From Paracoccus wurundjeri (GTDB taxonomy: Bacteria > Pseudomonadota > Alphaproteobacteria > Rhodobacterales > Rhodobacteraceae), in contig NZ_JAUUTZ010000010.1 in assembly GCF_030678915.1 (NCBI RefSeq), positions 62,001-126,000 of the forward strand: a DNA stretch of 64,000 nucleotides, given 5' to 3'. Positions 1-64,000 of this stretch are shown here, in pieces (position 1 is the stretch's first letter; every line of letters begins with the position of its first letter). Made by a program: the position numbers and the translations under genes. Below the pieces are notes generated by a model. It ran no database searches. It was given only the letters and a program-made list of their open reading frames with translations, and had not been told where the DNA came from.

Positions 1-1
1 G

Positions 2-1249
2 ATGCCGGCCCGCTTTGCCCAGAAACTGATGGAGGAAGGGACCAAGTTCCCCTATTCGGTGCTTAATCTGGATATCTGGGGCGAGGATATCGATGACAGC
101 CCGCTGGTGTTCGAATCCGGCGATCCCGACGGGCTTTTGCTGCCGACCGAACGGGGGTTTCTGCCCATGCCCTGGCTGGACGCGCCGACCGCGATCCTGC
201 CGCTATGGATGTTCCATCCAGATGGCAGCCCCTATGCGGGCGATCCGCGGCAGGCATTGGCCCGCGTGGTCGAACGCTACAAGGCGGCAGGTCTGGTGCC
301 GGTGGTGGCGACCGAGCTGGAATTCTTCCTGATCGACGATTCCGGCCGTCAGCTTCGCGTCGCACCCAGCCCCCGCTCGGGCAAGCGGCGCACCGGCGGA
401 GAGGTCCTCAGCCTGCGCGCTCTTGATGCGTTCGATCAGTTCTTTTCCGCGCTTTATGACGCCTGCGAGATGATGGATATTCCCGCCGATACCTCTATTT
501 CCGAGGCCGGACCGGGGCAGTTCGAAATCAACCTGATGCATCAGGCCGATCCGATGAAGGCCGCCGACGACACATGGCTGTTCAAGATGCTGGTCAAGGG
601 CGTGGCCCGATCTTACGGCTTTGCCGCAAGTTTCATGGCCAAACCCTATGACGCCTGGCCGGGTAGCGGGATGCATATGCATTTCTCGATCCTGACTGGG
701 GATGGGCGCAATATCTTCGATGATGGCGGGGAAGCGGGCACCGATCAGTTGCGGCATGCCGTGGCGGGCTGCCTGCGGGCCATGCCCGGCTCGACCCTGC
801 TTTTCGCGCCGCATGAGAATTCATACGACCGGCTGGTGCCGAATGCCCATGCCCCCACAGGGATCGGCTGGGCCTATGAGAACCGGACGGCGGCGATCCG
901 CATCCCGTCCTCCCCCCCCAAGGCGCGGCGGATCGAGCATCGCGTGGCTGGCGGCGACGTGAACCCCTATCTGACAGTGGCGGCCATTCTGGGCGCGGCC
1001 CTGAACGGGATCGAGGATCGTATCGAGCCGCCCAGGCCGTTCAAAGGCAATGCTTATGACAAGCAACTGGAGCAGCTTCCCGGAGATTGGGGCGCCGCGA
1101 TAGAGGCTTTTGACAAATGCGACGACATCCGCCGCATCTTTCCCGATCACCTGATCGAGAATTACCTGATGACCAAGCGTCAGGAACTGCATTACATGGC
1201 TGAGCTTACCGATGAAGAGACTGTTGAACTTTATCTGGATACTGTCTGA
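2..1249 (+). CDS. Glutamine synthetase family protein, 5'-truncated by window edge
   Basis: This is the C-terminal 415 residues of a glutamine-synthetase-fold ligase. Such enzymes join ammonia or an amine to the gamma-carboxyl of glutamate using ATP. Visible catalytic-core motifs are the metal-binding ELEFF, GPGQFEINL, the GSGMHMH segment, ENRTAAIRIP and EHRVAGGDVNPYL near the C-terminus. Full family members are about 440-470 residues, so roughly 30-50 N-terminal residues lie before base 1 and the apparent ATG at base 2 need not be the start. The overall look is closer to the GlnA-related/PuuA group (gamma-glutamylpolyamine or gamma-glutamylamide synthetases) than to GlnA itself, because the adenylylation region of classical GlnA is not evident. 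The exact substrate cannot be fixed from this sequence. A dispersed GC-rich hairpin repeat follows the stop codon. Confidence 0.88.
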   Translation: MPARFAQKLMEEGTKFPYSVLNLDIWGEDIDDSPLVFESGDPDGLLLPTERGFLPMPWLDAPTAILPLWMFHPDGSPYAGDPRQALARVVERYKAAGLVPVVATELEFFLIDDSGRQLRVAPSPRSGKRRTGGEVLSLRALDAFDQFFSALYDACEMMDIPADTSISEAGPGQFEINLMHQADPMKAADDTWLFKMLVKGVARSYGFAASFMAKPYDAWPGSGMHMHFSILTGDGRNIFDDGGEAGTDQLRHAVAGCLRAMPGSTLLFAPHENSYDRLVPNAHAPTGIGWAYENRTAAIRIPSSPPKARRIEHRVAGGDVNPYLTVAAILGAALNGIEDRIEPPRPFKGNAYDKQLEQLPGDWGAAIEAFDKCDDIRRIFPDHLIENYLMTKRQELHYMAELTDEETVELYLDTV

Positions 1250-1332
1250 ATCACCCTGACTCTCGTTGCTTCAGGTATAGGGCGCAAATCCCCTGGGCTT
1301 CTTCTTTGCTTAAATACCTTCCTGGGTTTTTT

Positions 1333-1401
1333 GCGTCCCGCGATGGCCGGGGGATTTTGCATCCCCCGGACCCCCGGCAAGATATTTGCGCAAAGAAGAA
1401 G
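1333..1401 (+). repeat. Dispersed GC-rich hairpin repeat, family 1, copy 1
   Basis: The element begins with GCGTCCCGCGATGGCCGGGGG and ends near a TATTTG..CAAAGAAGAAG segment. It contains a perfect 9-bp stem (bases 1347-1355 with 1361-1369, loop TTTGC). A second copy with the same left and right blocks but a different loop lies at 12717-12779. The 308-base gap between the glutamine synthetase gene and ettA (1250-1557) holds this element. An imperfect inverted match to its right end (CTTCTTTGCTTAAATAC, about 1301-1317) lies upstream, so the element may be larger. It could act as a transcription terminator. I see no gene in the gap. Confidence 0.8.
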
Positions 1402-1557
1402 AGCGCAGGTTCGGGCGAACAAGGTTGGCGTGTGATCGTCCGGGCTATATTGGCCGAGCTGTGCCTCTTTGGCTGCCAATATGTGGTTGACCGGCGTCCA
1501 CCCTTTCATGCCGCGCTGCGATGGCCTACATAGCGGCAAAACCAGCAGGAGATTCCG

Positions 1558-3213
1558 ATGGCGTCCTATCAGTTCGTGTATCACATGGACGGCGTGTCCA
1601 AGACCTATCCCGGCGGCAAGAAGGTATTCGAGAATATCCGCCTGAACTTCCTTCCCGGCGTCAAGATCGGCGTAGTCGGCGTGAACGGCGCCGGTAAATC
1701 CACGCTGCTGCGGGTGATGGCCGGCCTGGACAAGGATTTCAGCGGTGAGGCATGGGCGGCCAAAGGGGCGACTGTCGGTTATCTGCCGCAGGAACCCCAA
1801 CTTGATCCTTCGCTGAATGTCCGCGAGAATGTCATGCTGGGCGTGGCGGCGAAGAAGGCCAAGCTGGACCGCTACAACGAGCTGGCGATGAACTATTCGG
1901 ACGAAACCGCCGATGAGATGGCCGCGCTTCAGGACGAGATCGACGCCCAGAACCTGTGGGATCTGGACAGCCAGATCGATGTCGCGATGGAGGCTCTGCG
2001 CTGTCCCCCCGACGATGCCAATGTCGAGACGCTTTCGGGTGGCGAGCGCCGCCGGGTGGCGCTGTGCAAGCTGTTGCTGGAAGCGCCAGACATGCTGCTG
2101 CTGGACGAACCTACCAACCATCTGGATGCCGAAACTATTGCCTGGCTGCAAAAGCACCTGATCGAGTATCCCGGCACGATCCTGACCGTGACCCATGACC
2201 GTTACTTCCTTGACGATATCACAAGCTGGATCCTGGAACTCGACCGTGGCCGGGGTATTCCCTATGAGGGCAATTATTCCGCCTGGCTGGAACAGAAAGC
2301 CAAGCGGCTGGAGCAGGAAGGCCGCGAGGACAAGGCCAGGCAAAAGACGCTGGAACGCGAACTCGAATGGATCCGGGCCGGCGCCAAGGCGCGGCAGGCC
2401 AAGCAGAAGGCGCGGATCAACGCCTATAACGAAATGGCCAGTCAATCCGAGCGCGAAAAGCTGTCGCGTGCCCAGATCATCATTCCGAATGGCGAGCGTT
2501 TGGGCAACAAGGTGATCGAGGTCTCGGGCCTGAAGAAGGCGATGGGCGATAAACTGTTGATCGAAGGGCTTGATTTCAGCCTGCCGCCGGGCGGGATCGT
2601 TGGCGTGATCGGGCCGAACGGCGCGGGTAAATCGACCCTGTTCCGGATGCTGACCGGTCAGGAAAAGCCTGACGAGGGTGAGATCACCTATGGCGACACC
2701 GTACAGCTTTCCTATGTCGATCAGTCGCGCGACGCGCTTGCCGGGGACAAGACCGTATGGGAGGAAATCAGCGGCGGGGCCGAGCAGATCGAGCTGGGCG
2801 ATGTGCAGATGAACAGCCGCGCCTATGCTTCCGCCTTCAATTTCAAGGGCGGCGATCAGCAGAAAAAGGTCGGCCAGCTTTCAGGCGGTGAGCGCAACCG
2901 GGTGCATATGGCCAAGCTGCTGAAAACCGGCGGCAATGTGCTGCTGCTGGACGAACCGACCAACGATCTGGATGTCGAGACCCTGCAGGCCATGGAGGCC
3001 GCGCTGGACGATTTCGCGGGCTGTGCCGTGATCATCAGCCATGACCGTTTCTTCCTTGATCGCCTGTGTACGCATATCCTTGCCTTCGAGGGTGATGCGC
3101 ATGTCGAATGGTTCGAGGGCAATTTCGAGGCCTATGAAGAAGACAAGATCCGCCGTCTTGGACCAGATTCGGTCGAGCCGAAACGGGTGAAATACAAGAA
3201 ATTCACCCGCTGA
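1558..3213 (+). CDS. ettA: Energy-dependent translational throttle protein EttA (ABC-F ATPase)
   Basis: This 551-residue cytosolic protein has two ABC ATPase domains in tandem and no membrane segments, as in the ABC-F translation factors. EttA binds the ribosomal E site and gates entry into elongation according to ATP/ADP state. Domain 1 has Walker A GVNGAGKST (residues 41-49), signature LSGGERRRVAL near 160 and Walker B LLLDEPTNHLD. Domain 2 has GPNGAGKST near 352, LSGGERNRVHM and LLLDEPTNDLD. The charged linker between the domains (about 240-300, rich in K, R and E) matches the interdomain arm. Length agrees with EttA (about 555). The ATG follows an AGGAG-type ribosome binding site. The gene appears to be transcribed alone. 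Confidence 0.95.
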   Translation: MASYQFVYHMDGVSKTYPGGKKVFENIRLNFLPGVKIGVVGVNGAGKSTLLRVMAGLDKDFSGEAWAAKGATVGYLPQEPQLDPSLNVRENVMLGVAAKKAKLDRYNELAMNYSDETADEMAALQDEIDAQNLWDLDSQIDVAMEALRCPPDDANVETLSGGERRRVALCKLLLEAPDMLLLDEPTNHLDAETIAWLQKHLIEYPGTILTVTHDRYFLDDITSWILELDRGRGIPYEGNYSAWLEQKAKRLEQEGREDKARQKTLERELEWIRAGAKARQAKQKARINAYNEMASQSEREKLSRAQIIIPNGERLGNKVIEVSGLKKAMGDKLLIEGLDFSLPPGGIVGVIGPNGAGKSTLFRMLTGQEKPDEGEITYGDTVQLSYVDQSRDALAGDKTVWEEISGGAEQIELGDVQMNSRAYASAFNFKGGDQQKKVGQLSGGERNRVHMAKLLKTGGNVLLLDEPTNDLDVETLQAMEAALDDFAGCAVIISHDRFFLDRLCTHILAFEGDAHVEWFEGNFEAYEEDKIRRLGPDSVEPKRVKYKKFTR

Positions 3214-3410
3214 CACCGGATATCGCAGGCATGGGATGACGGCTTCCCATACCCGCGCCCTCCGGCGCCCGGAAAAGGGTCGGGGGGCGGACATTTTGGC
3301 ATCACCTGGCCATATATTCCGCCCGCCCCACAAGAGCGTGATTGGCCGCCAGTATTCGGCCTCCTCTATCCTGAAAAGGATTTCGCGTTGATCGTGTGAA
3401 AGGATTACCG

Positions 3411-4040
3411 ATGCCAAGCCGCCGTCTTTTTCTTGTCAGTACAGCCGCCTTTGCCGGTCTGGGGCCGGTTTCGGCTTTCGCGCAATCCGCCGATCGCCCC
3501 AATCCCATGCCCGAGGAATTGCGCAAGGATCTGGAACGCGATCCGACCGCGCCGGTACTGGGCAATCCCAAGGGCGATATCACCCTGACCGAATTTTTCG
3601 ATTATAACTGCCCGTTCTGCCGCAAGATGGTTGGCACGGTGCAGAAGCTGATCTCTTCCGATCCGCAATTGCGGGTGGTTTACCGCGAATGGCCAGTTTT
3701 CGGCGAGGGATCGTATTTCGCGGCGCAGGCATCGCTCGCCTCGCTCAAACAGGGGAAATACTGGCAGTTTCACGCCGCGCTCATGGGCCTGAAGGAGCGC
3801 GCGGTCGAGGCGACCGTGATGCGCACCGCGCGCAAGGTCGGGCTGGATGAGGATAAGCTGCGGGCCGATATGAAATTGCCCGAAGTGGAAAAGCATATCC
3901 GGAACAGCAGCGAACTTGCTGAACATATGGGGCTGATGGGGACGCCGACTTTCATCACCGGCGACGAAGGCATGTTCGGTGAAATGACCCTGAAGGAGAT
4001 GCAGGAACTCGTCGCTCGGGGCCGGAAGACTCTGGGGTGA
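3411..4040 (+). CDS. DsbA-family periplasmic thiol-disulfide oxidoreductase with Tat-like signal
   Basis: The 209-residue protein begins with a twin-arginine signal (SRRLFLV followed by a hydrophobic stretch ending in AFAQS), so export to the periplasm in folded form is likely. The mature part has a thioredoxin-like fold with the active site CPFC and the cis-proline motif GTPTF near the C-terminus. This is the layout of the DsbA/Com1-like family that oxidises or isomerises protein disulfides. I chose the ATG at 3411, preceded by AAAGGA at good spacing; an in-frame GTG at 3396 would add five residues ahead of the signal. The N-terminal helical extension before the fold resembles the dimerisation region of DsbC/DsbG/ScsC-type proteins, so isomerase activity cannot be excluded. 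The gene is convergent with dapD. Confidence 0.88.
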   Translation: MPSRRLFLVSTAAFAGLGPVSAFAQSADRPNPMPEELRKDLERDPTAPVLGNPKGDITLTEFFDYNCPFCRKMVGTVQKLISSDPQLRVVYREWPVFGEGSYFAAQASLASLKQGKYWQFHAALMGLKERAVEATVMRTARKVGLDEDKLRADMKLPEVEKHIRNSSELAEHMGLMGTPTFITGDEGMFGEMTLKEMQELVARGRKTLG

Positions 4041-4154
4041 ACTTCCGGGGGAGAGTGCGGACGCAATAGCGTCTGCTTTCCCTCAACGGATGATCGCGGC
4101 GCCCCTGCGCTTCAACGGAATGCCGAAGCGCCGCAGATCGGGATGCGCCGCGCC

Positions 4155-4976
4155 CTAGTCGCGCAGCAATTCGTTGACCGAGGTCTTGGCCCGCGTTTTC
4201 GCATCCACGCGCTTGACGATAACCGCGCAATACAGGTTCACGCCGTTCTTCGATGGCAGCGAACCGGACACCACTACCGAACCGGCGGGCACCTCGCCAT
4301 ACATGATCTCGCCGGTTTCGCGATCCACGATCTTGGTGGACTGGCCGATATAGACGCCCATGCCCAGAACCGAGCCTTCGCGGATGATGCAGCCCTCGAC
4401 CACTTCTGACCGGGCGCCGATGAAGCAATCATCCTCGATGATAGTAGGCCCGGCCTGCAGGGGCTCAAGCACGCCGCCGATGCCGACGCCGCCCGACAGA
4501 TGCACGTTCTTGCCGATCTGCGCGCATGAGCCCACCGTGGCCCAGGTATCGACCATCGTGCCTTCGCCCACATTCGCGCCCAGATTGACGAAGGATGGCA
4601 TCAGCACCGCACCCTTGCCGATGAATGCGCTGCGGCGCACGATCGCGCCCGGCACGGCCCGGAAACCGGCGGCGCGCCACTGGTTGTCGCCCCAGTCCCT
4701 GAACTTGCTGTCGACCTTGTCCCACCAGTTCGCGCCCTGCGGGCCACCGGCCATTTCCTCCATGTCCTTCAGCCGGAAGGACAGCAGAACGGCTTTCTTC
4801 GCCCATTGGTTCACATGCCAGTCATTGCCGCGCTTTTCCGCGACCCGTAATGCGCCGTTATCCAGCCGGTTAAGCGCCTCTTCCACAGCCTCGCGGGCTT
4901 CTCCTTGCGTGGCGGGGGTGATATCGGCGCGCTTTTCCCAGGCGGCTTCGATGGCTTTTTCCAGAGCTTCGGTCAT
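4155..4976 (-). CDS. dapD: 2,3,4,5-tetrahydropyridine-2,6-dicarboxylate N-succinyltransferase
   Basis: DapD transfers succinyl from succinyl-CoA to tetrahydrodipicolinate, an early committed step of the succinylase branch of lysine and meso-diaminopimelate synthesis in the cytosol. The 273 residues match the family length. The N-terminal helical domain (about 1-100) is followed by a left-handed parallel beta-helix with hexapeptide-like repeats, seen as successive I/V-G-x-x stretches from [23 protein letters not shown] through [10 protein letters not shown] and [14 protein letters not shown]. The start is the ATG at 4974-4976 with AGGAAAA upstream. It lies back to back with the LOG-family gene, so both promoters must sit in the short interval 4977-5091. 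No other dap gene is in the window. Confidence 0.96.
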
Positions 4977-5091
4977 GTCGGCGATTTTCCTGATCTGTCG
5001 GCTTCGGGTGGAAACTGTTCCTTCACGGCTATAAGCGTAGGAAAAGCCCTGTGCAATGCGCGGTGGCCGCCATTCCCGTCACGAGGACCAG

Positions 5092-5916
5092 ATGACCGAC
5101 AAGGAAGACACGACCCATTCCATGCCCCATAGCGATGAAGATGCGGCCCGCGCGGAACGTATTCCCGATACGCCCCAGACCCGGGCTCCGGCCTATCGGC
5201 TGGCCTATATGGATCGGGAGTTTCTTCTGCGCAAGGAATTGCGGCCCGTGCGCTTGCAGCTTGAATTGCTGAAGCCCGAGATGATCATGGATGAGCGCGG
5301 GATCGAGTCCACCGTGGTCCTGTTCGGCGGCGCAAGGATTCCCGCGCCCGAACATGCGGATGAGGCGCGGACCCCGATCCTGGGTGAACTGGCCAAATAT
5401 TACGAACAGGCCCGCCGTTTCGCCCATATCATGACAGAGCGCAGCATGCAGACCTATGGGCGCGAATATGTGATCTGCACCGGTGGCGGCCCCGGCGTGA
5501 TGGAGGCCGGCAACAAGGGCGCCGAAGAAGCCGGCGGCCAGTCCATCGGCCTGTCCATCGTGCTACCGCATGAGCAGGCGCCGAACGCTTATGTCACCCC
5601 GGCGCTTTGTTTCAATTTTCATTATTTCGCCATCCGCAAGATGCATTTCCTGATGCGCGCCCGCGCGGTCACGGTCTTCCCCGGCGGTTTCGGCACGATG
5701 GACGAGCTGTTCGAAACGCTGACCCTGATCCAGACCGGGCGGATGAAACGTATCCCGATCCTGCTGTTCGGGCGCGAGTTCTGGGATGAGGTCATCAATT
5801 GGAAAGCGCTGGCCCGGGCGGGAACCATCAGCGATTCGGATCTGGATCTGTTCCGCTATGTCGAAACCGCCGATGAGGCCGTGAAGATCATCGATGAATG
5901 GGACGAAGCGGGTTGA
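5092..5916 (+). CDS. LOG family (TIGR00730-type) nucleotide-5'-monophosphate phosphoribohydrolase
   Basis: The 274-residue protein has the Rossmann-type LOG fold. GGGPGVMEAGNKGA in the centre and FPGGFGTMDELFE, the PGGxGTxxE catalytic and nucleotide-binding motif, are visible. Members release the base from nucleoside monophosphates, including cytokinin ribotides, or act in general nucleotide salvage. The first ~90 residues are an extension with many acidic and polar residues that precedes the core motif VVLFGGARIP; this extended form is common in alphaproteobacteria. I chose the ATG at 5092, which has GAGG seven bases upstream. An upstream in-frame ATG at 5056 would add 12 residues but lacks such a site. 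The physiological substrate is not predictable here. Confidence 0.87.
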   Translation: MTDKEDTTHSMPHSDEDAARAERIPDTPQTRAPAYRLAYMDREFLLRKELRPVRLQLELLKPEMIMDERGIESTVVLFGGARIPAPEHADEARTPILGELAKYYEQARRFAHIMTERSMQTYGREYVICTGGGPGVMEAGNKGAEEAGGQSIGLSIVLPHEQAPNAYVTPALCFNFHYFAIRKMHFLMRARAVTVFPGGFGTMDELFETLTLIQTGRMKRIPILLFGREFWDEVINWKALARAGTISDSDLDLFRYVETADEAVKIIDEWDEAG

Positions 5917-5940
5917 AACAAGCGCGGCCCGGCAAAGAAC

Positions 5941-6010
5941 GCCTCGCCCCTTTTTCTTCACGGAAATATCCCGGCTGGCCGCGCCACTGGTTCAAAAGAT
6001 CCGCCGGCGG
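5941..6010 (-). repeat. Dispersed intergenic repeat, family 2, copy 1 (inverted orientation)
   Basis: Read on the minus strand this segment runs CCGCCGGCGG, then TTGAACCAGTGGCGCGGC, then a CCGGGATAT block and a purine-rich GTGAAGAAAAAGGGGCGAGG end. The same blocks in the same order occur on the plus strand at 17117-17190. It lies between the convergent LOG gene and rlmN, so it may serve as a terminator for either. Both copies sit between genes and flank no recognisable transposase. Confidence 0.65.
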
Positions 6011-6048
6011 ACGGACAGCACCCCGGTGTTGAGAAGATCTGTGGCTCC

Positions 6049-7221
6049 TTACCCCGCAGCTTCCGCCGCAATCTGCGCGCGGTTCTTGCGGCCACGCTCG
6101 GTCGCGGATTTAAGCTGCCCGCAGGCGGCCATGATATCCTCTCCGCGCGGGGTGCGGATCGGGCTGGCATAGCCTGCCTTGTGGACGATATCCGCGAAAG
6201 CCTGAATCCGGTCCCAGCTTGAACGTTTATAGGGCGCGCCGGGCCATTCGTTGAAGGGGATCAGGTTGATCTTGGCGGGGATGCCGCGAATCAGCCGGAC
6301 CAGACGGCGGGCATCCTCGTCGCTGTCATTCACGCCATCCAGCATCACATATTCAAAGGTGATCCGCTCGCTGTTGGACAGGCGCGGGTATTCGCGCAGC
6401 GCGTCCAGAAGCGCCTGAATATTCCAGCGGCGATTGATCGGCACCAGCGTGTTGCGCACCTCGTCGGTGGTGGCATGGAAACTGACCGCCAGCAGGCAGC
6501 CGATTTCTTCGGCGGTGCGGGCGATCTCGGGGACGACGCCGCTGGTCGAAAGCGTGATTCGGCGGCGCGACAGGCTAAGCCCCTCGTTATCCATCACCAC
6601 CTTCATCGCATCGCGCACATTGTCGAAATTATACAAGGGTTCGCCCATACCCATCAGGACGACATTGCTGATCAGCCGGGTTTCATCCCTGGGTGCGCCC
6701 GGAACCGGCCATTCGCCCAGATCGTCCCGCGCCAGCATCACCTGCCCGACGATCTCGCCCGGGGTCAGGTTGCGTACCAGCTTCTGCGTGCCGGTATGGC
6801 AGAAGGAACAGGTCAGCGTACAGCCGACCTGCGATGACACGCATAATGTGCCGCGGCCTTCCTCGGGGATATAGACTGCCTCGACCTCATGCCCGCCGGC
6901 GATCCGCAACAAATATTTGCGCGTGCCATCGGCACTGACCTGCCGCGAGACGATCTCGGGCAGTGAAATCTCGAAACGTTCGGCCAGAAGGGCGCGGTAA
7001 TCCTTGGCCAGATTGGTCATCTGCGCAAAATCGCGCAGGCCCCAGTGATAGATCCATTGCCAGATCTGCCCGACGCGCATCTTTGCCTGTTTCTCGGCCG
7101 TGCCGGCGGCAATCAATGCCTCGCGCAGTTGCCCGCGCGTCAGGCCGACGATATTCGTCCGCCCGGTCTCGGGAAGTTTTCGTGGGATGGTCAGAACATC
7201 CTGCGTGATCGGAGCAGACAT
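6049..7221 (-). CDS. rlmN: 23S rRNA (adenine-2503-C2)-methyltransferase / tRNA A37 C2-methyltransferase RlmN
   Basis: RlmN is a radical-SAM enzyme that methylates C2 of A2503 in 23S rRNA and of A37 in some tRNAs. The 390-residue length fits. The CxxxCxxC cluster that binds the 4Fe-4S centre is at Cys134, Cys138 and Cys141 within GCTLTCSFC. The two mechanistic cysteines appear to be Cys127 (in TLCVSS) and the one near residue 367 in [15 protein letters not shown] is the SAM-binding GEP-like motif, and the segment around [17 protein letters not shown] is typical of the family. The N-terminal ~100 residues correspond to the accessory HhH-like domain. The ATG at 7221 is used. Confidence 0.95.
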
Positions 7222-7403
7222 GAGGGGGCACCGGAGAATTGATTGAAGGCCCGGACATAAGCGAATCCAGGCCGTAAATCAACCATTCACGCAGGAGTCC
7301 CGCGATTGTCAGGGCGCCTGTGATATTGTGCGTTAAAATGCCACTATGGCACGAAAGCATCAGCTTTCACGCCACGACGGCAGGGATCAAGCGCTGTGGA
7401 TCG

Positions 7404-7928
7404 CTACTGGCAACGCTCTTTCGCGGTATTCGTGGCTGCTGTGATGCCCGACAGGCTGAACGTATCCTTGGTGACCGTCCCGCGCGAAGAGCGGCCGGTG
7501 ATCACGACCTCGGATCCTCCGCGCAGCGCCGCGATCAGCTTCTGATCTTCGTCCGGGCTGCCGGTCCAGGCGTTTTCACCCTCGGTGAACAGATTGAATT
7601 TCTGTCCGCCCACATCGACTTCGACCGTCGAGTCGGGTGCGAAAGGATAGCCGCCGGTAAAGGAAGCTTCGCCGTTATTTCCTGGACGATAGGCGACATA
7701 AAGGCGGATATCGCCCCGGGTCACCTCTTTCTCGTTGCCCTCGCTATCGGTGTTCACCGTCGATTTCGGGGGTGATACCGCCCAGCATTCCTTGGGATTG
7801 TCGGCCGCGAATACCGTCCAGTCCCCTTCGGTTGCCACGACATTGTTGGATTCCTGTGCGCCCGCTGTCCCCAGCCCGGCCATCAGGAGCGCCACTGCGG
7901 TCATCCCGCGAAGCGTGAATTTTCCCAT
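7404..7928 (-). CDS. Secreted IalB-family (invasion-associated locus B) protein
   Basis: The 174-residue product starts with a Sec-type signal peptide (MGKFTLRGMTAVALLMAG, cleavage expected near GTAGAQ). The mature part, from VVATEGDWTVFA onward, resembles the IalB family, small periplasmic or envelope proteins widespread in alphaproteobacteria and named for a Bartonella invasion locus. Here a housekeeping envelope role is more likely than invasion. The ATG at 7926-7928 is chosen because a GGAG box precedes it and a signal peptide follows directly; the frame stays open 39 codons further upstream into the leader of the asparaginase gene. Function is unknown beyond family membership. Confidence 0.75.
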   Translation of the reverse strand: MGKFTLRGMTAVALLMAGLGTAGAQESNNVVATEGDWTVFAADNPKECWAVSPPKSTVNTDSEGNEKEVTRGDIRLYVAYRPGNNGEASFTGGYPFAPDSTVEVDVGGQKFNLFTEGENAWTGSPDEDQKLIAALRGGSEVVITGRSSRGTVTKDTFSLSGITAATNTAKERCQ

Positions 7929-8079
7929 GCTCTGATCTCCTGCCATACTCTCGCCGCTTGGTTCGACGTTTTTGCTGATTGCGTCGGCCTTTTCAACCTT
8001 CTGTGGACAGGATACCGAAAAACGCGGCATGAAAAAGGGGAGCATGCGTAAAATCGCGCAATTGTCAGGGAGAAAATCG

Positions 8080-9066
8080 ATGCAGGCAGCGGAAATGATC
8101 GAAATCTGGCGCGGCGGACGCTGTGAAAGCCTTCATCTCGGCCATGCCGTGATTTGCGATACGGACGGCGTCGTCGAGGCGTGGGGCGCGCCGAACGAGG
8201 TGATCTTCCCCAGATCGTCCTGCAAGATGGTGCAGGCCCTGCCTCTTGTCGAAAGCGGCGCGGCGGATGCGGTGGGGCTGTCCGAGCGGCAACTTGCACT
8301 GGCCTGCGCAAGCCATAGCGGGGCCGCCATGCATGCCGAGGCCGTCGGCGACTGGCTGAAGACGTTGGATTTGGGCGAGGAGGATCTGCGCTGCGGCTGT
8401 CACATGCCAAGAGACAAGGATGAGAACCGCCGGCTGACCTGTTCCGATACCGAGCCGGATCAGAGGCATAACAATTGTTCGGGTAAACATGCGGGCTTCC
8501 TGACGCTGAACCGGCATCTTGGCGGCGGCGCGGAATATGTCGAGGTGGATCACCCGGTCCAGATCGCCGCGAAAGCCGCCTTTGAAGAGGTGACGGGTGA
8601 AACCAGTCCCGGTTTTGGCATCGATGGCTGCTCGGCACCCAATCACGCATGCAGTCTTCAGGGGCTGGCCCGTGGCATGGCCCGTTTCGCCGATCCGGGC
8701 GGCGACCTGCGCGGGCAGGCGATGCGGCGGCTGGTCGATGCGATGCGGAAATATCCCGAGATGGTCGCGGGCGAGGGTCGCGCCTGTACCGATCTGATGC
8801 GGGCGATGCAGGGCCGCGTCGCCGTTAAGACCGGGGCCGAGGGCGTGTTCGTCGCCATTCTGCCCGAGCAGGGACTGGGTGTTGCGGTCAAGGCACTGGA
8901 CGGTGCCACCCGCGCCAGCGAGGCGGCGATTACCGCGCTGCTGGTGCATCTGGGGGTTCTGGATGCGAAGGATCCGGTGGTTTCAGCCTTGCTGACCGGG
9001 CCGGTGCGGAACTGGCGCGGGATCGTGACCGGAGAAATGCGGACCGCGAAGGGGTTCCCCGACTGA
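8080..9066 (+). CDS. L-asparaginase II family protein (COG4448 type)
   Basis: The 328-residue cytosolic protein matches the family of rhizobial-type asparaginases that is unrelated to E. coli AnsA/AnsB. It would hydrolyse L-asparagine to aspartate and ammonia. Recognisable segments are FPRSSCKMVQALPLVESGAA near residue 45, the cysteine/histidine-rich HNNCSGKHAGF, GIDGCSAPNHA and the C-terminal VKTGAEGVFVAILP. Such conserved Ser/Cys/Lys residues are consistent with the beta-lactamase-like architecture of this family. I chose the ATG at 8080, preceded by AGGGAGA; an in-frame ATG at 7972 would run through the divergent promoter region. The gene is divergent from the IalB-like gene. Confidence 0.85.
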   Translation: MQAAEMIEIWRGGRCESLHLGHAVICDTDGVVEAWGAPNEVIFPRSSCKMVQALPLVESGAADAVGLSERQLALACASHSGAAMHAEAVGDWLKTLDLGEEDLRCGCHMPRDKDENRRLTCSDTEPDQRHNNCSGKHAGFLTLNRHLGGGAEYVEVDHPVQIAAKAAFEEVTGETSPGFGIDGCSAPNHACSLQGLARGMARFADPGGDLRGQAMRRLVDAMRKYPEMVAGEGRACTDLMRAMQGRVAVKTGAEGVFVAILPEQGLGVAVKALDGATRASEAAITALLVHLGVLDAKDPVVSALLTGPVRNWRGIVTGEMRTAKGFPD

Positions 9067-9149
9067 TTCGTCACGAATCCGACGCAATTTTCTGTTTTGA
9101 TAACGGCTGAGAGGGCCACGCCCCCAATCGACCCTCTGTATTACCGTTC

Positions 9150-9182
9150 GGCCGACACCCCTTGGCAGAGCGGGTGTCGGCC
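9150..9182. terminator. Hairpin between convergent genes
   Basis: GGCCGACACCC (9150-9160) pairs perfectly with GGGTGTCGGCC (9172-9182) across an 11-base loop. It lies between the stop codons of the convergent asparaginase and TSUP genes. No run of T follows on either strand, so if it terminates transcription it is a weak or Rho-assisted signal. Confidence 0.5.
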
Positions 9183-9193
9183 CGCAAACGGCT

Positions 9194-9952
9194 TCAGAAC
9201 ATGTCCCAAAGCAGACGCAGCGCAAGTATGGTGGATGTCGCGACCAGAAGCGGCTTGATCAGCCTTGCACCGATCCGTGCGGCCAGCCTTGCGCCCAGTG
9301 CGGCGCCCAGAATTTGCGCCGCTCCCATCGTCACGCCTAATAGCCACAGGGGTTGCCCGACCAGTGCAAAGCTCAGCAGGCCGCCCAGATTGGAAAACAG
9401 ATTCAGCAGCTTGGTATGCGCGGTTGCCTTGAGCACGCCGTAACCGGCAAGCGTGACAAAGGCGATCATGTAGAATGAACCGGCACCCGGTCCGAGAAGA
9501 CCGTCATAGAAGCCGATGAAGGGCACGATACAGGCGGTAAAAATCGCCGGAACGATCCTTTGCCGCCGGTCCAGATCGTTCAGGCCTGGTTTCAAGGCGA
9601 AGAACGCGGCAACTCCGATCAGGATCACGGGCAGGATCAGCCGCAACTTGTCGGTCGGCAGATAGCTGACCAGTGCCGCCCCCAGAACTCCGCCCGCGCC
9701 GGCAACCAGCGCCGCCCGCCACTGTTTCCTGGGATCGACCAGCCCGCGTCGGGCATAGCTGATGATCGCCGTTGCCGTACCGAAGACGGCTTGCACCTTG
9801 TTGGTCGCCAATGCCTGCGCAGGCGAGACACCGGCCAGCATCAGTGCTGGCACCGTGATCAGCCCTCCGCCCCCGGCAATGGCGTCGATAAAACCCGCCG
9901 CGAAACCCGCGGCAATCAGGATCAGCACAAGATCAAGACTTATCTCGAACAT
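9194..9952 (-). CDS. TSUP family (TauE/SafE) membrane permease
   Basis: The 252-residue protein has about seven to eight hydrophobic membrane segments and the family's duplicated motif. FAAGFIDAIAGGGGLITVPALML follows the first segment and a second related glycine-rich region (IGFYDGLLGPGAGSF) lies in the C-terminal half. TSUP members export or import sulfite, sulfonates or other small organic anions; the substrate here is not indicated by neighbours. The ATG at 9950-9952 is preferred; a TTG at 9967 would add five residues. It is convergent with the asparaginase gene and co-directional with serB, but separated from it by about 150 bases. Confidence 0.85.
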   Translation of the reverse strand: MFEISLDLVLILIAAGFAAGFIDAIAGGGGLITVPALMLAGVSPAQALATNKVQAVFGTATAIISYARRGLVDPRKQWRAALVAGAGGVLGAALVSYLPTDKLRLILPVILIGVAAFFALKPGLNDLDRRQRIVPAIFTACIVPFIGFYDGLLGPGAGSFYMIAFVTLAGYGVLKATAHTKLLNLFSNLGGLLSFALVGQPLWLLGVTMGAAQILGAALGARLAARIGARLIKPLLVATSTILALRLLWDMF

Positions 9953-10106
9953 CGGATATTCCGGCAAAGGTGAATGGCGGCGCGGTTACCGGCGGTTGAC
10001 CGAAAACGCGGCCGCCACGGCAATGCGCTTTTGCCGGGGCGATGTAAAGCGCCATGGTCCCGTGCGGGGGAGGGGGTTGCTTCCGGGGCGACACCCGTGG
10101 GCGCGA

Positions 10107-10985
10107 TCAGCCGGTGACGAATTCCTCGACGGAATAACCCTGAAGATACAGCAGCGCGGTCAGATCGCCGTGATTGATGCGCAGTTTCGCCTGCTCGGCG
10201 ACTGACGGCTTGGCATGCAGGGCGACCCCTGCGCCGGCGATCTGCAGCATACCCAGATCATTCGCGCCGTCCCCGACCGCGATGACATCGGCAAAGGCAA
10301 TCCCGCGTTCGGTGGTGATCTGTTCCAATGCCTCGACCTTTGCCTCACGCCCCAGAATGGGCAGGGCGACACGGCCGGTCAGAAGACCGTCTTCAACCAG
10401 CAGCGTATTCGCCCGGTTCTCATCAAAGCCCAGCCATTCCGCCACAACTTGCGTAAAGGCCGTGAAACCGCCCGAAACCAAGGCGGTATAGGCGCCGTTT
10501 GCCCGCATTGTCGCCACCAGTTCCCGCCCGCCCGGCGCCAGCGTGATCCGGGTTTTCAGAACCTCGTCGATAACGCTTTCCTTCAGCCCGGCCAGAAGCC
10601 CGACCCGTTCGACCAGCGCCTCGTGGAAATTCAGCTCGCCGTTCATTGCGCGTTCGGTAATATCGGCCACCCTTGTGCCGACACCTGCCATTTCGGCCAG
10701 TTCATCGACGCATTCCTGCTCGATCATGGTCGAGTCCATATCGGCCAGAAGAACGGCCTTGCGCCGCCCCTCGGCAGGCTGGAAAGTCAGATCAAGCTGG
10801 ATGGTCTGCAAATCTGCCCGGACCTGATCGAAATCTTCGGGAATGGCGGGAATCTCGAATTCACCCGCGATGCCGGGATTAAGCCATTTCAGATGCGCGC
10901 CTTTCCACCGGTTTGCCAATTCATCCAGCAATTCCTCGTGCAGATTGGCGAGTCTCGGAGCGGCGATTAAGGAAACAGTAAACAT
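10107..10985 (-). CDS. serB: Phosphoserine phosphatase SerB
   Basis: SerB dephosphorylates O-phospho-L-serine, the last step of serine synthesis. The 292-residue protein has an N-terminal ~75-residue regulatory-like region and then a HAD phosphatase core: motif I DMDSTMIEQE with the nucleophilic aspartate, motif II LVSGGF, a conserved lysine in the GREAKVEAL segment and motif III GDGANDLGML. The length agrees with proteobacterial SerB. The ATG at 10983-10985 has a GGAGG six bases upstream, which decides it over more upstream in-frame codons. Confidence 0.95.
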   Translation of the reverse strand: MFTVSLIAAPRLANLHEELLDELANRWKGAHLKWLNPGIAGEFEIPAIPEDFDQVRADLQTIQLDLTFQPAEGRRKAVLLADMDSTMIEQECVDELAEMAGVGTRVADITERAMNGELNFHEALVERVGLLAGLKESVIDEVLKTRITLAPGGRELVATMRANGAYTALVSGGFTAFTQVVAEWLGFDENRANTLLVEDGLLTGRVALPILGREAKVEALEQITTERGIAFADVIAVGDGANDLGMLQIAGAGVALHAKPSVAEQAKLRINHGDLTALLYLQGYSVEEFVTG

Positions 10986-11069
10986 GGCAAGCCTCCACAG
11001 CATTCCCGACATGCTTTAGACCAGATCGGCAAGGAAGGGAATCCGTTACGCCTCCTGATCGGCGGGTGA

Positions 11070-11972
11070 TCACGCAGGGGGCGGCCGTTTGACCTGTGGC
11101 AGTTTCGCCGGCGCCTTGGAAAGCTGAACGGCAAGGATTCCCACCATGATGATTCCGACGCCGAACACATCGCTTGCGCCGAGTTTTTCGCCCAGCACCA
11201 GGGCACCGATCATGACTCCGAAAAACGGCGACAGGAAATGGAATGTCGCGGCGCGCACCGCTCCGATCCGCTTGACCAGCAAAAACCAGATCCAGGTCGC
11301 GGCCAGCCCCGGTACAAGAATGGTGTAAAGAAAGGCCCAGATCAGCCGCCCGTCGGGTGTGACATTCCAGTTTTCGAAGAACGGGGCGATGATGGCAAGC
11401 GTCAGGGCGCCGACCAGCATCTGCAGGCCGACGATCATCATCACATTGCCGCCCGAACTTGCGCCACGGACCGAGAGTGTCGCCACCGCAAGCGCAAAGG
11501 CCGCCATGAAGCCAAGAACGATCCCAAGCGGGTCGCTGCCGCCCTGAAGCCTTGCGCCCATGATGATGACCACCCCGGTCAGCCCCAACAGCAGCCCCGC
11601 GAATCCGATTGGCGGCAACCGTTCCTTCATGAAGACCCATCCCATTGCCGCCACCATCAGCGGCATGGTCGCGGCGATGATCGAGGCAAGCCCGGCCTCG
11701 ATCCATTGCATGGCGATCCAGTTCAGCCCCAGATAAATTGCGTTCTGGCACAGTCCCAGCATGATCACGGCGCGCCACTGAGCCCGGCTGAGATTGCGCC
11801 ATGTCTCGCCCATGAGCCACGCGACCGCGATACCGATCACGCCGGAAATCGCAAAGCGCAGCGACAGGGCAAGAAGCGGCGGCGCCTCGGTGACGATCAT
11901 CCGCGTGGTGGTGAAGGCCGAGGCCCACATGACCGCGAAGCTAACCCCCATCAGGATCGCGCGAATATCCAT
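11070..11972 (-). CDS. DMT superfamily EamA-type transporter
   Basis: The 300-residue integral membrane protein has about ten predicted transmembrane helices formed by two EamA repeats (about 5-140 and 150-285). Typical short motifs are AWLMGETW and FFGVMIGALVLGEKLG at the end of the second repeat. Members are mostly exporters of amino acids or metabolites; nothing here identifies the substrate. The start at 11972 is chosen because MDIRAILMGVSF begins directly with a membrane helix and AGGAAAGG precedes it. The open frame continues upstream without typical coding features. Confidence 0.85.
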   Translation of the reverse strand: MDIRAILMGVSFAVMWASAFTTTRMIVTEAPPLLALSLRFAISGVIGIAVAWLMGETWRNLSRAQWRAVIMLGLCQNAIYLGLNWIAMQWIEAGLASIIAATMPLMVAAMGWVFMKERLPPIGFAGLLLGLTGVVIIMGARLQGGSDPLGIVLGFMAAFALAVATLSVRGASSGGNVMMIVGLQMLVGALTLAIIAPFFENWNVTPDGRLIWAFLYTILVPGLAATWIWFLLVKRIGAVRAATFHFLSPFFGVMIGALVLGEKLGASDVFGVGIIMVGILAVQLSKAPAKLPQVKRPPPA

Positions 11973-12165
11973 GACCGGCCTTTCCTGCAGATAATGCAGA
12001 ACGGCTAGCAGATCGGAAGGAACGCAGGAAGGCGTAAAACACACCAGGTATCCGCGAAGGGAGCGGGTCGGCAGCGGGACATGCCGGCTGAAGCGATCCT
12101 TCATGTCCGGCGATTCGAAGATGACGGCCATGGTCGGCGAAAACGGTCTGGTTTAAGCTCCCCTC

Positions 12166-12696
12166 ATGAAGACACTTGTTGCCCTGCTTCGCGCCGTAAA
12201 TGTCGGAGGAACCGGCAAGCTTCCGATGGCGGCCCTGCGCATGATCTGTGAGCAAGCCGGTTTCGGGAATGTACGGACCTATATCCAATCCGGGAATGTC
12301 GTTTTCGATACCGATCTGCCGGACGGAACCGTAAAATCTGACCTTGAGCGGCGGTTGGCCGAGCATATGGGGAAACCGGTCGGCGTCATGATCCGGGATG
12401 GCGCGCAGATGCGCAGCATCCTTGAGCGTAACCCATTTCCCGATGCGGCGCCCAATAAGGTTTCGGTTCTTTTCCTTGATCATGCCGCGCCGGACGGGAT
12501 CGTCACTACCGCCAAGCGACTGGCCGACGAAGAGATCGTTCCGAATGGAACCGAGGTCTTTATCCACTATCCGTCGGGCATGGGACGGTCCCGGCTTGGA
12601 TTGCCGGCCATGAATGACGGAACCGCCCGCAATCTGAATACGGTCGCGAAACTTGCGGCGATGGCATCCGAGGATGCCCGGAACCTGTCGCGCTGA
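12166..12696 (+). CDS. DUF1697 family protein
   Basis: The 176-residue cytosolic protein starts with the characteristic VALLRAVNVGGTGKLPMAALR and contains YIQSGNVVF, both diagnostic for DUF1697. The family is widespread, with no established biochemical role. The ATG at 12166 has no clear Shine-Dalgarno sequence in front of it, so translation may depend on a near-leaderless transcript. It is divergent from the DMT transporter gene and is followed by copy 2 of the family 1 repeat. Confidence 0.85.
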   Translation: MKTLVALLRAVNVGGTGKLPMAALRMICEQAGFGNVRTYIQSGNVVFDTDLPDGTVKSDLERRLAEHMGKPVGVMIRDGAQMRSILERNPFPDAAPNKVSVLFLDHAAPDGIVTTAKRLADEEIVPNGTEVFIHYPSGMGRSRLGLPAMNDGTARNLNTVAKLAAMASEDARNLSR

Positions 12697-12716
12697 ATCG
12701 GAAACGCCGGTTAATT

Positions 12717-12779
12717 GCGTCCCGCGATGGCCGGGGGCGCTGCCCCCCGGACCCCCGAGGTATTTGAACAAAGAAGAAG
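12717..12779 (+). repeat. Dispersed GC-rich hairpin repeat, family 1, copy 2
   Basis: This begins with the same GCGTCCCGCGATGGCCGGGGG block as the element at 1333 and ends with CCCCCG..GGTATTTG..CAAAGAAGAAG. The central hairpin (CCGGGGGC with GCCCCCCGG) is retained although its loop sequence differs from copy 1, which suggests selection or gene-conversion-like spread of the structure. It lies between the DUF1697 gene and hup, after the former's stop codon. Confidence 0.8.
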
Positions 12780-12879
12780 GGAGAGTAAGGGGAAGCGAAT
12801 CCGGGCGGCCGATATGCTCTGATCGCGTTGACCGCAGTGGATCACGTCGGTCAAGGCCAGCTTCGATTCGTGCGGGGCC

Positions 12880-12917
12880 GGAAAAGAAAACAGGCCGCAC
12901 CCGGATAGGGTACGGCC
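12880..12917 (-). terminator. Rho-independent terminator of the HU gene
   Basis: On the minus strand, downstream of the HU stop codon, GGCCGTACCC pairs with GGGTGCGGCC across a five-base loop (arms at 12908-12917 and 12893-12902) with one G-U pair. It is followed by TGTTTTCTTTT. This is a strong intrinsic terminator, suited to an abundant protein. Confidence 0.85.
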
Positions 12918-12943
12918 CGAAAAATCCGCCAAGCGGAGCAGGA

Positions 12944-13243
12944 TCAGCTGTTGACGCTGTCCTTGAGTGCCTTGGCAACGGTAACCTTGACCTGCTTGTC
13001 AGCCGGCTTGGTCATCATTTCCTGGGTTTGGGGGTTGCGAACCTGACGCTCGGGGCGGGCGCGGCAGGCGACCTTGCCGATGCCCGGCAGCGTAACTGCG
13101 CCGCCATTCGACACTTCGCGGGTCACGACCGTGGTGATCGCGTCCAGAGCTGCAGCAGCGGATTTCTTGTCCGAGCCCAGCTCTTCTGCCAGAGCGGCCA
13201 CAAGTTGCGTTTTCGTCATCGGTTTCGCGGAAGGCGTTGCCAT
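12944..13243 (-). CDS. HU family DNA-binding protein
   Basis: The 99-residue basic protein has the HU/IHF fold: a helical N-terminus (MTKTQLVAALAEELGSDKKSA), the conserved VTLPGIGKV turn, and the DNA-binding arm around RPERQVRNPQTQE. HU dimers bend and compact DNA in the nucleoid. A ten-residue N-terminal extension (MATPSAKP) precedes the usual MTK start, as in several Rhodobacterales HU proteins. The ATG at 13243 follows GAGGAGA. A strong intrinsic terminator lies immediately downstream and the gene is monocistronic. Confidence 0.93.
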   Translation of the reverse strand: MATPSAKPMTKTQLVAALAEELGSDKKSAAAALDAITTVVTREVSNGGAVTLPGIGKVACRARPERQVRNPQTQEMMTKPADKQVKVTVAKALKDSVNS

Positions 13244-13392
13244 AATTTCTGTCTCCTCTCGCCCTGTTTCATGCGCTAACAGTTTGCGCCATTTTCGGCA
13301 TAAAGCTTGCTACACACGGTTTTGCGGGGCAGATCAAGCCTTTTTCGCCAAACTTCGCGAATTCGGCGTGATTTCGTGCAGATTATGGAGTT

Positions 13393-14874
13393 TCAAAGGA
13401 ATGCCGTCTCACTGAATGACCGCAATTTACGCGAATGGATACGCTCCAGCGGCATTTCGCGCAGCTTTTCCATCGCGCGGATGCCGATCAGCAGATGGTT
13501 CTCGACCTGGGTCCGGTAAAATTCCGTCGCCATGCCGGGCAGCTTCAACTCGCCATGCAGCGGTTTGTCGCTGACGCAAAGCAGCGTGCCATAGGGCACC
13601 CGAAAGCGGAAGCCGTTGGCGGCGATGGTGGCGCTTTCCATATCAAGCGCAACGGCGCGGGACAGAGACAGACGATGCACCGGGCCGGAATGGTCGCGCA
13701 GTTCCCAGTTGCGGTTGTCGATCGTGGCGACCGTGCCGGTGCGCATGATCCGTTTCAATTCGTAGCCGTCAAGTTGGGTGACCTCGGCCACGGCCTCTTG
13801 CAGGGCAACCTGAACTTCGGCCAATGCCGGGATCGGCACCCAGACCGGCAGGTCGTCGTCCAGCACGTGATCCTCGCGCAGATAGGCATGGGCCAGCACG
13901 AAATCGCCGAGGCTTTGCGAATTGCGCAGCCCGGCGCAGTGACCAACCATCAGCCAGACATGAGGGCGCAGGACGGCGATATGATCGGTCGCGGTTTTCG
14001 CATTCGAAGGGCCGACGCCGATATTGACCAGCGTGATCCCCTGCGAACCGGGGCGCTTCAGGTGATAGGTCGGCATCTGCGGCATCTTCACCTGCGGCGG
14101 AAGGGGCTGATCGGCTGCCGTGATCTCGTGATTGCCGGGGACGACGAAGGATTCATAACCGAGAGAGGGATCGGCAAGGGCGCGGCGCGCGAATGCCTCG
14201 AACTCGTCCACATAGAACTGATAATTGGTGAACAGGATGAAATTCTGGAAATGCTCGGCCGCCGTCGCGGTGTAATGCTGCAGCCGGGCCAGCGAATAAT
14301 CGACGCGCTGCGCGGTGAAGGCGGCAAGATGCTGCGCGCCGTCCGGCAGCAATCCGGCGACCCCGTTCACGATATCGTCGTTCATCGTGTTCAGCTCCGG
14401 AACGTCGAACACATCGCGAAGCGAGAAGTCGAGCACGCCTTCCTGCGGGACGTTGAGATCTTGGTTGGCAAGGGAGAAATGCATCGGAATCGGAGTATCG
14501 CTGCTGCCGACACTGACGGGAACGCCGTGATTGCGGATCAGAAGGCCGATCTGTTCGGTCAGATAGTCCTTGAACAGATCCGGGCGGGTGATCGTCGCGG
14601 CATAGCTTCCCGGTTGGGTGACATGGCCGAATGACAGCCGCGAATCGATCTTGTCGTGACCCGAGACGATCAGGCGGAGCTCTGGATAGAATGCGCGATA
14701 GCGGGCCTTCGGCCGCTCTCCGCCCAGAAGTCTGATGAAGTGATCCTGCAGGAAGCCGGTCGCCTCGTCATAGAGTTCGCGCAGCCGCGAAACAGCCTCC
14801 GCGGCATCGGTAAACTGTTCGCGCGCGGAAGGGCGCGGCGTCTCGACCGGCAGAAAACGCGAATCCGTGTCCAT
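13393..14874 (-). CDS. amn: AMP nucleosidase
   Basis: Amn hydrolyses AMP to adenine and ribose 5-phosphate and helps set adenylate pools. The 493-residue length matches the family. The N-terminal regulatory domain spans about 1-180, and the C-terminal nucleoside-phosphorylase-like catalytic domain includes ITLVNIGVGPSNAKTATDHIAVLRPHVWLMVGHCAGLR and the late DMESATIAANGFRFRVPYGTLLCVSDKPLHGE. The latter carries the conserved D-ME-ATIA and DKPLHGE elements. The ATG at 14874 has AGAGG upstream. The open frame runs on far upstream over the divergent epimerase-like gene, but that part is antisense and not coding. Confidence 0.93.
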   Translation of the reverse strand: MDTDSRFLPVETPRPSAREQFTDAAEAVSRLRELYDEATGFLQDHFIRLLGGERPKARYRAFYPELRLIVSGHDKIDSRLSFGHVTQPGSYAATITRPDLFKDYLTEQIGLLIRNHGVPVSVGSSDTPIPMHFSLANQDLNVPQEGVLDFSLRDVFDVPELNTMNDDIVNGVAGLLPDGAQHLAAFTAQRVDYSLARLQHYTATAAEHFQNFILFTNYQFYVDEFEAFARRALADPSLGYESFVVPGNHEITAADQPLPPQVKMPQMPTYHLKRPGSQGITLVNIGVGPSNAKTATDHIAVLRPHVWLMVGHCAGLRNSQSLGDFVLAHAYLREDHVLDDDLPVWVPIPALAEVQVALQEAVAEVTQLDGYELKRIMRTGTVATIDNRNWELRDHSGPVHRLSLSRAVALDMESATIAANGFRFRVPYGTLLCVSDKPLHGELKLPGMATEFYRTQVENHLLIGIRAMEKLREMPLERIHSRKLRSFSETAFL

Positions 14875-14964
14875 TTTTTCAACCTCTTTTCCACAACCCT
14901 GCCTGCCCTGTCTGCGACAAGCAAGCGTCTGGCGCAGCTTTGCCGCGGGCGTTAGGCTGATGTC

Positions 14965-15822
14965 ATGGAAATGCTGATCTTCGGTCATGGCTATACCGCC
15001 GCTTATCTGACACCAGTCGCGATCTCGCAGGGGTGGCGGGTTACCGGCACCACCAGAAACCATCCGGATCGCGTCGCGGCCGCCGGAGCCTTGCCCTTGC
15101 TGTGGCCGGGACAGGAAGCCGAACTCTGCGAGGCCGTTACCCGCGCCGATGCGATCCTTGTTTCCGCGGCTCCTGAGGAAGGCGGTGATCCGGTGCTGAC
15201 GGATTTTGCCGAAAAGCTGGCACAGGCGCGGCCCCGCTGGCTGGGCTATCTTTCCACGACGGGGGTTTATGGCGACCGGGGCGGCGGCTGGGTCGATGAA
15301 GACAGCGCGCTTGCGCCCTCGACTGCCCGTGGCCGGATGCGGGTCGATGCGGAGCATAACTGGCAGGCATTGGCAGACAGGCATGACCTGCCCCTGCATA
15401 TCTTTCGGCTGGCGGGAATCTACGGTCCGGGGCGAGGTCCCTTTGCCAAGCTGCGAAACGGCACGGCGCGGCGGATCGTCAAGCCGGGACAGGTATTTTC
15501 GCGGATCCATGCCGAGGATATCGCCCGGATCCTGATGGCGTCGATCAATGCCCCCGAAGCCGGGGCGATCTATAATCTGTGCGATGACGATCCGGCCCCG
15601 CCGCAGGATGTCATCGCCTTCGCCGCCGAGATGCTGGGCATGCCGATCCCTCCGGCCGTGCCTTTCGAAGAGGCCGATCTGGGCCCGATGGCGCGTTCTT
15701 TCTATGCCGAAAGCAAGCGGGTTTCGAATATGCGGATCAAGCGCGATCTGGGCATCACGCTGAAATATCCCGATTATCGCAGCGGCCTTGCCGCAATCCT
15801 TGAAGCGGAGGGCGACGGGTGA
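14965..15822 (+). CDS. NAD(P)-dependent epimerase-like SDR protein (YeeZ-type)
   Basis: The 285-residue protein has a Rossmann fold starting with LIFGHGYTAAYL, a variant of the GxGxxG nucleotide-binding turn. A YLSTTGVYGDRGGGWVDE segment follows, which carries the STTGVYG pattern of the YeeZ-like extended SDR group. The usual SDR YxxxK pair is not obvious; GRMRVDAEHNW stands where the tyrosine-lysine would be, so classical epimerase activity is doubtful. RLAGIYGPGRGPF and the C-terminal substrate domain are conserved. It is divergent from amn and about 40 bases ahead of the UbiH-family gene, so co-transcription with it is likely. Its function is unknown. Confidence 0.75.
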   Translation: MEMLIFGHGYTAAYLTPVAISQGWRVTGTTRNHPDRVAAAGALPLLWPGQEAELCEAVTRADAILVSAAPEEGGDPVLTDFAEKLAQARPRWLGYLSTTGVYGDRGGGWVDEDSALAPSTARGRMRVDAEHNWQALADRHDLPLHIFRLAGIYGPGRGPFAKLRNGTARRIVKPGQVFSRIHAEDIARILMASINAPEAGAIYNLCDDDPAPPQDVIAFAAEMLGMPIPPAVPFEEADLGPMARSFYAESKRVSNMRIKRDLGITLKYPDYRSGLAAILEAEGDG

Positions 15823-15860
15823 CATTGCTTTCGCCCGCGCGCCATGCATGAGTGCCGCCC

Positions 15861-17084
15861 ATGACGACTGATTTTGACATCGTGATCGCGGGCGGCGGAC
15901 TGAACGGCCCCGCATTGGCTCTTGCTCTTGCCGGGGCGGGGCTGCGCGCGGCCGTGATCGACCCGCGGCCTGCCGATGCGCGGGCGGCGGATGAATTCGA
16001 CGGGCGCGCCTATGCGCTTGCCGTGGCCTCGCAGCGGTTGTTGCGGGCGCTTGGATTATGGGGCGGGCTGGAGGGCGAAAGTCAGCCCATCCGCGAAGTC
16101 AAGGCGTCACAGGGGCAGCCCGGAGAGGGGGCCGCCCCGTTTTTCCTGCATTTCGACAGCGCCGAGATCGAGGAAGGCCCGGTCGGTTACATGTTGGAGG
16201 ATCGTTTCCTTTACCGTGCGCTTCTGACGGGAATGGATGGTTCCGTCACGCATATGCCGGGTGTTTCCGTCATCTCGCAGGATATCGGGGCGGCGCATGT
16301 CACCGCCGGTCTGTCGGATGACCGGCAGATCACGGCGCAATTGCTGATCGGAGCTGACGGGCGCAGTTCGGGCGTGGCGCGGCGGGCGGGCATCGGGCGT
16401 CAGGGATGGGATTACGGGCAGACAGCGCTTGTCGCTGCGATCGATCATGAATTGCCGCATGAAGGCATCGCGCATCAGTATTTCATGACGACCGGCCCGC
16501 TGGCGATTCTGCCTCTGCCGGGCAATCGCAGCAGCGTGGTCTGGTCGGAAACGGATGCCAATGCCGGGGCGATCAAATCCCTGCCCGATGAGGAGTTCCT
16601 GCGGGTGCTGGAACCCCGGTTTGGTGGTTTTATGGGAAAAATCGCTTTGGCAGGGCAGCGTTTTTCCTATCCGCTGAGCCTGTCCCTGGCGGAATCCTAT
16701 ACAGCCCCGCGGATCGCATTGGTCGGCGATGCGGCGCATGGGGTGCATCCGATTGCCGGGCAGGGGCTGAATCTCGGGCTACGCGACGTTGCGGCGCTTG
16801 CGCAGGTGATCGTCGAGGCGGCGCGGCGCGGCGAGGATATCGGCGCAGTGGATGTGCTTGAACGGTATCAGCAATGGCGCCGGTTCGACGCGACCAGCCT
16901 TGCATTGGGAATGGATACGGTGAACCGGCTGTTCGCAAGCGAAAATCCGGTGATTGCCGGTTTGCGGGGCGCGGGCATGGGCGCGGTCACGGCAATCCCG
17001 GGCCTGCGGCGGCGCTTCATGCGGCAGGCGGCGGGACTGTCGGTCGATCCGATGCCAAGGCTGCTGAACGGGCAGGCGCTTTGA
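15861..17084 (+). CDS. ubiH: UbiH/UbiF/Coq6-family FAD-dependent monooxygenase
   Basis: The 407-residue flavoprotein hydroxylates ubiquinone precursors. The FAD-binding motif IVIAGGGLNGPALALALAGAG is at the N-terminus. The DG motif (LLIGADGRSSGVAR) lies near 165-180 and GDAAHGVHPIAGQGLNLGLRDVAAL near 285-310 contacts the flavin ribityl chain. These three segments and the length are characteristic of the UbiH/Coq6 group. Which ring position is attacked cannot be told by sequence alone. The ATG at 15861 is chosen over a GTG at 15852. It probably shares a transcript with the SDR gene upstream. Confidence 0.9.
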   Translation: MTTDFDIVIAGGGLNGPALALALAGAGLRAAVIDPRPADARAADEFDGRAYALAVASQRLLRALGLWGGLEGESQPIREVKASQGQPGEGAAPFFLHFDSAEIEEGPVGYMLEDRFLYRALLTGMDGSVTHMPGVSVISQDIGAAHVTAGLSDDRQITAQLLIGADGRSSGVARRAGIGRQGWDYGQTALVAAIDHELPHEGIAHQYFMTTGPLAILPLPGNRSSVVWSETDANAGAIKSLPDEEFLRVLEPRFGGFMGKIALAGQRFSYPLSLSLAESYTAPRIALVGDAAHGVHPIAGQGLNLGLRDVAALAQVIVEAARRGEDIGAVDVLERYQQWRRFDATSLALGMDTVNRLFASENPVIAGLRGAGMGAVTAIPGLRRRFMRQAAGLSVDPMPRLLNGQAL

Positions 17085-17116
17085 GATATCGGGCGGCCGA
17101 AGGTATTGCTCCCTAT

Positions 17117-17190
17117 CGCCGGCGGGTTCCTGAACCAGTGGCGCGGCTCGCCGGCAATCCCGGGATATCCGGATGAAGAAGGGAGGGCGG
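17117..17190 (+). repeat. Dispersed intergenic repeat, family 2, copy 2
   Basis: The segment reads CGCCGGCGGG, CTGAACCAGTGGCGCGGC, then CCCGGGATATCCGGATGAAG and a purine-rich GAAGGGAGGGCGG end. The same order of blocks occurs in inverted orientation at 5941-6010. Copy 2 has about eight extra bases (TCGCCGGCAAT region) in the middle. It lies between the convergent UbiH-family gene and the FAD oxidoreductase gene, again in a terminator-like position. Confidence 0.65.
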
Positions 17191-17247
17191 CAAAATCGAT
17201 CAGTTGCGGCAGGCGATATGCCCAGAGCCTGATCGCCGGTGCATGTC

Positions 17248-18453
17248 TTAGATAACCACTTTCTCCAGGAAGGGGCGGTTTTCCAGAACCCGTTCGAAGC
17301 CAAGTTCAGACAGGTCAAGCGTGCGGAAGCCGCCGTAAATGATCAGTTCCGATACGCCGCGCCCGGTGGCCGGGGCCTGTTGCAGCCCGTGACCCGAGAA
17401 CCCGTTCGCAAAGATGAAATTCGGCATCTGCGGATTCGGTCCAAGGATCAGGTTGTGATCCAGAACGTTGAAGGCGTAATGCCCTGCCCATTGGTTCACG
17501 GGCTTGATCGCCTCGAAAGCTTCCGAGCGGGCGGCAAGCGCGGGCCAGATGATATCCTCGAATTCCTCGTAGCGGGGTTCGAAATCGTCGGGATCGACAG
17601 CCACATCATTGTGCGGCGGCGCGCCGGTCAGGAAATAGCGGCCCTCGGGGCGGCAATAAACGCCAGAGACATCCACCATCAGCGGCAGGCGCCCGTCATT
17701 GACCCGCGCGCTGCCTTCGGGCGAGCGGGCGCAATCGAACACGAAAGAGGTTCGCTTGCGCGGCTCGACCGGGATATCAAGCCCTGCCATCCGCGCGGTC
17801 AGTGCCGCCCGCGGACCCGAGGCATTGACGATCCATCCGGCATTGATCTGACGCCCGGATTTCAGCGTGACCGAGCCCGCCCTTCGCCCGTCATGGCCGA
17901 TCGCGACGACCTCATCACTCAGATATTCCGCGCCCTGCGCCCGGGCCCGGGCCTTGAAACCCTGCATCATGCCCATATTGTCGAACCACCCCTCGCCCGA
18001 GCGGCCATATGACGCCAGCAGAATGTCATCCACGCGCAGATGGGGGAAGGCACGGGCCAGTTCCTCGGGCGTCCACAGGACCACATCGGCGCCGCATGCC
18101 TGCTGTACCCGGTGTTTCTCGCGCAGGGTTTTCACGCCATCTTCCGTGCTGGCCATAAACAGGTAGCCGCCGGGATGGAAGTTCAGATCAGGCCGGTGAT
18201 CGCCCGCCGCCATCATCGAGGAAAATTCCTGAATGACCTGGAAACCGTATTGGCTTATCCGGACATTGATCTCGTTCGAGAATTGCGTGCGGATCGAAGA
18301 GGAAGATAGCGCGGTCGAGGCATTCGCATAGGTCGGGTCGCGTTCGATGACGAGGACCGAGCCGGCGAAATCGGGATTGGCAGTCAGGTAATAGGCCACT
18401 GCCGAGCCGATGACTGCCCCTCCGATGACGACGACATCACGGCTTTCGCTCAT
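17248..18453 (-). CDS. FAD-dependent oxidoreductase (DAO/glycine oxidase-like)
   Basis: The 401-residue flavoprotein begins with VVVIGGAVIGSAVAYYL, the dinucleotide-binding turn of the D-amino-acid oxidase superfamily (PF01266). It continues with SSSSIRTQFSNEINVRIS, which resembles the sarcosine/dimethylglycine oxidase and FOXRED1 group. A second conserved flavin segment, FIFANGFSGHGLQQAPATGRGVSELI, lies near the C-terminus. It probably oxidises a secondary or D-amine or a hydroxy acid. It overlaps the upstream SDR gene by four bases (ATGA at 18450-18453), so the two are translationally coupled and may act on one substrate. Substrate unknown. Confidence 0.8.
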   Translation of the reverse strand: MSESRDVVVIGGAVIGSAVAYYLTANPDFAGSVLVIERDPTYANASTALSSSSIRTQFSNEINVRISQYGFQVIQEFSSMMAAGDHRPDLNFHPGGYLFMASTEDGVKTLREKHRVQQACGADVVLWTPEELARAFPHLRVDDILLASYGRSGEGWFDNMGMMQGFKARARAQGAEYLSDEVVAIGHDGRRAGSVTLKSGRQINAGWIVNASGPRAALTARMAGLDIPVEPRKRTSFVFDCARSPEGSARVNDGRLPLMVDVSGVYCRPEGRYFLTGAPPHNDVAVDPDDFEPRYEEFEDIIWPALAARSEAFEAIKPVNQWAGHYAFNVLDHNLILGPNPQMPNFIFANGFSGHGLQQAPATGRGVSELIIYGGFRTLDLSELGFERVLENRPFLEKVVI

Positions 18454-19268
18454 CGCGCGGTCTCATCGTCGGGATGGCCCAGATCGACGAACCAGCCCCC
18501 CAGATGGCGGGTGGTCGCGGCCATGGGATCCAGCGGCTCTGTCGTGGCCTCGACCTGTGCCCGATAGGGTTCGGAACTGTCCTGCGGCACGAAGCCCAGA
18601 TGCGCGGCTTTCGAATTGTCCACAAGTTTTGCGCGATTGTCCGAGACGCCGAATATGGTGCTGTGCCCGACATAATTCGCCGTCAGGCAAGAGGCGACAA
18701 GCCGGATGCAATCATCATAGCTCAGCCAGGATCCCAGCATCCGGCGGTCCGCCGGCTCCGGAAAACAGGAAACGATGCGCAGGCAGGCGGTCTCGATCCC
18801 GAATTTGTTCCAATACAGGCTGCTGAGCGCTTCGACGAAACATTTCGAGACGCCATAAAGACTGTCTGGCCTGACCGGGGCCTGGGTATCGATATGCGAA
18901 TCGCTGGCGTGATAGCCGACCGCATGGATGGAAGAGGCATAGATCACGCGCTTGACCCCATGTTTCCGCGCGCCTTCGTAAATATGATAGCTGCCGCGAA
19001 TGGTGGAATCGAGCACATCGTTCCAGACCCGCTCGCGCGAGGCGCCGCCGAAATGGACGATGGCATCGACATCGCGCGTGGCCCCGATCGTCGCGGCCTC
19101 GTCGGACAGATCGAAGGTCAGCCCTTCTTCATGCGCCTGCAAATCCGGGATCGGCATCCGGTCGGCAAGCCGCAGATGATTGGCCAGCGGCGCAAGCCCT
19201 TCGCGCAGCTTGCCGCCAAGATCGCCTGCTGCGCCGGTGATCAGGATGCGGTTGAACGGTTTCGCCAT
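18450..19268 (-). CDS. Uronate-dehydrogenase-like extended SDR
   Basis: The 272-residue protein has the NAD-binding turn LITGAAGDLGGKLREGLAP and the SDR triad: the serine in YASSIHAVGYH and the YGVSK tyrosine/lysine pair. From memory its whole pattern (RLADRMPIPDL, LYGVSKCFVEAL, RMLGSWLSYDDCIRL, late FVDLGHP) parallels bacterial uronate dehydrogenases, which oxidise galacturonate or glucuronate to the aldarolactone with NAD. The assignment is by resemblance, and a different sugar or sugar acid is possible. The ATG at 19268 is preferred because AAAGGC precedes it; a further ATG at 19286 lacks a ribosome binding site. It is the first gene of a two-gene operon with the flavoprotein downstream. 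Confidence 0.72.
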   Translation of the reverse strand: MAKPFNRILITGAAGDLGGKLREGLAPLANHLRLADRMPIPDLQAHEEGLTFDLSDEAATIGATRDVDAIVHFGGASRERVWNDVLDSTIRGSYHIYEGARKHGVKRVIYASSIHAVGYHASDSHIDTQAPVRPDSLYGVSKCFVEALSSLYWNKFGIETACLRIVSCFPEPADRRMLGSWLSYDDCIRLVASCLTANYVGHSTIFGVSDNRAKLVDNSKAAHLGFVPQDSSEPYRAQVEATTEPLDPMAATTRHLGGWFVDLGHPDDETAR

Positions 19269-19363
19269 ATCGGTTGCCTTTCGCATTCGGGAAGTGAGTC
19301 AATGCGAGGCTAAGGGGCGGGCCAGAGAAATGTCCAGCCCGACCCGTTCCGGTTTTCCGGATT

Positions 19364-21340
19364 TTATTGCACGGGCGCCGGGTTCGGTGTGGCGATGTTG
19401 AACCAGAACCCGAATGTATCGAGAAGCGACATCACTTCCTGCAATTTGGCGGGATCGCCCTCGACACTCACTTTCCCGGCCTGCACGGCTTCCTGCATCG
19501 TGGTCTGTTGCAATGTGATCGCGTCCAACGTTGCCCTGTCAAGCGTGATCGTCGTGTCCGCCTGATCGGATCGGGAGCCTTCGGAATGATTCAGCACGCC
19601 GTTTTCCAGTTCCAGAAGATAGGTCTTGTCCAGATCGGGAAACACGAAATTCAGGGTGATTTTCCTGCCGTCGGCCTTCGGATGATTCAGGCGTACGGCC
19701 ATGTAGTCGAAATAGAGATCAAGGCTCATGGCGCGCAGGGTGTCGGGCGTGACAGCATTCGGCGCAGGCAATTCGGCGATGCCGTGCCGCAATTCCTTCG
19801 CAGCCGACAGGTAGAAGTTCCGCCAGACGCCTGATTCCGCCTGATAGCCCAGCTGTTCAAGCGTATCCGCCTGCAAATCCCTGGCGGCCTGATTCCCGGG
19901 ATCGGCATAGACGACATTGTTGACCAGTTGCGCCACCCATCGGTAATCGCCCGCCTCATAGGCTTTGCGGCCATGTTCCAGCACCGCATCCGCGCCACCC
20001 ATCACCTCGACATAGCGTTTCGCGGTCTCGACCGGGGGCAGGGGGTTCAGGTTCGCGGGATTGCCGTCGAACCAGCCCAGATACAGCATATAGGTCGCTT
20101 TGACATTGTGATTGAACGTCCCGTAATAGCCGCGGTTCGAGAAACTTTTCTCGATCGCGTCGGGCAGGTCGATCATCTCGGCGATTTCGGTCATCGTATA
20201 GCCGTGATTGGCCAGCCGCAGCGTCTCGTCATGGATGAAGCGGTACATGTCGCGTTGCAGTTTCAGATGCCTGACCGCCTTGGCATTGCCCCAGACCGGC
20301 CATTGATGCTGGTTATACAGGATCTCGACCTTGTCGCCCCAGCGATTTATGGCGGCGTTCAGGTATTTGGACCATTCAAGCGGATCGCGGACCTTCGCGC
20401 CGCGCAGGGTATAGGTGTTGTGCAGCATATGCGTCGCTGTCTCGGCCATGTTCAGAACCTTGAGTTCCGGCATGTAGAACACGAATTCCGACGGCGCTCC
20501 AGAGCCATTTGCCATCATGAATTCATAGACCTGACCGTCGATCGTCTCGCGATGCCCGTCCTTGCTGATGTAATCCGTGGGCGGGATCAGGGTGATCGTG
20601 CCGGCTGCAGTGGTGGTACCCAGCCCCGAGCCGACCTGCCCCCTGGGATCCGGGGGCAGCAGATTGCCGAATTGATAGCTGGCCCGTCGCGCCATGGCGT
20701 TGCCCGCAAGCACATTCTCGGCGATGGCATGTTCCATGAAGCCTTCGGGAGCGTAGATTTTCACCTTTCCCGCCGCCACATCGGCCTCATCCACCACGCC
20801 GCGCACACCGCCGAAATGATCGGCGTGGCTATGGGTGTAGATCACCGCCTTTACCGGTTTCTCGCCGCGATTGGCGTAATAGAGATCAAGCGCCGCCTTC
20901 GCTGTTTCCGCCGATACCAGAGGATCGACGACGGTGATACCCTTATCGCCCTCGATCACGGTCATGTTCGACAGGTCGTAATTGCGGATCTGATAGATCC
21001 CGCTGGCGACTTCGAACAGCCCGCCGATATTCACCAGTTGCGACTGTCGCCACAGGCTGGGATTTACCGTTGCGGGCGCATCGGCATTTTCTTGCAGGAA
21101 GTCGAATTTCGCCGGGTCCCAGATCGGCGCACCATTCGCGCCGGTAATCACGTCCCCGGGCAGCGGCGCGATAAAGCCGCGACGGGCGTTTTCAAAGGAA
21201 CCCCGATCCTCGAATGGCAGGCTTTCGAGAACGGCGGCGTTGGCGGCCTGCGTTGCCCCGGTCGCGTCGTTCGCGTCTTGCGCCAATGCCGCGCCGGCCA
21301 CGGTCAGCCCGAATGCTGCCGCGATGATATGCAATCTCAT
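19364..21340 (-). CDS. Alkylsulfatase, SdsA1-type metallo-beta-lactamase fold
   Basis: The 658-residue protein begins with a Sec signal peptide (MRLHIIAAAFGLTVAGAALA, cleavage before QDAND), so it acts in the periplasm. It carries the zinc-binding THSHADHFGG (residues 169-178) of the metallo-beta-lactamase superfamily, further acidic and histidine ligands in the AETATHMLHNTYTLRG region, a helical dimerisation domain and a C-terminal SCP2-like domain from about 530. This is the three-domain plan of SdsA1-type enzymes that cleave primary alkyl sulfates such as dodecyl sulfate into alcohol and sulfate. AGGAGGT precedes the ATG. It is the last gene of the GMC, ligase, aldehyde dehydrogenase and TetR operon. 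Confidence 0.92.
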   Translation of the reverse strand: MRLHIIAAAFGLTVAGAALAQDANDATGATQAANAAVLESLPFEDRGSFENARRGFIAPLPGDVITGANGAPIWDPAKFDFLQENADAPATVNPSLWRQSQLVNIGGLFEVASGIYQIRNYDLSNMTVIEGDKGITVVDPLVSAETAKAALDLYYANRGEKPVKAVIYTHSHADHFGGVRGVVDEADVAAGKVKIYAPEGFMEHAIAENVLAGNAMARRASYQFGNLLPPDPRGQVGSGLGTTTAAGTITLIPPTDYISKDGHRETIDGQVYEFMMANGSGAPSEFVFYMPELKVLNMAETATHMLHNTYTLRGAKVRDPLEWSKYLNAAINRWGDKVEILYNQHQWPVWGNAKAVRHLKLQRDMYRFIHDETLRLANHGYTMTEIAEMIDLPDAIEKSFSNRGYYGTFNHNVKATYMLYLGWFDGNPANLNPLPPVETAKRYVEVMGGADAVLEHGRKAYEAGDYRWVAQLVNNVVYADPGNQAARDLQADTLEQLGYQAESGVWRNFYLSAAKELRHGIAELPAPNAVTPDTLRAMSLDLYFDYMAVRLNHPKADGRKITLNFVFPDLDKTYLLELENGVLNHSEGSRSDQADTTITLDRATLDAITLQQTTMQEAVQAGKVSVEGDPAKLQEVMSLLDTFGFWFNIATPNPAPVQ

Positions 21341-21399
21341 TTTACCTCCTGACCCGAAACATAACGGCGCGCTGTTTCCCGAACACCACGCTGCGTAAT

Positions 21400-22014
21400 C
21401 TAGAAAAACCGCTGCAAGACGGCGGCAAAACTGGCCGCAAGCTGATCTTGCGTCTCCTCGCCCCGGTTCTGCATCAGATAGTGGAACAACCCGTCAAGTA
21501 ACGCATAGCCGATCGCGGCGGCGCTGGTATCCTCGTGACCCGCCGCGCGCATTGCATCGGCCACCGTATCCACCAGCGCGGCCTCTATCTCGGCGACGAC
21601 GGGGCGGAAGGCGGGCTCGAATATTGCCTGATTGCGGATATCGTACCACAGGCGATGCGTCGGCAAATCCTCGGTCATCGAGCGGACCAGTTCACCCGCA
21701 AGCGCCGCGATTACCGCATCCCGCCCCTGCGCCTGCGTCACCGAGCCCCGGACCCGGGCGATGAACTCGGCCTTGTAGAGCCGCACGCAATAGGTGATCA
21801 GCTCTGCCTTGTCCGTGAAGTAATAGGTCAGGCTGCCAAGGGACATGCCGGATTGCGCCGCGATGTCGCGCAATGTGGTATTGGCGTAGCCAAGCTGCTT
21901 CAGGGCGTCCAGCGTGCTGACGGCGATTTCGGTTTTCCGGGCTTCGCGCTTGGTTGCCTTGCGATTGGCGCGCTCTTCCAGCTTGGTGATCGGATCGGGG
22001 ATATGTTGATTCAT
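21400..22014 (-). CDS. TetR-family transcriptional regulator
   Basis: The 204-residue protein has a TetR N-terminal helix-turn-helix (about 25-70; STLDALKQLGYANTTLRDIAAQSGMSLGSLTYYFTDKAEL) and a variable C-terminal ligand domain. It has a 20-residue basic extension before the first helix. It sits inside the operon, 16 bases after the aldehyde dehydrogenase and 59 bases before the alkylsulfatase, so it most likely represses this operon and responds to an acyl-CoA, fatty acid or alkyl compound. A candidate operator lies at 27106-27132 upstream of the first gene. Confidence 0.9.
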   Translation of the reverse strand: MNQHIPDPITKLEERANRKATKREARKTEIAVSTLDALKQLGYANTTLRDIAAQSGMSLGSLTYYFTDKAELITYCVRLYKAEFIARVRGSVTQAQGRDAVIAALAGELVRSMTEDLPTHRLWYDIRNQAIFEPAFRPVVAEIEAALVDTVADAMRAAGHEDTSAAAIGYALLDGLFHYLMQNRGEETQDQLAASFAAVLQRFF

Positions 22015-22030
22015 CGGTTCTCTTTTCGAT

Positions 22031-23752
22031 TCAGCCCCGCAAAGCGTTCATGAAGATCTTTGGCAGTTTGGACCAGCCGGGACGATGCTGGAAGTCGACC
22101 AGAAGTTTGCCCAGCCGATCCTGACGCCGATTCGTGATGAACCATGGCGGGCGCGGCAACAGCGTCCGCCCGCCACTCAGCAGATTGCGCGGAAAGGGCC
22201 GGAACGGAGCCTCGATCACCGTCCGCTCGGTCTTTTCCAGCATCCTGCAATTATGCACGGTGCCAATGCCGCTTTGCACATCCTTAAGGCTGTGGCCGGG
22301 AAAGGCGCCCCAGGGACATGGCGCCAGCAAAAAGCCCAGCGCGGTCCATGCGTTGACAGCGATGGTGCCATAGCGCAGTTCCGCGATGATTTCCGTGAAG
22401 CGCCCGCGCCCGATGGAGCGAAGCGTTTTCGGATGGATCAGGATATTCGCGCCCAAAGTGCCGTGCAGCTGGTCATTGGCGTAGGCGACGGCGCGGCGCA
22501 GGAAATCCTCGGGATCCGAGGCAGCCAATCTGGTGCGCGACATGGCGGGGGCGAAAACTTCGGCCTCGCGGAAATAATCGGAATCGCCCGTCTCGGTCAC
22601 GATCAGGGCGGGGGCATCGCCACGCGGCAGTTTTACGCGCTCGGACGATTTAGCCATGTAAATCTCCATCCGATCCACGGCGCCCGGATAATAGGCGGGA
22701 CGGGCCGAGCGGGCAACGACCGCCTTGGCGGCCTCGAACAATGCCGGGCCAAGTTCCCAACCCCTTTGCGTGATGATGACCTGACATGCGATGCAGTTGA
22801 AACCGGAATTATGCAGTTTCTGCGTGACGATATGTTCGGCCTGAAAGCGGATATCGGCGCGGCTCCACGGTCCGGGCACGACGATTGTCGGGCAGACCGC
22901 GCCCAGTTCCGACGTGAAACGCCTGTTGTTGCGGGGCGTGCCGCTGGCGCGATTGCGCCTGCCCTCTTCGCCCGTGCCCCAGACGATGGCGTCATGCGTT
23001 GCCTGCGCACCGGTGATATGCATCTCTTCGACCAGCGGATGTTCGGTCAGATAGGCGCCGGTCGCGCCATCGCCGCTGACGATCCGCAGCGCGTTCCGCC
23101 GGATCAATGGCGCCAGCGCGGTTTTCAGGAACGGCGTCAGGTAATCGTTCACCGGGTTCATCTTGAGAATGCAGACCTGATTTTCGTTGAACAGCTTATG
23201 GAACACGTCCAGCGGCGCGATCGAGGCGATATTTCCGGCGCCCAGGATCAATGCCACTTTCCCTTGCCGTTCCGTGACCGGGATATCATAGGCAATCGCA
23301 GCATGAGCCGGCAGATTGGCATCGGTGACGCCCGGCTGCATCCAGATATCGGCGCTGACTCCGGACAGCAGCAGCCGGTCCCAGATCGAATGGGGCATGA
23401 CTTTCAGGGCAAGCTGGCCATTGGGCAACTGGCGGCGCGGAAGATGGTTCAGGAATGCCTTGCCCTCTATTTTCGCAAGCGTCTGTGACAAGCCGTTGCA
23501 GGCGGACATCAGGGCATAGGGGCCGGAAAGCCATTCTTCACCCTCGAGGGGGCTGCCTTCGGGAAGCTGCTTGGCGCGTGACGCGGTCCTGGCCCATTCC
23601 TCGGCCACCAGCAGCAACGCGTCCTTGATCTCGGACAGGATCGCCTGCCGTTCGGCGACGGAGACCCGCGCCCAATCATGTTTGGCTGCATCCAGTTCCT
23701 GCAATGCGGTATCCAGCGTGGTATGATCGGTGAAGGCATGCGTGACATTCAT
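22031..23752 (-). CDS. Aldehyde dehydrogenase superfamily protein
   Basis: The 573-residue protein has the ALDH fold with an atypical layout. The cofactor-binding region includes VALILGAGNIASIAPLDVFHKL, and the likely catalytic cysteine lies in NSGFNCIACQV, where classical ALDHs have GQxC. The second cysteine three residues on leaves which one is catalytic open. A role in oxidising long-chain aldehydes to acids fits its place between an acyl-CoA ligase and, two genes on, an alkylsulfatase. Reduction of acyl-CoA is the alternative. Start and stop overlap the acyl-CoA ligase by four bases (ATGA, 23749-23752) and GGAGGG precedes the ATG, indicating coupled translation. Confidence 0.83.
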   Translation of the reverse strand: MNVTHAFTDHTTLDTALQELDAAKHDWARVSVAERQAILSEIKDALLLVAEEWARTASRAKQLPEGSPLEGEEWLSGPYALMSACNGLSQTLAKIEGKAFLNHLPRRQLPNGQLALKVMPHSIWDRLLLSGVSADIWMQPGVTDANLPAHAAIAYDIPVTERQGKVALILGAGNIASIAPLDVFHKLFNENQVCILKMNPVNDYLTPFLKTALAPLIRRNALRIVSGDGATGAYLTEHPLVEEMHITGAQATHDAIVWGTGEEGRRNRASGTPRNNRRFTSELGAVCPTIVVPGPWSRADIRFQAEHIVTQKLHNSGFNCIACQVIITQRGWELGPALFEAAKAVVARSARPAYYPGAVDRMEIYMAKSSERVKLPRGDAPALIVTETGDSDYFREAEVFAPAMSRTRLAASDPEDFLRRAVAYANDQLHGTLGANILIHPKTLRSIGRGRFTEIIAELRYGTIAVNAWTALGFLLAPCPWGAFPGHSLKDVQSGIGTVHNCRMLEKTERTVIEAPFRPFPRNLLSGGRTLLPRPPWFITNRRQDRLGKLLVDFQHRPGWSKLPKIFMNALRG

Positions 23753-25380
23753 TTTGCGCCCTCCGTCAGGATATGTCCGTATTCTTCGCGCAGCTTGTTC
23801 TTCTGTACCTTGCCCGTTGCGCCGATGGGCAGGCTGTCCACGAAGATCACCCGGTCGGGAACCTGCCATTTCGCCACCTTGCCGTCATAGCTGGCCAGCA
23901 ATTCTGCCTCTTCCACGGCCGAGCCTTCGGCGCGGATGCAGATCAGCACCGGGCGTTCGTCCCATTTCGGATGACGGGCCGCGATCGCTGCGGCATTGCT
24001 GATACCGGGATGGGCGATGGCGATATTTTCCAGATCGACGGTGCTGATCCACTCGCCGCCCGATTTGATGATATCCTTGGCGCGGTCGCGGATGACCATA
24101 TAGCCGTCGGGATCCAGCGTGGCGATATCGCCGGTATCGAACCAGCCGTCTTCGGTCAGGGCGTTTTCGCTTTTGCCGTAATAGCTTTCGACGATCCAAT
24201 GCCCGCGGATTTGCAGATTGCCCTGACTTTCGCCGTCATTGGGCTGCAACCGCCCTGTTTCGCTGTCGGTCACCCGCAATTCGACTCCGAACAGGGGGCG
24301 TCCCTGGCCGTGGCGCAACCTGCGCTGTTCGTCCTGCGGCAGATCCAGATGCTTGTGCAGCAGCTTGTTCAGCGTGGCGACCGGGGCGGTTTCGGTCATT
24401 CCCCAGGCGTGGATCAGCTCGACCCCGTATTCCTCGCGGAAGGCATCGATCATAGAGGGGGGCAAAGCGGTGCCGCCGACAAAGGTCCGTTCGAGCAGAG
24501 GCAGTTTCCCGCCTGAAGAGCGCAGGGCCTGCAACAACCCCATCCAGATGGTCGGCACACCGAAGGCGACATTCACCTTCTCGTCGTTGATGAGGTTCAT
24601 CAGGCTTTCGCCATCCAGCTTCGGCCCCGGCATGACCAGCCGCGCCCCGGCCATGGCGGCGATATAGGGGATACCCCATGCGTTGACGTGAAACATCGGA
24701 ACCACCGGCAACAAAGAGTCCATGGCCGAGATGCAGGTGCCATCCGGCTGATTGGCCCCGAATGCATGCAGGACCAGCGAACGATGGGAATACTGCACCC
24801 CCTTGGGATTGCCCGTGGTGCCCGATGTGTAGCACAGCGCCGCGGCCGAACGCTCATCCAGATCCGGCCATTGGTAATCCGGATCGCCTTGTTCCAGAAG
24901 TTCGTCATAGAACAGCAGTCCCTCGATCATTCCGGCGGCCTCGTCGTCGCGCGGCCCCATCAGAACGGCATGTTTCACAGTTTTGAAATGCGGACATAAT
25001 TTGGCGGCGGCGGGAAGGAAGGTGCGGTCGAAAAAGATCACCTCGTCGCCCGCATCATCGGCGATGAAGACCAACTGCTCGGGCGTCAGTCGCGGATTGA
25101 TCGTATGGGTTACGCGACCGCCCGCGCCGACGCCGAAATATATTTCCAGATGGCGGCGGTTGTTCCATGCGATCGTGCCGCAGCGCGCACCCGCCGGGAT
25201 CCCCAGCCTGTCCAGCGCCGAGGCCAGCCTGCGGGCATTGGCCTGGGTGGTGGCCCAGTCGCTTCGCGCGGTTCCGCCGGTTGTCTCGACCGAGACGATC
25301 TCGGTGCCGCCGTGATACCGGGCGGCATGGTCGATCAGGCTGCCCGTGGTCAGCGGCTGATACATCATCGTTCCACTCAT
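23749..25380 (-). CDS. Medium/long-chain fatty acid-CoA ligase (ANL superfamily)
   Basis: The 543-residue protein is an AMP-forming ligase that activates a carboxylic acid as acyl-AMP and transfers it to CoA. The P-loop-like [16 protein letters not shown] lies near 190. [13 protein letters not shown], the C-terminal [36 protein letters not shown] hinge and the catalytic lysine in [10 protein letters not shown] are all present. The sequence resembles AlkK-type medium-chain and related long-chain ligases. The start at 25380 has GGAGG seven bases upstream. It follows the GMC gene by 27 bases and overlaps the aldehyde dehydrogenase by four. Confidence 0.92.
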
Positions 25381-25407
25381 GACATTTCCTCCCATTTTTC
25401 CCTGGTT

Positions 25408-27048
25408 TTATCCGGCCAGACCCATCCTGTCGCCCGCCGCTTCTGCAAGGATCATGTCCGCGGCCTTTTCGGCGATCATGATCGTCGGCCCGTTGGTATT
25501 GCCGCCGATCAGGGTCGGCATGATCGAGGCGTCGACCACGCGCAGCCCCATCATCCCGCGTACGCGCAGGCAGCTATCCACGACCGCCATATCGTCATGA
25601 CCCATCTTACAGGTGCCGACCGGGTGATAGACGGTATCGGCGCGATTGCGGATCACCTGCTCCCATTCCTGATCGGTCATGTCGTCATGGAGGCCGAACA
25701 GTTCCTTGTGCCGATATTTCGCAAGCGCCGGGGATTCGAGGATCTTCCGCGTGTATTTTGCCCCCTTCACCAGCGTCTGAAGATCGCGCGCATCCGAGAG
25801 GAATTTCGGATCGATTCCCAGCGGGGCAAGCGGATCGCCGCTTTGCAGGAAGACTTCGCCCACGGAATGCGGCCGCAAGACGCAGATATGACATGAAAAC
25901 CCATAGCCCCAGTGCAATGTCCTGGCATGATTGTCGACGATGGCGGCGACGAAATGGATCTGGCAGTCGGGCTTGTCGAGATCGGGTGAAGTCTTGAAGA
26001 ACGCCGCCCCCTCGCCGATGGGTGAGGCAATCATGGAATCGCCGTTCCTGCGCCATTTCAGGGCTTTTTTCACCATCCGGGCGCCCGCGGTGAAACCGAT
26101 GCCGAAATTGTCCTTGTCCTTCGATTTGTAGCCCATGATGAAATCGATATGGTCCTGCAGGTTCTGGCCGACACCCGGCAGTTCATGCACCGTTTCGATC
26201 CCGTGCTGGCGCAGATCGTCGGGACGGCCGACCCCCGACAGCATCAGGAGTTGCGGGGACCCGAATGCCCCGCCTGCCAGTATGACCTCGCGCCCGGCCC
26301 TGACCTCGTGGTCGGTCTTGCCCCGGCGATAGCGGATTCCCACGGCACGCTTGCCTTCGAACAGGATGCGCGTCGCCTGTGCACCGGTGACGACCGTCAG
26401 GTTCCCGCGCCGGCCCATGATCGGATGAAGGTAGCCGGCCGCAGCCGAGCAGCGCTCGCCCCGTTTCGGCCCGCTATGGAATTGCGTGACCTGAAAATAA
26501 CCCGCGCCCTCATGATCGCCGTCGTTGAAATCGTCGCAGTAGCCAAGCTGGTTTTCCTGCGCCGCCTCGATGAATGCCGCTGTGATCGGGCGGGGGCAGC
26601 GCTGGTTCGAGACCTGCAAGGGGCCCTCGGCGCCATGCGCTGCCGTCTCGCCGCGCTCGTTATTTTCCGCACGGCGGAAATAGGGCAGCACGTCCTGCCA
26701 TCCCCACCCCTCGTTCCCCAATTCCTGCCATTCGTCGTAATCGCTGGCATGGCCGCGAATATACAGCATCGCATTGATGGCGGACGATCCGCCAAGCGCC
26801 TTGCCACGGGGCTGATAGCCGATCCGGCCATTCAACCCCGGTTGCGGCACGGTGTTGAGCGCCCAGTTATTGATCTTGCCATATCCGGGCATCATGGCAA
26901 CGACGCCGACCGGCGCACGCACGATCAGGCCGCGCCCCTCTCCGCCCGCTTCCAGAAGGCACACCCTGTTCTTCGGATCCGCGCTTAGCCGATTGGCCAG
27001 AGTCGCTCCGGCGGAACCGCCACCGACGATAACATAGTCATACTCCAT
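25408..27048 (-). CDS. GMC-family alcohol dehydrogenase (AlkJ/BetA-like)
   Basis: The 546-residue flavoprotein oxidises primary alcohols to aldehydes. It begins with [20 protein letters not shown], the ADP-binding motif of GMC oxidoreductases, and has the signature segments [18 protein letters not shown] and [15 protein letters not shown]. The catalytic histidine is in [10 protein letters not shown] and the conserved asparagine in [19 protein letters not shown]. No signal peptide is visible, so it is cytosolic or membrane associated and passes electrons to a quinone, as AlkJ does. It is the first gene of the five-gene operon; an AT-rich promoter region with an inverted repeat lies upstream. 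Confidence 0.9.
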
Positions 27049-27105
27049 AACCACCCCTGCCGATTTGATTGTTGCTTCTTGTTGAGTTAATGAATAACAT
27101 AATTT

Positions 27106-27132
27106 CGTACGTTTGAACAATATAAATGTACG
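27106..27132. promoter_or_regulatory. Candidate operator between the GMC operon and the AidB-like gene
   Basis: CGTACGTTT (27106-27114) and AAATGTACG (27124-27132) form an inverted repeat with eight of nine pairs and a nine-base spacer. It is in the most AT-rich part of the divergent interval (27049-27346), about 60 bases upstream of the GMC start. Size and symmetry suit a TetR-family dimer. I see no second strong copy, and the interval contains no gene. Confidence 0.45.
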
Positions 27133-27346
27133 GAACAAATGATACGGAATTTTACGGAGGTTGAGATCTGTCGCTGCTCGACCCCTGAAATATCATTTTT
27201 CCAAGCTGTTACGGGTATTCCCGCGCCCGTCATCTTTTGCCGCTTCACAGCTGATGACCGCATATCGGCATAAGTAACGCTACGTCATTCGCCGCGATGC
27301 TGGACCGTTTCAGCCTCGCGCCCCTATCCTGAATACAGGAGGAGTC

Positions 27347-28963
27347 ATGGCCCTATCCGCGCCCCGCAGGCATTTCGGCACGCATGAGGTTGGCAACCAG
27401 CCACCCAGCCGCGGCGACTGCGACCTGTGGCAGGGTGATATCGCCTTGCGCGATGCCGTCTTCCGCGAGGGCGGTCGGGCAGAGGTGATTGCTGCATATG
27501 GGAAGGCCATGGGCAGTGCCGGGATGCGGCAGGCCGGGCAGGACGCGAACCGGCACGGTCCGGAGTTGGTGCTTTTCGATCCGGGCGGGCGGCGGCTGGA
27601 CGAGGTGCATTTCCATCCCGCATGGCACAGGCTGATGCAAACGAGTCTTGGGGCGGGTTATGCGGGTATCGCCTGGGACGGGACCGAAGGCGGCCATGTC
27701 ACCCATGCCGCGATGGTCTATCTGGCCAGCCAGACCGAGCCGGGGCATTGCTGCCCGATGACCATGACCTATGCCGCATTTCCGGCATTGGCGGCGAATC
27801 CAAAGCTTGCGACGGTCTGGCAACCGCGTCTGAGCGCCCGCGACTACGATCCTTCGACCCGCCCGATCGCTGAAAAATCAGCCGCTACACTTGGCATGGC
27901 GATGACCGAAAAGCAGGGCGGCTCGGATCTGCGCAGCAATGCCACGAGCGCCGTCACCGAGGGTGATTATTACCGGCTGACCGGGCATAAATGGTTCTGC
28001 TCGGCGCCGATGTCGGACGGATTCCTGACGCTGGCGCAGGCTCCGGGCGGCCTGACCTGCTTTCTCGTGCCGCGCTGGCTGGAAGGTGAACGGAACGCCA
28101 TCCATATCCAGCGGCTGAAGGACAAGCTGGGCAACCGTTCGAACGCATCGGCAGAGATCGAATATCACAATGCGATCGCTTATCGTCTGGGCGATGAAGG
28201 CGCGGGCGTGCGGACCATCATCGAGATGGTGCATCATACGCGGCTGGACACGGCCCTTGCCCCCGCCGGGTTGATGCGCGGGGCGCTGGTCGCCGCCCAT
28301 CATTGGGCCATTCACCGTAGCGCGTTCCAGAAACGGCTGATCGATCAGCCGCTGATGCAGGCCGTCATGGCCGATCTTGTGCTTGATTGCGAAGGGGCGC
28401 TGGCGCTTGGAATGCGGGTGGCGCGGTCTTTCGACGGCACGGCCCCAGAGGACCGCGCCTTTGCGCGGATAGGCGTGGCGCTGGCCAAGTTTCTGGGCAA
28501 TAAACGCTGCCCCGTCGTCACCTATGAGGCGATGGAGGTGCTGGGCGGTATGGGATATATCGAGGAAACCGGCCAGCCGCTTTATTACCGAGAGGCGCCG
28601 CTGAACGGCATATGGGAAGGTTCGGGCAATGTCATCTGCCTGGATATCCTGCGCACATTGGCCAGGGAACCTCTGGCGGCGGAATGCCTGCGGGCAGAGC
28701 TGGACGCGGCCACAGGCAGCGACCGGCGCTATGACGCGGCACTGAAAGCCCATGCCGAACGCTGGCCCGGCCTGCCGCCCGAGGGCGAGGCGAGATGGTT
28801 TGCCGAACGTACGGCGCTGCTGTTGACCGCTTCGGTCCTGATCCGGGCCGGCGTGGCGACAGTGTCCGACGCCTATGTCACGACCCGCATCGCGGGTGAG
28901 CGAGGTCATGTCTCCGGGGCGATGAGAGCGCCGGTCCCGCAGGAATTGCTTGATCGTATCTGA
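27347..28963 (+). CDS. AidB-like acyl-CoA dehydrogenase
   Basis: The 538-residue protein has the acyl-CoA dehydrogenase fold with an N-terminal extension. GMAMTEKQGGSDLRSNAT matches the flavin/substrate segment of the AidB subgroup, and VTYEAMEVLGGMGYIEETGQPLYYREAPLNGIWEGSGNV is the typical C-terminal FAD/substrate region. AidB of E. coli is an alkylation-response flavoprotein, while close homologues act as ordinary acyl-CoA dehydrogenases. Here divergence from an alcohol-to-acyl-CoA operon favours the metabolic role. AGGAGG precedes the ATG. Confidence 0.88.
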   Translation: MALSAPRRHFGTHEVGNQPPSRGDCDLWQGDIALRDAVFREGGRAEVIAAYGKAMGSAGMRQAGQDANRHGPELVLFDPGGRRLDEVHFHPAWHRLMQTSLGAGYAGIAWDGTEGGHVTHAAMVYLASQTEPGHCCPMTMTYAAFPALAANPKLATVWQPRLSARDYDPSTRPIAEKSAATLGMAMTEKQGGSDLRSNATSAVTEGDYYRLTGHKWFCSAPMSDGFLTLAQAPGGLTCFLVPRWLEGERNAIHIQRLKDKLGNRSNASAEIEYHNAIAYRLGDEGAGVRTIIEMVHHTRLDTALAPAGLMRGALVAAHHWAIHRSAFQKRLIDQPLMQAVMADLVLDCEGALALGMRVARSFDGTAPEDRAFARIGVALAKFLGNKRCPVVTYEAMEVLGGMGYIEETGQPLYYREAPLNGIWEGSGNVICLDILRTLAREPLAAECLRAELDAATGSDRRYDAALKAHAERWPGLPPEGEARWFAERTALLLTASVLIRAGVATVSDAYVTTRIAGERGHVSGAMRAPVPQELLDRI

Positions 28964-29122
28964 CAGCGTTGCCAACGAATGACCACGTATGTGGATAACA
29001 TTCGGTTAAACTATGTTGACGCTGGTGTAACAATTCGCCCTGACCGGCGAAGTGGCTGGCACTGATCCCGGGGCAGACTGCTTCGCCAGCGCTGTCCGGG
29101 TGCGCAATCGTGGAGACAATCA

Positions 29123-30508
29123 ATGGCATATGCAACGGATCTATCGGGGATCTGCACGTCGCTCGGCGCGGCGGATATCGAGACCTGGAACCGTGTGGTA
29201 AATGGTATCCTCTCCCATGCGGAATCCACCGCGGCGGATCTGAATGCGGTGATCGGCAGGGATCCCGATTTCGCATTGGCACAGGCGGTCCGCGGGTTGT
29301 CCTGCCTGCTTCTTGGCCGCCGCGAGATGATCGCAGTCGCGCAAGAGGCATATCAGGCTGCGCTGGCCGCTGCGCGACGCCGGCCCCCGACCGCGCGAGA
29401 GGCGGGTTTCCTGCAGGCGCTTGCGCTTTGGCTTCGGGGCTCTCCGGTGGCCGCTGCAGAATGCCTGCAGCAGGTGCTGGACGATAACCCGCGTGACGCA
29501 CTGGCCATGAAGATGGTGCAGGCGATCCAATTCGTGATGGGGCGGCCCGATCTCATGCGTCGCTCGGTCGAAACGATATTACCCCATTACGAGGGTCATT
29601 CCGCCAAAGGTTATGTGCTGGGCTGCCACGCCTTTGCACTTGAGGAAGCCGGCGAATATGCCCTTGCCGAACGGGCGGGGCAGCGGGCGGTCGAACTTGC
29701 GCCGGATGACGCATGGGGATTGCATGCGGTGACCCATGTTTTTGATATGACGGGCCGCGCGCAAGAGGGGCTTGACTGGCTGAACGGGCGCGAAGCCTCT
29801 TGGGCGCATTGTAATAATTTCCGCTTCCATGTCTGGTGGCATCAGGCCCTGATGCATCTGGATATCGGCGATTTCGATGCCGCGCTTGCGCTTTACGACA
29901 GCGAGATCCGGCGCGAGAAAACGGATGATTACCGTGACATCGCGAATGCGACCTCGCTTCTGGCCCGGCTCGAGATCGAGGGTGTCGATGTCGGTGATCG
30001 CTGGGAAGAAGTGGCCGAATTCTCTGAAAAGCGGGCTGGCGATGGCTGTCTGGCCTTTGCCGATCTGCATTATCTGCTTGGACTGATCGGTGGCGGGCGG
30101 GATCAGGCGGCGGCCCGCCTTGTCGGCAATATGGCCAGAGCGCGGCCTTCCGATGGCGATGCGAAGGCGATTATCTGTCGGAACGGGCATCATACCGCGC
30201 TTGGGCTGCATGCATATGCCAACGGGAACTACCGCATGGCCTGGCTTAATCTGCAAAAGGCGGTGCAGGAATTACAGGCGGTGGGCGGAAGTCATGCGCA
30301 GCGCGATGTCTTCTCCCGGATCGCGGTCGAGGCGGGGCTGCGCGCGGGATTTCTGGATGAAACCGAGAATCTGCTGAAGGAACGGACCCGGGCACATGCC
30401 GGGTGTCAGGACGGTTATACATTGCGCAGGCTGGAATTTCTGGCATCAGTCAGGGAGAATGCATATTCAGGCCACTCTGCCCGTGCCCGAGCCAAGGAGA
30501 CCATATGA
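29123..30508 (+). CDS. Tetratricopeptide repeat protein (TTC38-like)
   Basis: The 461-residue cytosolic protein is mostly alpha-helical with degenerate TPR units, such as DPDFALAQAVRGLSCLLLGRRE, AGEYALAERAGQRAVELAPDDAWGLHAVTHVFDMTGRAQEGLDWL and DIGDFDAALALYDSEI. The combination HAVTHVFDMTGRAQEGLDWL and FHVWWHQALMHLDIGDFDAALALYD is that of the TTC38-like family, whose function is unknown. Its stop overlaps the opgC start by four bases (ATGA), so it is co-translated with a periplasmic glucan gene and may support that pathway, although no direct evidence shows how. It contains no signal peptide. Confidence 0.82.
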   Translation: MAYATDLSGICTSLGAADIETWNRVVNGILSHAESTAADLNAVIGRDPDFALAQAVRGLSCLLLGRREMIAVAQEAYQAALAAARRRPPTAREAGFLQALALWLRGSPVAAAECLQQVLDDNPRDALAMKMVQAIQFVMGRPDLMRRSVETILPHYEGHSAKGYVLGCHAFALEEAGEYALAERAGQRAVELAPDDAWGLHAVTHVFDMTGRAQEGLDWLNGREASWAHCNNFRFHVWWHQALMHLDIGDFDAALALYDSEIRREKTDDYRDIANATSLLARLEIEGVDVGDRWEEVAEFSEKRAGDGCLAFADLHYLLGLIGGGRDQAAARLVGNMARARPSDGDAKAIICRNGHHTALGLHAYANGNYRMAWLNLQKAVQELQAVGGSHAQRDVFSRIAVEAGLRAGFLDETENLLKERTRAHAGCQDGYTLRRLEFLASVRENAYSGHSARARAKETI

Positions 30509-31722
30509 GCAATCCCGTTTCGAGCCCGCTTCCCGCGGCGAAACCTGCGCGGGATCCGCGTCTCGATTTCTTCCGGGGGCTGGGGATGTATATCATCCTG
30601 ATCGCCCATATCAGCGGCAATCCCTGGACATTGTGGATCCCGGCGCGGTTCGGTTTCTCGGATGCGACAGAGATTTTCGTGTTCTGCTCGGGCATGGCGT
30701 CGGCGATCGCGTTCGGCGCGGTCTTCAGCAAGGCGGGTTGGGTGATGGGGGCGCTGCGGATCATGCATCGGGTCTGGCAGGTCTATTGGGCGCATATCGG
30801 CCTGTTCTTCGCGATCCTGCTTGCCATGATCGCATTGGATCTTACCGGCTGGTTCAACAAGGATTACGTGGGATCGCTGAACCTGTATCCGTTTCTCAAC
30901 GATCCGGGGCCGAATCTGGTCGGGCTGATGACGCTGACCTATGTGCCGAATTATTTCGACATCCTGCCGATGTATCTGGTGATCCTTGCGATGCTGCCGC
31001 TGGTCATGGGGCTGGCCGGGCTTCACCCCAACCTTGCCATGGGCTTCTGCGTCATCCTGTGGTTGACGGCAAGCGTCACCGGATTTGGCTTTCCGGCCGA
31101 ATATTGGTTCAGCAGCGGAAGTTCCCGGCAATGGTTCTTCAATCCGCTGACATGGCAACTGGTTTTCTTCACCGGCTTTGCCTTCATGCTGGGCTGGCTG
31201 CCCGCGCCTCCGGTCAATCGCGGGTTGATCATTCTTGCCGTCGTGATCGTTCTGGCAACCATCCCCTTTGCATGGTTCAGGATTTACCGCGAATTCGAAT
31301 TCATCCGGGAATGGCGGGATGAATGGAACTTCCTGATCACAAAGACGGATTTCGGCATCCTGCGTTATGTTCATTTCCTGAGTCTCGCCTATCTGGCCTG
31401 GATCGCGGCGGGGCCGAACGGATCCTGGCTGCATGGCGGCGTGACCTGGACCGCAATCGTGGGTGTCATCCGCAAGGTCGGGCAGCAATCGCTGGCAGTA
31501 TTCATGACATCGATGCTGCTTGCCCGGCTTCTGGGCGTGCTGTTCGACGAGTTCGGTCGCGGCCTGTTCATGGCGGCATTCGTCAATCTGACTGGCATGG
31601 CAATCATCACCGGCGTTGCTTATTTCGTCTCTTATATCAAGCGTCAGCCGTGGCGGCAGCCGGTCCGACCTGCCGCGGATGTGACGGAACATTCCCCGAT
31701 TTCCGGAGTTCGAAGTTTTTAG
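30505..31722 (+). CDS. opgC: OpgC-family inner-membrane glucan-modifying acyltransferase
   Basis: The 405-residue protein has about ten membrane helices and the OpgC pattern DPRLDFFRGLGMYIILIAHISGNPWTLW near the N-terminus, with FGFSDATEIFVFCSGMASA following. OpgC transfers succinyl groups onto osmoregulated periplasmic glucans in the periplasm. The ATG at 30505 has AAGGAGA upstream and lies inside the stop codon of the TPR gene. It is 16 bases ahead of the OpgG/D gene, so the three are an operon. Confidence 0.88.
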   Translation: MSNPVSSPLPAAKPARDPRLDFFRGLGMYIILIAHISGNPWTLWIPARFGFSDATEIFVFCSGMASAIAFGAVFSKAGWVMGALRIMHRVWQVYWAHIGLFFAILLAMIALDLTGWFNKDYVGSLNLYPFLNDPGPNLVGLMTLTYVPNYFDILPMYLVILAMLPLVMGLAGLHPNLAMGFCVILWLTASVTGFGFPAEYWFSSGSSRQWFFNPLTWQLVFFTGFAFMLGWLPAPPVNRGLIILAVVIVLATIPFAWFRIYREFEFIREWRDEWNFLITKTDFGILRYVHFLSLAYLAWIAAGPNGSWLHGGVTWTAIVGVIRKVGQQSLAVFMTSMLLARLLGVLFDEFGRGLFMAAFVNLTGMAIITGVAYFVSYIKRQPWRQPVRPAADVTEHSPISGVRSF

Positions 31723-31738
31723 TGTAGGGAATAATTCG

Positions 31739-33268
31739 ATGGACAGACGGAAGGTGTTGTCGTCAGCGGCATTGGCCGCATTGACCGGTTTTCTGGGGTT
31801 TCCTGTTCGGGCGGAAGAGCATCCCCCCGTCGCGTTGGGAGAGCCGGTGCCTTTCGGTCCCGAAACCCTGCGCGACAAGGCTCAGGAACTGGCCTCACGT
31901 CTCTACGTCCCGGCATCCGCCGTGCCTGCTGAATGGCGAAAACTCAACTATGACCAGTATCGCAGCATCTGGTTCGATGAACGTCACGCGCTTTGGCGCA
32001 AAAGTGATCGCCCGGCCGAAGTGGATTTCTTTCCAGCGGGTTACCTGTTCAACCGTCCCGTGCAGATCAATATCGTCGAAGAGGGGCAATCGCGCCCGGC
32101 GCTGTTCGATCTTGAGGTTTTCGACAAGACCGACAAGTTTCCCGATCTTCCGGCCGAAGGAATGGGCTTTTCGGGCTTTCGCCTGCGCGGAGAACTGGAA
32201 AAGCGCGGGGTGTTTCAGGAATATACCGTTTTTCAGGGCGCAACCTATTTTCGCGCGCTTGCACGTGGGCAGGTTTACGGCCTGTCCGCGCGTGGCCTTG
32301 CGCTTGGCACCGGTAGTCCGGGGGGCGAAGAATTTCCCGGCTTCCGCGAATTCTGGATCGAGGCCCCCGCGCCCGGAGCCCCGGATATCGTGGTTCATGC
32401 ATTGCTGGACAGCCCCAGTGTCGCGGGGGCTTACCGTTTCCGGATCACGCCTGGCGTGACGACCCTGATGGAGGTGGAATCCGTGCTGTTCCCGCGCATC
32501 GACCTGTCCGAGGCGGGGATCGCGGCCGGCACCTCGATGTTTCTGTTCGATGAAACCAACCGCGCGCGTTTCGACGATTTCCGCGATGCGGTTCACGACA
32601 GTGACGGGCTTTTGATGCTGAATGGCGCCGGAGAGCAGATCTGGAGGCCGCTGGCCAACCCCAGGCGGCTTGGCATCAGCTATTTCGTGGATAGCGGAAC
32701 GCGCGGCTTCGGCCTGATGCAGCGGGCGCGCCACAGTCGTGATTTCGGCGATCTCGAAGCACATTACGAACGCCGTCCGTCGCTATGGGTCGAGCCGCAA
32801 GGTTCCTGGGGGCCGGGTTCCGTCATTCTGGTCGAGATTCCCGCGGACAAGGAAATTTACGACAATATCGTGGCTTTCTGGCGCCCCGCCGCGCCGCTCC
32901 GTGCCGGGCAAGAGCATCGCTTTGCCTACCGGCTGTATTGGGGAAGCGCCGCGCCGATCGATGGCGCGGTGGCGCAGATCGAGAATACACGCTCGGGCCT
33001 GCGGGTATTCGAGAAGGGGCGGATATTCACTATAGATTACGCCAAACATGTGGCGCTTGGCAACGATCCCTCGAAAATCGAGGCACGGGTTCTGACCCGC
33101 ACAGGAGAGATCCGGAATCCCACGGTTCAGTTCAACCCGGTAACAGGGGGCATGCGGCTGGCTTTCACGCTGGACGCGCCGGACGGAAGCCGTCCCGAAA
33201 TGCGTGCGGAACTGCGTCGTGACGATGTTCGGGTCAGCGAAGTCTGGCTTTATCGCTGGAATGACTGA
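31739..33268 (+). CDS. Periplasmic glucan biosynthesis protein OpgG/OpgD
   Basis: The 509-residue exported protein begins with a twin-arginine-type signal (MDRRKVLSSAALAALTGFLG, cleavage expected after VRA) and then matches the OpgG/OpgD fold. Conserved segments are YDQYRSIWFDERHALWR, FPAGYLFNRPVQINIV, GMGFSGFRLRGELEKRGVFQEYTVFQGATYFRALARGQVYGLSARGLAL and the C-terminal IPADKEIYDNIVAFWRP. The protein shapes the periplasmic glucan backbone; recent work assigns glucanase activity to this family. A Tat signal is typical for OpgD. OpgH, the membrane glucosyltransferase that makes the backbone, is not in the window. Confidence 0.9.
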   Translation: MDRRKVLSSAALAALTGFLGFPVRAEEHPPVALGEPVPFGPETLRDKAQELASRLYVPASAVPAEWRKLNYDQYRSIWFDERHALWRKSDRPAEVDFFPAGYLFNRPVQINIVEEGQSRPALFDLEVFDKTDKFPDLPAEGMGFSGFRLRGELEKRGVFQEYTVFQGATYFRALARGQVYGLSARGLALGTGSPGGEEFPGFREFWIEAPAPGAPDIVVHALLDSPSVAGAYRFRITPGVTTLMEVESVLFPRIDLSEAGIAAGTSMFLFDETNRARFDDFRDAVHDSDGLLMLNGAGEQIWRPLANPRRLGISYFVDSGTRGFGLMQRARHSRDFGDLEAHYERRPSLWVEPQGSWGPGSVILVEIPADKEIYDNIVAFWRPAAPLRAGQEHRFAYRLYWGSAAPIDGAVAQIENTRSGLRVFEKGRIFTIDYAKHVALGNDPSKIEARVLTRTGEIRNPTVQFNPVTGGMRLAFTLDAPDGSRPEMRAELRRDDVRVSEVWLYRWND

Positions 33269-33299
33269 GATGGCCCGCCCCGGCAGGATGGGAAGCTGC

Positions 33300-34151
33300 A
33301 TGACGATCTGTTTCCGGGCCATGTTGCTGTTCATGCTTGCCGGGCTGCTGCCGGATGCCGCGCATGCGGAATGCGCGGATGCAGCGGAGCCGTGCCGCCT
33401 TGAAGGCGGGCGGGAAGACGGAACCTATCATCTTGCCGTTCCGGATGAGGAATCCGTGCCGGACGGTCTTCCGACCGTGATCTTTCTGCATGGATGGGGA
33501 AGCGATGGCGCGTCGGTCATGCAGAACCGGGAACTGATGGATGCGCTGGTCGGGCGTGGCTATGCGGTGATCGCGCCTGACGGATCACCGCGCCCCGAGC
33601 GTAACGGTCGAAGCTGGCAGTTTCATCCTGAACGGCGCGAGGGCCGTGACGAGGCGGCCTTTCTGCGTGCGGTGGCGGATGACGCCGCAAAGCGGTTCAG
33701 GCTGGATCGGGAACGGATGCTTCTGGGCGGGTTTTCCATCGGTGGATCGATGGTGAGTTACGTCGCCTGCGAGTCCCCTGAAAGTTTCAGTGCATATGCG
33801 CCTGTGGCCGGCAGTTTCTGGGATCCGCTGCCCGATAGCTGCAAGGCACCTGTCCGGTTGTATCACACTCATGGCTGGTCCGACGGCACCGTGCCGCTTG
33901 AAGGCCGTGCCGTCGAAAACGGTCAGATGGTTCAGGGCGATGTATTCGCGGCAATGCGGATCTGGCGGGCGACGAATGGATGCAGGGGCGAAAATCCGTC
34001 CGGTTTCCGACAGAGCGGCGATTTCCTGATCCGGAATTGGGATTGCGATTCCGCCTTCCCGCTGACATTCGCGCTGCACCCGGGCGGACATATCGTCCCG
34101 CAAGGCTGGGCCGGGCTTGTTCTGGACTGGTACGAAGCTTCCGCACGGTAA
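33300..34151 (+). CDS. Secreted alpha/beta-hydrolase, LpqC/polyhydroxybutyrate depolymerase-like esterase
   Basis: The 283-residue protein has an N-terminal hydrophobic signal (MTICFRAMLLFMLAGLLPDAAHA) and an alpha/beta-hydrolase core. The oxyanion motif FLHGWGSDG, the nucleophile elbow GGFSIGGSM, and a late histidine in HPGGHIVPQGW are visible, with paired cysteines. This resembles LpqC/feruloyl esterase and PHB depolymerase-type enzymes. The start is uncertain: ATG at 33300 gives a clean signal peptide with GGGAAG upstream, while 33288, 33270 and 33261 are also in frame. It follows the glucan gene closely and probably ends that operon; an ester-removing role on substituted glucans is only a guess. 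Confidence 0.75.
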   Translation: MTICFRAMLLFMLAGLLPDAAHAECADAAEPCRLEGGREDGTYHLAVPDEESVPDGLPTVIFLHGWGSDGASVMQNRELMDALVGRGYAVIAPDGSPRPERNGRSWQFHPERREGRDEAAFLRAVADDAAKRFRLDRERMLLGGFSIGGSMVSYVACESPESFSAYAPVAGSFWDPLPDSCKAPVRLYHTHGWSDGTVPLEGRAVENGQMVQGDVFAAMRIWRATNGCRGENPSGFRQSGDFLIRNWDCDSAFPLTFALHPGGHIVPQGWAGLVLDWYEASAR

Positions 34152-34206
34152 CGCTTCCGCGACACGCCGCCCCTTTGTCGGGTGTATTCGCCAGGAAGCA
34201 ATTCGA

Positions 34207-34869
34207 TCATTCGGCGTTGCGCAGCGCGTCAATCTGCGAGGCGGCGATCGTGGTTCCGTTGGCAAGGATCAGTTCGGTGCCCGTCTCTACCTTGCGGACG
34301 CCTTCGATCCGGGCATAGGCGCCGACCTCGGACTGGGCGATCACATTGCCGTTCAGAATACTTTCGATCCGGAAATAATAATGATCGTCAGGCAGTTTCT
34401 CGCCCTGCGTATCCCGCCCGAACCAGTCGATCTGCCCGGAGCCGGAACCGATGCGCTCCCGCGCGATCTCCAATCCCGCCGAATTATAGGTGATCAGCTC
34501 GACATCATCGGCAAGCGATACCGGCTCGATCTCAAGCGTCAAAGGCTCGTTGCCGAACCAGATCGGAGCGGTGGTTCGCGCCTCTTTCCCGATCCAACCG
34601 GCAGCCTGTCCCAGTTCATTGGCGCCAAGTGCCGTCATCATCTGGCCCAGAAGCTTGTTGGTATATGCCTGCTGTTCGACCCCCGAAAAGGTCGCAAGCT
34701 GCGCGGCGAATTCATGGCCTTCCAGCGGATTGAGCGGGTCCTGATGCTGAAGCTGCGTGGTCAGCAGGGCAAGAAACGTGTCGAAATCCGCCCCCGCGCC
34801 AATTACCGGCTCATCCGTTGTGGTGGCGGTCGCCGTGCTGGCGGTGGTCTGTCCTGCAGCGGTTATCAT
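34207..34869 (-). CDS. flgD: Flagellar hook assembly protein FlgD
   Basis: FlgD caps the growing hook and is needed for FlgE polymerisation. The 220 residues open with a disordered T/A-rich stretch and then the diagnostic DFDTFLALLTTQLQHQDPLNPLEGHEFAAQLATFSGVEQ. A C-terminal Ig-like/Tudor region spans about 90-200. The start at 34869 is 12 bases after the fliK stop, so both belong to one minus-strand operon. Confidence 0.93.
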   Translation of the reverse strand: MITAAGQTTASTATATTTDEPVIGAGADFDTFLALLTTQLQHQDPLNPLEGHEFAAQLATFSGVEQQAYTNKLLGQMMTALGANELGQAAGWIGKEARTTAPIWFGNEPLTLEIEPVSLADDVELITYNSAGLEIARERIGSGSGQIDWFGRDTQGEKLPDDHYYFRIESILNGNVIAQSEVGAYARIEGVRKVETGTELILANGTTIAASQIDALRNAE

Positions 34870-34881
34870 TTTTCCATGACC

Positions 34882-36168
34882 TCACATTCTGACATCGATC
34901 CGGCGTGTCCCGGACGCGATTGGTGTTTCGGGAGCAAGCGAACCGCCGGTGATCGGCCCGGCGCTGGCATGGGACGGATTATCTTCGTTCCCGGACGGCT
35001 GGTCGCCATTCATCTGGTCGGCATCGCCGCGCTGCCTGTGATCCTGAAAGCTTAGCGTGGCGTCCGGCATCCCTTCTTCGCTGAATTGCTGCATCAGCAG
35101 ATCGGCATTGCGCCGAAGCTGTTCGAGTATCTCGGGCCGTTCTGCCCAGATTGCCAGATGCGGAGCGCGTTCATGACCGGTCAGGATCATGCGCACCTTG
35201 CCCAGTTCTTCGGGCGACAAGGTGATCTCGACGGAGTCATTGCGGGTCGTGACGACGGCATCCGCGATCTGACGAATGACCGAGGGCGTGTTGGGCGATG
35301 TTCCCCGGGCTTCCACCTGCGGCGATATTCCCGTATTGGCCGAAAGCCCGTCACCGGGTGTAAGACGCGGCGGATTTCCAAGCGCATCGCCCTGAAATTC
35401 GAAATTTCCCGGCATTGCCGCGGCACCGGACGCCGGTTCAATTGGCAATGTGGGGGCGCTGCCGACAGGAGGTAAAGGAGTATGCGCCTGAGAAGGGGCG
35501 CCGGTCGGCCTGATATTCTCGGAACTGGGCGAGGCGAATTCCGCAGGGATATTCCGAGGCGCTTGCGCAAGGATGGTATCGCGATCCTTTGGTTTCGGAT
35601 GGCGAGAGATTCCCGTTGCCGTCACGGTCCCCGGCGGCGGGTCCTTTGCTTTCGGCACAAGGGATGCGGCTTCATCCGCCGGCGGTGTCGCGATCCGGGC
35701 CGCAGCATTGTCCGGTGCGCGGGGTTGCGCGCCCTCGGCGGCAATCGCGGGAAGATGGTCTGTTGCGACACCGGCACTCCGAGCCTGAAATTGTTTCAAA
35801 TGCAAGGTATTTCCATCCTGCATATCGGCTGTTGGCTGCGGTTCTTCCCACTGTCCGGATGGGTTTTCCGGTAACGAATGCATGCCTGACGGGGCAGGTA
35901 TTGCCGTGGCAATTCCGGTGAGGGCCGCGATCATATCGGTAATCGGGTCGGTTTCCGGCAGATCCCCGGCTGCGCGTGCCGCAGCGTCTGGCAAGGCGGG
36001 AAGATCATCGCCGGAATCCGCCGGAAGCCCAAGAAGCTGATCGGAAAACGCCATGTCTTCGCCCGGTATCACCGACGCTATCGACGCGTCGGGAAGCGAT
36101 GCATCGAAGGGCGATGCCGGGATACTGCCCGAAACGGCGGTCATGTTCAGAAGCGCGTTGAGATCCAT
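34882..36168 (-). CDS. fliK: Flagellar hook-length control protein FliK
   Basis: FliK is secreted during hook growth and triggers the substrate switch at the right hook length. The 428-residue protein has a long low-complexity proline/alanine-rich N-terminal ruler region. The conserved C-terminal Flg_hook domain spans about 280-370, with SVEITLSPEELGKVRMILTGHERAPHLAIWAERPEILEQLRRNADLLMQQFSEEGM. A second polar tail follows. The ATG at 36168 is preferred over a TTG at 36177. It is upstream of flgD in one operon and divergent from the small rod-binding gene. Confidence 0.88.
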   Translation of the reverse strand: MDLNALLNMTAVSGSIPASPFDASLPDASIASVIPGEDMAFSDQLLGLPADSGDDLPALPDAAARAAGDLPETDPITDMIAALTGIATAIPAPSGMHSLPENPSGQWEEPQPTADMQDGNTLHLKQFQARSAGVATDHLPAIAAEGAQPRAPDNAAARIATPPADEAASLVPKAKDPPPGTVTATGISRHPKPKDRDTILAQAPRNIPAEFASPSSENIRPTGAPSQAHTPLPPVGSAPTLPIEPASGAAAMPGNFEFQGDALGNPPRLTPGDGLSANTGISPQVEARGTSPNTPSVIRQIADAVVTTRNDSVEITLSPEELGKVRMILTGHERAPHLAIWAERPEILEQLRRNADLLMQQFSEEGMPDATLSFQDHRQRGDADQMNGDQPSGNEDNPSHASAGPITGGSLAPETPIASGTRRIDVRM

Positions 36169-36281
36169 CGGCAGCAATCCCGAAATCGAAAGGTGGTTCG
36201 GATCTTCTACAGCCCGGTTCTTACCAATTGTTTACCCGGAGGCGCTAAAAGCGGATTCGTCGGTTATGCGAGGATGGCGAA

Positions 36282-36515
36282 ATGGAAATCGCTTCAATTG
36301 GCGCTGGAATTCAGGGCAGGGTCAATCCGCCGGTTCTTCAGGACCGGATCGAACAGGCATTTCTTGAGGAAATGTTGAAATATGTCAGACCTCCATCCCA
36401 TCAGGAAGGGTTTGGTGGCGGGCATGGGGAAGAGCAGTTTTCCAGCTTCATGAATCGCGAATATGCCGCGCTTCTGGCCGCCCGCCTTGATCTGGCCCTC
36501 GGACCCCTGGAATGA
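36282..36515 (+). CDS. Small rod-binding protein (FlgJ N-terminal domain-like)
   Basis: The 77-residue protein resembles the FlgJ rod-binding domain, which acts as a scaffold for rod assembly. AFLEEMLKYVRP and GFGGGHGEEQFSSFMNREYAALLAA match the conserved FEEMLLKYMRP and FGGGxGEExFxSFLxxEYAxxLA pattern. The peptidoglycan hydrolase domain of enterobacterial FlgJ is absent, as usual in alphaproteobacteria. The ATG has GAGGATG upstream and the stop overlaps the next gene by four bases. Confidence 0.78.
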   Translation: MEIASIGAGIQGRVNPPVLQDRIEQAFLEEMLKYVRPPSHQEGFGGGHGEEQFSSFMNREYAALLAARLDLALGPLE

Positions 36516-36829
36516 GCGCGTTGATCACCCGCCTGAAGGCGGCCCGCGCCGCTGTCGTCAGGGGTGACGCGGCAGAAGCATTGGAAGAAATCGAACGTTT
36601 TGCGGTGACGGCGGAACAAGCGCCGCCAGAGGATGACGATATCAGGGAGCAGGTCCGGGCCGCCCTGACAGAACTTCAGAATCTGGCTCAGGCCGCGATG
36701 GAGGGTGCGAAATCCGCGTCCGAACAGATACGCGAAATTGTTCAGTCCGCCCGGACGCTTCAGACTTATGACGATTCGGGGCGGCGATGCGTCACCAGAA
36801 CGGTGGCCAGAATGCCGCGAAGATTCTGA
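36512..36829 (+). CDS. FlgN-like flagellar export chaperone (candidate)
   Basis: The 105-residue, mostly helical protein has LTELQNLAQAAMEGAKSASEQIREIV followed by LQTYDDSGRR. The latter tail is typical of small alphaproteobacterial proteins annotated as FlgN-like, which escort hook-filament junction proteins to the export apparatus. It is translationally coupled to the rod-binding gene (ATGA at 36512-36515), which supports a flagellar role. The similarity is weak, so an unrelated helical protein is possible. The last dozen residues (RRCVTRTVARMPRRF) are basic and unusual for the family. Confidence 0.6.
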   Translation: MSALITRLKAARAAVVRGDAAEALEEIERFAVTAEQAPPEDDDIREQVRAALTELQNLAQAAMEGAKSASEQIREIVQSARTLQTYDDSGRRCVTRTVARMPRRF

Positions 36830-36961
36830 CGGCAGTCCCGCGGCGGACCGGCTTCGGGCAAATTGCCGGATATGTCATGTTGCGGGTTGTATTGGGTAAT
36901 TGGTCTTTTCATAATCCATTCGCGGTCATGGTGATATGCCGATTTCTGCCGAAGGATTGAA

Positions 36962-37546
36962 ATGAACGCTTCTGACCAGAACGAAACGACGGAACGGCCG
37001 CACAGGACACTTCGGGACGAAGAGCCCTATGTGCTTTTCGCACAGCTTGAACGATTGTCCGAACTGGTCAAGCTGAGGCCGCGCGAAAACGAGGATGGTC
37101 TGCGTTTTCTTGCCCGGCTGCGGGCTTCGACGACGCCGGAAGAGGCGGTGACATTCACCGCTTTCGCGGCATTGCCCACGAACGCGGCAGGCTGGGGTTA
37201 TGAATGTCTGCGGCTGATGGCTGATCATCTGCATCCGCAGGAACGCCCGATGATGCAGCAGATCGCCGCCTGGCTGTCGAACCCGACGATCCGGATGCGC
37301 CATGAGATCATGAAAGAGGCGCTGTGGGCGCCGGCGCGGGGGCCCTCGGTTCTGCTGGGGCTTGCGGTCGGCTGGTCCACGGGCAGACCGGCGCCGAACG
37401 ATCCCGAGCCTGCGCCGGTTCATAAAGCCCCGGTCGCGATAAACAGCGCGGTTCTGTCATGTCTCGCGCGGGTTCCCTTGTCGCAGCGCTCGGTTTACCT
37501 TGCGCGGATTCTCGACATGGCCGAATCCCTTTTCCGCGCGTATTGA
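36962..37546 (+). CDS. Unassigned protein heading the type VI secretion cluster (DUF6931-like?)
   Basis: The 194-residue cytosolic protein has no signal peptide or membrane helix. It shows a conserved-looking segment EEAVTFTAFAALPTNAAGWGYECLRLMADHL and a short proline-rich linker (RPAPNDPEPAPVHKAPVA) before a C-terminal helix. I associate this pattern with a small family found beside FHA/TagH genes in alphaproteobacterial type VI clusters, but recall is uncertain and I give no function. The stop is six bases before tagH. A clear GGA box precedes the ATG, and about 130 bases separate it from the flagellar genes, so it probably starts the secretion operon. Confidence 0.65.
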   Translation: MNASDQNETTERPHRTLRDEEPYVLFAQLERLSELVKLRPRENEDGLRFLARLRASTTPEEAVTFTAFAALPTNAAGWGYECLRLMADHLHPQERPMMQQIAAWLSNPTIRMRHEIMKEALWAPARGPSVLLGLAVGWSTGRPAPNDPEPAPVHKAPVAINSAVLSCLARVPLSQRSVYLARILDMAESLFRAY

Positions 37547-37552
37547 TGTGAC

Positions 37553-38758
37553 ATGACCCTGACCCTGCAGATAGAGAATTTCCAAGTCCTCGATGATGGC
37601 GGCCCGGTCAGTATCGTTGTGCCCGAAACCGGAATTCAGGTGGGGCGCCGTCAGGGTATGGACTGGGTGCTGCCGGATGCGAGCCGCTATATCTCGGGAC
37701 ACCATTTCGATGTCAGTTTCGACGGTCAGCAATGGTGGCTGCGGGATGTGTCGACCAACGGGACATTCCTGCAGGGACACCGGCACCGGCTGGACGGCGC
37801 GCATGCACTGCGGAATGGCGACCGCTTTCAGGTCGGGCATTACATCGTCGTCGCGCTGTTCGACATGCCGCAGAACGCGGTTGCGATCTCGCCCAATTCC
37901 CTGCCCGAACACCGGGTCGACAAGCCGGTTTTCGAGGAGCCGGGCGATGATCCCTGGGCCGTGGGCGGGGATATTCCTCCGCCGATCGACCTGCCAATCG
38001 GGGAAGACGCACGTCGCCAAAGCGATTTCAGCGATGATTTTCTTGCTTTTCCGGCCGATATCCAGCCCCCTTCCGCCGAAACCCCGCCGCCTTCGGCCGT
38101 GCCGCCGCAATCCGGCGGCAAAGCGCCGCAACCGGTAGCTCCTGCGGCTCCACCGGCTCCTCCGCCCGCGCCGGTTGATCAGTCGGCCTTCGTCCGCGCC
38201 TTTTGCGAAGGGGCGGGAATAGATGTCTCGCTTGCCGCAGAAGTTGCGCCAGATATGCTGGGCCGCGCATTGGGCGAGACGATGCGCGCCTCGGCGTCGC
38301 AACTCATGACCGCGCTGCAGGACCGGGCCTCGGCGCGGCATTTCACCCGCGGCGGCGAACGGACGATGCGGGGTGCGACCGATAACAATCCGCTCAAGTT
38401 CCTGCCGGATGCTGAACAGGCGATAGAGGCGCTGTTCCTGCGTCCCCGCGCCGGTTTCCTGACCGGGGCCGCCGGTTTCGATGAGGCACTGGGCGATCTG
38501 CGCCGCCATCAGGGCGCATTATTCGCCGCGCTTCAGCCCGCCCTGATCGAGTTGTTGCAGGATCTGGAACCGACGCGGATCGAGACCGAGGTCAAAGGCG
38601 GCGCCCTTGGCGGCCGCAAATCGCGGGCATGGGATGCATATGTGCAACGCTGGGACGCCAAGACCGCCAGCGAGAACGGTATTCTGGACGAATTCATCCG
38701 GCTTTTCGCGGCCTCTTATCGGAAAGCCGATGAGCAGGGCGGCCAGGGTCGGAGCTAG
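37553..38758 (+). CDS. tagH: Type VI secretion FHA-domain protein TagH
   Basis: The 401-residue protein has an N-terminal FHA domain (about 10-105, with GRRQGMDWVLPD, SRYISGHHFDV and DVSTNGTFLQG) that binds phosphothreonine peptides. A proline-rich linker (about 140-210) and the conserved TagH C-terminal domain (about 210-400, with DNNPLKFLPDAEQAIEALFLRPRAGFL) follow. In some systems TagH with kinase PpkA and phosphatase PppA controls assembly post-translationally; neither partner is in the window. The ribosome binding site is weak. Confidence 0.9.
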   Translation: MTLTLQIENFQVLDDGGPVSIVVPETGIQVGRRQGMDWVLPDASRYISGHHFDVSFDGQQWWLRDVSTNGTFLQGHRHRLDGAHALRNGDRFQVGHYIVVALFDMPQNAVAISPNSLPEHRVDKPVFEEPGDDPWAVGGDIPPPIDLPIGEDARRQSDFSDDFLAFPADIQPPSAETPPPSAVPPQSGGKAPQPVAPAAPPAPPPAPVDQSAFVRAFCEGAGIDVSLAAEVAPDMLGRALGETMRASASQLMTALQDRASARHFTRGGERTMRGATDNNPLKFLPDAEQAIEALFLRPRAGFLTGAAGFDEALGDLRRHQGALFAALQPALIELLQDLEPTRIETEVKGGALGGRKSRAWDAYVQRWDAKTASENGILDEFIRLFAASYRKADEQGGQGRS

Positions 38759-38785
38759 GCTGCCCAAGGGAAAAGGAGAACTGCA

Positions 38786-40147
38786 TTGGCATCTGTCAAT
38801 CTGCTGGAGCCCATCTTGGAAGAAGACCCCTGCGGGCCGGATCTGGAACAGGAAGACGATCCCGAATTCGTCGAATATTATTTCGAAGCCGAAGCGCGGA
38901 TGCCCGAGCGTTATTTTACGCCGGGAAACGAGCAGAACGGCATGGAGGATCAGCTTTTCGACGCGCGGAAGGAATTCGATCTGCCCGTCGAGAAAGCCAC
39001 GATCGGCAGGCTGCTGGGCCGCAGCCGCGACCTGCGATTGATGAGCTTGCTGGCACGGTTCCAGATTCTCGGCGGCTCGTTGGGCGAATTTGCGGATACG
39101 ATCGAGGATATCGCCGCAATGATGGCGCAATGGCCCGATGATCTGCATCCCCGGCTTGATCGTGGCGCGGGCGAAAGGCGGGCGACGCTAGAGGCACTGA
39201 ATCATCAGCCCACGGTCGTGATGCCGCTTCTGCACCTGTCGATCGTCGCCAACGGCGACGTTACGCTGCGCAGGCATATGGTCGCGGGCGGCAAGGTCGA
39301 ACCCCGCAAATCCGAACAGGACATCGCCGGAAGCGATCTTCTGGGGCCTTTGCGGGCCGAAGGCAACAGGCGTGTGGTCGAGACTGCGAATGATCACCTG
39401 ACCCGTATCGCCGATGCATTGCATCGCATAGCCGGACTTGCCTCATCGCATCCGTCCAGGGCCTTTACGCCCGATCTTGCCGCGCTGAGAACGGCGATTG
39501 CCGATATGCAGGCGATGATCGTCTCGGCCCGCCCCGATCTTCGCGTCTGGTCGCCAGCCAATGCGGCGGCGGTGGAGGCAGGGACCGGCGATCCGGCCGT
39601 GACAGAAGCCCCGGCGGCGGGTGTCAGCCCTGCCGGACAACCCGCTTTGCCACCGAAAACCACCGCCGGGGCGGTTCCGACCATCCCCAACCGGGCGACT
39701 GGCGCCGCCGCGCTTGATGCCGCGAAAGCATGGCTTGCGGCGAACGAACCGTCTTCGCCTGCGCTTGTCCTGGTGACCCAGGCCCGGCTTCTGGTCGGCG
39801 CGCCGCTGGTCGAGGCGATCGAGGTTCTGATGCCGGGTCAGGCAGGCAATGTCATGCTGAATATCGGACAGGGCAGCGGGTTCAGCCTGCCGATGGCGCG
39901 GCTGAAGGAACTGACGCAATCGGGGCTGGATCAGGACAGGAACGGCACGGGTCAGCCCGCGGCGCTTCCCCCGATTGCCCGGCGCGGCGATCTTATCGGG
40001 CATTTATTGGGTGTAGAGGGGTATTTCTCGGCGCAGGAGCCGGCCAGCCCAATTCCTCTTTTACTTGTCAAAGCGCGTGAAATGCTGGAAAAGAGATTTG
40101 ACGCGATTATGGCCGAACTACTTGTTGCGCCAGTGAAAGAAGGTTAG
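38786..40147 (+). CDS. tssA: Type VI secretion assembly protein TssA
   Basis: TssA primes sheath-tube assembly at the baseplate or distal end. The 453 residues start with the ImpA-N domain (LLEPILEEDPCGPDLEQEDDPEF and the following helical region to ~160), continue through a helical middle, an A/P/T-rich linker (about 250-310) and a C-terminal helical domain with variant sequence. Translation starts at TTG (38786-38788), supported by AAAAGGAG eight bases upstream and by the position of the conserved LLEPI sequence; no ATG is suitable. A 75-base interval separates it from tssB. Confidence 0.88.
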   Translation: MASVNLLEPILEEDPCGPDLEQEDDPEFVEYYFEAEARMPERYFTPGNEQNGMEDQLFDARKEFDLPVEKATIGRLLGRSRDLRLMSLLARFQILGGSLGEFADTIEDIAAMMAQWPDDLHPRLDRGAGERRATLEALNHQPTVVMPLLHLSIVANGDVTLRRHMVAGGKVEPRKSEQDIAGSDLLGPLRAEGNRRVVETANDHLTRIADALHRIAGLASSHPSRAFTPDLAALRTAIADMQAMIVSARPDLRVWSPANAAAVEAGTGDPAVTEAPAAGVSPAGQPALPPKTTAGAVPTIPNRATGAAALDAAKAWLAANEPSSPALVLVTQARLLVGAPLVEAIEVLMPGQAGNVMLNIGQGSGFSLPMARLKELTQSGLDQDRNGTGQPAALPPIARRGDLIGHLLGVEGYFSAQEPASPIPLLLVKAREMLEKRFDAIMAELLVAPVKEG

Positions 40148-40222
40148 TTTTCCTGATGAGTTCGCATTGACACTGCGTCTTAATGACGTTTCTGTTATCC
40201 CGCAGCGAAGGGGTTGGTACAA

Positions 40223-40741
40223 ATGGCATCCGATAAATCAACAGATTTCCTGAAGCGCAACCGCCCCCCGCGGGTGAATATTTCATACGAAGATCCTTAC
40301 GATTCCGAAAAAATGGTGGAATTGCCCTTTGTCATGGGGGTGATGTCCGATCTGTCCGGCAACGCGTCGGAAGTTGAAAAACCCGATATCGAAGATCGTG
40401 ACTTTACTGATGTCACCGGAACAACCCTGGACGATTATATGAAAAGCGTCGCGCCGGCGGTTTCGTTCAATGTGGAAAACAAGATGGGTGGCGGCGACCG
40501 TCTGGGCGTCACGCTGAAATTCGAAAGCATGGACGATTTCAACCCGGCGAAGGTCGCGGCGCAAATCCCGGCGCTGAAGAAACTTCTGGAGGCCCGTCAG
40601 CATCTGGCCAATCTCCAGCGTTACATGAATTCGAAGCCCAAGGCTCAGGAACAGCTTCGCAAATTGCTGAATGACCCCGAATTGATGGCCGCGCTTGCAG
40701 AGCGTGAATCCCAGAAAGACAACCCTGAAGAGGACGGCTGA
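40223..40741 (+). CDS. tssB: Type VI secretion contractile sheath small subunit TssB
   Basis: TssB pairs with TssC to build the contractile sheath. The 172-residue protein has RNRPPRVNISYEDPYD, PFVMGVMSDLSG and DDFNPAKVAAQIPALKKLLEARQHLANL, all conserved in TssB. The ATG at 40223 is chosen (AAGGGG upstream); an in-frame TTG at 40214 adds three residues. It ends two bases before tssC, so the pair is translationally coupled. Confidence 0.95.
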   Translation: MASDKSTDFLKRNRPPRVNISYEDPYDSEKMVELPFVMGVMSDLSGNASEVEKPDIEDRDFTDVTGTTLDDYMKSVAPAVSFNVENKMGGGDRLGVTLKFESMDDFNPAKVAAQIPALKKLLEARQHLANLQRYMNSKPKAQEQLRKLLNDPELMAALAERESQKDNPEEDG

Positions 40742-40743
40742 TC

Positions 40744-42234
40744 ATGGCGCAGGAAAATCAGGCTCAGGTTTCTGAAGCCACCGGCCTGTCCGAGCTGGAT
40801 GAATTTTCGGACATTCTGAAACAGACCATCAAACCCCGTTCGGAAGTTGCTGCCAAAGAGGTGGACAACGCCGTCGTGGCACTTGTTCGCGAGGCGCTGG
40901 ACGATCAGACCGTCATCGCCGAGGATGTGATCGACACGATCGACGCGATGCTGTCGAAGCTTGACCAGAAGCTGACCGAGCAGTTGAACGAGGTCATCCA
41001 TCATCAGGAATTCCAGACGATCGAGTCGTCATGGCGCGGCCTTGCCTATACGGTCAATAATTCCGAAACCGACGCGTCGTTGCGCGTCAAGGTGATGAAT
41101 GTCTCGAAGAAAGAGCTTCAGCAGATGTTCCGGCGCTATCCGGGCGCGAAATGGGACAAGTCGCCCCTGAACCGCGTCATATACGAGGCAGAGTTCGGGA
41201 CGCTTGGCGGCAAGCCTTTCGGTGCGTTGATCGGGGATTATTATTTCGATCACAGCACGGCCGATGTGTCGCTTCTGCGTGAAATGGGCAAGATCGCCGC
41301 AGCGGCCCATGCGCCCTTCATTTCCGCATCCGCGCCCGAGCTTCTGGGCATGGATAGCTGGAACGAACTCAGCGTGCCGCCCGATCTGTCCGAGATTTTC
41401 GATACGCCGGAATATGCCGCATGGAACGGGCTGCGCGATTCCGAGAATTCGCGCTATGTCGCCCTGACCATGCCGCGTGTGCTGGCGCGTGAACCCTATG
41501 GCCAGAATTCGAATTCGGTGGTCGAGGAATTCAACTTCGAGGAAGAGACCGACGGGCATGAGGGCAAGAAATTCTCGTGGATGAACGCAGCCCATGCGCT
41601 GGCGGTGAATATCAACCGCGCCCATAAGGAACATGGCTGGACCGTTCAGATCCGTGGCGTGCAGTCAGGCGGTGAGGTTCTGAACCTGCCGGCCTTCAAT
41701 TTCGACACCGGCGACGGTTCGAAGGATCTGAAATGCCCGACCGAGATTTCGATCACCGACCGGCGCGAGGGCGAATTGTCCAAGGCCGGGCTGATCGGTC
41801 TGATCCATCGCAAACATACCGACAAGGCTGCCTTCATCGGCGCGCAGACCTTGTATCGTCCCAAGAAATACGTGGATGAACAGGCGACGGCATCCGACAA
41901 TATGTCCTCGCGCCTGCCATATATTTTCGCGGTGTCACGCTTCAGTCATTATTTGAAATGTATGGTCCGCGACAAGATCGGGCAGAGCCCTGATCGCCTG
42001 CAACTGCAGACCCAGCTCCAGACCTGGGTCAACAAATATGTTTCGGGCAATCCGGAAAGTGCGACCGAACGGGAAAAGGCGAAGAAACCGTTGGCCGGGG
42101 CGAAAGTGGAAGTGGTGGAAGACGAGGAAAACCCCGGTTATTACATGGGAAAATTCTATCTGAAGCCGCATTTTCAGTTGGAAGGCATGGACATCGGTAT
42201 GTCTTTGGTTTCCAAGTTACCCAAGGGTAAATGA
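40744..42234 (+). CDS. tssC: Type VI secretion contractile sheath large subunit TssC
   Basis: This 496-residue protein is the large sheath subunit. Recognisable segments are IDAMLSKLDQKLTEQLNEVIHHQEFQTIESSWRGL, FGALIGDYYFDH, EMGKIAAAAHAPFISASAPELLG, LPYIFAVSRFSHYLKCMVRDKIG and a C-terminal VEDEENPGYYMGKFYLKPHFQLEGMDIGMSLVSKLPKGK, which is the ClpV-independent conserved end of TssC. It lies directly after tssB with its ribosome binding site GAGG inside the tssB end. Confidence 0.96.
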   Translation: MAQENQAQVSEATGLSELDEFSDILKQTIKPRSEVAAKEVDNAVVALVREALDDQTVIAEDVIDTIDAMLSKLDQKLTEQLNEVIHHQEFQTIESSWRGLAYTVNNSETDASLRVKVMNVSKKELQQMFRRYPGAKWDKSPLNRVIYEAEFGTLGGKPFGALIGDYYFDHSTADVSLLREMGKIAAAAHAPFISASAPELLGMDSWNELSVPPDLSEIFDTPEYAAWNGLRDSENSRYVALTMPRVLAREPYGQNSNSVVEEFNFEEETDGHEGKKFSWMNAAHALAVNINRAHKEHGWTVQIRGVQSGGEVLNLPAFNFDTGDGSKDLKCPTEISITDRREGELSKAGLIGLIHRKHTDKAAFIGAQTLYRPKKYVDEQATASDNMSSRLPYIFAVSRFSHYLKCMVRDKIGQSPDRLQLQTQLQTWVNKYVSGNPESATEREKAKKPLAGAKVEVVEDEENPGYYMGKFYLKPHFQLEGMDIGMSLVSKLPKGK

Positions 42235-42271
42235 CTATCTAGTATGGCTGCCGAAGTAAAAGGAGCTTAAT

Positions 42272-42769
42272 ATGGCTGTCGATATCTTTTTGAAACTTTC
42301 CAACAGCATCAAGGGTGAATCCCAGGACGATACGCATCGCGACGAAATCGATGTTCTGGCATGGAACTGGGGTCTGACCCAGTCCGGCACGACGCATATC
42401 GGCTCGGGCGGCGGCGGCGGCAAGGTCAATGTGCAGGACATCACCCTGACCAAATATGTCGATCTGGCCACCAATGACCTGATCAAGCGTGCCACTTCGG
42501 GCGAGCATATCGAAAATGGCGAGTTGATCGTCCGCAAATCGGGCGGCGCTGCACCAGTCGAGTATTTCCGGATCAAGATGGAAAACATCATGATCACCAG
42601 CTATAACACCGGCGGCGCGAAAGACGGTCTGGACCGCATTCAGGAAACCCTGACGCTGAATTTCCGCAAATTCGAAGTGGTTTACACGCTTCAGGAAGAT
42701 TCGGGTGCGCCCGGCGCCGAAACCATGTCCGGCTGGGATATCGCCGAAAACAAGGAATGGAGCGCCTAA
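42272..42769 (+). CDS. hcp: Hcp inner-tube protein (TssD)
   Basis: Hcp forms hexameric rings that stack into the inner tube expelled by the sheath and also carries small effectors. The 165-residue protein has AVDIFLKLSNSIKGESQDDTHRDEIDVLAWNWGL and LTKYVDLATNDLIKRATSGEHIENGELIVRKSGG, the classical Hcp1 pattern. AGGAGC precedes the ATG. An intrinsic terminator-like hairpin follows (42796-42830), which would let hcp be made in excess over downstream genes. Confidence 0.96.
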   Translation: MAVDIFLKLSNSIKGESQDDTHRDEIDVLAWNWGLTQSGTTHIGSGGGGGKVNVQDITLTKYVDLATNDLIKRATSGEHIENGELIVRKSGGAAPVEYFRIKMENIMITSYNTGGAKDGLDRIQETLTLNFRKFEVVYTLQEDSGAPGAETMSGWDIAENKEWSA

Positions 42770-42795
42770 GCTCTTTGATCCTTGTGATCTAGGCG

Positions 42796-42830
42796 GGGTC
42801 GGTGCGCATTCACGTGCCGGCCCTGTTTTA
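42796..42830 (+). terminator. Hairpin with U-tract after hcp
   Basis: GGGTCGGTGCG (42796-42806) pairs with CGTGCCGGCCC (42813-42823) across a six-base loop, with G-U pairs, followed by TGTTTTATTT. It lies in the middle of the secretion cluster, between hcp and tssE, which fits partial termination and differential expression of Hcp. Confidence 0.65.
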
Positions 42831-42883
42831 TTTGGTTCGGGATGATCCTAACATGATCCTCAGTCAGACGGTCAGGAGGACCC

Positions 42884-43471
42884 ATGTCATCACGTCGCGT
42901 TCCCGGTGCTCCGGGTGACAACATCGCGCGGGGCGGGCTGCGTGAAATGTCATTGCTGCATATCTTCCGGGATTCGGCCGCTCGTCGCGATTCACGCGAT
43001 GGCACAAGGCACTATACCGAAGGTGAGCGAGACCTGACTTTGGTCAGCCAGAAACGCCGGGAAGGCGCAAGCGAAGCGTCCTTGCGCCGCAATCTGGCAA
43101 GGGATATCGCCAATCTGATGAATACGATCCGTCTGGATGTCGTCGCGGATCTGTCGGATACGCCACGGGTGCGCGACTCGATCGTTAATCATGGATTTCA
43201 GGACATGGATTCATTGTGGCGGCACAACCGGACCCCGGGCGATCTGGCCAATGCGATCCGTATCGCCCTGATCCGCAGCGAGCCGCGCCTGCGGGCCGAC
43301 AGTATCGAGGTGCGGGTGGATGAGAACGATGCCTCGGCCGAGCAAAGACTGACCTTTGAAATCATGGCCGAGATGATCTCGGACCCCACGGATATCCCGC
43401 TGCAATTCTATGCCGAGGTGGATCCGGCGGCGGGCAAGGTGGCGATGAAGCGGATGCAGGGCGAGGGATGA
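42884..43471 (+). CDS. tssE: Type VI secretion baseplate protein TssE (gp25-like)
   Basis: TssE is the gp25-like wedge protein of the baseplate that nucleates the sheath. The 195-residue protein contains LRRNLARDIANLMNTIRLDVVADLSDTPRVRDSIVNHGFQD and AIRIALIRSEPRLRADSIEVRV, which match the gp25 pattern, with the EPRL motif conserved. An N-terminal ~50-residue charged extension precedes the domain. The stop overlaps tssF by four bases. Confidence 0.93.
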   Translation: MSSRRVPGAPGDNIARGGLREMSLLHIFRDSAARRDSRDGTRHYTEGERDLTLVSQKRREGASEASLRRNLARDIANLMNTIRLDVVADLSDTPRVRDSIVNHGFQDMDSLWRHNRTPGDLANAIRIALIRSEPRLRADSIEVRVDENDASAEQRLTFEIMAEMISDPTDIPLQFYAEVDPAAGKVAMKRMQGEG

Positions 43472-45378
43472 AGAAGGCTTTCCGCGACGCCTATGAGCGT
43501 GAGCTTGATATTCTGTATGAACGCTCGGCCGAGTTCGCCGAGGAATTTCCCGGGCTTGCCGACCGTCTTGGTGGCGTCCTGCGCGAGAATATCGATCCGA
43601 CGATTGCCGGGCTTCTGGAAGGAACCGCCTTTCTGGCCGCGCGGGTACAGCTTAAGCTTGACGAAGAGTTCCGGGGCTTCACCACCGAACTGCTTGAGCA
43701 GATTTTCCCCGATGCGCTTGCGCCGATTCCCAGTTGCATGGTCGTGCAGGCCCCTCCGACAACGAAGGATTCGGGCGATCCGATCGTCAGGAATTATCCC
43801 CGCGGAACCTATCTGGACGCGAATTTCCGCGATTCCGACACCCGCGTGACATGCCGCTTCAGCCTGACCTCGGCATTGAAGGTCATGCCGCTGGCGATCT
43901 CGGAACTGACCTATCACGACCGCACGACCGCGCTTGGCAGTCTTGGTCAGGACCCCGACCGTGCGACCCGCGCCGGGCTGCAGCTTGACCTTCGGACCAC
44001 CCATGATCAGCCGCTATCTTCGTTGAACGAGGATGAGCTGAGTTTTCATCTGACCGCCGACATGTTCAGGGCAATCGCCCTCTACGAGCAGATTCACTGT
44101 AATGTCACGCGCATCTCGCTGCGCTGGTTGCGACCGAATGGCGATCCGGTTTTCCTGCGTCTGCATCCCGACCAGATCCAGCAGATCGGATTCAACCGGG
44201 ACGAGCAGCTTTTTGACCGCCAATCCACCCTGTTCGAAGGTTTCTCTCTTTTGCGGGATTTCTTTGCTTTTCCCCGCCGCTTTCTTGGGTTCCGCCTGAC
44301 CGGGCTGGCTGATATCCTGCGCAGGATCGACACCGACCAGATGCAGGTGATCCTTGAATTCGACCGCGCGGACGAGGATCTGGCGCGATTGACGCAGCCT
44401 GGCGATATGCGGCTGAACTGCGCGGTTGCGATCAACCTGTTCGAAGAGGGATCGAACCAGATCCGGCTGGACGATAAACGGCATGAATATGTCGTCACGC
44501 CCGATTCCAGCCCGATGACCAATTACGAGGTGCATCGCATCCTGAGGGTCCATGCCAGTTTCGGGACAACCAATGACCGCGTGGCTGTTCAGCCGCTATA
44601 TGCGTTGCCGCAAGGCTCGGTCGCGCAGCATTCGACATATTACTTTACCAGCCGCAGGAAACCGCGCCGTCTGACACAGGCCGAACGCAGTCACGGGACA
44701 CGCAGCGGATATCGCGGAACCGAAACCTATGTCTCGATCTACGAGCCACCGGAAGCGATCGTGGGGCGTCGTGCGCACCGGCTGCATTTACGGACATTAT
44801 GCTCGAACCGGCACCTGCCCGCCGCGCTGCCGCTGGCACGGTCCGAGGATTTCCATGTCGTGACCGACAGCGATATGTCGGTGACCTGCATCAACGGCCC
44901 GACCGCGCCCCGCGAAGCGATGACCGAAACTGAAAAGGCGGGCCCTCATCGCATGGGGCAGGGGGATGTCTATTGGCGGCTGATCTCGTATCTGGCACTG
45001 AATCATTTCGGGCTCGACGATCGTTACGGCAGGGATGGCGCGGCCAGTCTGCGCGAAATCCTGACCCTGTTCGTCGACCTGTCGGACAGCGTGACCGAGG
45101 CGCAGATCGACGGGCTTGTCGAGTTGAAGGTGCGGCCGATCACCCGCTCGCTTCGCCGGGCCGAGGGATATTTTCCGGCGCGCGGGCTGGAGATTGCCGT
45201 GACATTCGACGAAACCGGCTTCGAGGGAAGCGGCGTCATCCTTCTGGCGGCGGTGCTTGACCGGTTCTTTGCCGAATATGTCACCATCAACAGCTTTACG
45301 CAGATGGTGACGATCAGCAAGCAGCGCGGGTTGATCAAAAGATGGCCACCCCGCACCGGGACAGGCCCCCTGATATGA
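43468..45378 (+). CDS. tssF: Type VI secretion baseplate protein TssF
   Basis: TssF is the large wedge subunit of the T6SS baseplate. The 636 residues begin FRDAYERELDILYERSAEFAEEFPGLADRLGG and contain DPTIAGLLEGTAFLAARVQLKLDEEFRGFTTELLEQIFPDALAPIPSCMVVQ, both diagnostic. The late AEGYFPARGLEIAVTFDETGFEGSGVILLAAVLDRFFAEYVTINSFTQMV segment is also typical. It overlaps tssE by four bases and tssG by 37 bases. Confidence 0.95.
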   Translation: MKKAFRDAYERELDILYERSAEFAEEFPGLADRLGGVLRENIDPTIAGLLEGTAFLAARVQLKLDEEFRGFTTELLEQIFPDALAPIPSCMVVQAPPTTKDSGDPIVRNYPRGTYLDANFRDSDTRVTCRFSLTSALKVMPLAISELTYHDRTTALGSLGQDPDRATRAGLQLDLRTTHDQPLSSLNEDELSFHLTADMFRAIALYEQIHCNVTRISLRWLRPNGDPVFLRLHPDQIQQIGFNRDEQLFDRQSTLFEGFSLLRDFFAFPRRFLGFRLTGLADILRRIDTDQMQVILEFDRADEDLARLTQPGDMRLNCAVAINLFEEGSNQIRLDDKRHEYVVTPDSSPMTNYEVHRILRVHASFGTTNDRVAVQPLYALPQGSVAQHSTYYFTSRRKPRRLTQAERSHGTRSGYRGTETYVSIYEPPEAIVGRRAHRLHLRTLCSNRHLPAALPLARSEDFHVVTDSDMSVTCINGPTAPREAMTETEKAGPHRMGQGDVYWRLISYLALNHFGLDDRYGRDGAASLREILTLFVDLSDSVTEAQIDGLVELKVRPITRSLRRAEGYFPARGLEIAVTFDETGFEGSGVILLAAVLDRFFAEYVTINSFTQMVTISKQRGLIKRWPPRTGTGPLI

Positions 45379-46340
45379 GCGTGGAGGGCGCGCATATTCT
45401 GGCCTTGCTGCGGCGGCTTGAACGCGAGGCGTCGGATCGTCCTCGTATCGGGCGCTCAAGCAGGCTGCGTGACGATTTCGTCGAGATCGGGCAGGATCCG
45501 CGGCTGGCCTTTCCGGCGCGCGAAGTCGAACTGGCAGAGCCGCAACATGGAAACAGGACCAGGTTACGTGCGCAGTTCATGGGGTTTTTCGGGCCGAATG
45601 GCGCGCTGCCGCTTAGCCTGACCGAAGAGGTTCTGCGCTGGCAGGAAGAAGGCGAGGACGGGTTTGTCCAATTCGTCGATATTCTTGCGGCGCGGTTCTA
45701 TCAGCTTTTCTTCCGCGCCTGGTCCGATGCCCATGCGATCAGTCAGCATGACCGCCCCGACGAGGATCGCTTTGGAAGATATATCGCAGCCGTCGCCGGG
45801 ATCGGCAGCCCGGCTTTCCGGCAGCATGACAGTTTCCCCGATATCGCCCGGCTGCCGCTGGTTTCGCTTTTCGGCGGGCGGGTGCGCAGTGCTGTCCGGC
45901 TGCGCCAGATGGTCGAAAGTTATTTCGGCCTTACCGCCGATGTGGACGAGCATATGCCCACCTGGCTTGAATTCGAGGCAGATGAACGCCGTGGATTGGG
46001 CTCGGGCGGTGCTTTGGGGCGGGACGTGTATCTGGGCGCGCGGCTGAAGTCGATCAATGAAAAGATCTGCATTCACCTGCATATTCCGGATGTCGAGACA
46101 TATCGCAGCTTTTTGCCGGGACAGGAACGGCACGAGCGGCTTTCCGATCTTGTGTATTGGTATCTCGGCCGCTCTTACGAGGTCGATCTTGCCCTGACCC
46201 TGCCGCCATCAGAGATCCCGCCGGCTCGGATGGGAGAGACGATTTCACTGGGCTGGCTTGCCGCATTGACTCCTTCCGCCGAAATGCGGGCGCAAGAACG
46301 TATCGAGATTTCACGATTTGCCCTGACCCACGGGGCCTGA
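45342..46340 (+). CDS. tssG: Type VI secretion baseplate protein TssG
   Basis: TssG joins TssF and TssE in the baseplate wedge. The 332-residue protein has LLRRLEREASDRPRIGRSSRLRDDFVEIGQDPRLAFPAREVEL and RLRAQFMGFFGPNGALPLSLTEEVLRWQEEGEDGFVQFVDILAARFYQLFFRAWSDAH, the hallmark of TssG. The start at 45342 lies within the end of tssF. A second ATG at 45375 overlaps the tssF stop by four bases and would give a product 11 residues shorter; either could be right. Confidence 0.93.
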   Translation: MATPHRDRPPDMSVEGAHILALLRRLEREASDRPRIGRSSRLRDDFVEIGQDPRLAFPAREVELAEPQHGNRTRLRAQFMGFFGPNGALPLSLTEEVLRWQEEGEDGFVQFVDILAARFYQLFFRAWSDAHAISQHDRPDEDRFGRYIAAVAGIGSPAFRQHDSFPDIARLPLVSLFGGRVRSAVRLRQMVESYFGLTADVDEHMPTWLEFEADERRGLGSGGALGRDVYLGARLKSINEKICIHLHIPDVETYRSFLPGQERHERLSDLVYWYLGRSYEVDLALTLPPSEIPPARMGETISLGWLAALTPSAEMRAQERIEISRFALTHGA

Positions 46341-46357
46341 GAAGCAAGAGGCCAAGA

Positions 46358-48991
46358 ATGACCGCGATCACCATCGAGAAATTTGCAGGCAAGATGAACC
46401 GTGTCGGTTATGACGCCTTCCTTCAGGCGATGCGGCAGGCGCGTTCGGACGGGAATCGCAATGTCGAGCTGTGCCATTGGCTGTTTCATGCGATCTCGAA
46501 CCAGAATTGCGATATCTCGCTGACATTGCGGGAATCCGGGCTCGACCGGGCGCAGGTCCTGAAGGATCTGGACCGCGCCATGGCGTCGTTGCAGAAAAAC
46601 GTCACCGAGACGCCGGGGATATCCGAACGGTTGGCGGATGGGCTGAATCATGCATGGACCTATGCCTCGCTGTTCTTCGGCGAGGCGCAGATCCGCACCG
46701 GGCATCTGCTGGTGGCGCTTCTGAACGACAATCAGTTGCGACAGGCGCTGCTGCAATATTCCGGTGTGTTCGACAAGCTGTCCCCCGATCATATCGGCCG
46801 CGAGGCACGCACGATCTGGGCGGATTCGGAAGAAGAGGACATGCGCCCGATGGATGGCAGCGGGCTGCGCCATGCCGGGGGGGCGGCTGCCGGAGGGCAG
46901 GGGGCTTCGACGGCGCTTGGCCGGTTCTCGGTCGATATGACGGCGGATGCGGCGGAAGGAAGGATGGATCCGGTCGTGGGCCGCGACGACGAGATCCGGC
47001 AGATCATCGATGTGCTGATGCGCCGCCGCCAGAACAACCCGATCCTGACCGGCGAGGCAGGCGTGGGCAAGACCGCAGTGGTCGAGGGGTTTGCGCAGAA
47101 GCTGGCCGCGGGCGAGGTGCCCCCGGCGCTTAAGGGGATGCGGCTGCATATGCTGGATATTGGCGCGATGCAGGCCGGGGCCAGCATGAAGGGTGAGTTC
47201 GAACAGCGGCTGCGCTCGGTCATCGATGAGGTTCAGGCCAGTCCCACGCCGATCATTCTGTTCATCGACGAGGCGCATACCCTGATCGGGGCAGGCGGTG
47301 CGCAGGGCACGGGCGATGCCGCCAATCTGCTGAAACCGGCGCTGGCGCGGGGAACGCTGCGCACCATCGGCGCGACGACATGGGCCGAATATCGCAACTA
47401 TTTCGAGAAGGATCCCGCCCTGACCCGCCGTTTCCAGCCCGTGCAAGTGGATGAACCGGATATCGAGACGGCCTGTTACATGATGCGCGGTCTTCTTGGG
47501 CCGATGCAGGATCATCACAAGGTGCGCATTTCGGATGCTGCGGTCGAGGCGGCGGTGAAGCTGTCGGCGCGTTATCTGCCCGCCCGCCAGCTTCCCGACA
47601 AGGCGGTGTCGCTGCTGGATACGGCTTGCGCACGGGTGGCGGTCAGCCAATCGTCGATCCCGGCACGGATTGCGGATTTGCAGGCCGCGATAGCCTCTCT
47701 TGAATCCGAGATCGCGGCGAAACAGGGCGAACGCGAACTGGGTGCCGCGTCGGATGCAAGGCTGGCGGAACTGGATGAGGCGCTGCAATCCAAAAAGGAT
47801 GAACTGGCAGCGTTGCAGCAGGCTTACGAATCCGAAAAGGCGATTGTCGAGAATATCCTGTCGCTGCGCACAAGGCTGGCCGGGGAAAGCGGAGAAGAGG
47901 TCGATCACGACGCTATCCGCACCGAACTGACCGAGGGCATGGCCAAGCTGGCGGGAATCAATGCCGATGACCGGATGATCTATCCGCATGTGGACGATCA
48001 GGCCGTGGCCACCGTCATCAGCGACTGGACCGGCATTCCGGCGGGCCGCATGGTGGCGGATGAGTTGCAGGCGGTGCTGACGCTGGCGGATCACCTGAAA
48101 GAGCGGGTGATCGGGCAGGATCAGGGCCTGCAGATGATTGCCCGCCGGGTCGAGACGGCGCGGGCGGGGCTGGGCAATCCGGAAAAACCCATCGGGGTGT
48201 TCATGCTGTGCGGCCCCTCGGGCGTCGGCAAGACCGAAACCGCGCTTGCGCTGGCCGAGGCGCTTTACGGCGGCGAACAGAATGTCATCACCATCAATAT
48301 GTCCGAATTCCAGGAGGCGCATTCCGTCAGCCTTCTGAAAGGCGCACCTCCGGGCTATGTCGGCTATGGTGAGGGTGGCCGTCTGACCGAGGCGGTGCGG
48401 CGCAAACCTTATTCCGTGGTGCTGCTGGACGAGATGGAGAAAGCCCATCCGGATGTGCATGAACTGTTCTTTCAGGTCTTCGACAAGGGCCAGATGGAAG
48501 ACGGCAACGGACGCCCGATCAATTTCCGCAACACACTGATCCTGATGACCTCGAATGTCGGCACCGGCACGATCATGAATCTGGCGCCCGAAGGCGTGAT
48601 CGAGGATGAGGAAACGCTTGAAGTCTCGATGAAGGAAGAATTGCTGGGAACCTTTCCACCCGCGCTTCTGGGCCGGATCGTCTCGATCCCCTATGTGCCG
48701 CTGAGTGCCGAAGTTCTTGGCGGGATATCGCGCCTTAAGCTGGGTTCGGTCAAGCGGCGGATGAAGGATTCACAGGGCGCGAATCTGCTTTGGGACGATG
48801 CGGTGATCGCCCATATCGTCGATCAGTGCCGCGATCCGGATAGCGGTGGCCGGATGATCGATAATATTATTACCAATTCGATACTTCCGGATTTGTCACG
48901 CCAGGTTCTTGGCCGTATGGTAAACGGAGAGGATATGCAGGACGTGACCATCAAGGTTGAAGACGGGAAGTTCCATTACGAGTTCCAGTGA
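46358..48991 (+). CDS. clpV: Type VI secretion AAA+ ATPase ClpV (TssH)
   Basis: ClpV disassembles contracted sheaths for recycling. The 877-residue protein has a Clp-N domain (about 10-150), two AAA+ modules with Walker A GEAGVGKT near 231 and GPSGVGKT near 619, Walker [14 protein letters not shown] and [24 protein letters not shown], and a central coiled coil (about 430-530). The C-terminal D2 small domain follows. The start at 46358 is set by AGAGGCC upstream and by the family's conserved N-terminus. It follows tssG by 17 bases. Confidence 0.96.
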
Positions 48992-49002
48992 CGGAGAGAA
49001 GA

Positions 49003-49461
49003 ATGCCGGATCAGTTCGATTGGGTCGTCGTTTCGAAATTCGGCCGGGATATCGGGGCCATAGGGTTCATTGGCGATGATGTTGTTGCCATTGCATCCTA
49101 TTTCGATGGCCGGGATGGCAACAAGGATGGCGAAGTCAGTTTGATCGAGCGTGTGGGCTCTTCGCTGTTCGGCATGGAGAATGCCGGAGTGGCAGAAGTC
49201 GCCATGGCTGCCCGCAATGATGTGGATATCTATCTGCGCGACCCGTCGATCCGGACTGTCGCCGCGGATATCTTCACTTCATTTGCTGCCGGTCTGGTCG
49301 CGGATGGGATCTGGCAAAGTTATTTCCGCGCCGGGGTCCGCAGTGCCGCAACAGGGGTAGCGGCAAGCATTACCTCTAACAAGATCAAGCAAGTGGTGAT
49401 CCGGAAAGGCTTTGAAACTGTGGCGCGACGCGCGTTTACCGAAGTGACGACAGGTGTCTGA
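49003..49461 (+). CDS. Unassigned protein after clpV with an EF-hand-like loop
   Basis: The 152-residue protein has no recognised family. Residues 38-49 (DGNKDGEVSLIE) match the calcium-binding EF-hand loop consensus, with acidic or polar ligands at positions 1, 3, 5, 9 and 12, the glycine at 6 and valine at 8. A hydrophobic region around 92-108 (DIFTSFAAGLVADGIWQSY) is followed by an alanine/threonine-rich segment, and the C-terminus is basic. No signal peptide is seen. It is 11 bases after clpV with GGAGA ahead of its ATG, so it belongs to the secretion operon; an accessory factor or a secreted cargo are both possible. Confidence 0.6.
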   Translation: MPDQFDWVVVSKFGRDIGAIGFIGDDVVAIASYFDGRDGNKDGEVSLIERVGSSLFGMENAGVAEVAMAARNDVDIYLRDPSIRTVAADIFTSFAAGLVADGIWQSYFRAGVRSAATGVAASITSNKIKQVVIRKGFETVARRAFTEVTTGV

Positions 49462-49577
49462 TCCGGGCTGAACGGATCGGGCCAAACCAACGGGATTGCG
49501 GGAACCAATTCATGTGTTCACGCATTCCTGCTAAAGAGGGCCAAGCGCCCGTCTCAACAAGAAAGGGAGAGTACCAG

Positions 49578-49832
49578 ATGTCAGGTGTCGGTTGGTTTAT
49601 GGCAATCATTCTGGGCGGTATCGCCGGATGGATCGCCGAAAAAGTCATGAAGGCAGATCACGGTCTGCTGACGAACATCATTCTGGGTATTGTCGGTGCC
49701 TTGCTGGGTAACTGGCTGGCGCGGCTGATCTTTGGCACAACCGCCGGGGGCTGGATCGGTCAGCTTGTGATCGCCGTGATCGGCGCCTGTATCCTGATCT
49801 GGGGCTATCGCGCCATACGTAGCCGCGGCTGA
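49578..49832 (+). CDS. GlsB/YeaQ/YmgE family membrane protein
   Basis: The 84-residue protein is nearly all hydrophobic with three membrane helices. It shows the family pattern GWFMAIILGGIAGWIAEKVMK and GLLTNIILGIVGALLGNWLARLIF. Members are stress-associated inner-membrane proteins of unknown mechanism. The ATG at 49578 is preceded by GGGAGA. A strong intrinsic terminator follows, so the gene is transcribed on its own or ends the secretion operon. Confidence 0.88.
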   Translation: MSGVGWFMAIILGGIAGWIAEKVMKADHGLLTNIILGIVGALLGNWLARLIFGTTAGGWIGQLVIAVIGACILIWGYRAIRSRG

Positions 49833-49854
49833 CAAGCGGCGGATCTGCGAAATC

Positions 49855-49890
49855 AAAGGGCCGGTGCGGAACAGCCGCACCGGCCCTTTT
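49855..49890 (+). terminator. Intrinsic terminator after the GlsB-like gene
   Basis: AAAGGGCCGGTGCGG (49855-49869) pairs perfectly over 15 bases with CCGCACCGGCCCTTT (49875-49889) around the loop ACAGC-like five bases, followed by T. It lies between convergent genes and, having AAA on the other side, probably also stops transcription from the trcR side. Confidence 0.92.
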
Positions 49891-49925
49891 GATGTGATCG
49901 CCGGCGATGTGACCGCCGTCAACGA

Positions 49926-50681
49926 TCAGTCCTTGTCGTCGTCGCCTTCTTCTTCCTCGTCATCCTGATCGGGCAGGTTGAAGAAGCTGTCCGCATCAAG
50001 CTCTTTTTCCTTCTCGGCATTGTCATCCTTTGACAGCGAGAAATTCTCGAGCCCGGCAATCGCGGTCGGCAACCGTGCCTCTTCGCCCATGGCCAGCGAG
50101 GTTTCGGTGCTGACCAGCTTGCGGCGTTCGTCATCTGTCATCACCTCGCCCTCGGCGCCGCGCTTCTTGGCGGCTTTCTGAACGGCGGCGTCAAGTTCGG
50201 ACTGACGGCACAGGCCAAGCGCGACCGGGTCGATCGGCTGGATGTTCTGAATATCCCAATGCGTCCGTTCGCGGATGGCGTTGATGGTCGGTTTGGTGGT
50301 GCCGACCAGCCGCGCAATCTGGGCATCGGCGAGTTCCGGATGGAATTTCACCAGCCACAGGATCGCTGCGGGGCGATCCTTGCGTTTGGACAGGGGCGTG
50401 TAGCGGGGGCCACGGCGCTTTTCCTCGCCCTCGGCGGCGGGGTTGTGCTTCAGGCGCAGCTTGTAGGCGGGGTTTTCCTCTCCGCGCTTGATCTCTTGCG
50501 GGTCAAGCTGATTCGAGGCGATCGGATCATATCCCTTGACGCCGGCCGCCACATCGCCATCGGCAATGCCCTGCACTTCGAGTTCGTGCAATCCGCAGAA
50601 ATCGCCGATTTGCTTGAAGCTCAGCGTGGTATTGTCGACCAGCCAGACGGCGGTGGCCTTGGCCATCAATGGCTTGTTCAT
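49926..50681 (-). CDS. trcR: Cell cycle transcriptional regulator TrcR (DUF1013)
   Basis: The 251-residue protein matches the DUF1013 family, restricted to alphaproteobacteria and described as a cell-cycle transcriptional regulator. LMAKATAVWLVDNTTLSFKQIGDFCGLHELEVQGIADGD forms a helix-turn-helix-like N-terminus, and RPAAILWLVKFHPELADAQIARLVGTTKPTINAIRERTHWD is a second helix-turn-helix-like region. The C-terminus is strongly acidic (EEEEGDDDKD). The ATG at 50681 is preceded by GAAGGAG, which excludes the longer frame. Confidence 0.9.
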   Translation of the reverse strand: MNKPLMAKATAVWLVDNTTLSFKQIGDFCGLHELEVQGIADGDVAAGVKGYDPIASNQLDPQEIKRGEENPAYKLRLKHNPAAEGEEKRRGPRYTPLSKRKDRPAAILWLVKFHPELADAQIARLVGTTKPTINAIRERTHWDIQNIQPIDPVALGLCRQSELDAAVQKAAKKRGAEGEVMTDDERRKLVSTETSLAMGEEARLPTAIAGLENFSLSKDDNAEKEKELDADSFFNLPDQDDEEEEGDDDKD

Positions 50682-50868
50682 GTCAGTCTCCTTCGCGTCT
50701 CTGCCCCGATTGCATGTCCCCTCCGTGCCGGGAAAACGGCTTTCGGCGGGGGCCATTCCTCGTTTTCGGGGGAATTGTCCGTGCATATAGCGATTTCCAT
50801 GCGGTTAGAAAAGGGGATTCGCGCAATATGGGCTGGACGATGCCGGTCATGCGGCTAGGGTAACGCCC

Positions 50869-51504
50869 ATGAGATACCTGATCGCCACCGCCATGTGCGC
50901 CCTGTGCCCGCTGACCGTTCATGCTGAAGATGTCGCCGGCGAGTTTGACTATTACATTTTGTCGCTTAGCTGGTCGCCGTCATGGTGCCGGAACGAAGGC
51001 GACGGAAGGGACGCAGCGCAATGCGACACGGGGCGCAAGACCGATTTCGTGGTGCATGGCCTGTGGCCGCAATACGAAGACGGCTGGCCGGAATATTGCG
51101 CAACCGATGAACGCGATCCGTCACGCCGCGAAAGCCAGTCGATGCAGGATATCATGGGTTCGGGCGGGCTTGCGTGGTATCAGTGGAAGAAACACGGTCG
51201 CTGTTCCGGCCTTTCGGCGCGCGGCTATTATCAGGCAATCCGCGACGCGGCAGAACAGGTCCCTGTTCCCGAGGTGTTCGACGATCTTGACAAGGATATC
51301 ACCCTGCCTCCGTCCGTGGTCGAGGATGCCTTTATCGAGGTAAATCCGAACCTGACCCGCGAAGGCATCACCGTGACTTGCAGCGGCGAGGCGCTTCAGG
51401 AGGTGCGGATCTGCCTGACCCGTGATCTGGAACCGCGCGATTGTGCCCCGGACGCAAGCTGGGATTGTTCGCGGGGCAAGCTTCTGATGGAGCAGGTGCG
51501 GTGA
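50869..51504 (+). CDS. Secreted ribonuclease T2
   Basis: RNase T2 enzymes cleave single-stranded RNA through a 2',3'-cyclic intermediate in the periplasm or outside. The 211-residue protein has a signal peptide (MRYLIATAMCALCPLTVHAE). The two conserved active-site segments are FVVHGLWPQYEDGWPEYC (CAS I, with catalytic histidine) and WYQWKKHGRCSG (CAS II, K-H-G). Several cysteines for disulfides are in place. It lies between trcR (divergent) and leuB. Confidence 0.92.
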   Translation: MRYLIATAMCALCPLTVHAEDVAGEFDYYILSLSWSPSWCRNEGDGRDAAQCDTGRKTDFVVHGLWPQYEDGWPEYCATDERDPSRRESQSMQDIMGSGGLAWYQWKKHGRCSGLSARGYYQAIRDAAEQVPVPEVFDDLDKDITLPPSVVEDAFIEVNPNLTREGITVTCSGEALQEVRICLTRDLEPRDCAPDASWDCSRGKLLMEQVR

Positions 51505-51564
51505 TGATCTTGACCGTCCGACGCGCCGGGTCTAACCCCATGCCATGCTATTGAGGAGAAACGC

Positions 51565-52692
51565 ATGACCGCCCCCTATTCACTGCTTGTTCTGCCCGGT
51601 GACGGGATCGGCCCCGAAGTCATGGCCGAGGTGGTCAAGGTGATCGACTGGTTTCAGGCCAATCGCGGGATGAGCTTCGATGTCAGCCACGATCTTGTCG
51701 GTGGCTCGGCCTATGACAAGCATGGCGTGCCGCTGGCCGATGAGACGATGGCGAAGGCGCAACAGGTCGATGCGGTGCTTCTGGGCGCGGTCGGTGGCCC
51801 GAAATACGACGATCTCGATTTCAGCCTGAAACCCGAGCGGGGCTTGCTGCGCCTGCGCAAGGAAATGGACCTGTTCGCCAATCTGCGGCCTGCGCAATGT
51901 TTCGACGCGCTTGCCGATTTCTCGTCGCTCAAGCGCGAGGTCGTGACCGGCCTCGATATCCTGATCGTGCGCGAACTGACCTCGGGGATTTATTTCGGCG
52001 AGCCGCGCGGGATCCATGACGACAACAATACCCCGGAAAACGAGGGCGGCCGCGTGGGCATCAACACCCAGCGTTACACCAGCGGCGAGATCCGGCGGGT
52101 GGCCCGTTCCGCCTTTGAGCTGGCGAAGCGGCGCGGCAACAGGGTCTGCTCGATGGAGAAGGCCAATGTCATGGAATCCGGCATCCTCTGGCGCGAAGAG
52201 GTGCAGTGGGTGCATGACAATGAATACCCGGATGTCGAGCTGTCGCATATGTATGCCGATAACGGCGCGATGCAGCTTGTCCGCAATCCGCGCCAGTTCG
52301 ACGTGATCGTGACCGACAATCTGTTTGGCGATCTGCTGTCCGATGCGGCGGCGATGCTGACCGGTTCGCTTGGAATGCTGCCCTCGGCCAGCCTTGGCGC
52401 ACCGATGGAGAATGGCCGGCCCAAGGCGCTGTATGAACCCGTGCATGGCAGCGCGCCGGATATCGCCGGGCAGGGTAAGGCGAACCCGATCGCCTGTATC
52501 CTCAGCTTCGCGATGGCGCTGCGCTACAGTTTCGATCAGGGCGATGCCGCCGCCGAACTGGAGCGGGCGGTCGAGAAGGTTCTGGCGGATGGCGCGCGCA
52601 CCGCCGATCTGATGGGGCCGGGGGGCGGAACGCCGGTCAGCACCTCGGAAATGGGCGACAGGATCGTCGCGGCACTTTCCACGAGGACATGA
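51565..52692 (+). CDS. leuB: 3-isopropylmalate dehydrogenase LeuB
   Basis: LeuB oxidises and decarboxylates 3-isopropylmalate in leucine synthesis. The 375-residue protein has [11 protein letters not shown] at the N-terminus, [46 protein letters not shown] (with the substrate-binding arginines and tyrosine) and [57 protein letters not shown] precedes the ATG. The next gene starts directly after its stop codon, which suggests co-transcription. Confidence 0.96.
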
Positions 52693-53652
52693 ATGCGGCT
52701 GACCGGCAATGCCGCCGGTGCCATGTTGCAACTGGCGGCGATGGGCCTTTACGCGACCCATGACGCCATTATCAAGGTTCTGGGAGAGAGCTACCATTCT
52801 TTCCAGATCCTGTTCTTCTCGTCGCTGCTGTCATTTCCGCTGGTCTCACTGATCCTGCTGCAGGATCCCAATCCCGGCACGCTCAGACCCAACAGCCCCG
52901 GCTGGGTCGTGTTAAGGGCATGCTGCGGCATCACGGCGGGACTTTGCGGTTTCTTCGCCTTCTCGGTCCTGCCGCTTGCGCAGGTCTACTCGATCCTCTT
53001 CACCACGCCTCTGCTGATCACCATCCTGTCGATCCCGCTGCTGGGTGAGCGGGTCGGATTGCATCGCTGGGGGGCGATCCTGTTCGGTCTGGTCGGTGTG
53101 CTGATCGTGCTGCGCCCGGGTGCGCAAAACCTGGAGCCCGGCCATTTCGCCGCCATGCTGGGTGCTGCCGCAAGCGCCAGCGTCGCCGTCATCACCCGCA
53201 AGCTGGGCAGAAGCGAGCGTCCCCTTGTGCTGCTGATGTGGCCGATGCTGGGCAACCTGTTCGTCACCGGCACCGCGCTAAGCGTGACCTATCAGCCCAT
53301 GCAGCTTACCGATCTGGCCCTGACCGGCGTTATTGCTTGCCTTGGATTGGCGGGGGCGTTTCTGGTCATTCTCGCCTATCGCGCGGGAGAGGCCGCGCTT
53401 GTCGCGCCGATGCAATATTCCCAGATTCTGTGGGCGACGGTCTATGGCTGGTATCTGTTCAGCGAGATGCCGGATGCGGCGACACTGACCGGTGCCGGGG
53501 TGATTATCGGTTCGGGTCTTTATATCGTCTGGCGGGAAAGCCACGGCGGGAATTCGGACAACCGCCCAGCGATGGTGGCCCGCCTGCGCACGGAATCGGT
53601 GACCACGCCCAAATCGACCATTCTCCAAAGAATATGGCGCCGCCGGAAATGA
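52693..53652 (+). CDS. DMT superfamily EamA-type transporter
   Basis: The 319-residue membrane protein has about ten helices in two EamA repeats (about 10-145 and 155-285) and a basic C-terminal tail of ~40 residues (HGGNSDNRPAMVARLRTES onward). Its start is the codon right after the leuB stop, so translation is coupled. Substrate unknown; a role in branched-chain intermediate export is not supported beyond location. The stop codon is 48 bases before the tRNA gene. Confidence 0.85.
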   Translation: MRLTGNAAGAMLQLAAMGLYATHDAIIKVLGESYHSFQILFFSSLLSFPLVSLILLQDPNPGTLRPNSPGWVVLRACCGITAGLCGFFAFSVLPLAQVYSILFTTPLLITILSIPLLGERVGLHRWGAILFGLVGVLIVLRPGAQNLEPGHFAAMLGAAASASVAVITRKLGRSERPLVLLMWPMLGNLFVTGTALSVTYQPMQLTDLALTGVIACLGLAGAFLVILAYRAGEAALVAPMQYSQILWATVYGWYLFSEMPDAATLTGAGVIIGSGLYIVWRESHGGNSDNRPAMVARLRTESVTTPKSTILQRIWRRRK

Positions 53653-53700
53653 AGGGCCTTGCATTCCCGCGCCTGCCGCGCTACCTGCCCATCCTACGGT

Positions 53701-53777
53701 CGGAGCGTAGCGCAGCCTGGTAGCGCACCTGCTTCGGGAGCAGGGGGTCGGAGGTTCGAATCCTCTCGCTCCGACCA
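53701..53777 (+). tRNA. tRNA-Pro (anticodon CGG)
   Basis: The 77-base gene folds into a complete cloverleaf. The acceptor stem CGGAGCG pairs with CGCTCCG, the D-arm contains AGCCTGGTA, and the anticodon stem CCTGC/GCAGG carries loop TTCGGGA with anticodon CGG. The T-arm loop is TTCGAAT and the 3' end ACCA is encoded. It marks the boundary between core chromosome and a downstream region of different composition, a position typical for island integration. I saw no repeat of its 3' end further right. Confidence 0.96.
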
Positions 53778-54429
53778 TTTGTGCTTCCTGTGGATTGCAG
53801 AGATATTCTGCCTTTCTGGCACATAAACTTCCTTTGATGTAGTGATTCTGACCTATCTTAAGTGGCTGACGAAGCCGTTGAGCGTAGTCTGATCCTGCAT
53901 GAAGTGGACACCCGCAAGTACCCACTGAGTTTCTTGATCGTTGGCGGCGCGCTCAGCGCATAACAGGGTGTTTCTGGACCTGATCCTGAGGATTCGGGGC
54001 CGATTTTTGTTCTTCTCAGGCCGCTCCGGACGGAGCCAATCCCGTCGCTGCGCGGCGCTCGTGGAAGATCTTCGCATTGGCCCGGGAGGTCGCCTGCGGC
54101 ATCGGCTTGCCCGCTGGCTTGCGGCGGTGGATGCGGCTGGTCAGCATGCGGTCTGACAGCCAGGCCGATTCTACCGGCGCTAGCTGGTAGTCGTTCAGTT
54201 TGAGTATAGTTCTTCTTGCATGCTGCGAAATGCAGCCCGAACTGCTGGTAAGCCTCCTAGCTTTGCCTTGCCCTCGCTAACGCTGCCGTATCGAGCGGCC
54301 AGGAATACTCCTAGTTTTCTCGTCGCCAACCTTAGACCGCCGGAAGCTGGATTTTTCCGACAAAATTTCCGGCACGCTGTGGCAGAAAGATGCAGAGGCG
54401 TGGATTTGAGATGATCACTTTTATATAGC
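53778..54429. other. Gene-poor boundary segment of the island
   Basis: About 650 bases after the tRNA hold no convincing gene. Short open frames on both strands lack ribosome binding sites and family resemblance. The segment has mixed composition, with GC-rich parts near 54000-54150 and AT-rich stretches near 54180-54430. It may contain decayed remnants of older mobile DNA, but I recognise none. No integrase gene is present here. Confidence 0.6.
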
Positions 54430-55293
54430 TTGCTGGAGTTGGCCCATGCGACCTCGAAAAATCTTGGGTTCGCGCATCGGGACGATGTTCATGTCAGCTA
54501 TGGCGAAGAAACAATTACGGAAACCAATCTGCTGGAACTTCGTCGCCGCCATCCTACAATTGTCACTTTGCATACATTCGGAAAGAAGAAAGAGGCTCTG
54601 AACGGCGCGGACTGGGAATGGCACATTATCGGACGGCGCGGGAAGTTCCGAATGCGGGTTCAGGCGAAGCGATTGCAGAAAAACGGCGCGCTGAAGATAC
54701 CACACAAGGTGAAATCGTCAGGCGCGCAGCAGATCGACTTGTTGAGCAAGGATGCCAAGGCCAACCGCTTGCAGCCTATCTACTGCATTTATTCTGCTGA
54801 GAACCAGCGTAACCACTGGGCCACAAAGCCCACTCCGGGAGATTTTGTCGAATTCGAATACGGTTGCCTGCTTGTCAGCGCGAATACTGTGAAGGCGATT
54901 GCTCCGAAGGCTCTGGGCGATATAGAGACACATTGCATCCCTTGGCATTATCTGGTCGAACGCTGTCGGTATGTCGGCGCCGAAGTTTCAGACATTTTGG
55001 AAGTGGACGGCTCCGAGATGCGCTTCGTGATAGCTTCTGGAGTGTTGTCTTCAGTTACAGATGAGGCGCGTGCCATTGATAGCGTCGCCGTTAGGAGTTT
55101 CCCGACGCTCGACGAATTGAACGCTTCAGTTGGGCCAAGTCGGGAGATCGACGGCCTAATTGATGCCAATGACCCCGAATACGAGCGACGTTCCAGTGAG
55201 GAGGAGTACCGCGAACGCAGAATAGGGCGCCTCGTTGAGATTGATGTCCGCGAGATTCCTGTCGCCGAAGATGATGACGAGGACGCTGTGTGA
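54430..55293 (+). CDS. DUF6615-like protein, possible PD-(D/E)XK-type nuclease
   Basis: The 287-residue protein contains SYGEETITETNLLELRRRHP and GADWEWHIIGRRGKFRMRVQAKRL, a combination I associate with DUF6615. The second segment has the spacing of a restriction-endonuclease-like core of the D...QxK (Mrr-like) kind: Asp61 followed by Gln78 and Lys80. QQIDLLSKDAKANRLQPIYCIYSA fits the following helix and strand. The C-terminus is acidic. The start is unclear: the first usable codon is TTG at 54430, an in-frame stop lies 18 bases earlier and there is no ATG before residue 75, so a 5' truncation is possible. It is not tightly linked to dndC (259-base gap). Confidence 0.6.
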   Translation: MLELAHATSKNLGFAHRDDVHVSYGEETITETNLLELRRRHPTIVTLHTFGKKKEALNGADWEWHIIGRRGKFRMRVQAKRLQKNGALKIPHKVKSSGAQQIDLLSKDAKANRLQPIYCIYSAENQRNHWATKPTPGDFVEFEYGCLLVSANTVKAIAPKALGDIETHCIPWHYLVERCRYVGAEVSDILEVDGSEMRFVIASGVLSSVTDEARAIDSVAVRSFPTLDELNASVGPSREIDGLIDANDPEYERRSSEEEYRERRIGRLVEIDVREIPVAEDDDEDAV

Positions 55294-55552
55294 GGAAGAG
55301 GCGTCGGGAAGGACAACGCGAAATTCGAACGTTCGGTTCGAAATCGGTGGACCGGCAACGGCACGAACCGGCCATTGAGCGGTCTATCTGGGTGCCGCGC
55401 TGCGGCCCGTGGGAGCTGGCCATTCGCTGCGAGTGTTACCTGCCCAATGCCATCTGAGACACTAATCCGCGATTTACAGTAGCAAGGGGCTCCTGTTAGA
55501 CAAGATACAGAAAAAGCGCGGGAAGCGCGGAGAGCAAAGGGATGGCAGGAAG
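55294..55552. other. Leader region of the dnd operon
   Basis: No gene is recognised in these 259 bases between the DUF6615-like gene and dndC. The first part is GC-rich and the last part (AAAAAGCGCGGG.. to AAAGGGATGGCAGGAAG) carries the dndC ribosome binding site. The promoter of the dnd operon must lie here or further upstream; I cannot point to clear -35/-10 boxes. Confidence 0.45.
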
Positions 55553-56707
55553 ATGGACGGCGCTGAAGCACTCGCACTCGAAGATGAAAGCGTGGCACTC
55601 TTAAGGGCCATCCGCTCAGAACTTCTTGATGAATACCGCCAGGAACATGACTGGCCCTGGATTATCGGATATTCCGGCGGAAAAGACAGCACACTGGTCG
55701 CGCATCTCGTGTTCGAGATGTTGCTAACGCTTCCGCCTTCGCAGCGCACGCGGCAGGTGCATATCGTTGCCAATGATACGCTCGTCGAGAGCCCGCTGGT
55801 TGTCCAGCACATCATTGACAGCATTGAAGAAATTTCCAACGCCGCCGAAGCGTTCAGCTTGCCAATCGTTACTAAAATCACGCGACCGGCCCCTGATCAG
55901 TCTTTCTGGGTGAATCTGATCGGGCGCGGCTACCCCTCGCCGAACCGCTCGTTCCGTTGGTGCACGGACAGGATGAAAATCCTGCCAACAAGCCGCTATA
56001 TCAAGAGCTTGGCGGAAGAAGCCGGGCAAGTGATACTGCTCCTTGGAGTGCGCAGGTCCGAAAGCGCCACGCGCGCGGCCTCGGTGGGCCGCTACGACAA
56101 TGGTGAGCGTTTGAATAAGCACAACGATCTACCTGGCTGCATGGTTTTCCGCCCCATTGTTGAGTTGGATACCGATGATGTCTGGGAATTTCTTGCGCTC
56201 AACGAGCCGCCTTGGGGCGGGTCGCATCTCAAGCTGATCGGTCTGTACCGTGATGCAGGTGGCGGCGAATGCCCGGTGGTCACGTCGAAGGATGATGCTC
56301 CGTCCTGCGGCACCACGTCATCGCGTTTTGGCTGCTGGACCTGCACTGTGGTGGAGAAAGACAGGAGCCTGGAAGGCTTTGTTGAGTCCGGCTACGCCGA
56401 GTTCACGCCGCTTCTCGACTTTCGCGACTGGCTTGCCTCTATCCGCAACGAGAAAGATCGCAGACAAGCCCGGCGGCGCGATGGCCGCATTACGATCACT
56501 GATGGCGGCATCTTTGTCCCTGGCCCTTTTACGCTTCAAACCAGAGCCGAGATATTCGAGCGCTTGCGCGCTCTGGAAAAAGAAACAGGGCAGAGCTTGA
56601 TCACGGAAGAGGAAGTTGATCTCATTCACCAGCTCTGGTCAGAGGAAATCGCAGGCCATAGTAAAGCCAGAACCATGAGTGTTCGTGAAATTGTAAAGGA
56701 GAAGTAG
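55553..56707 (+). CDS. dndC: DNA phosphorothioation sulfurtransferase DndC
   Basis: DndC is a PAPS-reductase-like ATP pyrophosphatase that adenylates or activates the DNA backbone for sulfur insertion and carries an Fe-S cluster. The 384-residue protein has the P-loop YSGGKDST (residues 41-47), the SFRWCTDRMK segment with Cys137, and a cysteine set at Cys240, Cys252, Cys261 and Cys264 (CPVV...CGTTSSRFGCWTC) suitable for the cluster. LGVRRSESATRA and VFRPIVELDTDDVWEFL are typical of the family. It is shorter than classical DndC (about 450-500), lacking part of the C-terminal region. The stop codon abuts the start of the small gene downstream. GGCAGGA precedes the ATG. Confidence 0.9.
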   Translation: MDGAEALALEDESVALLRAIRSELLDEYRQEHDWPWIIGYSGGKDSTLVAHLVFEMLLTLPPSQRTRQVHIVANDTLVESPLVVQHIIDSIEEISNAAEAFSLPIVTKITRPAPDQSFWVNLIGRGYPSPNRSFRWCTDRMKILPTSRYIKSLAEEAGQVILLLGVRRSESATRAASVGRYDNGERLNKHNDLPGCMVFRPIVELDTDDVWEFLALNEPPWGGSHLKLIGLYRDAGGGECPVVTSKDDAPSCGTTSSRFGCWTCTVVEKDRSLEGFVESGYAEFTPLLDFRDWLASIRNEKDRRQARRRDGRITITDGGIFVPGPFTLQTRAEIFERLRALEKETGQSLITEEEVDLIHQLWSEEIAGHSKARTMSVREIVKEK

Positions 56708-56911
56708 ATGCCGCGTAATGTTGTCGTGCTTCTCGATAACCTGGAAGGGCGCGCCATGATCAAGGACGCCTGCAAAGCCAACGGCATGCATTTTGCGGAA
56801 TTCGAAGAGCTTGTTCAGGCGGAAGTCGAACAAACGGGAAAGCAGCGCCGTGCTGGCCTCTGGGATTCCTTTGACGATATTCTGGACCGCATTCAGGTGG
56901 ACGAAAAATAA
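56708..56911 (+). CDS. Small protein of a DNA phosphorothioation operon
   Basis: The 67-residue protein starts at the base after the dndC stop codon and ends three bases before dndD. It is probably helical: MIKDACKANGMHFAEFEELVQAEVEQTGKQRRAGLWDSFDDILDR. It has no cysteine and no known domain. I recall small proteins of this sort named 'DNA modification system-associated small protein', but cannot confirm membership. Its tight location argues for a structural or regulatory part of the DndC-DndD complex. It is not DndE: DndE is about 110-120 residues and a DndE-like domain occurs elsewhere in the operon. Confidence 0.75.
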   Translation: MPRNVVVLLDNLEGRAMIKDACKANGMHFAEFEELVQAEVEQTGKQRRAGLWDSFDDILDRIQVDEK

Positions 56912-56914
56912 CTT

Positions 56915-58999
56915 ATGCACATTTCACAGATCACCTTGCGAGACTGGAAGGCCTATACGACGGCCAATTTCGATTTTCCCGCACCGGCAAGCGGCAAGAA
57001 TATCATTCTCATTGGCGCGCCCAACGGCTACGGCAAGACAAGTCTTTTCGAAGCTATTGTGCTTGGTATGTTCGGGCGCGATGGCTTGCCGCTCATTGCC
57101 CGCTCTCCGTTCTCAGGAGCGGATAAAGAACGGCTTGCCACATCCTACAAGAACTTCCTTGAAAAGGCGCTTCACCGGGGTGCGACAGCAGCAGGCCGCA
57201 CATCCTGTTCCGTAAAGCTGATCTTTACCGATGAGAATGACGAGCCGCTGGAAATCCAGCGTATCTGGCACTTCAGTGATTCCGGCGTCTACCGCGCGCA
57301 GGACGAAGAAATTCATATTTATGAGGGCACGACGCGCAAAGCTGTTGGTCCGGGCGCGTTGCAGGGCAATGACCGCGCGGACTGGTTTCGTGAGTATATA
57401 GCCGAGAATCTATTGCCGTTCACGCTCGCACATTTCTTCATGTTCGACGGCGAACAGGTAAGTGTTTTGGCTGAGCGATCAATGTCGGATCAAGTGCGGC
57501 ATGGTATCGAAGGCATGCTTGGAATGCCTGTTTTGAAGCGGTTGGCAAAAGACTTGCGCGCTTATGCGGAAGTGCGCCGAAAAGATTCGCCCAATGTTTC
57601 TGATAAAACAATCGAAAAAATTGAGCTAGAACGCCACCAGCTTAATTTCGAGAACGATAAGAAGACCGACCGCCTTGCTGAAATAGAACCGTACCGGGCG
57701 ACCCTCAAAGAAGAACAGGAGCATCTAATCCGAGAGCTGGCGAGCTTTGGCTCGGGGTCACAAGCTTTGCTTCAAGAGCAATTCGAGCAAATTAAGAACC
57801 ATGAGCGCGCTATCGAAGGCGGGAATGCCCAGCTTGAAGAGCTGCTTATGAAGGATTTGGCATTGGCGCTTTCCGGCCTTGGCCTGCGCAAGAGCATCAA
57901 GGATCGGCTCTTGAGTGAGGGCGTGCGGGAGCGTTGGGAAAGTGGAAAAAACCAGGGCGATAGTAATCTGGAGCGCTTCTTGGCTTCAGTTGATACCGGA
58001 ATGCAGGAGATCAATCCTTCCTTGAGTGACGGCCAACGGGAAGGCGTGCTGGATAGCGCGCGAGGTGCCTGGGAAAAACTCTGGTATCCCCCGCCCGATA
58101 ACTGCGCTGATGAGTACTTGCATCCTTATCTGAACGAGCTGGAGCGCTCCAAGGTGATCGACCGGCTGGATGAGCTGGATGAGCTGGGGGCTCCGGCGAT
58201 TGTAGAACTTTTGAGCACGATCGCGGCCAATGAGGATTCCCTGAAGCGTCTGCAAGATGAGGTGACGCGCACCGAAGCTGTTGCGCCGCATGTCGATAAA
58301 AAACGCGAACGCCTGACCCAGGTGAACGGCGAGATTCAGCAATATGATCAGGAGATCGGCGCACTGAAGCGTGAAATGGCGTCTTTAGAAACTCAGATCA
58401 ATCAGAAGAACACAGAATTGACGAAGCTTTCCGGCCAGCTTGATCAGGCCGCGCCATCTGCGCGGCGCGCCGCGCGTGCCAACAAGGTTGCGCTGATGGT
58501 CGATGAGATTGTCGCCAAGGCTGTGCCGAGCCAGATCGATGCGATTGCTGCTGCCATGACGAAGGCACACCGTGCCATGGCCCATAAGAAGGACCTGGTG
58601 GAGCGGATCGCGATTGACGAAAACTGCGATGTACAACTGTTGAATACCGATGACATGGATTTGCGGGGCTATGACCTCTCGGCGGGCGAGAAGCAGATTT
58701 TTACCCAAGCCCTGATATCTGCGGTGTCATCCGTTTCGGGACGCGGCTTCCCCATGGTGGTCGATACACCGCTAGGGCGACTGGACATCGAGCACCGCAA
58801 AGGCGTCCTCAATCACCTGGTGCAGCGCGAGCATCAAGTCATCCTGCTCTCGACCAACACGGAAGTCGTCGGAGAGTATTTGCGGGAAATCGAGCCGCAT
58901 GTCCAGAAGAAATATCTCGTTCATTTTGAACGGGTTGGAGATATTGGGCAATCGACAGTCCGGCCCGGCTATTTCGAAGAGACGGGAGGTCAGGCATGA
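56915..58999 (+). CDS. dndD: DNA sulfur modification ATPase DndD (SMC-like)
   Basis: DndD is an SMC/Rad50-like ATPase that works with DndC and DndE in phosphorothioation. The 694-residue protein has Walker A GAPNGYGKTS (34-43) in the N-terminal half-domain. A long coiled coil follows (about 205-535, with a middle break), then the ABC signature YDLSAGEKQIF near 588 and Walker B FPMVVDTPLGRLD near 612-624. FMFDGEQVSVLAERSMSDQVRHGIEGMLGMPVLKRL is characteristic of DndD. Its stop overlaps the next start by four bases (ATGA). The length is about the family's usual size (~660-700). Confidence 0.93.
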   Translation: MHISQITLRDWKAYTTANFDFPAPASGKNIILIGAPNGYGKTSLFEAIVLGMFGRDGLPLIARSPFSGADKERLATSYKNFLEKALHRGATAAGRTSCSVKLIFTDENDEPLEIQRIWHFSDSGVYRAQDEEIHIYEGTTRKAVGPGALQGNDRADWFREYIAENLLPFTLAHFFMFDGEQVSVLAERSMSDQVRHGIEGMLGMPVLKRLAKDLRAYAEVRRKDSPNVSDKTIEKIELERHQLNFENDKKTDRLAEIEPYRATLKEEQEHLIRELASFGSGSQALLQEQFEQIKNHERAIEGGNAQLEELLMKDLALALSGLGLRKSIKDRLLSEGVRERWESGKNQGDSNLERFLASVDTGMQEINPSLSDGQREGVLDSARGAWEKLWYPPPDNCADEYLHPYLNELERSKVIDRLDELDELGAPAIVELLSTIAANEDSLKRLQDEVTRTEAVAPHVDKKRERLTQVNGEIQQYDQEIGALKREMASLETQINQKNTELTKLSGQLDQAAPSARRAARANKVALMVDEIVAKAVPSQIDAIAAAMTKAHRAMAHKKDLVERIAIDENCDVQLLNTDDMDLRGYDLSAGEKQIFTQALISAVSSVSGRGFPMVVDTPLGRLDIEHRKGVLNHLVQREHQVILLSTNTEVVGEYLREIEPHVQKKYLVHFERVGDIGQSTVRPGYFEETGGQA

Positions 59000-60531
59000 G
59001 CATCTCCCTTGTTGAAGTGGCGGGCGCGAATTTTCGTACCGATTATGACAGCGACAAGCTGAACACCGATTTCATGGGACGGCTCGGGATGCGCAAGCGC
59101 TATCTGCCCGCGCGCTTGGCGATTTCACGGTCCTTGGCAATGAATGCGCCCGTACAACTGCCGGATGAAGAATTCGATCAAGGCAAGGTGATCAAAGGAG
59201 ATACGCTATTTGGTACGGGCACGGCCTTGTCGGTCTGGCTAGCGCTGATTGTAGAGCGAACCGGCGAGCCGGATATTGACACCAAGCGCCTGATTTCTCT
59301 GGTCGGTGCCCATTGGCGGCGCGGGTTGGCCAAGCTGGATGAAGAGTGGGGGCAGGCGGGAGAGGATATTGCGAGGTTCGTGCGCCACTTGGCCGAAGTT
59401 GCCGAATTGCCGACTTCTGGTGGCCGGTTGCTCTTCTCCGGCGCTGAGGGCGAAACTGGTGTCACCTTCTCCAGCGGTGAGATCAAAGTGCCCCTGGGCG
59501 AGATTGGCGAAGATGTTTCGACCAAGGAGAAAGTTTTCTGGAGCCTGAACGGCAAGGGCAGCGCGCCGCATACCGCGATCATGGGCGGAAGTGGCTCGGG
59601 CAAAACGGTTATGGCGGCTGCGATGCTGCGCTCGGTTCGCGAGCAAGCGCCGGTGCCGCTGATTGCGTTCGATTTTAAGGGTGACTTGGCAGACTTTACC
59701 GGAACGCAAGGACAAACGGCCCTGGGTGAAGCCTTTGAAGCGAAAGTTATTGAGCCTCCGCGTATGCCAATCCCTCTGGACGTGCTCGCACTCTCTCAAA
59801 AGGATCAGTTCGGGATTGACGAAGCCGCGCTTCGCTTCCGTCAGTCCTTCTCACGCCTGAAGGGCTCCAAGCTTGGCGACCGGCAACGCAACTATGTCCA
59901 TGAGGCGGCGGCGCGGGCTTTGTCGAGCGAAGAGCCTTGCGAGATGCATCATATCCGTGACCGCCTGCTGGAAGTCTATGAAGAACATGAGGCCAAGGAA
60001 GACGGCGCATCGTCCAGCATGGAGGAGCTGTGTCGCTTCCCGTTGTTCGAACCGAAGATGTCTCCGGCGGAATTCTTCCAAAAGAGCTGGATCATTAAAC
60101 TGCCACCCAATGTACCGGAAGATAGCCGTACGATCGTGGTCAATCTTCTTCTGGACGCGCTAGACCAGCATCTAAACGGGCTTGCCGATGCCGAGACAGG
60201 AACGGATGGCGCGCGCGGCTTGCGCGTACTGTGCATGATTGATGAAGCGCATCAGATACTCGGCACAAAGCTACCTTCACTCTCTCGCCTGATCCGCATG
60301 AGCCGCTCGAAAGGTGGTGCGGTGATGCTGGTTTCGCAATCCCCAGATGACTTCTCGGGTGAAGATGACGAGTTCCTCGACAACATGGGATTGGTCGCCG
60401 CCTTTGCGACAAACGCCAAGCCCGGCGCAGCCGCCCGTGTGCTTGGCAAAGGCGCGAACCTTACTAACCTGCAAACAGGCCAATGCTTCGTCCGGTTCGA
60501 CAAGACAACGAAGAAGGTCAAGGCATGGTAG
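58996..60531 (+). CDS. Apparent DndE-HerA fusion: DndE-like N-terminus and HerA-type ATPase
   Basis: The 511-residue protein has two parts. Residues about 12-118 resemble DndE, the small DNA-nick-binding subunit: LGMRKRYLPARLAISRSLAM corresponds to its first helices, GDTLFGTGTALSVWLALIVER to its GEY..LL region and VGAHWRRGLAKLDEEW to its last helix. Residues 185-505 are a HerA/FtsK-type ATPase with Walker A GGSGSGKT (197-204), IAFDFKGDLADF, Walker B VLCMIDEAHQIL (near 411-421), sensor VMLVSQSPDDFSG and an arginine-rich end. The DndE match is from my own reading and is not database-verified. The gene takes the position where dndE normally follows dndD, and the ATGA overlap indicates coupling. 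A DNA-translocating or loading role is inferred. Confidence 0.75.
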   Translation: MSISLVEVAGANFRTDYDSDKLNTDFMGRLGMRKRYLPARLAISRSLAMNAPVQLPDEEFDQGKVIKGDTLFGTGTALSVWLALIVERTGEPDIDTKRLISLVGAHWRRGLAKLDEEWGQAGEDIARFVRHLAEVAELPTSGGRLLFSGAEGETGVTFSSGEIKVPLGEIGEDVSTKEKVFWSLNGKGSAPHTAIMGGSGSGKTVMAAAMLRSVREQAPVPLIAFDFKGDLADFTGTQGQTALGEAFEAKVIEPPRMPIPLDVLALSQKDQFGIDEAALRFRQSFSRLKGSKLGDRQRNYVHEAAARALSSEEPCEMHHIRDRLLEVYEEHEAKEDGASSSMEELCRFPLFEPKMSPAEFFQKSWIIKLPPNVPEDSRTIVVNLLLDALDQHLNGLADAETGTDGARGLRVLCMIDEAHQILGTKLPSLSRLIRMSRSKGGAVMLVSQSPDDFSGEDDEFLDNMGLVAAFATNAKPGAAARVLGKGANLTNLQTGQCFVRFDKTTKKVKAW

Positions 60532-60559
60532 GTTGCCAAGGGCGCGGATCAGGTGGCGT

Positions 60560-61093
60560 ATGCGGAGAGTATTACCAGTGAGTGAATTATATGATCTCGC
60601 CGCCAAGAAGAGTGAGCCGAAGTCACCATTAGATTATTTTCGCGAACATAGGATCAATGTGTTCGTATGGCCGGATGCGTGGCGCAACGCGGCAACGGCG
60701 CAGGCGTTGAACTGGGACAAAGTTGATTTTGGTGAAAATACCGCCAATGACGTGCCGGAACAACGCGGCGTTTATGCTTTTTGTGTCTCGGTGAAGGACA
60801 CGATAATGCCGTCCCATGGCGTCTTAGTCTATTTTGGTGAAACATCCAGGACCCTTCGCAAGAGATACAAAGAATATGTCCGAGATTGCCGAATAGGAGC
60901 CAAACGACCCAAATTTGAAAACCTGTTTAGGCTATGGCCAAATGATCTGGACTTCTTTTTTGCTCCGATAGATGACGACATGTGCGAGCTAAAAGAGATC
61001 GAAGAAGCCTTGAATGATGCCGTCATACCACATTGTGTTACAGATGATTTTAGCGCGGAGATACGGCGCATAGTTCCAGTGTTGAGAGGATAG
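60560..61093 (+). CDS. GIY-YIG-like nuclease domain protein in the dnd operon
   Basis: The 177-residue protein shows the GIY-YIG pattern in the middle: QRGVYAFCV (70-76) and, about 15 residues later, LVYFGETSRTLRKRYKEYVRD (89-109) with the conserved arginine(s), then a glutamate-rich helix (CELKEIEEALNDAVIP) that could provide the metal-binding glutamate. This fits an endonuclease of that superfamily. The N-terminal ~50 residues are unlike known domains. Start is the ATG at 60560 (AGGTGG upstream); a GTG at 60578 is also possible. It lies 28 bases after the fusion gene and four before dndB, so it is a member of the operon and a candidate effector. Confidence 0.7.
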   Translation: MRRVLPVSELYDLAAKKSEPKSPLDYFREHRINVFVWPDAWRNAATAQALNWDKVDFGENTANDVPEQRGVYAFCVSVKDTIMPSHGVLVYFGETSRTLRKRYKEYVRDCRIGAKRPKFENLFRLWPNDLDFFFAPIDDDMCELKEIEEALNDAVIPHCVTDDFSAEIRRIVPVLRG

Positions 61094-61097
61094 GCCT

Positions 61098-62429
61098 ATG
61101 AAGAAGAAGAAAAGACCCGATCCTACGTACCTACCCGCACTCAAGGGGAGGATCGGAAAATGGGCGTTTTATACTACCTTGATGACACTGGATGAAGTCA
61201 ACGAGCGCATCTATTTGAGCGATGAGATATATCAGAACAAAAGCCTGTCTGATATGGTGCAGCGCTCCATCAAATCCGGTCGCGCTGAGAATATTGCATC
61301 CTACCTCAAGAATGAAGTCGAAAGGTTTTTCCCTGCCATGGTCGTCGCCGTTTTTGAAGGCGAGCCCAACTGGCTGGAGTTTTCAATCCGCAAACAGAAC
61401 GACAATCTTGTATTCGACCCAGACACGCTGGATCGGGCCAAGCTAGATTCATTTGGATTTTTGTCATTAAGTGGTGAAGAACACCTCTTTCCATTGGATG
61501 GCCAGCATCGACTCGCCGGAATTCGGGAAGCACTTTCAGACCCTAACAAAGAAAATGAATACCTTGGTTCTGAGGAAGTGACCGTGATGCTTGTTGCGCA
61601 CGATCCCAGCGATGCTGGCCGGACAAGATCACGACGTTTGTTCACAACTCTGAATAAACGAGCCGTCTCTGTGAAGAAACATGAAACAATTGCGCTGGAT
61701 GAGGATGATGTAATGGCTATTGCCACTCGCCATCTCGTCGAGAAGTTCGATCCATTATCGAGGGAAAGCATTGTCTCTTTTCGCACCAGCGCGAACATTT
61801 CCCCGAGTGACACCAAGGTCTTTACCGCGATTGTGACACTGTACGACCTTCTGTTTGATCTTTTTAAAGTTATTTCTAAAAGGACGGCAGACGACTTGAG
61901 GTATAACCGCCCGGATGACGAGTGGACTGACGTTTATCGGGCGTGTGCTGAGTGTTTTTTCACGTCTTTGATGGAAGCTTTCCCTGAGACGAAGAGGTGC
62001 CTCGCGGGCAATGATCCAGAAAAGGTCATCATAGAGAACCGCAGACAAGACGGCGGTCATATTCTGTTTCGCCCTGTTGGACTTCGCATGTTTGCTCAAC
62101 TGGTGGCTGCGGCAGTTAAACCGTCAATTACTGCTACATTCGAAGAACCCAAGCAATCTCCATCTGCTGTAAAGCAAAAGGTAGTCGATGAGATAAAGAA
62201 AGCGGTTGCGTTGTATTCTGATCTGCCAACGGAGCTGGCATATAGACCATACGCAGGTCTGATCTTCGATCCCGACACTCACAAGATTAGCGTTGGAAGA
62301 GCCGCGATTGTGCGTGATGTTATTCTGAAACATTATGGCCTGATCAAGCCGAGCGTGGACAAAGCTCTATCTTCCAGGATCAAACGCAGCATTGGAGACG
62401 ATTATAGCGCTGAAGATTTCCTTTGGTAG
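61098..62429 (+). CDS. dndB: DNA sulfur modification regulator DndB (DGQHR protein)
   Basis: DndB represses dnd transcription and affects the spacing of phosphorothioates. The 443-residue protein has the diagnostic LDGQHRLAG motif at 134-141 with the preceding LSLSGEEHLFPLDGQHR. A conserved TLNKRAVSVKKHETIALDEDDVMAIATRHLV segment and a C-terminal helical domain are also present. Family length is about 360-450. In classical systems dndB is the first gene of the operon or lies just outside; here it is the last, after the GIY-YIG gene with a four-base spacer. AGGA precedes the ATG. Confidence 0.9.
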   Translation: MKKKKRPDPTYLPALKGRIGKWAFYTTLMTLDEVNERIYLSDEIYQNKSLSDMVQRSIKSGRAENIASYLKNEVERFFPAMVVAVFEGEPNWLEFSIRKQNDNLVFDPDTLDRAKLDSFGFLSLSGEEHLFPLDGQHRLAGIREALSDPNKENEYLGSEEVTVMLVAHDPSDAGRTRSRRLFTTLNKRAVSVKKHETIALDEDDVMAIATRHLVEKFDPLSRESIVSFRTSANISPSDTKVFTAIVTLYDLLFDLFKVISKRTADDLRYNRPDDEWTDVYRACAECFFTSLMEAFPETKRCLAGNDPEKVIIENRRQDGGHILFRPVGLRMFAQLVAAAVKPSITATFEEPKQSPSAVKQKVVDEIKKAVALYSDLPTELAYRPYAGLIFDPDTHKISVGRAAIVRDVILKHYGLIKPSVDKALSSRIKRSIGDDYSAEDFLW

Positions 62430-62457
62430 ATTGGCGACGCACTTTCGAACTGGAAAT

Positions 62458-63522
62458 TTAGTTCTTCGAAGCTGAAACGGCCATAGCGACCCAGTGGATG
62501 TTATTTCGTCCGAGCAAATCCGCTTGCTCGCCCAGTCTTTCTGCCATCAGCGCGAGCTTCCTGAGCAGGTCTTGCAATGCTTCTTCGGAGACGCGGTAAA
62601 TGCCGCGCCCAGGTTCGGAGGGGCCGATCCGCAAGGTTAGGTAAATCCGTCCGCCCGGTTTCAGGAGGCTGGCGAGGGTTTCCAATGCGTGGCGCCTGTC
62701 ATCCGGTTTGACGTGCATCCAAACGGCGCTGAGGATGATCAGGTCAAACGTCTCGCCGGTTGCGCGCGTGTCGGCTAGATCAGGTAAGCTGTCTAATCGC
62801 CATTCGATATCAGGCGATGGATGCAGACGCTTACCGATGGCCTGCATGGCTTCCGAGGGCTCCACGGCAACGATCCGGTGGCCGTTAGCTGCAAACCATG
62901 ACGCATCGCGTCCTGTCCCCGCGCCGACATCGAGGACGGCCAAAGGCTGTTCATCAAAATGCTCGTTGATTAGTGTGAGAATCTTTGGGTGCGCGGTTTC
63001 CAGTGACAAGGTTTCGTAGCCGTCTGCAAGGCGGGCTGCGTGCTCCTCGTAATAGGTCAGGGCTGGGTCTTGCGGCATGGTGCCAAATACCTCTCCACGG
63101 CTAGTCCAAGCAGTCACGATCAAGAGAATCAAGCTGAGGATCGCTGCGAGCAATAGCATGAACTGGAACAAGGACCGAACAAGGAACGGTTTGTTGTACC
63201 ATTGGGCACCCTTGGCCGAGACATGTCCGGCTGGATAGGTCTTCTCCAACCAATCGAGATGCTGCTGCATGACAAAGCGCAGGCGCATAATGATCACAAA
63301 AAGCGCGCCGTTTCCGGCTGCTGCGAGGAAAAGCAGAGCTAGCTGAAATAGAGGAAATTCCTCCACGCGCGATACGCCAAACCATAAACCGCCGGTGAGC
63401 GTCATCGAGATCAGGGGGATTTGCCACATCTGCTGGTTTAAGGAGCGAAACGAGGCGTGGTTCTGGTCGAACGCCGCCTTGTGCATCTCGTGTTCGATTT
63501 CTTCAGGCGTCACGTCATTCAT
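62458..63522 (-). CDS. Membrane-anchored class I SAM-dependent methyltransferase
   Basis: The 354-residue protein combines three hydrophobic segments (about 34-50, 57-80, 118-139) in the N-terminal half with a class I methyltransferase domain from ~150. Motif I is VLDVGAGTGRDASWF (196-210), motif II VAVEPSEAM and motif IV DLIILSAVWMHV, with GGRIYLTLRIGP near the end. The combination is unusual. It is convergent with dndB, with 28 bases between the stop codons. The substrate is unknown; a lipid, small molecule or membrane protein is possible. It may be an island accessory or a host cargo gene. Its ATG at 63522 has no strong ribosome binding site. Confidence 0.78.
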   Translation of the reverse strand: MNDVTPEEIEHEMHKAAFDQNHASFRSLNQQMWQIPLISMTLTGGLWFGVSRVEEFPLFQLALLFLAAAGNGALFVIIMRLRFVMQQHLDWLEKTYPAGHVSAKGAQWYNKPFLVRSLFQFMLLLAAILSLILLIVTAWTSRGEVFGTMPQDPALTYYEEHAARLADGYETLSLETAHPKILTLINEHFDEQPLAVLDVGAGTGRDASWFAANGHRIVAVEPSEAMQAIGKRLHPSPDIEWRLDSLPDLADTRATGETFDLIILSAVWMHVKPDDRRHALETLASLLKPGGRIYLTLRIGPSEPGRGIYRVSEEALQDLLRKLALMAERLGEQADLLGRNNIHWVAMAVSASKN

Positions 63523-63620
63523 TCCAGTTACAGGCTCGAATCGGCACTAAAGGTAACCGGGCGTTGCGCGACAAACCAGCCGAGATGCATCGATACATTT
63601 AGAGAACAGGTAAGGCCTAT

Positions 63621-64000
63621 TCATCGGGCATCGGCGTTCGGGCAGCATTTCTGTTTCGACGGACAAACCTGACAGGTCAGTTGCAGGGCGCGATATTTGG
63701 CGCGCCCCTTGCCGGTCGGTCAGGTCGAGGCGGCAGAACCAGCGATAGGCTAGGTTCAGATGCACCTCCTCGCAGAGCCGCCGTTCGGAGCGAATGCCAA
63801 AGCAATAGCCGACCAACAGCATGCGGATCAGCAACTCGGGATCGACGGACGGACGCCCTGTGTGGCTGTAGAAATCCGCAAGGTGGGCGCGGATGCTGCC
63901 CAGGTCTACGAACCGATCAATGGATCGCAGAAGGTGATCATCCGGGACATGATCTTCCAGCGAGAACTCGTAGAACAGCGCTGGTTGCGCTTCCTGCCTC
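63621..64000 (-). pseudogene. IS1182-family transposase remnant (internally deleted, running off the window)
   Basis: On the minus strand the right end encodes ALFYEFSLEDHVPDDHLLRSIDRFVDLGSIRAHLADFYSHTGRPSVDPELLIRMLLVGYCFGIRSERRLCEEVHLNLAYRWFCRLDL, the N-terminal part of an IS1182-type transposase. At about 63700-63715 the sequence jumps. In another frame it continues as KYRALQLTCQVCPSKQKCCPNADA, which matches the cysteine-rich region that normally lies ~200 residues further on, and then meets a stop at 63621. The DDE catalytic middle is therefore deleted, and the element is not active by itself. The 3' end lies before 63620 and the 5' end is outside the window. Confidence 0.82.

What the first reader, a model, noticed from the sequence alone, without database searches (positions are those of the whole stretch)
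58996..60531. A DndE-like domain fused to a HerA-type ATPase inside a phosphorothioation operon
Directly visible: one 511-residue frame with a full HerA/FtsK-type ATPase (Walker A GGSGSGKT, Walker B MIDEAH) and a ~115-residue N-terminus with the helix pattern of DndE, at the genomic position of dndE. Established: DndE is a small protein needed for DNA sulfur modification; HerA-like ATPases occur in Dnd-associated restriction (DptH/DndH). Inference: the fusion would physically join modification and a DNA motor, so one ring may scan or load DNA for sulfur insertion or for discrimination of unmodified DNA. I know of no described system of this build.
Basis: partly seen in the sequence, partly recalled or inferred. 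Interest (0 to 1): 0.88.

Follow-up and report, generated by a model that had tools for sequence, protein, structure and literature searches.

The report
Sulfur-marking protein carrying a DNA motor

Summary
One 511-residue frame (58996-60531 +) has an N-terminal DndE domain (PF08870 above cut-off; predicted fold closest to solved DndE structures), a flexible linker, and a HerA/FtsK-class motor whose closest solved relative by far is the C-terminal motor of DndH. It follows dndC, a small gene and dndD, an order kept in most relatives. It is the only DndE detected in its genome. But 'no described system of this build' is wrong: Rakesh, Aravind and Krishnan (2024, PMC10853773) say in one sentence that clade-3 HerA/FtsK domains are fused to DndE beside a DndD-related ATPase.

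A tree rejects one clade of fused motors, so DndE probably gained ring motors at least twice. Function is untested; I favour a motor that moves the modification complex along DNA.

The parts
58996..60531 (+). dndE::HerA fusion, 511 aa; DndE domain about residues 1-136, linker about 137-160, DndH-type HerA/FtsK motor about 161-511
56915..58999 (+). dndD, ABC ATPase of the DndD/CxC group (no CxC motif seen in the translation)
   Evidence: TIGR03185 260.6 bits over cut-off 245.85; PADLOC's best model for it is labelled PbeC, 1070.5 bits
56708..56911 (+). small gene, 67 aa; homologues in relatives are annotated 'DNA modification system-associated small protein'; weakly like the C-terminus of long DndC
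   Evidence: homologue upstream of the fusion in 37 of 40 loci with at least 4 kb upstream; weak hit to DndC profile positions 398-445, E 0.0019; annotated name
55553..56707 (+). dndC, PAPS-reductase-like sulfurtransferase
   Evidence: TIGR03183 369.3 bits over 290.4
60560..61093 (+). GIY-YIG-like nuclease, about 177 aa
   Evidence: PF01541 16.6 bits, below its cut-off of 22.6; GVY, YxG, LRxR and a glutamate kept in all 4 aligned sequences, the window's and 3 relatives'; two of these relatives hit no Pfam family at E<=0.1
61098..62429 (+). DGQHR/DndB-like protein
   Evidence: PF14072 94 bits over 29.1; TIGR03187 103.3 over 58.85, but DndB equivalog TIGR03233 only 53.2 of 328
62458..63522 (-). 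SAM methyltransferase with a hydrophobic N-terminus (by eye), possible accessory
   Evidence: Methyltransferase domains; 50% identical to the methyltransferase beside the R. phaseoli DndE-FtsK operon, homologues in 6 other HerA-type loci, one of them partial; membership in the system is inferred
54430..55293 (+). DUF6615 protein upstream, doubtful member
   Evidence: PF20320 29.7 bits over 23.8; no tblastn match at E<=1e-3 in the DNA held for the related loci

Best explanation
This is a DNA phosphorothioation operon whose DndE, the DNA-binding subunit of the DndC-DndD-DndE modification complex, carries its own DNA-pumping ATPase of the DndH type. Most likely the motor assembles as a ring on double-stranded DNA and moves DNA past the DndE reader and the DndC/DndD modification complex, so that target sites are searched by translocation and not by diffusion alone; sulfur marks already present probably slow or stop the motor, as reported for DndFGH. 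Shown here: domain make-up, intact catalytic residues, operon, a single detected DndE, no DptF found. Inferred: ring formation, translocation, PT sensing, order of events.
For: DndE and motor identity by profile and fold. Motor residues invariant in 47 of 47 rows. In the 40 of 48 loci with at least 4 kb upstream, dndC is found in 38, the small gene in 37 and dndD in 38, which ties the fusion to modification and not to a separate nuclease. Of 48 genomes searched for DndE, 44 have exactly one match, in a frame of 393-1,229 residues; 3 have none; one MAG (G449) has two fusions and one 130-aa DndE. DptF marker 0 of 48, control rings. A second, FtsK-type motor sits on DndE after dndD, as if a motor on DndE were useful in itself. 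PT represses ATP hydrolysis and translocation of DndFGH (PMC11662687, passages).
Against: I found no experiment on any fused DndE. Canonical DndE works without a motor. The motor's nearest solved relative belongs to a restriction enzyme, which would fit restriction as well as modification. PT in this organism is not shown, and a cysteine desulfurase was not searched for. DptF absence rests on one model, in genomes many of which are MAGs.
Confidence: 0.42

Rival explanations
1. The fusion is a self-contained restriction engine: the motor runs along unmodified DNA and the DndE domain (or the GIY-YIG nuclease next door) nicks it, replacing DndFGH.
For: Motor closest to DndH (PADLOC DndH 66.2 bits); DptF found in 0 of 48 genomes (control); DndFGH is described as having translocation-coupled nicking activity (PMC11662687, passages); archaeal DndE turns supercoiled DNA into nicked or linear products (PMC9239217, abstract).
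Against: Residues named for nick binding in archaeal DndE (R19, K23) align to T24 and G28 here and vary among the 47 rows. In the DNA held, a relative of the GIY-YIG gene was found in 3 of 48 related loci, L042, L043, L046. dndC stays in the operon.
Confidence: 0.28
2. Simple tethering: the motor keeps a restriction partner and the modification complex in one place and stoichiometry, without coupling translocation to sulfur insertion.
For: The stretch between the two parts (residues 137-162 here) is 19-27 residues long in the 47 rows and partly of very low confidence (139-152).
Against: Motors of two different lineages in the same slot, with proteins of similar length (498-518 aa in the HerA type; 496-566 aa in the 11 FtsK-type rows), suggest a set geometry.
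Confidence: 0.15
3. The operon makes a mark other than phosphorothioate, or regulates it, and the DndE-motor serves that.
For: Rakesh et al. note DndD-DndE cores without PT genes (section 24); a methyltransferase recurs beside both motor types.
Against: dndC of the PT type lies upstream in 38 of 40 loci with enough DNA.
Confidence: 0.1

Closest known systems
Clade-3 HerA/FtsK-DndE fusions of Rakesh, Aravind and Krishnan 2024 (PMC10853773)
   Same: HerA/FtsK domain fused to DndE in one polypeptide, beside a DndD-related ABC ATPase, in a subset of Dnd modification systems (section 22)
   Different: One sentence in the text I read; figures and supplements could not be read, so I cannot match accession by accession. 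An FtsK-type fusion is not in the passages read.
DndH C-terminal motor (PDB 7es4)
   Same: Nearest solved fold of the motor, Z 36.9; in a 28-row tree the HerA-type motors lie on the side of two DndH motors and one plasmid DUF87 protein, away from FtsK, support 100/99
   Different: In the two DndH seen (1,675 and 1,729 aa) the motor ends a large restriction protein; here it is fused to DndE in 511 residues
Canonical DndE (PDB 7x4e, 4lrv)
   Same: Fold of residues 1-136, Z 13.4 and 12.1
   Different: Stand-alone DndE in the records seen is 117-142 aa with no motor
DndE-FtsK proteins annotated 'DNA translocase FtsK' (R. phaseoli WP_064823497.1 and others)
   Same: Same operon slot after dndC, small gene, dndD; DndE-like N-terminus
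   Different: Motor is FtsK_SpoIIIE with an FtsK alpha domain, on the side of cellular FtsK in the tree and nearest to PADLOC's SspH C-terminus

Membership tests
DndE (PF08870) | Profile match over the curated cut-off | tested here: met
   31.5 bits over 25, residues 27-116
DndE (PF08870) | NCBIfam equivalog TIGR03184 over its cut-off of 71.85 | tested here: not met
   18.7 bits; the stand-alone DndE of M. amorphae also fails it (18.4 bits). So it is filed as a divergent DndE-domain protein, not as that equivalog
DndE (PF08870) | Two ribbon-helix-helix units with long last core helix; clade-1 loop lengths (3-5 and about 7) | tested here: met
   Predicted model: helices 17-30, 36-47, 75-89, 96-120, 125-136; loops of 5 and 6 residues against sections 13 (passage) and 14 of PMC10853773
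DndE (PF08870) | Gene next to dndD | tested here: met
   ATG overlaps dndD stop by 4 bases
HerA/FtsK-class motor | Walker A, Walker B, arginine upstream of strand 4 and sensor Q at its end | tested here: met
   K203, T204, D416, E417, R434, R437, Q448 in 47 of 47 rows; strand 441-447; the Q and arginine criteria are those given for DndH in PMC10853773 (passage). Which arginine is the finger was not tested
HerA/FtsK-class motor | Hexameric ring and DNA translocation | not testable with these tools
   no multimer prediction or assay
PT modification operon | DndC and DndD over NCBIfam cut-offs | tested here: met
   369.3 over 290.4; 260.6 over 245.85
PT modification operon | Cysteine desulfurase (DndA/IscS) in the genome | not tested
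   no search made
PT modification operon | PT in the DNA | not testable with these tools
   needs LC-MS/MS
DndFGH restriction module | DptF (TIGR03238) in the genome | tested here: not met
   0 of 48 genomes, own included (in which no control rang); repeated with a DndFGH plasmid, which rang at 2.2e-135, own genome again 0; a divergent DndF could be missed
Clade-3 HerA/FtsK-DndE fusion of PMC10853773 | Position in that paper's clade 3 | tested here: inconclusive
   Lies with two DndH motors in my tree; the paper's own sequences and supplement were not available

The most novel reading that the evidence does not exclude
DndE-motor operons are a distinct class of phosphorothioation defence in which a restriction-type translocase has moved into the modification complex: DndE was joined at least twice, once to a DndH/HerA-type and once to an SspH/FtsK-type pump, and the fusion makes a separate DndFGH (or SspFGH) module dispensable. 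SspFGH absence was not tested.
Probability: 0.4. Interest if true: 0.72.

Novelty: new member of a known kind. Interest (0 to 1): 0.5.

Why it matters
PT systems mark only part of their target sites, and how sites are chosen is open (PMC8092258, passage). A DndE with a built-in pump makes one answer directly testable: kill the ATPase and see whether marking, restriction or both are lost. Motors of two lineages in the same gene slot suggest the coupling is selected for. In the passages read, the published notice is one sentence without a functional proposal for the fusion.

Tried and rejected
Rejected: that the N-terminal match is chance (profile, fold and 44 of 47 aligned rows agree). Rejected: that the small gene 56708-56911 is a nonsense-mutated end of dndC. 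In the window it starts right after the dndC stop, in the same frame; among the 39 relatives compared it is in the dndC frame in 20 (11 of these with no gap) and in another frame in 19, and the small frame persists. In FtsK-type loci without a separate small-gene match, dndC itself is longer (436 aa in L088, 447 in L090). Rejected: that a second DndE serves the operon.

Led nowhere: the motor also matches the MADS protein mad8 (62.1 bits, second best in PADLOC; FtsK-type fusions 88-104 bits), and my paper search for it found nothing, so a link to MADS stays open. The 2020 ABC ATPase paper that I looked for by DOI is not held. No second copy of the tRNA-Pro 3' end was found in the window or in the next 40 kb, so island ends are unset. 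A PARIS-like pair behind FtsK-type operons is only partly supported: 8 of 10 stretches have an AAA ATPase like that of M. amorphae, but of 8 partner proteins tested DUF4435 passes its cut-off in 1, is below it in 2 and absent in 5, M. amorphae included. The name PARIS and its make-up are recalled.

Rows dropped before counts: L024 (short) and L034 (contig end) from alignment A2; L050 also from A3; L054-L056 (match over 43-65 residues only) from the 51 loci. In the motor tree 12 of 47 HerA-type rows were chosen and one (L038) fell out because the motif used to cut the domain was not found; with it stand only 2 DndH, 3 FtsK, 1 DUF87 and 11 FtsK-type rows, and no classical HerA. The DndD tree used 33 chosen rows, last 480 residues, without L065, a near copy of L064. 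Both trees are unrooted, several rows have odd composition, long inner branches separate the two motor groups, and Mam2 is flagged as a long end branch.
Full report
What is there. The frame at 58996-60531 (+) is intact and codes for 511 residues. It begins inside the end of dndD. Upstream lie dndC (55553-56707), a 67-residue gene (56708-56911) and dndD (56915-58999); downstream a GIY-YIG-like gene (60560-61093) and a DGQHR/DndB-like gene (61098-62429).

The N-terminus is DndE. PF08870 is hit over its cut-off at residues 27-116, and 44 of 47 aligned rows match it at E<=0.001. A profile of 46 N-terminal domains finds archaeal DndE 7x4e first among the solved chains (E 1.2e-4; next 0.038). The predicted N-domain (mean pLDDT 93.4) matches DndE 7x4e (Z 13.4) and 4lrv (Z 12.1), then F-plasmid relaxosome chains (best 9f0x, Z 8.8); Rakesh et al. 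superimpose DndE on TraY (Figure 2 legend). Loop lengths of 5 and 6 residues fit their clade-1 DndE, the kind paired with DndD. The strict NCBIfam model TIGR03184 is not passed (18.7 of 71.85 bits), so this is a divergent DndE. A stand-alone 'DndE family protein' of Mesorhizobium amorphae is 43% identical to residues 2-116.

The C-terminus is a DndH-type motor. The whole model (mean pLDDT 88.4) has DndH C-domain 7es4 as best solved match with Z 36.9, ten units above the next (VirB4, 26.8). PADLOC gives DndH 66.2 bits at the DndH C-terminus, then mad8 62.1 bits. Catalytic residues are invariant in 47 of 47 rows. The stretch between the parts is 19-27 residues, of which 139-152 have pLDDT under 50.

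Distribution. A genome-contig scan gave 51 loci, 48 of them fusion relatives with 40-96% identity. By record title they are mostly Alphaproteobacteria with some Gamma- and Betaproteobacteria and one MAG labelled Rhodothermales; L046 and L053 come from one MAG, so 47 genomes. Of 385 genomes of the class, 3 carry the fusion, own included, and a fourth matches over 71 residues only; of 24 other genomes of the genus none does, so it is patchy and probably moves horizontally. In the 40 loci with at least 4 kb upstream, DndC is found in 38, the small gene in 37, DndD in 38; the exceptions are L021, L024 and L050. PF08870 finds one DndE per genome in 44 of 48 genomes, none in 3, and three in one MAG (two fusions and a 130-aa DndE). 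DptF of DndFGH is found in 0 of 48; nothing rang in that call's controls, so the search was repeated with a DndFGH plasmid, which rang at 2.2e-135 inside its annotated dptF, while the own genome and four plasmids with DndE-FtsK did not. Many of these genomes are MAGs. PF14072 (DndB) is found in 17 of 48.

A second motor on DndE. tblastn in plasmids showed proteins annotated 'DNA translocase FtsK' with a DndE-like N-terminus. In Rhizobium phaseoli, Aureimonas and Burkholderia glumae the order is dndC, small protein, dndD, DndE-FtsK. The R. phaseoli and M. amorphae proteins carry PF08870 and FtsK_SpoIIIE over cut-off; FtsK_alpha is over cut-off in the first, below it in the second. M. amorphae has a stand-alone DndE and a DndE-FtsK side by side. 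In a sample of 398 genomes of the phylum, 18 have PF08870; ten lie in frames of 503-574 residues, the own HerA type and nine others, all nine nearest to the FtsK type among my queries. In a sample of 385 genomes of the class 8 have PF08870: three HerA-type fusions, own included, one broken FtsK-type and four in frames of 147-296 residues. PADLOC's SspH is the best hit of the three FtsK-type proteins tested, 155-171 bits. In a tree of 28 motor domains the FtsK-type fusions lie with cellular FtsK and the HerA-type with DndH and one DUF87 protein, each side 100/99; holding all fused motors as one clade is rejected, p 0.009. On a DndD partner tree of 33 rows the fused systems are not one clade (p 0.00016), with HerA one clade and FtsK two. 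So motors were probably gained on DndE at least twice, or swapped; losses in stand-alone lines are not excluded.

What is known. PMC10853773 (abstract, passages, and sections 14, 16, 17, 22, 24 and 26 read) states that clade-3 HerA/FtsK domains of a subset of Dnd systems are fused to DndE beside a DndD-related ABC ATPase, citing its reference 24. A paper by Krishnan and others of 2020, which I recalled as that reference, is not held. Section 22 also says that the FtsK-alpha domain found in one set of Orc/CDC6-linked systems is otherwise found only in certain DndH proteins and classical FtsK. I found no mention of an FtsK-type DndE fusion in the passages read or in searches; the supplement could not be read, so this is no proof of absence. 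DndFGH is described as having translocation-coupled nicking activity, with ATP hydrolysis repressed by PT (PMC11662687, passages). SspFGH damages DNA without PT, and the C-terminus of SspH is aligned with FtsK (PMC8092258, passages). A 2025 study by structure prediction and assays gives a loop of DndC the key role in recognising the motif (PMC12193691, abstract), which limits how much specificity DndE need carry. Archaeal DndE nicks DNA and prefers nicked DNA through R19 and K23 (PMC9239217, abstract); the aligned residues here are T24 and G28 and vary.

Mechanism. I commit to a motor that moves DNA relative to the DndC-DndD-DndE complex (0.42), because the conserved unit is the modification cassette and I found no nuclease conserved with it. 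The main rival is a built-in restriction engine (0.28), because the motor's nearest solved relative is DndH and DptF was not found. Both predict that ATPase mutants lose function; they differ in whether PT level or DNA damage changes.

Verdict. Real, correctly read at the domain level, already in print as an architecture, with no experiment found. The added value is the distribution, the missing DptF and the second motor.

Noticed in passing
L057:9995-11521, L059:12693-14183, L061:9992-11533, L063:8001-9524, L078-L085, L087: DndE fused to an FtsK-type motor after dndD; in the plasmid records annotated as 'DNA translocase FtsK' or 'FtsK/SpoIIIE domain-containing protein'.
   Followed up: yes
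L088:10027-12096 and similar in L089, L090, L092, L093, L096, L097: FtsK-type operons are followed by an AAA_21 ATPase (AriA-like in PADLOC, tested for L088) and a protein of about 300 residues that is DUF4435 in some; this resembles the PARIS pair (recalled).
   Followed up: partly
L057:11554-11757, L063:9521-9757: A TusA-family sulfurtransferase gene follows the DndE-FtsK gene, a possible sulfur carrier for the modification.
   Followed up: partly
window 56708-56911: Small gene starts in frame directly after the dndC stop (TAG ATG) and weakly resembles the end of long DndC; in L088 dndC is longer, so it may be a detached DndC tail.
   Followed up: partly
window 53701-53777 and 63547-63999: The operon lies between a tRNA-Pro gene and a frame with a DUF772 transposase domain, which looks like an island; no repeat of the tRNA end was found.
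   Followed up: partly
L024:9736-10975: Rhodobacter calidifons has the start of dndC directly followed by the motor part only, an internal deletion or an assembly fault.
   Followed up: no
window 56915-58999: PADLOC's best model for this DndD is labelled PbeC, although none of the 8 operon-region proteins scanned hits PbeA; its PbeC and DndD labels overlap widely.
   Followed up: no
window 58996-60531, residues 165-508: The motor also matches the MADS protein mad8 in PADLOC (62.1 bits), as do the FtsK-type fusions; a relation to MADS was not worked out.
   Followed up: no
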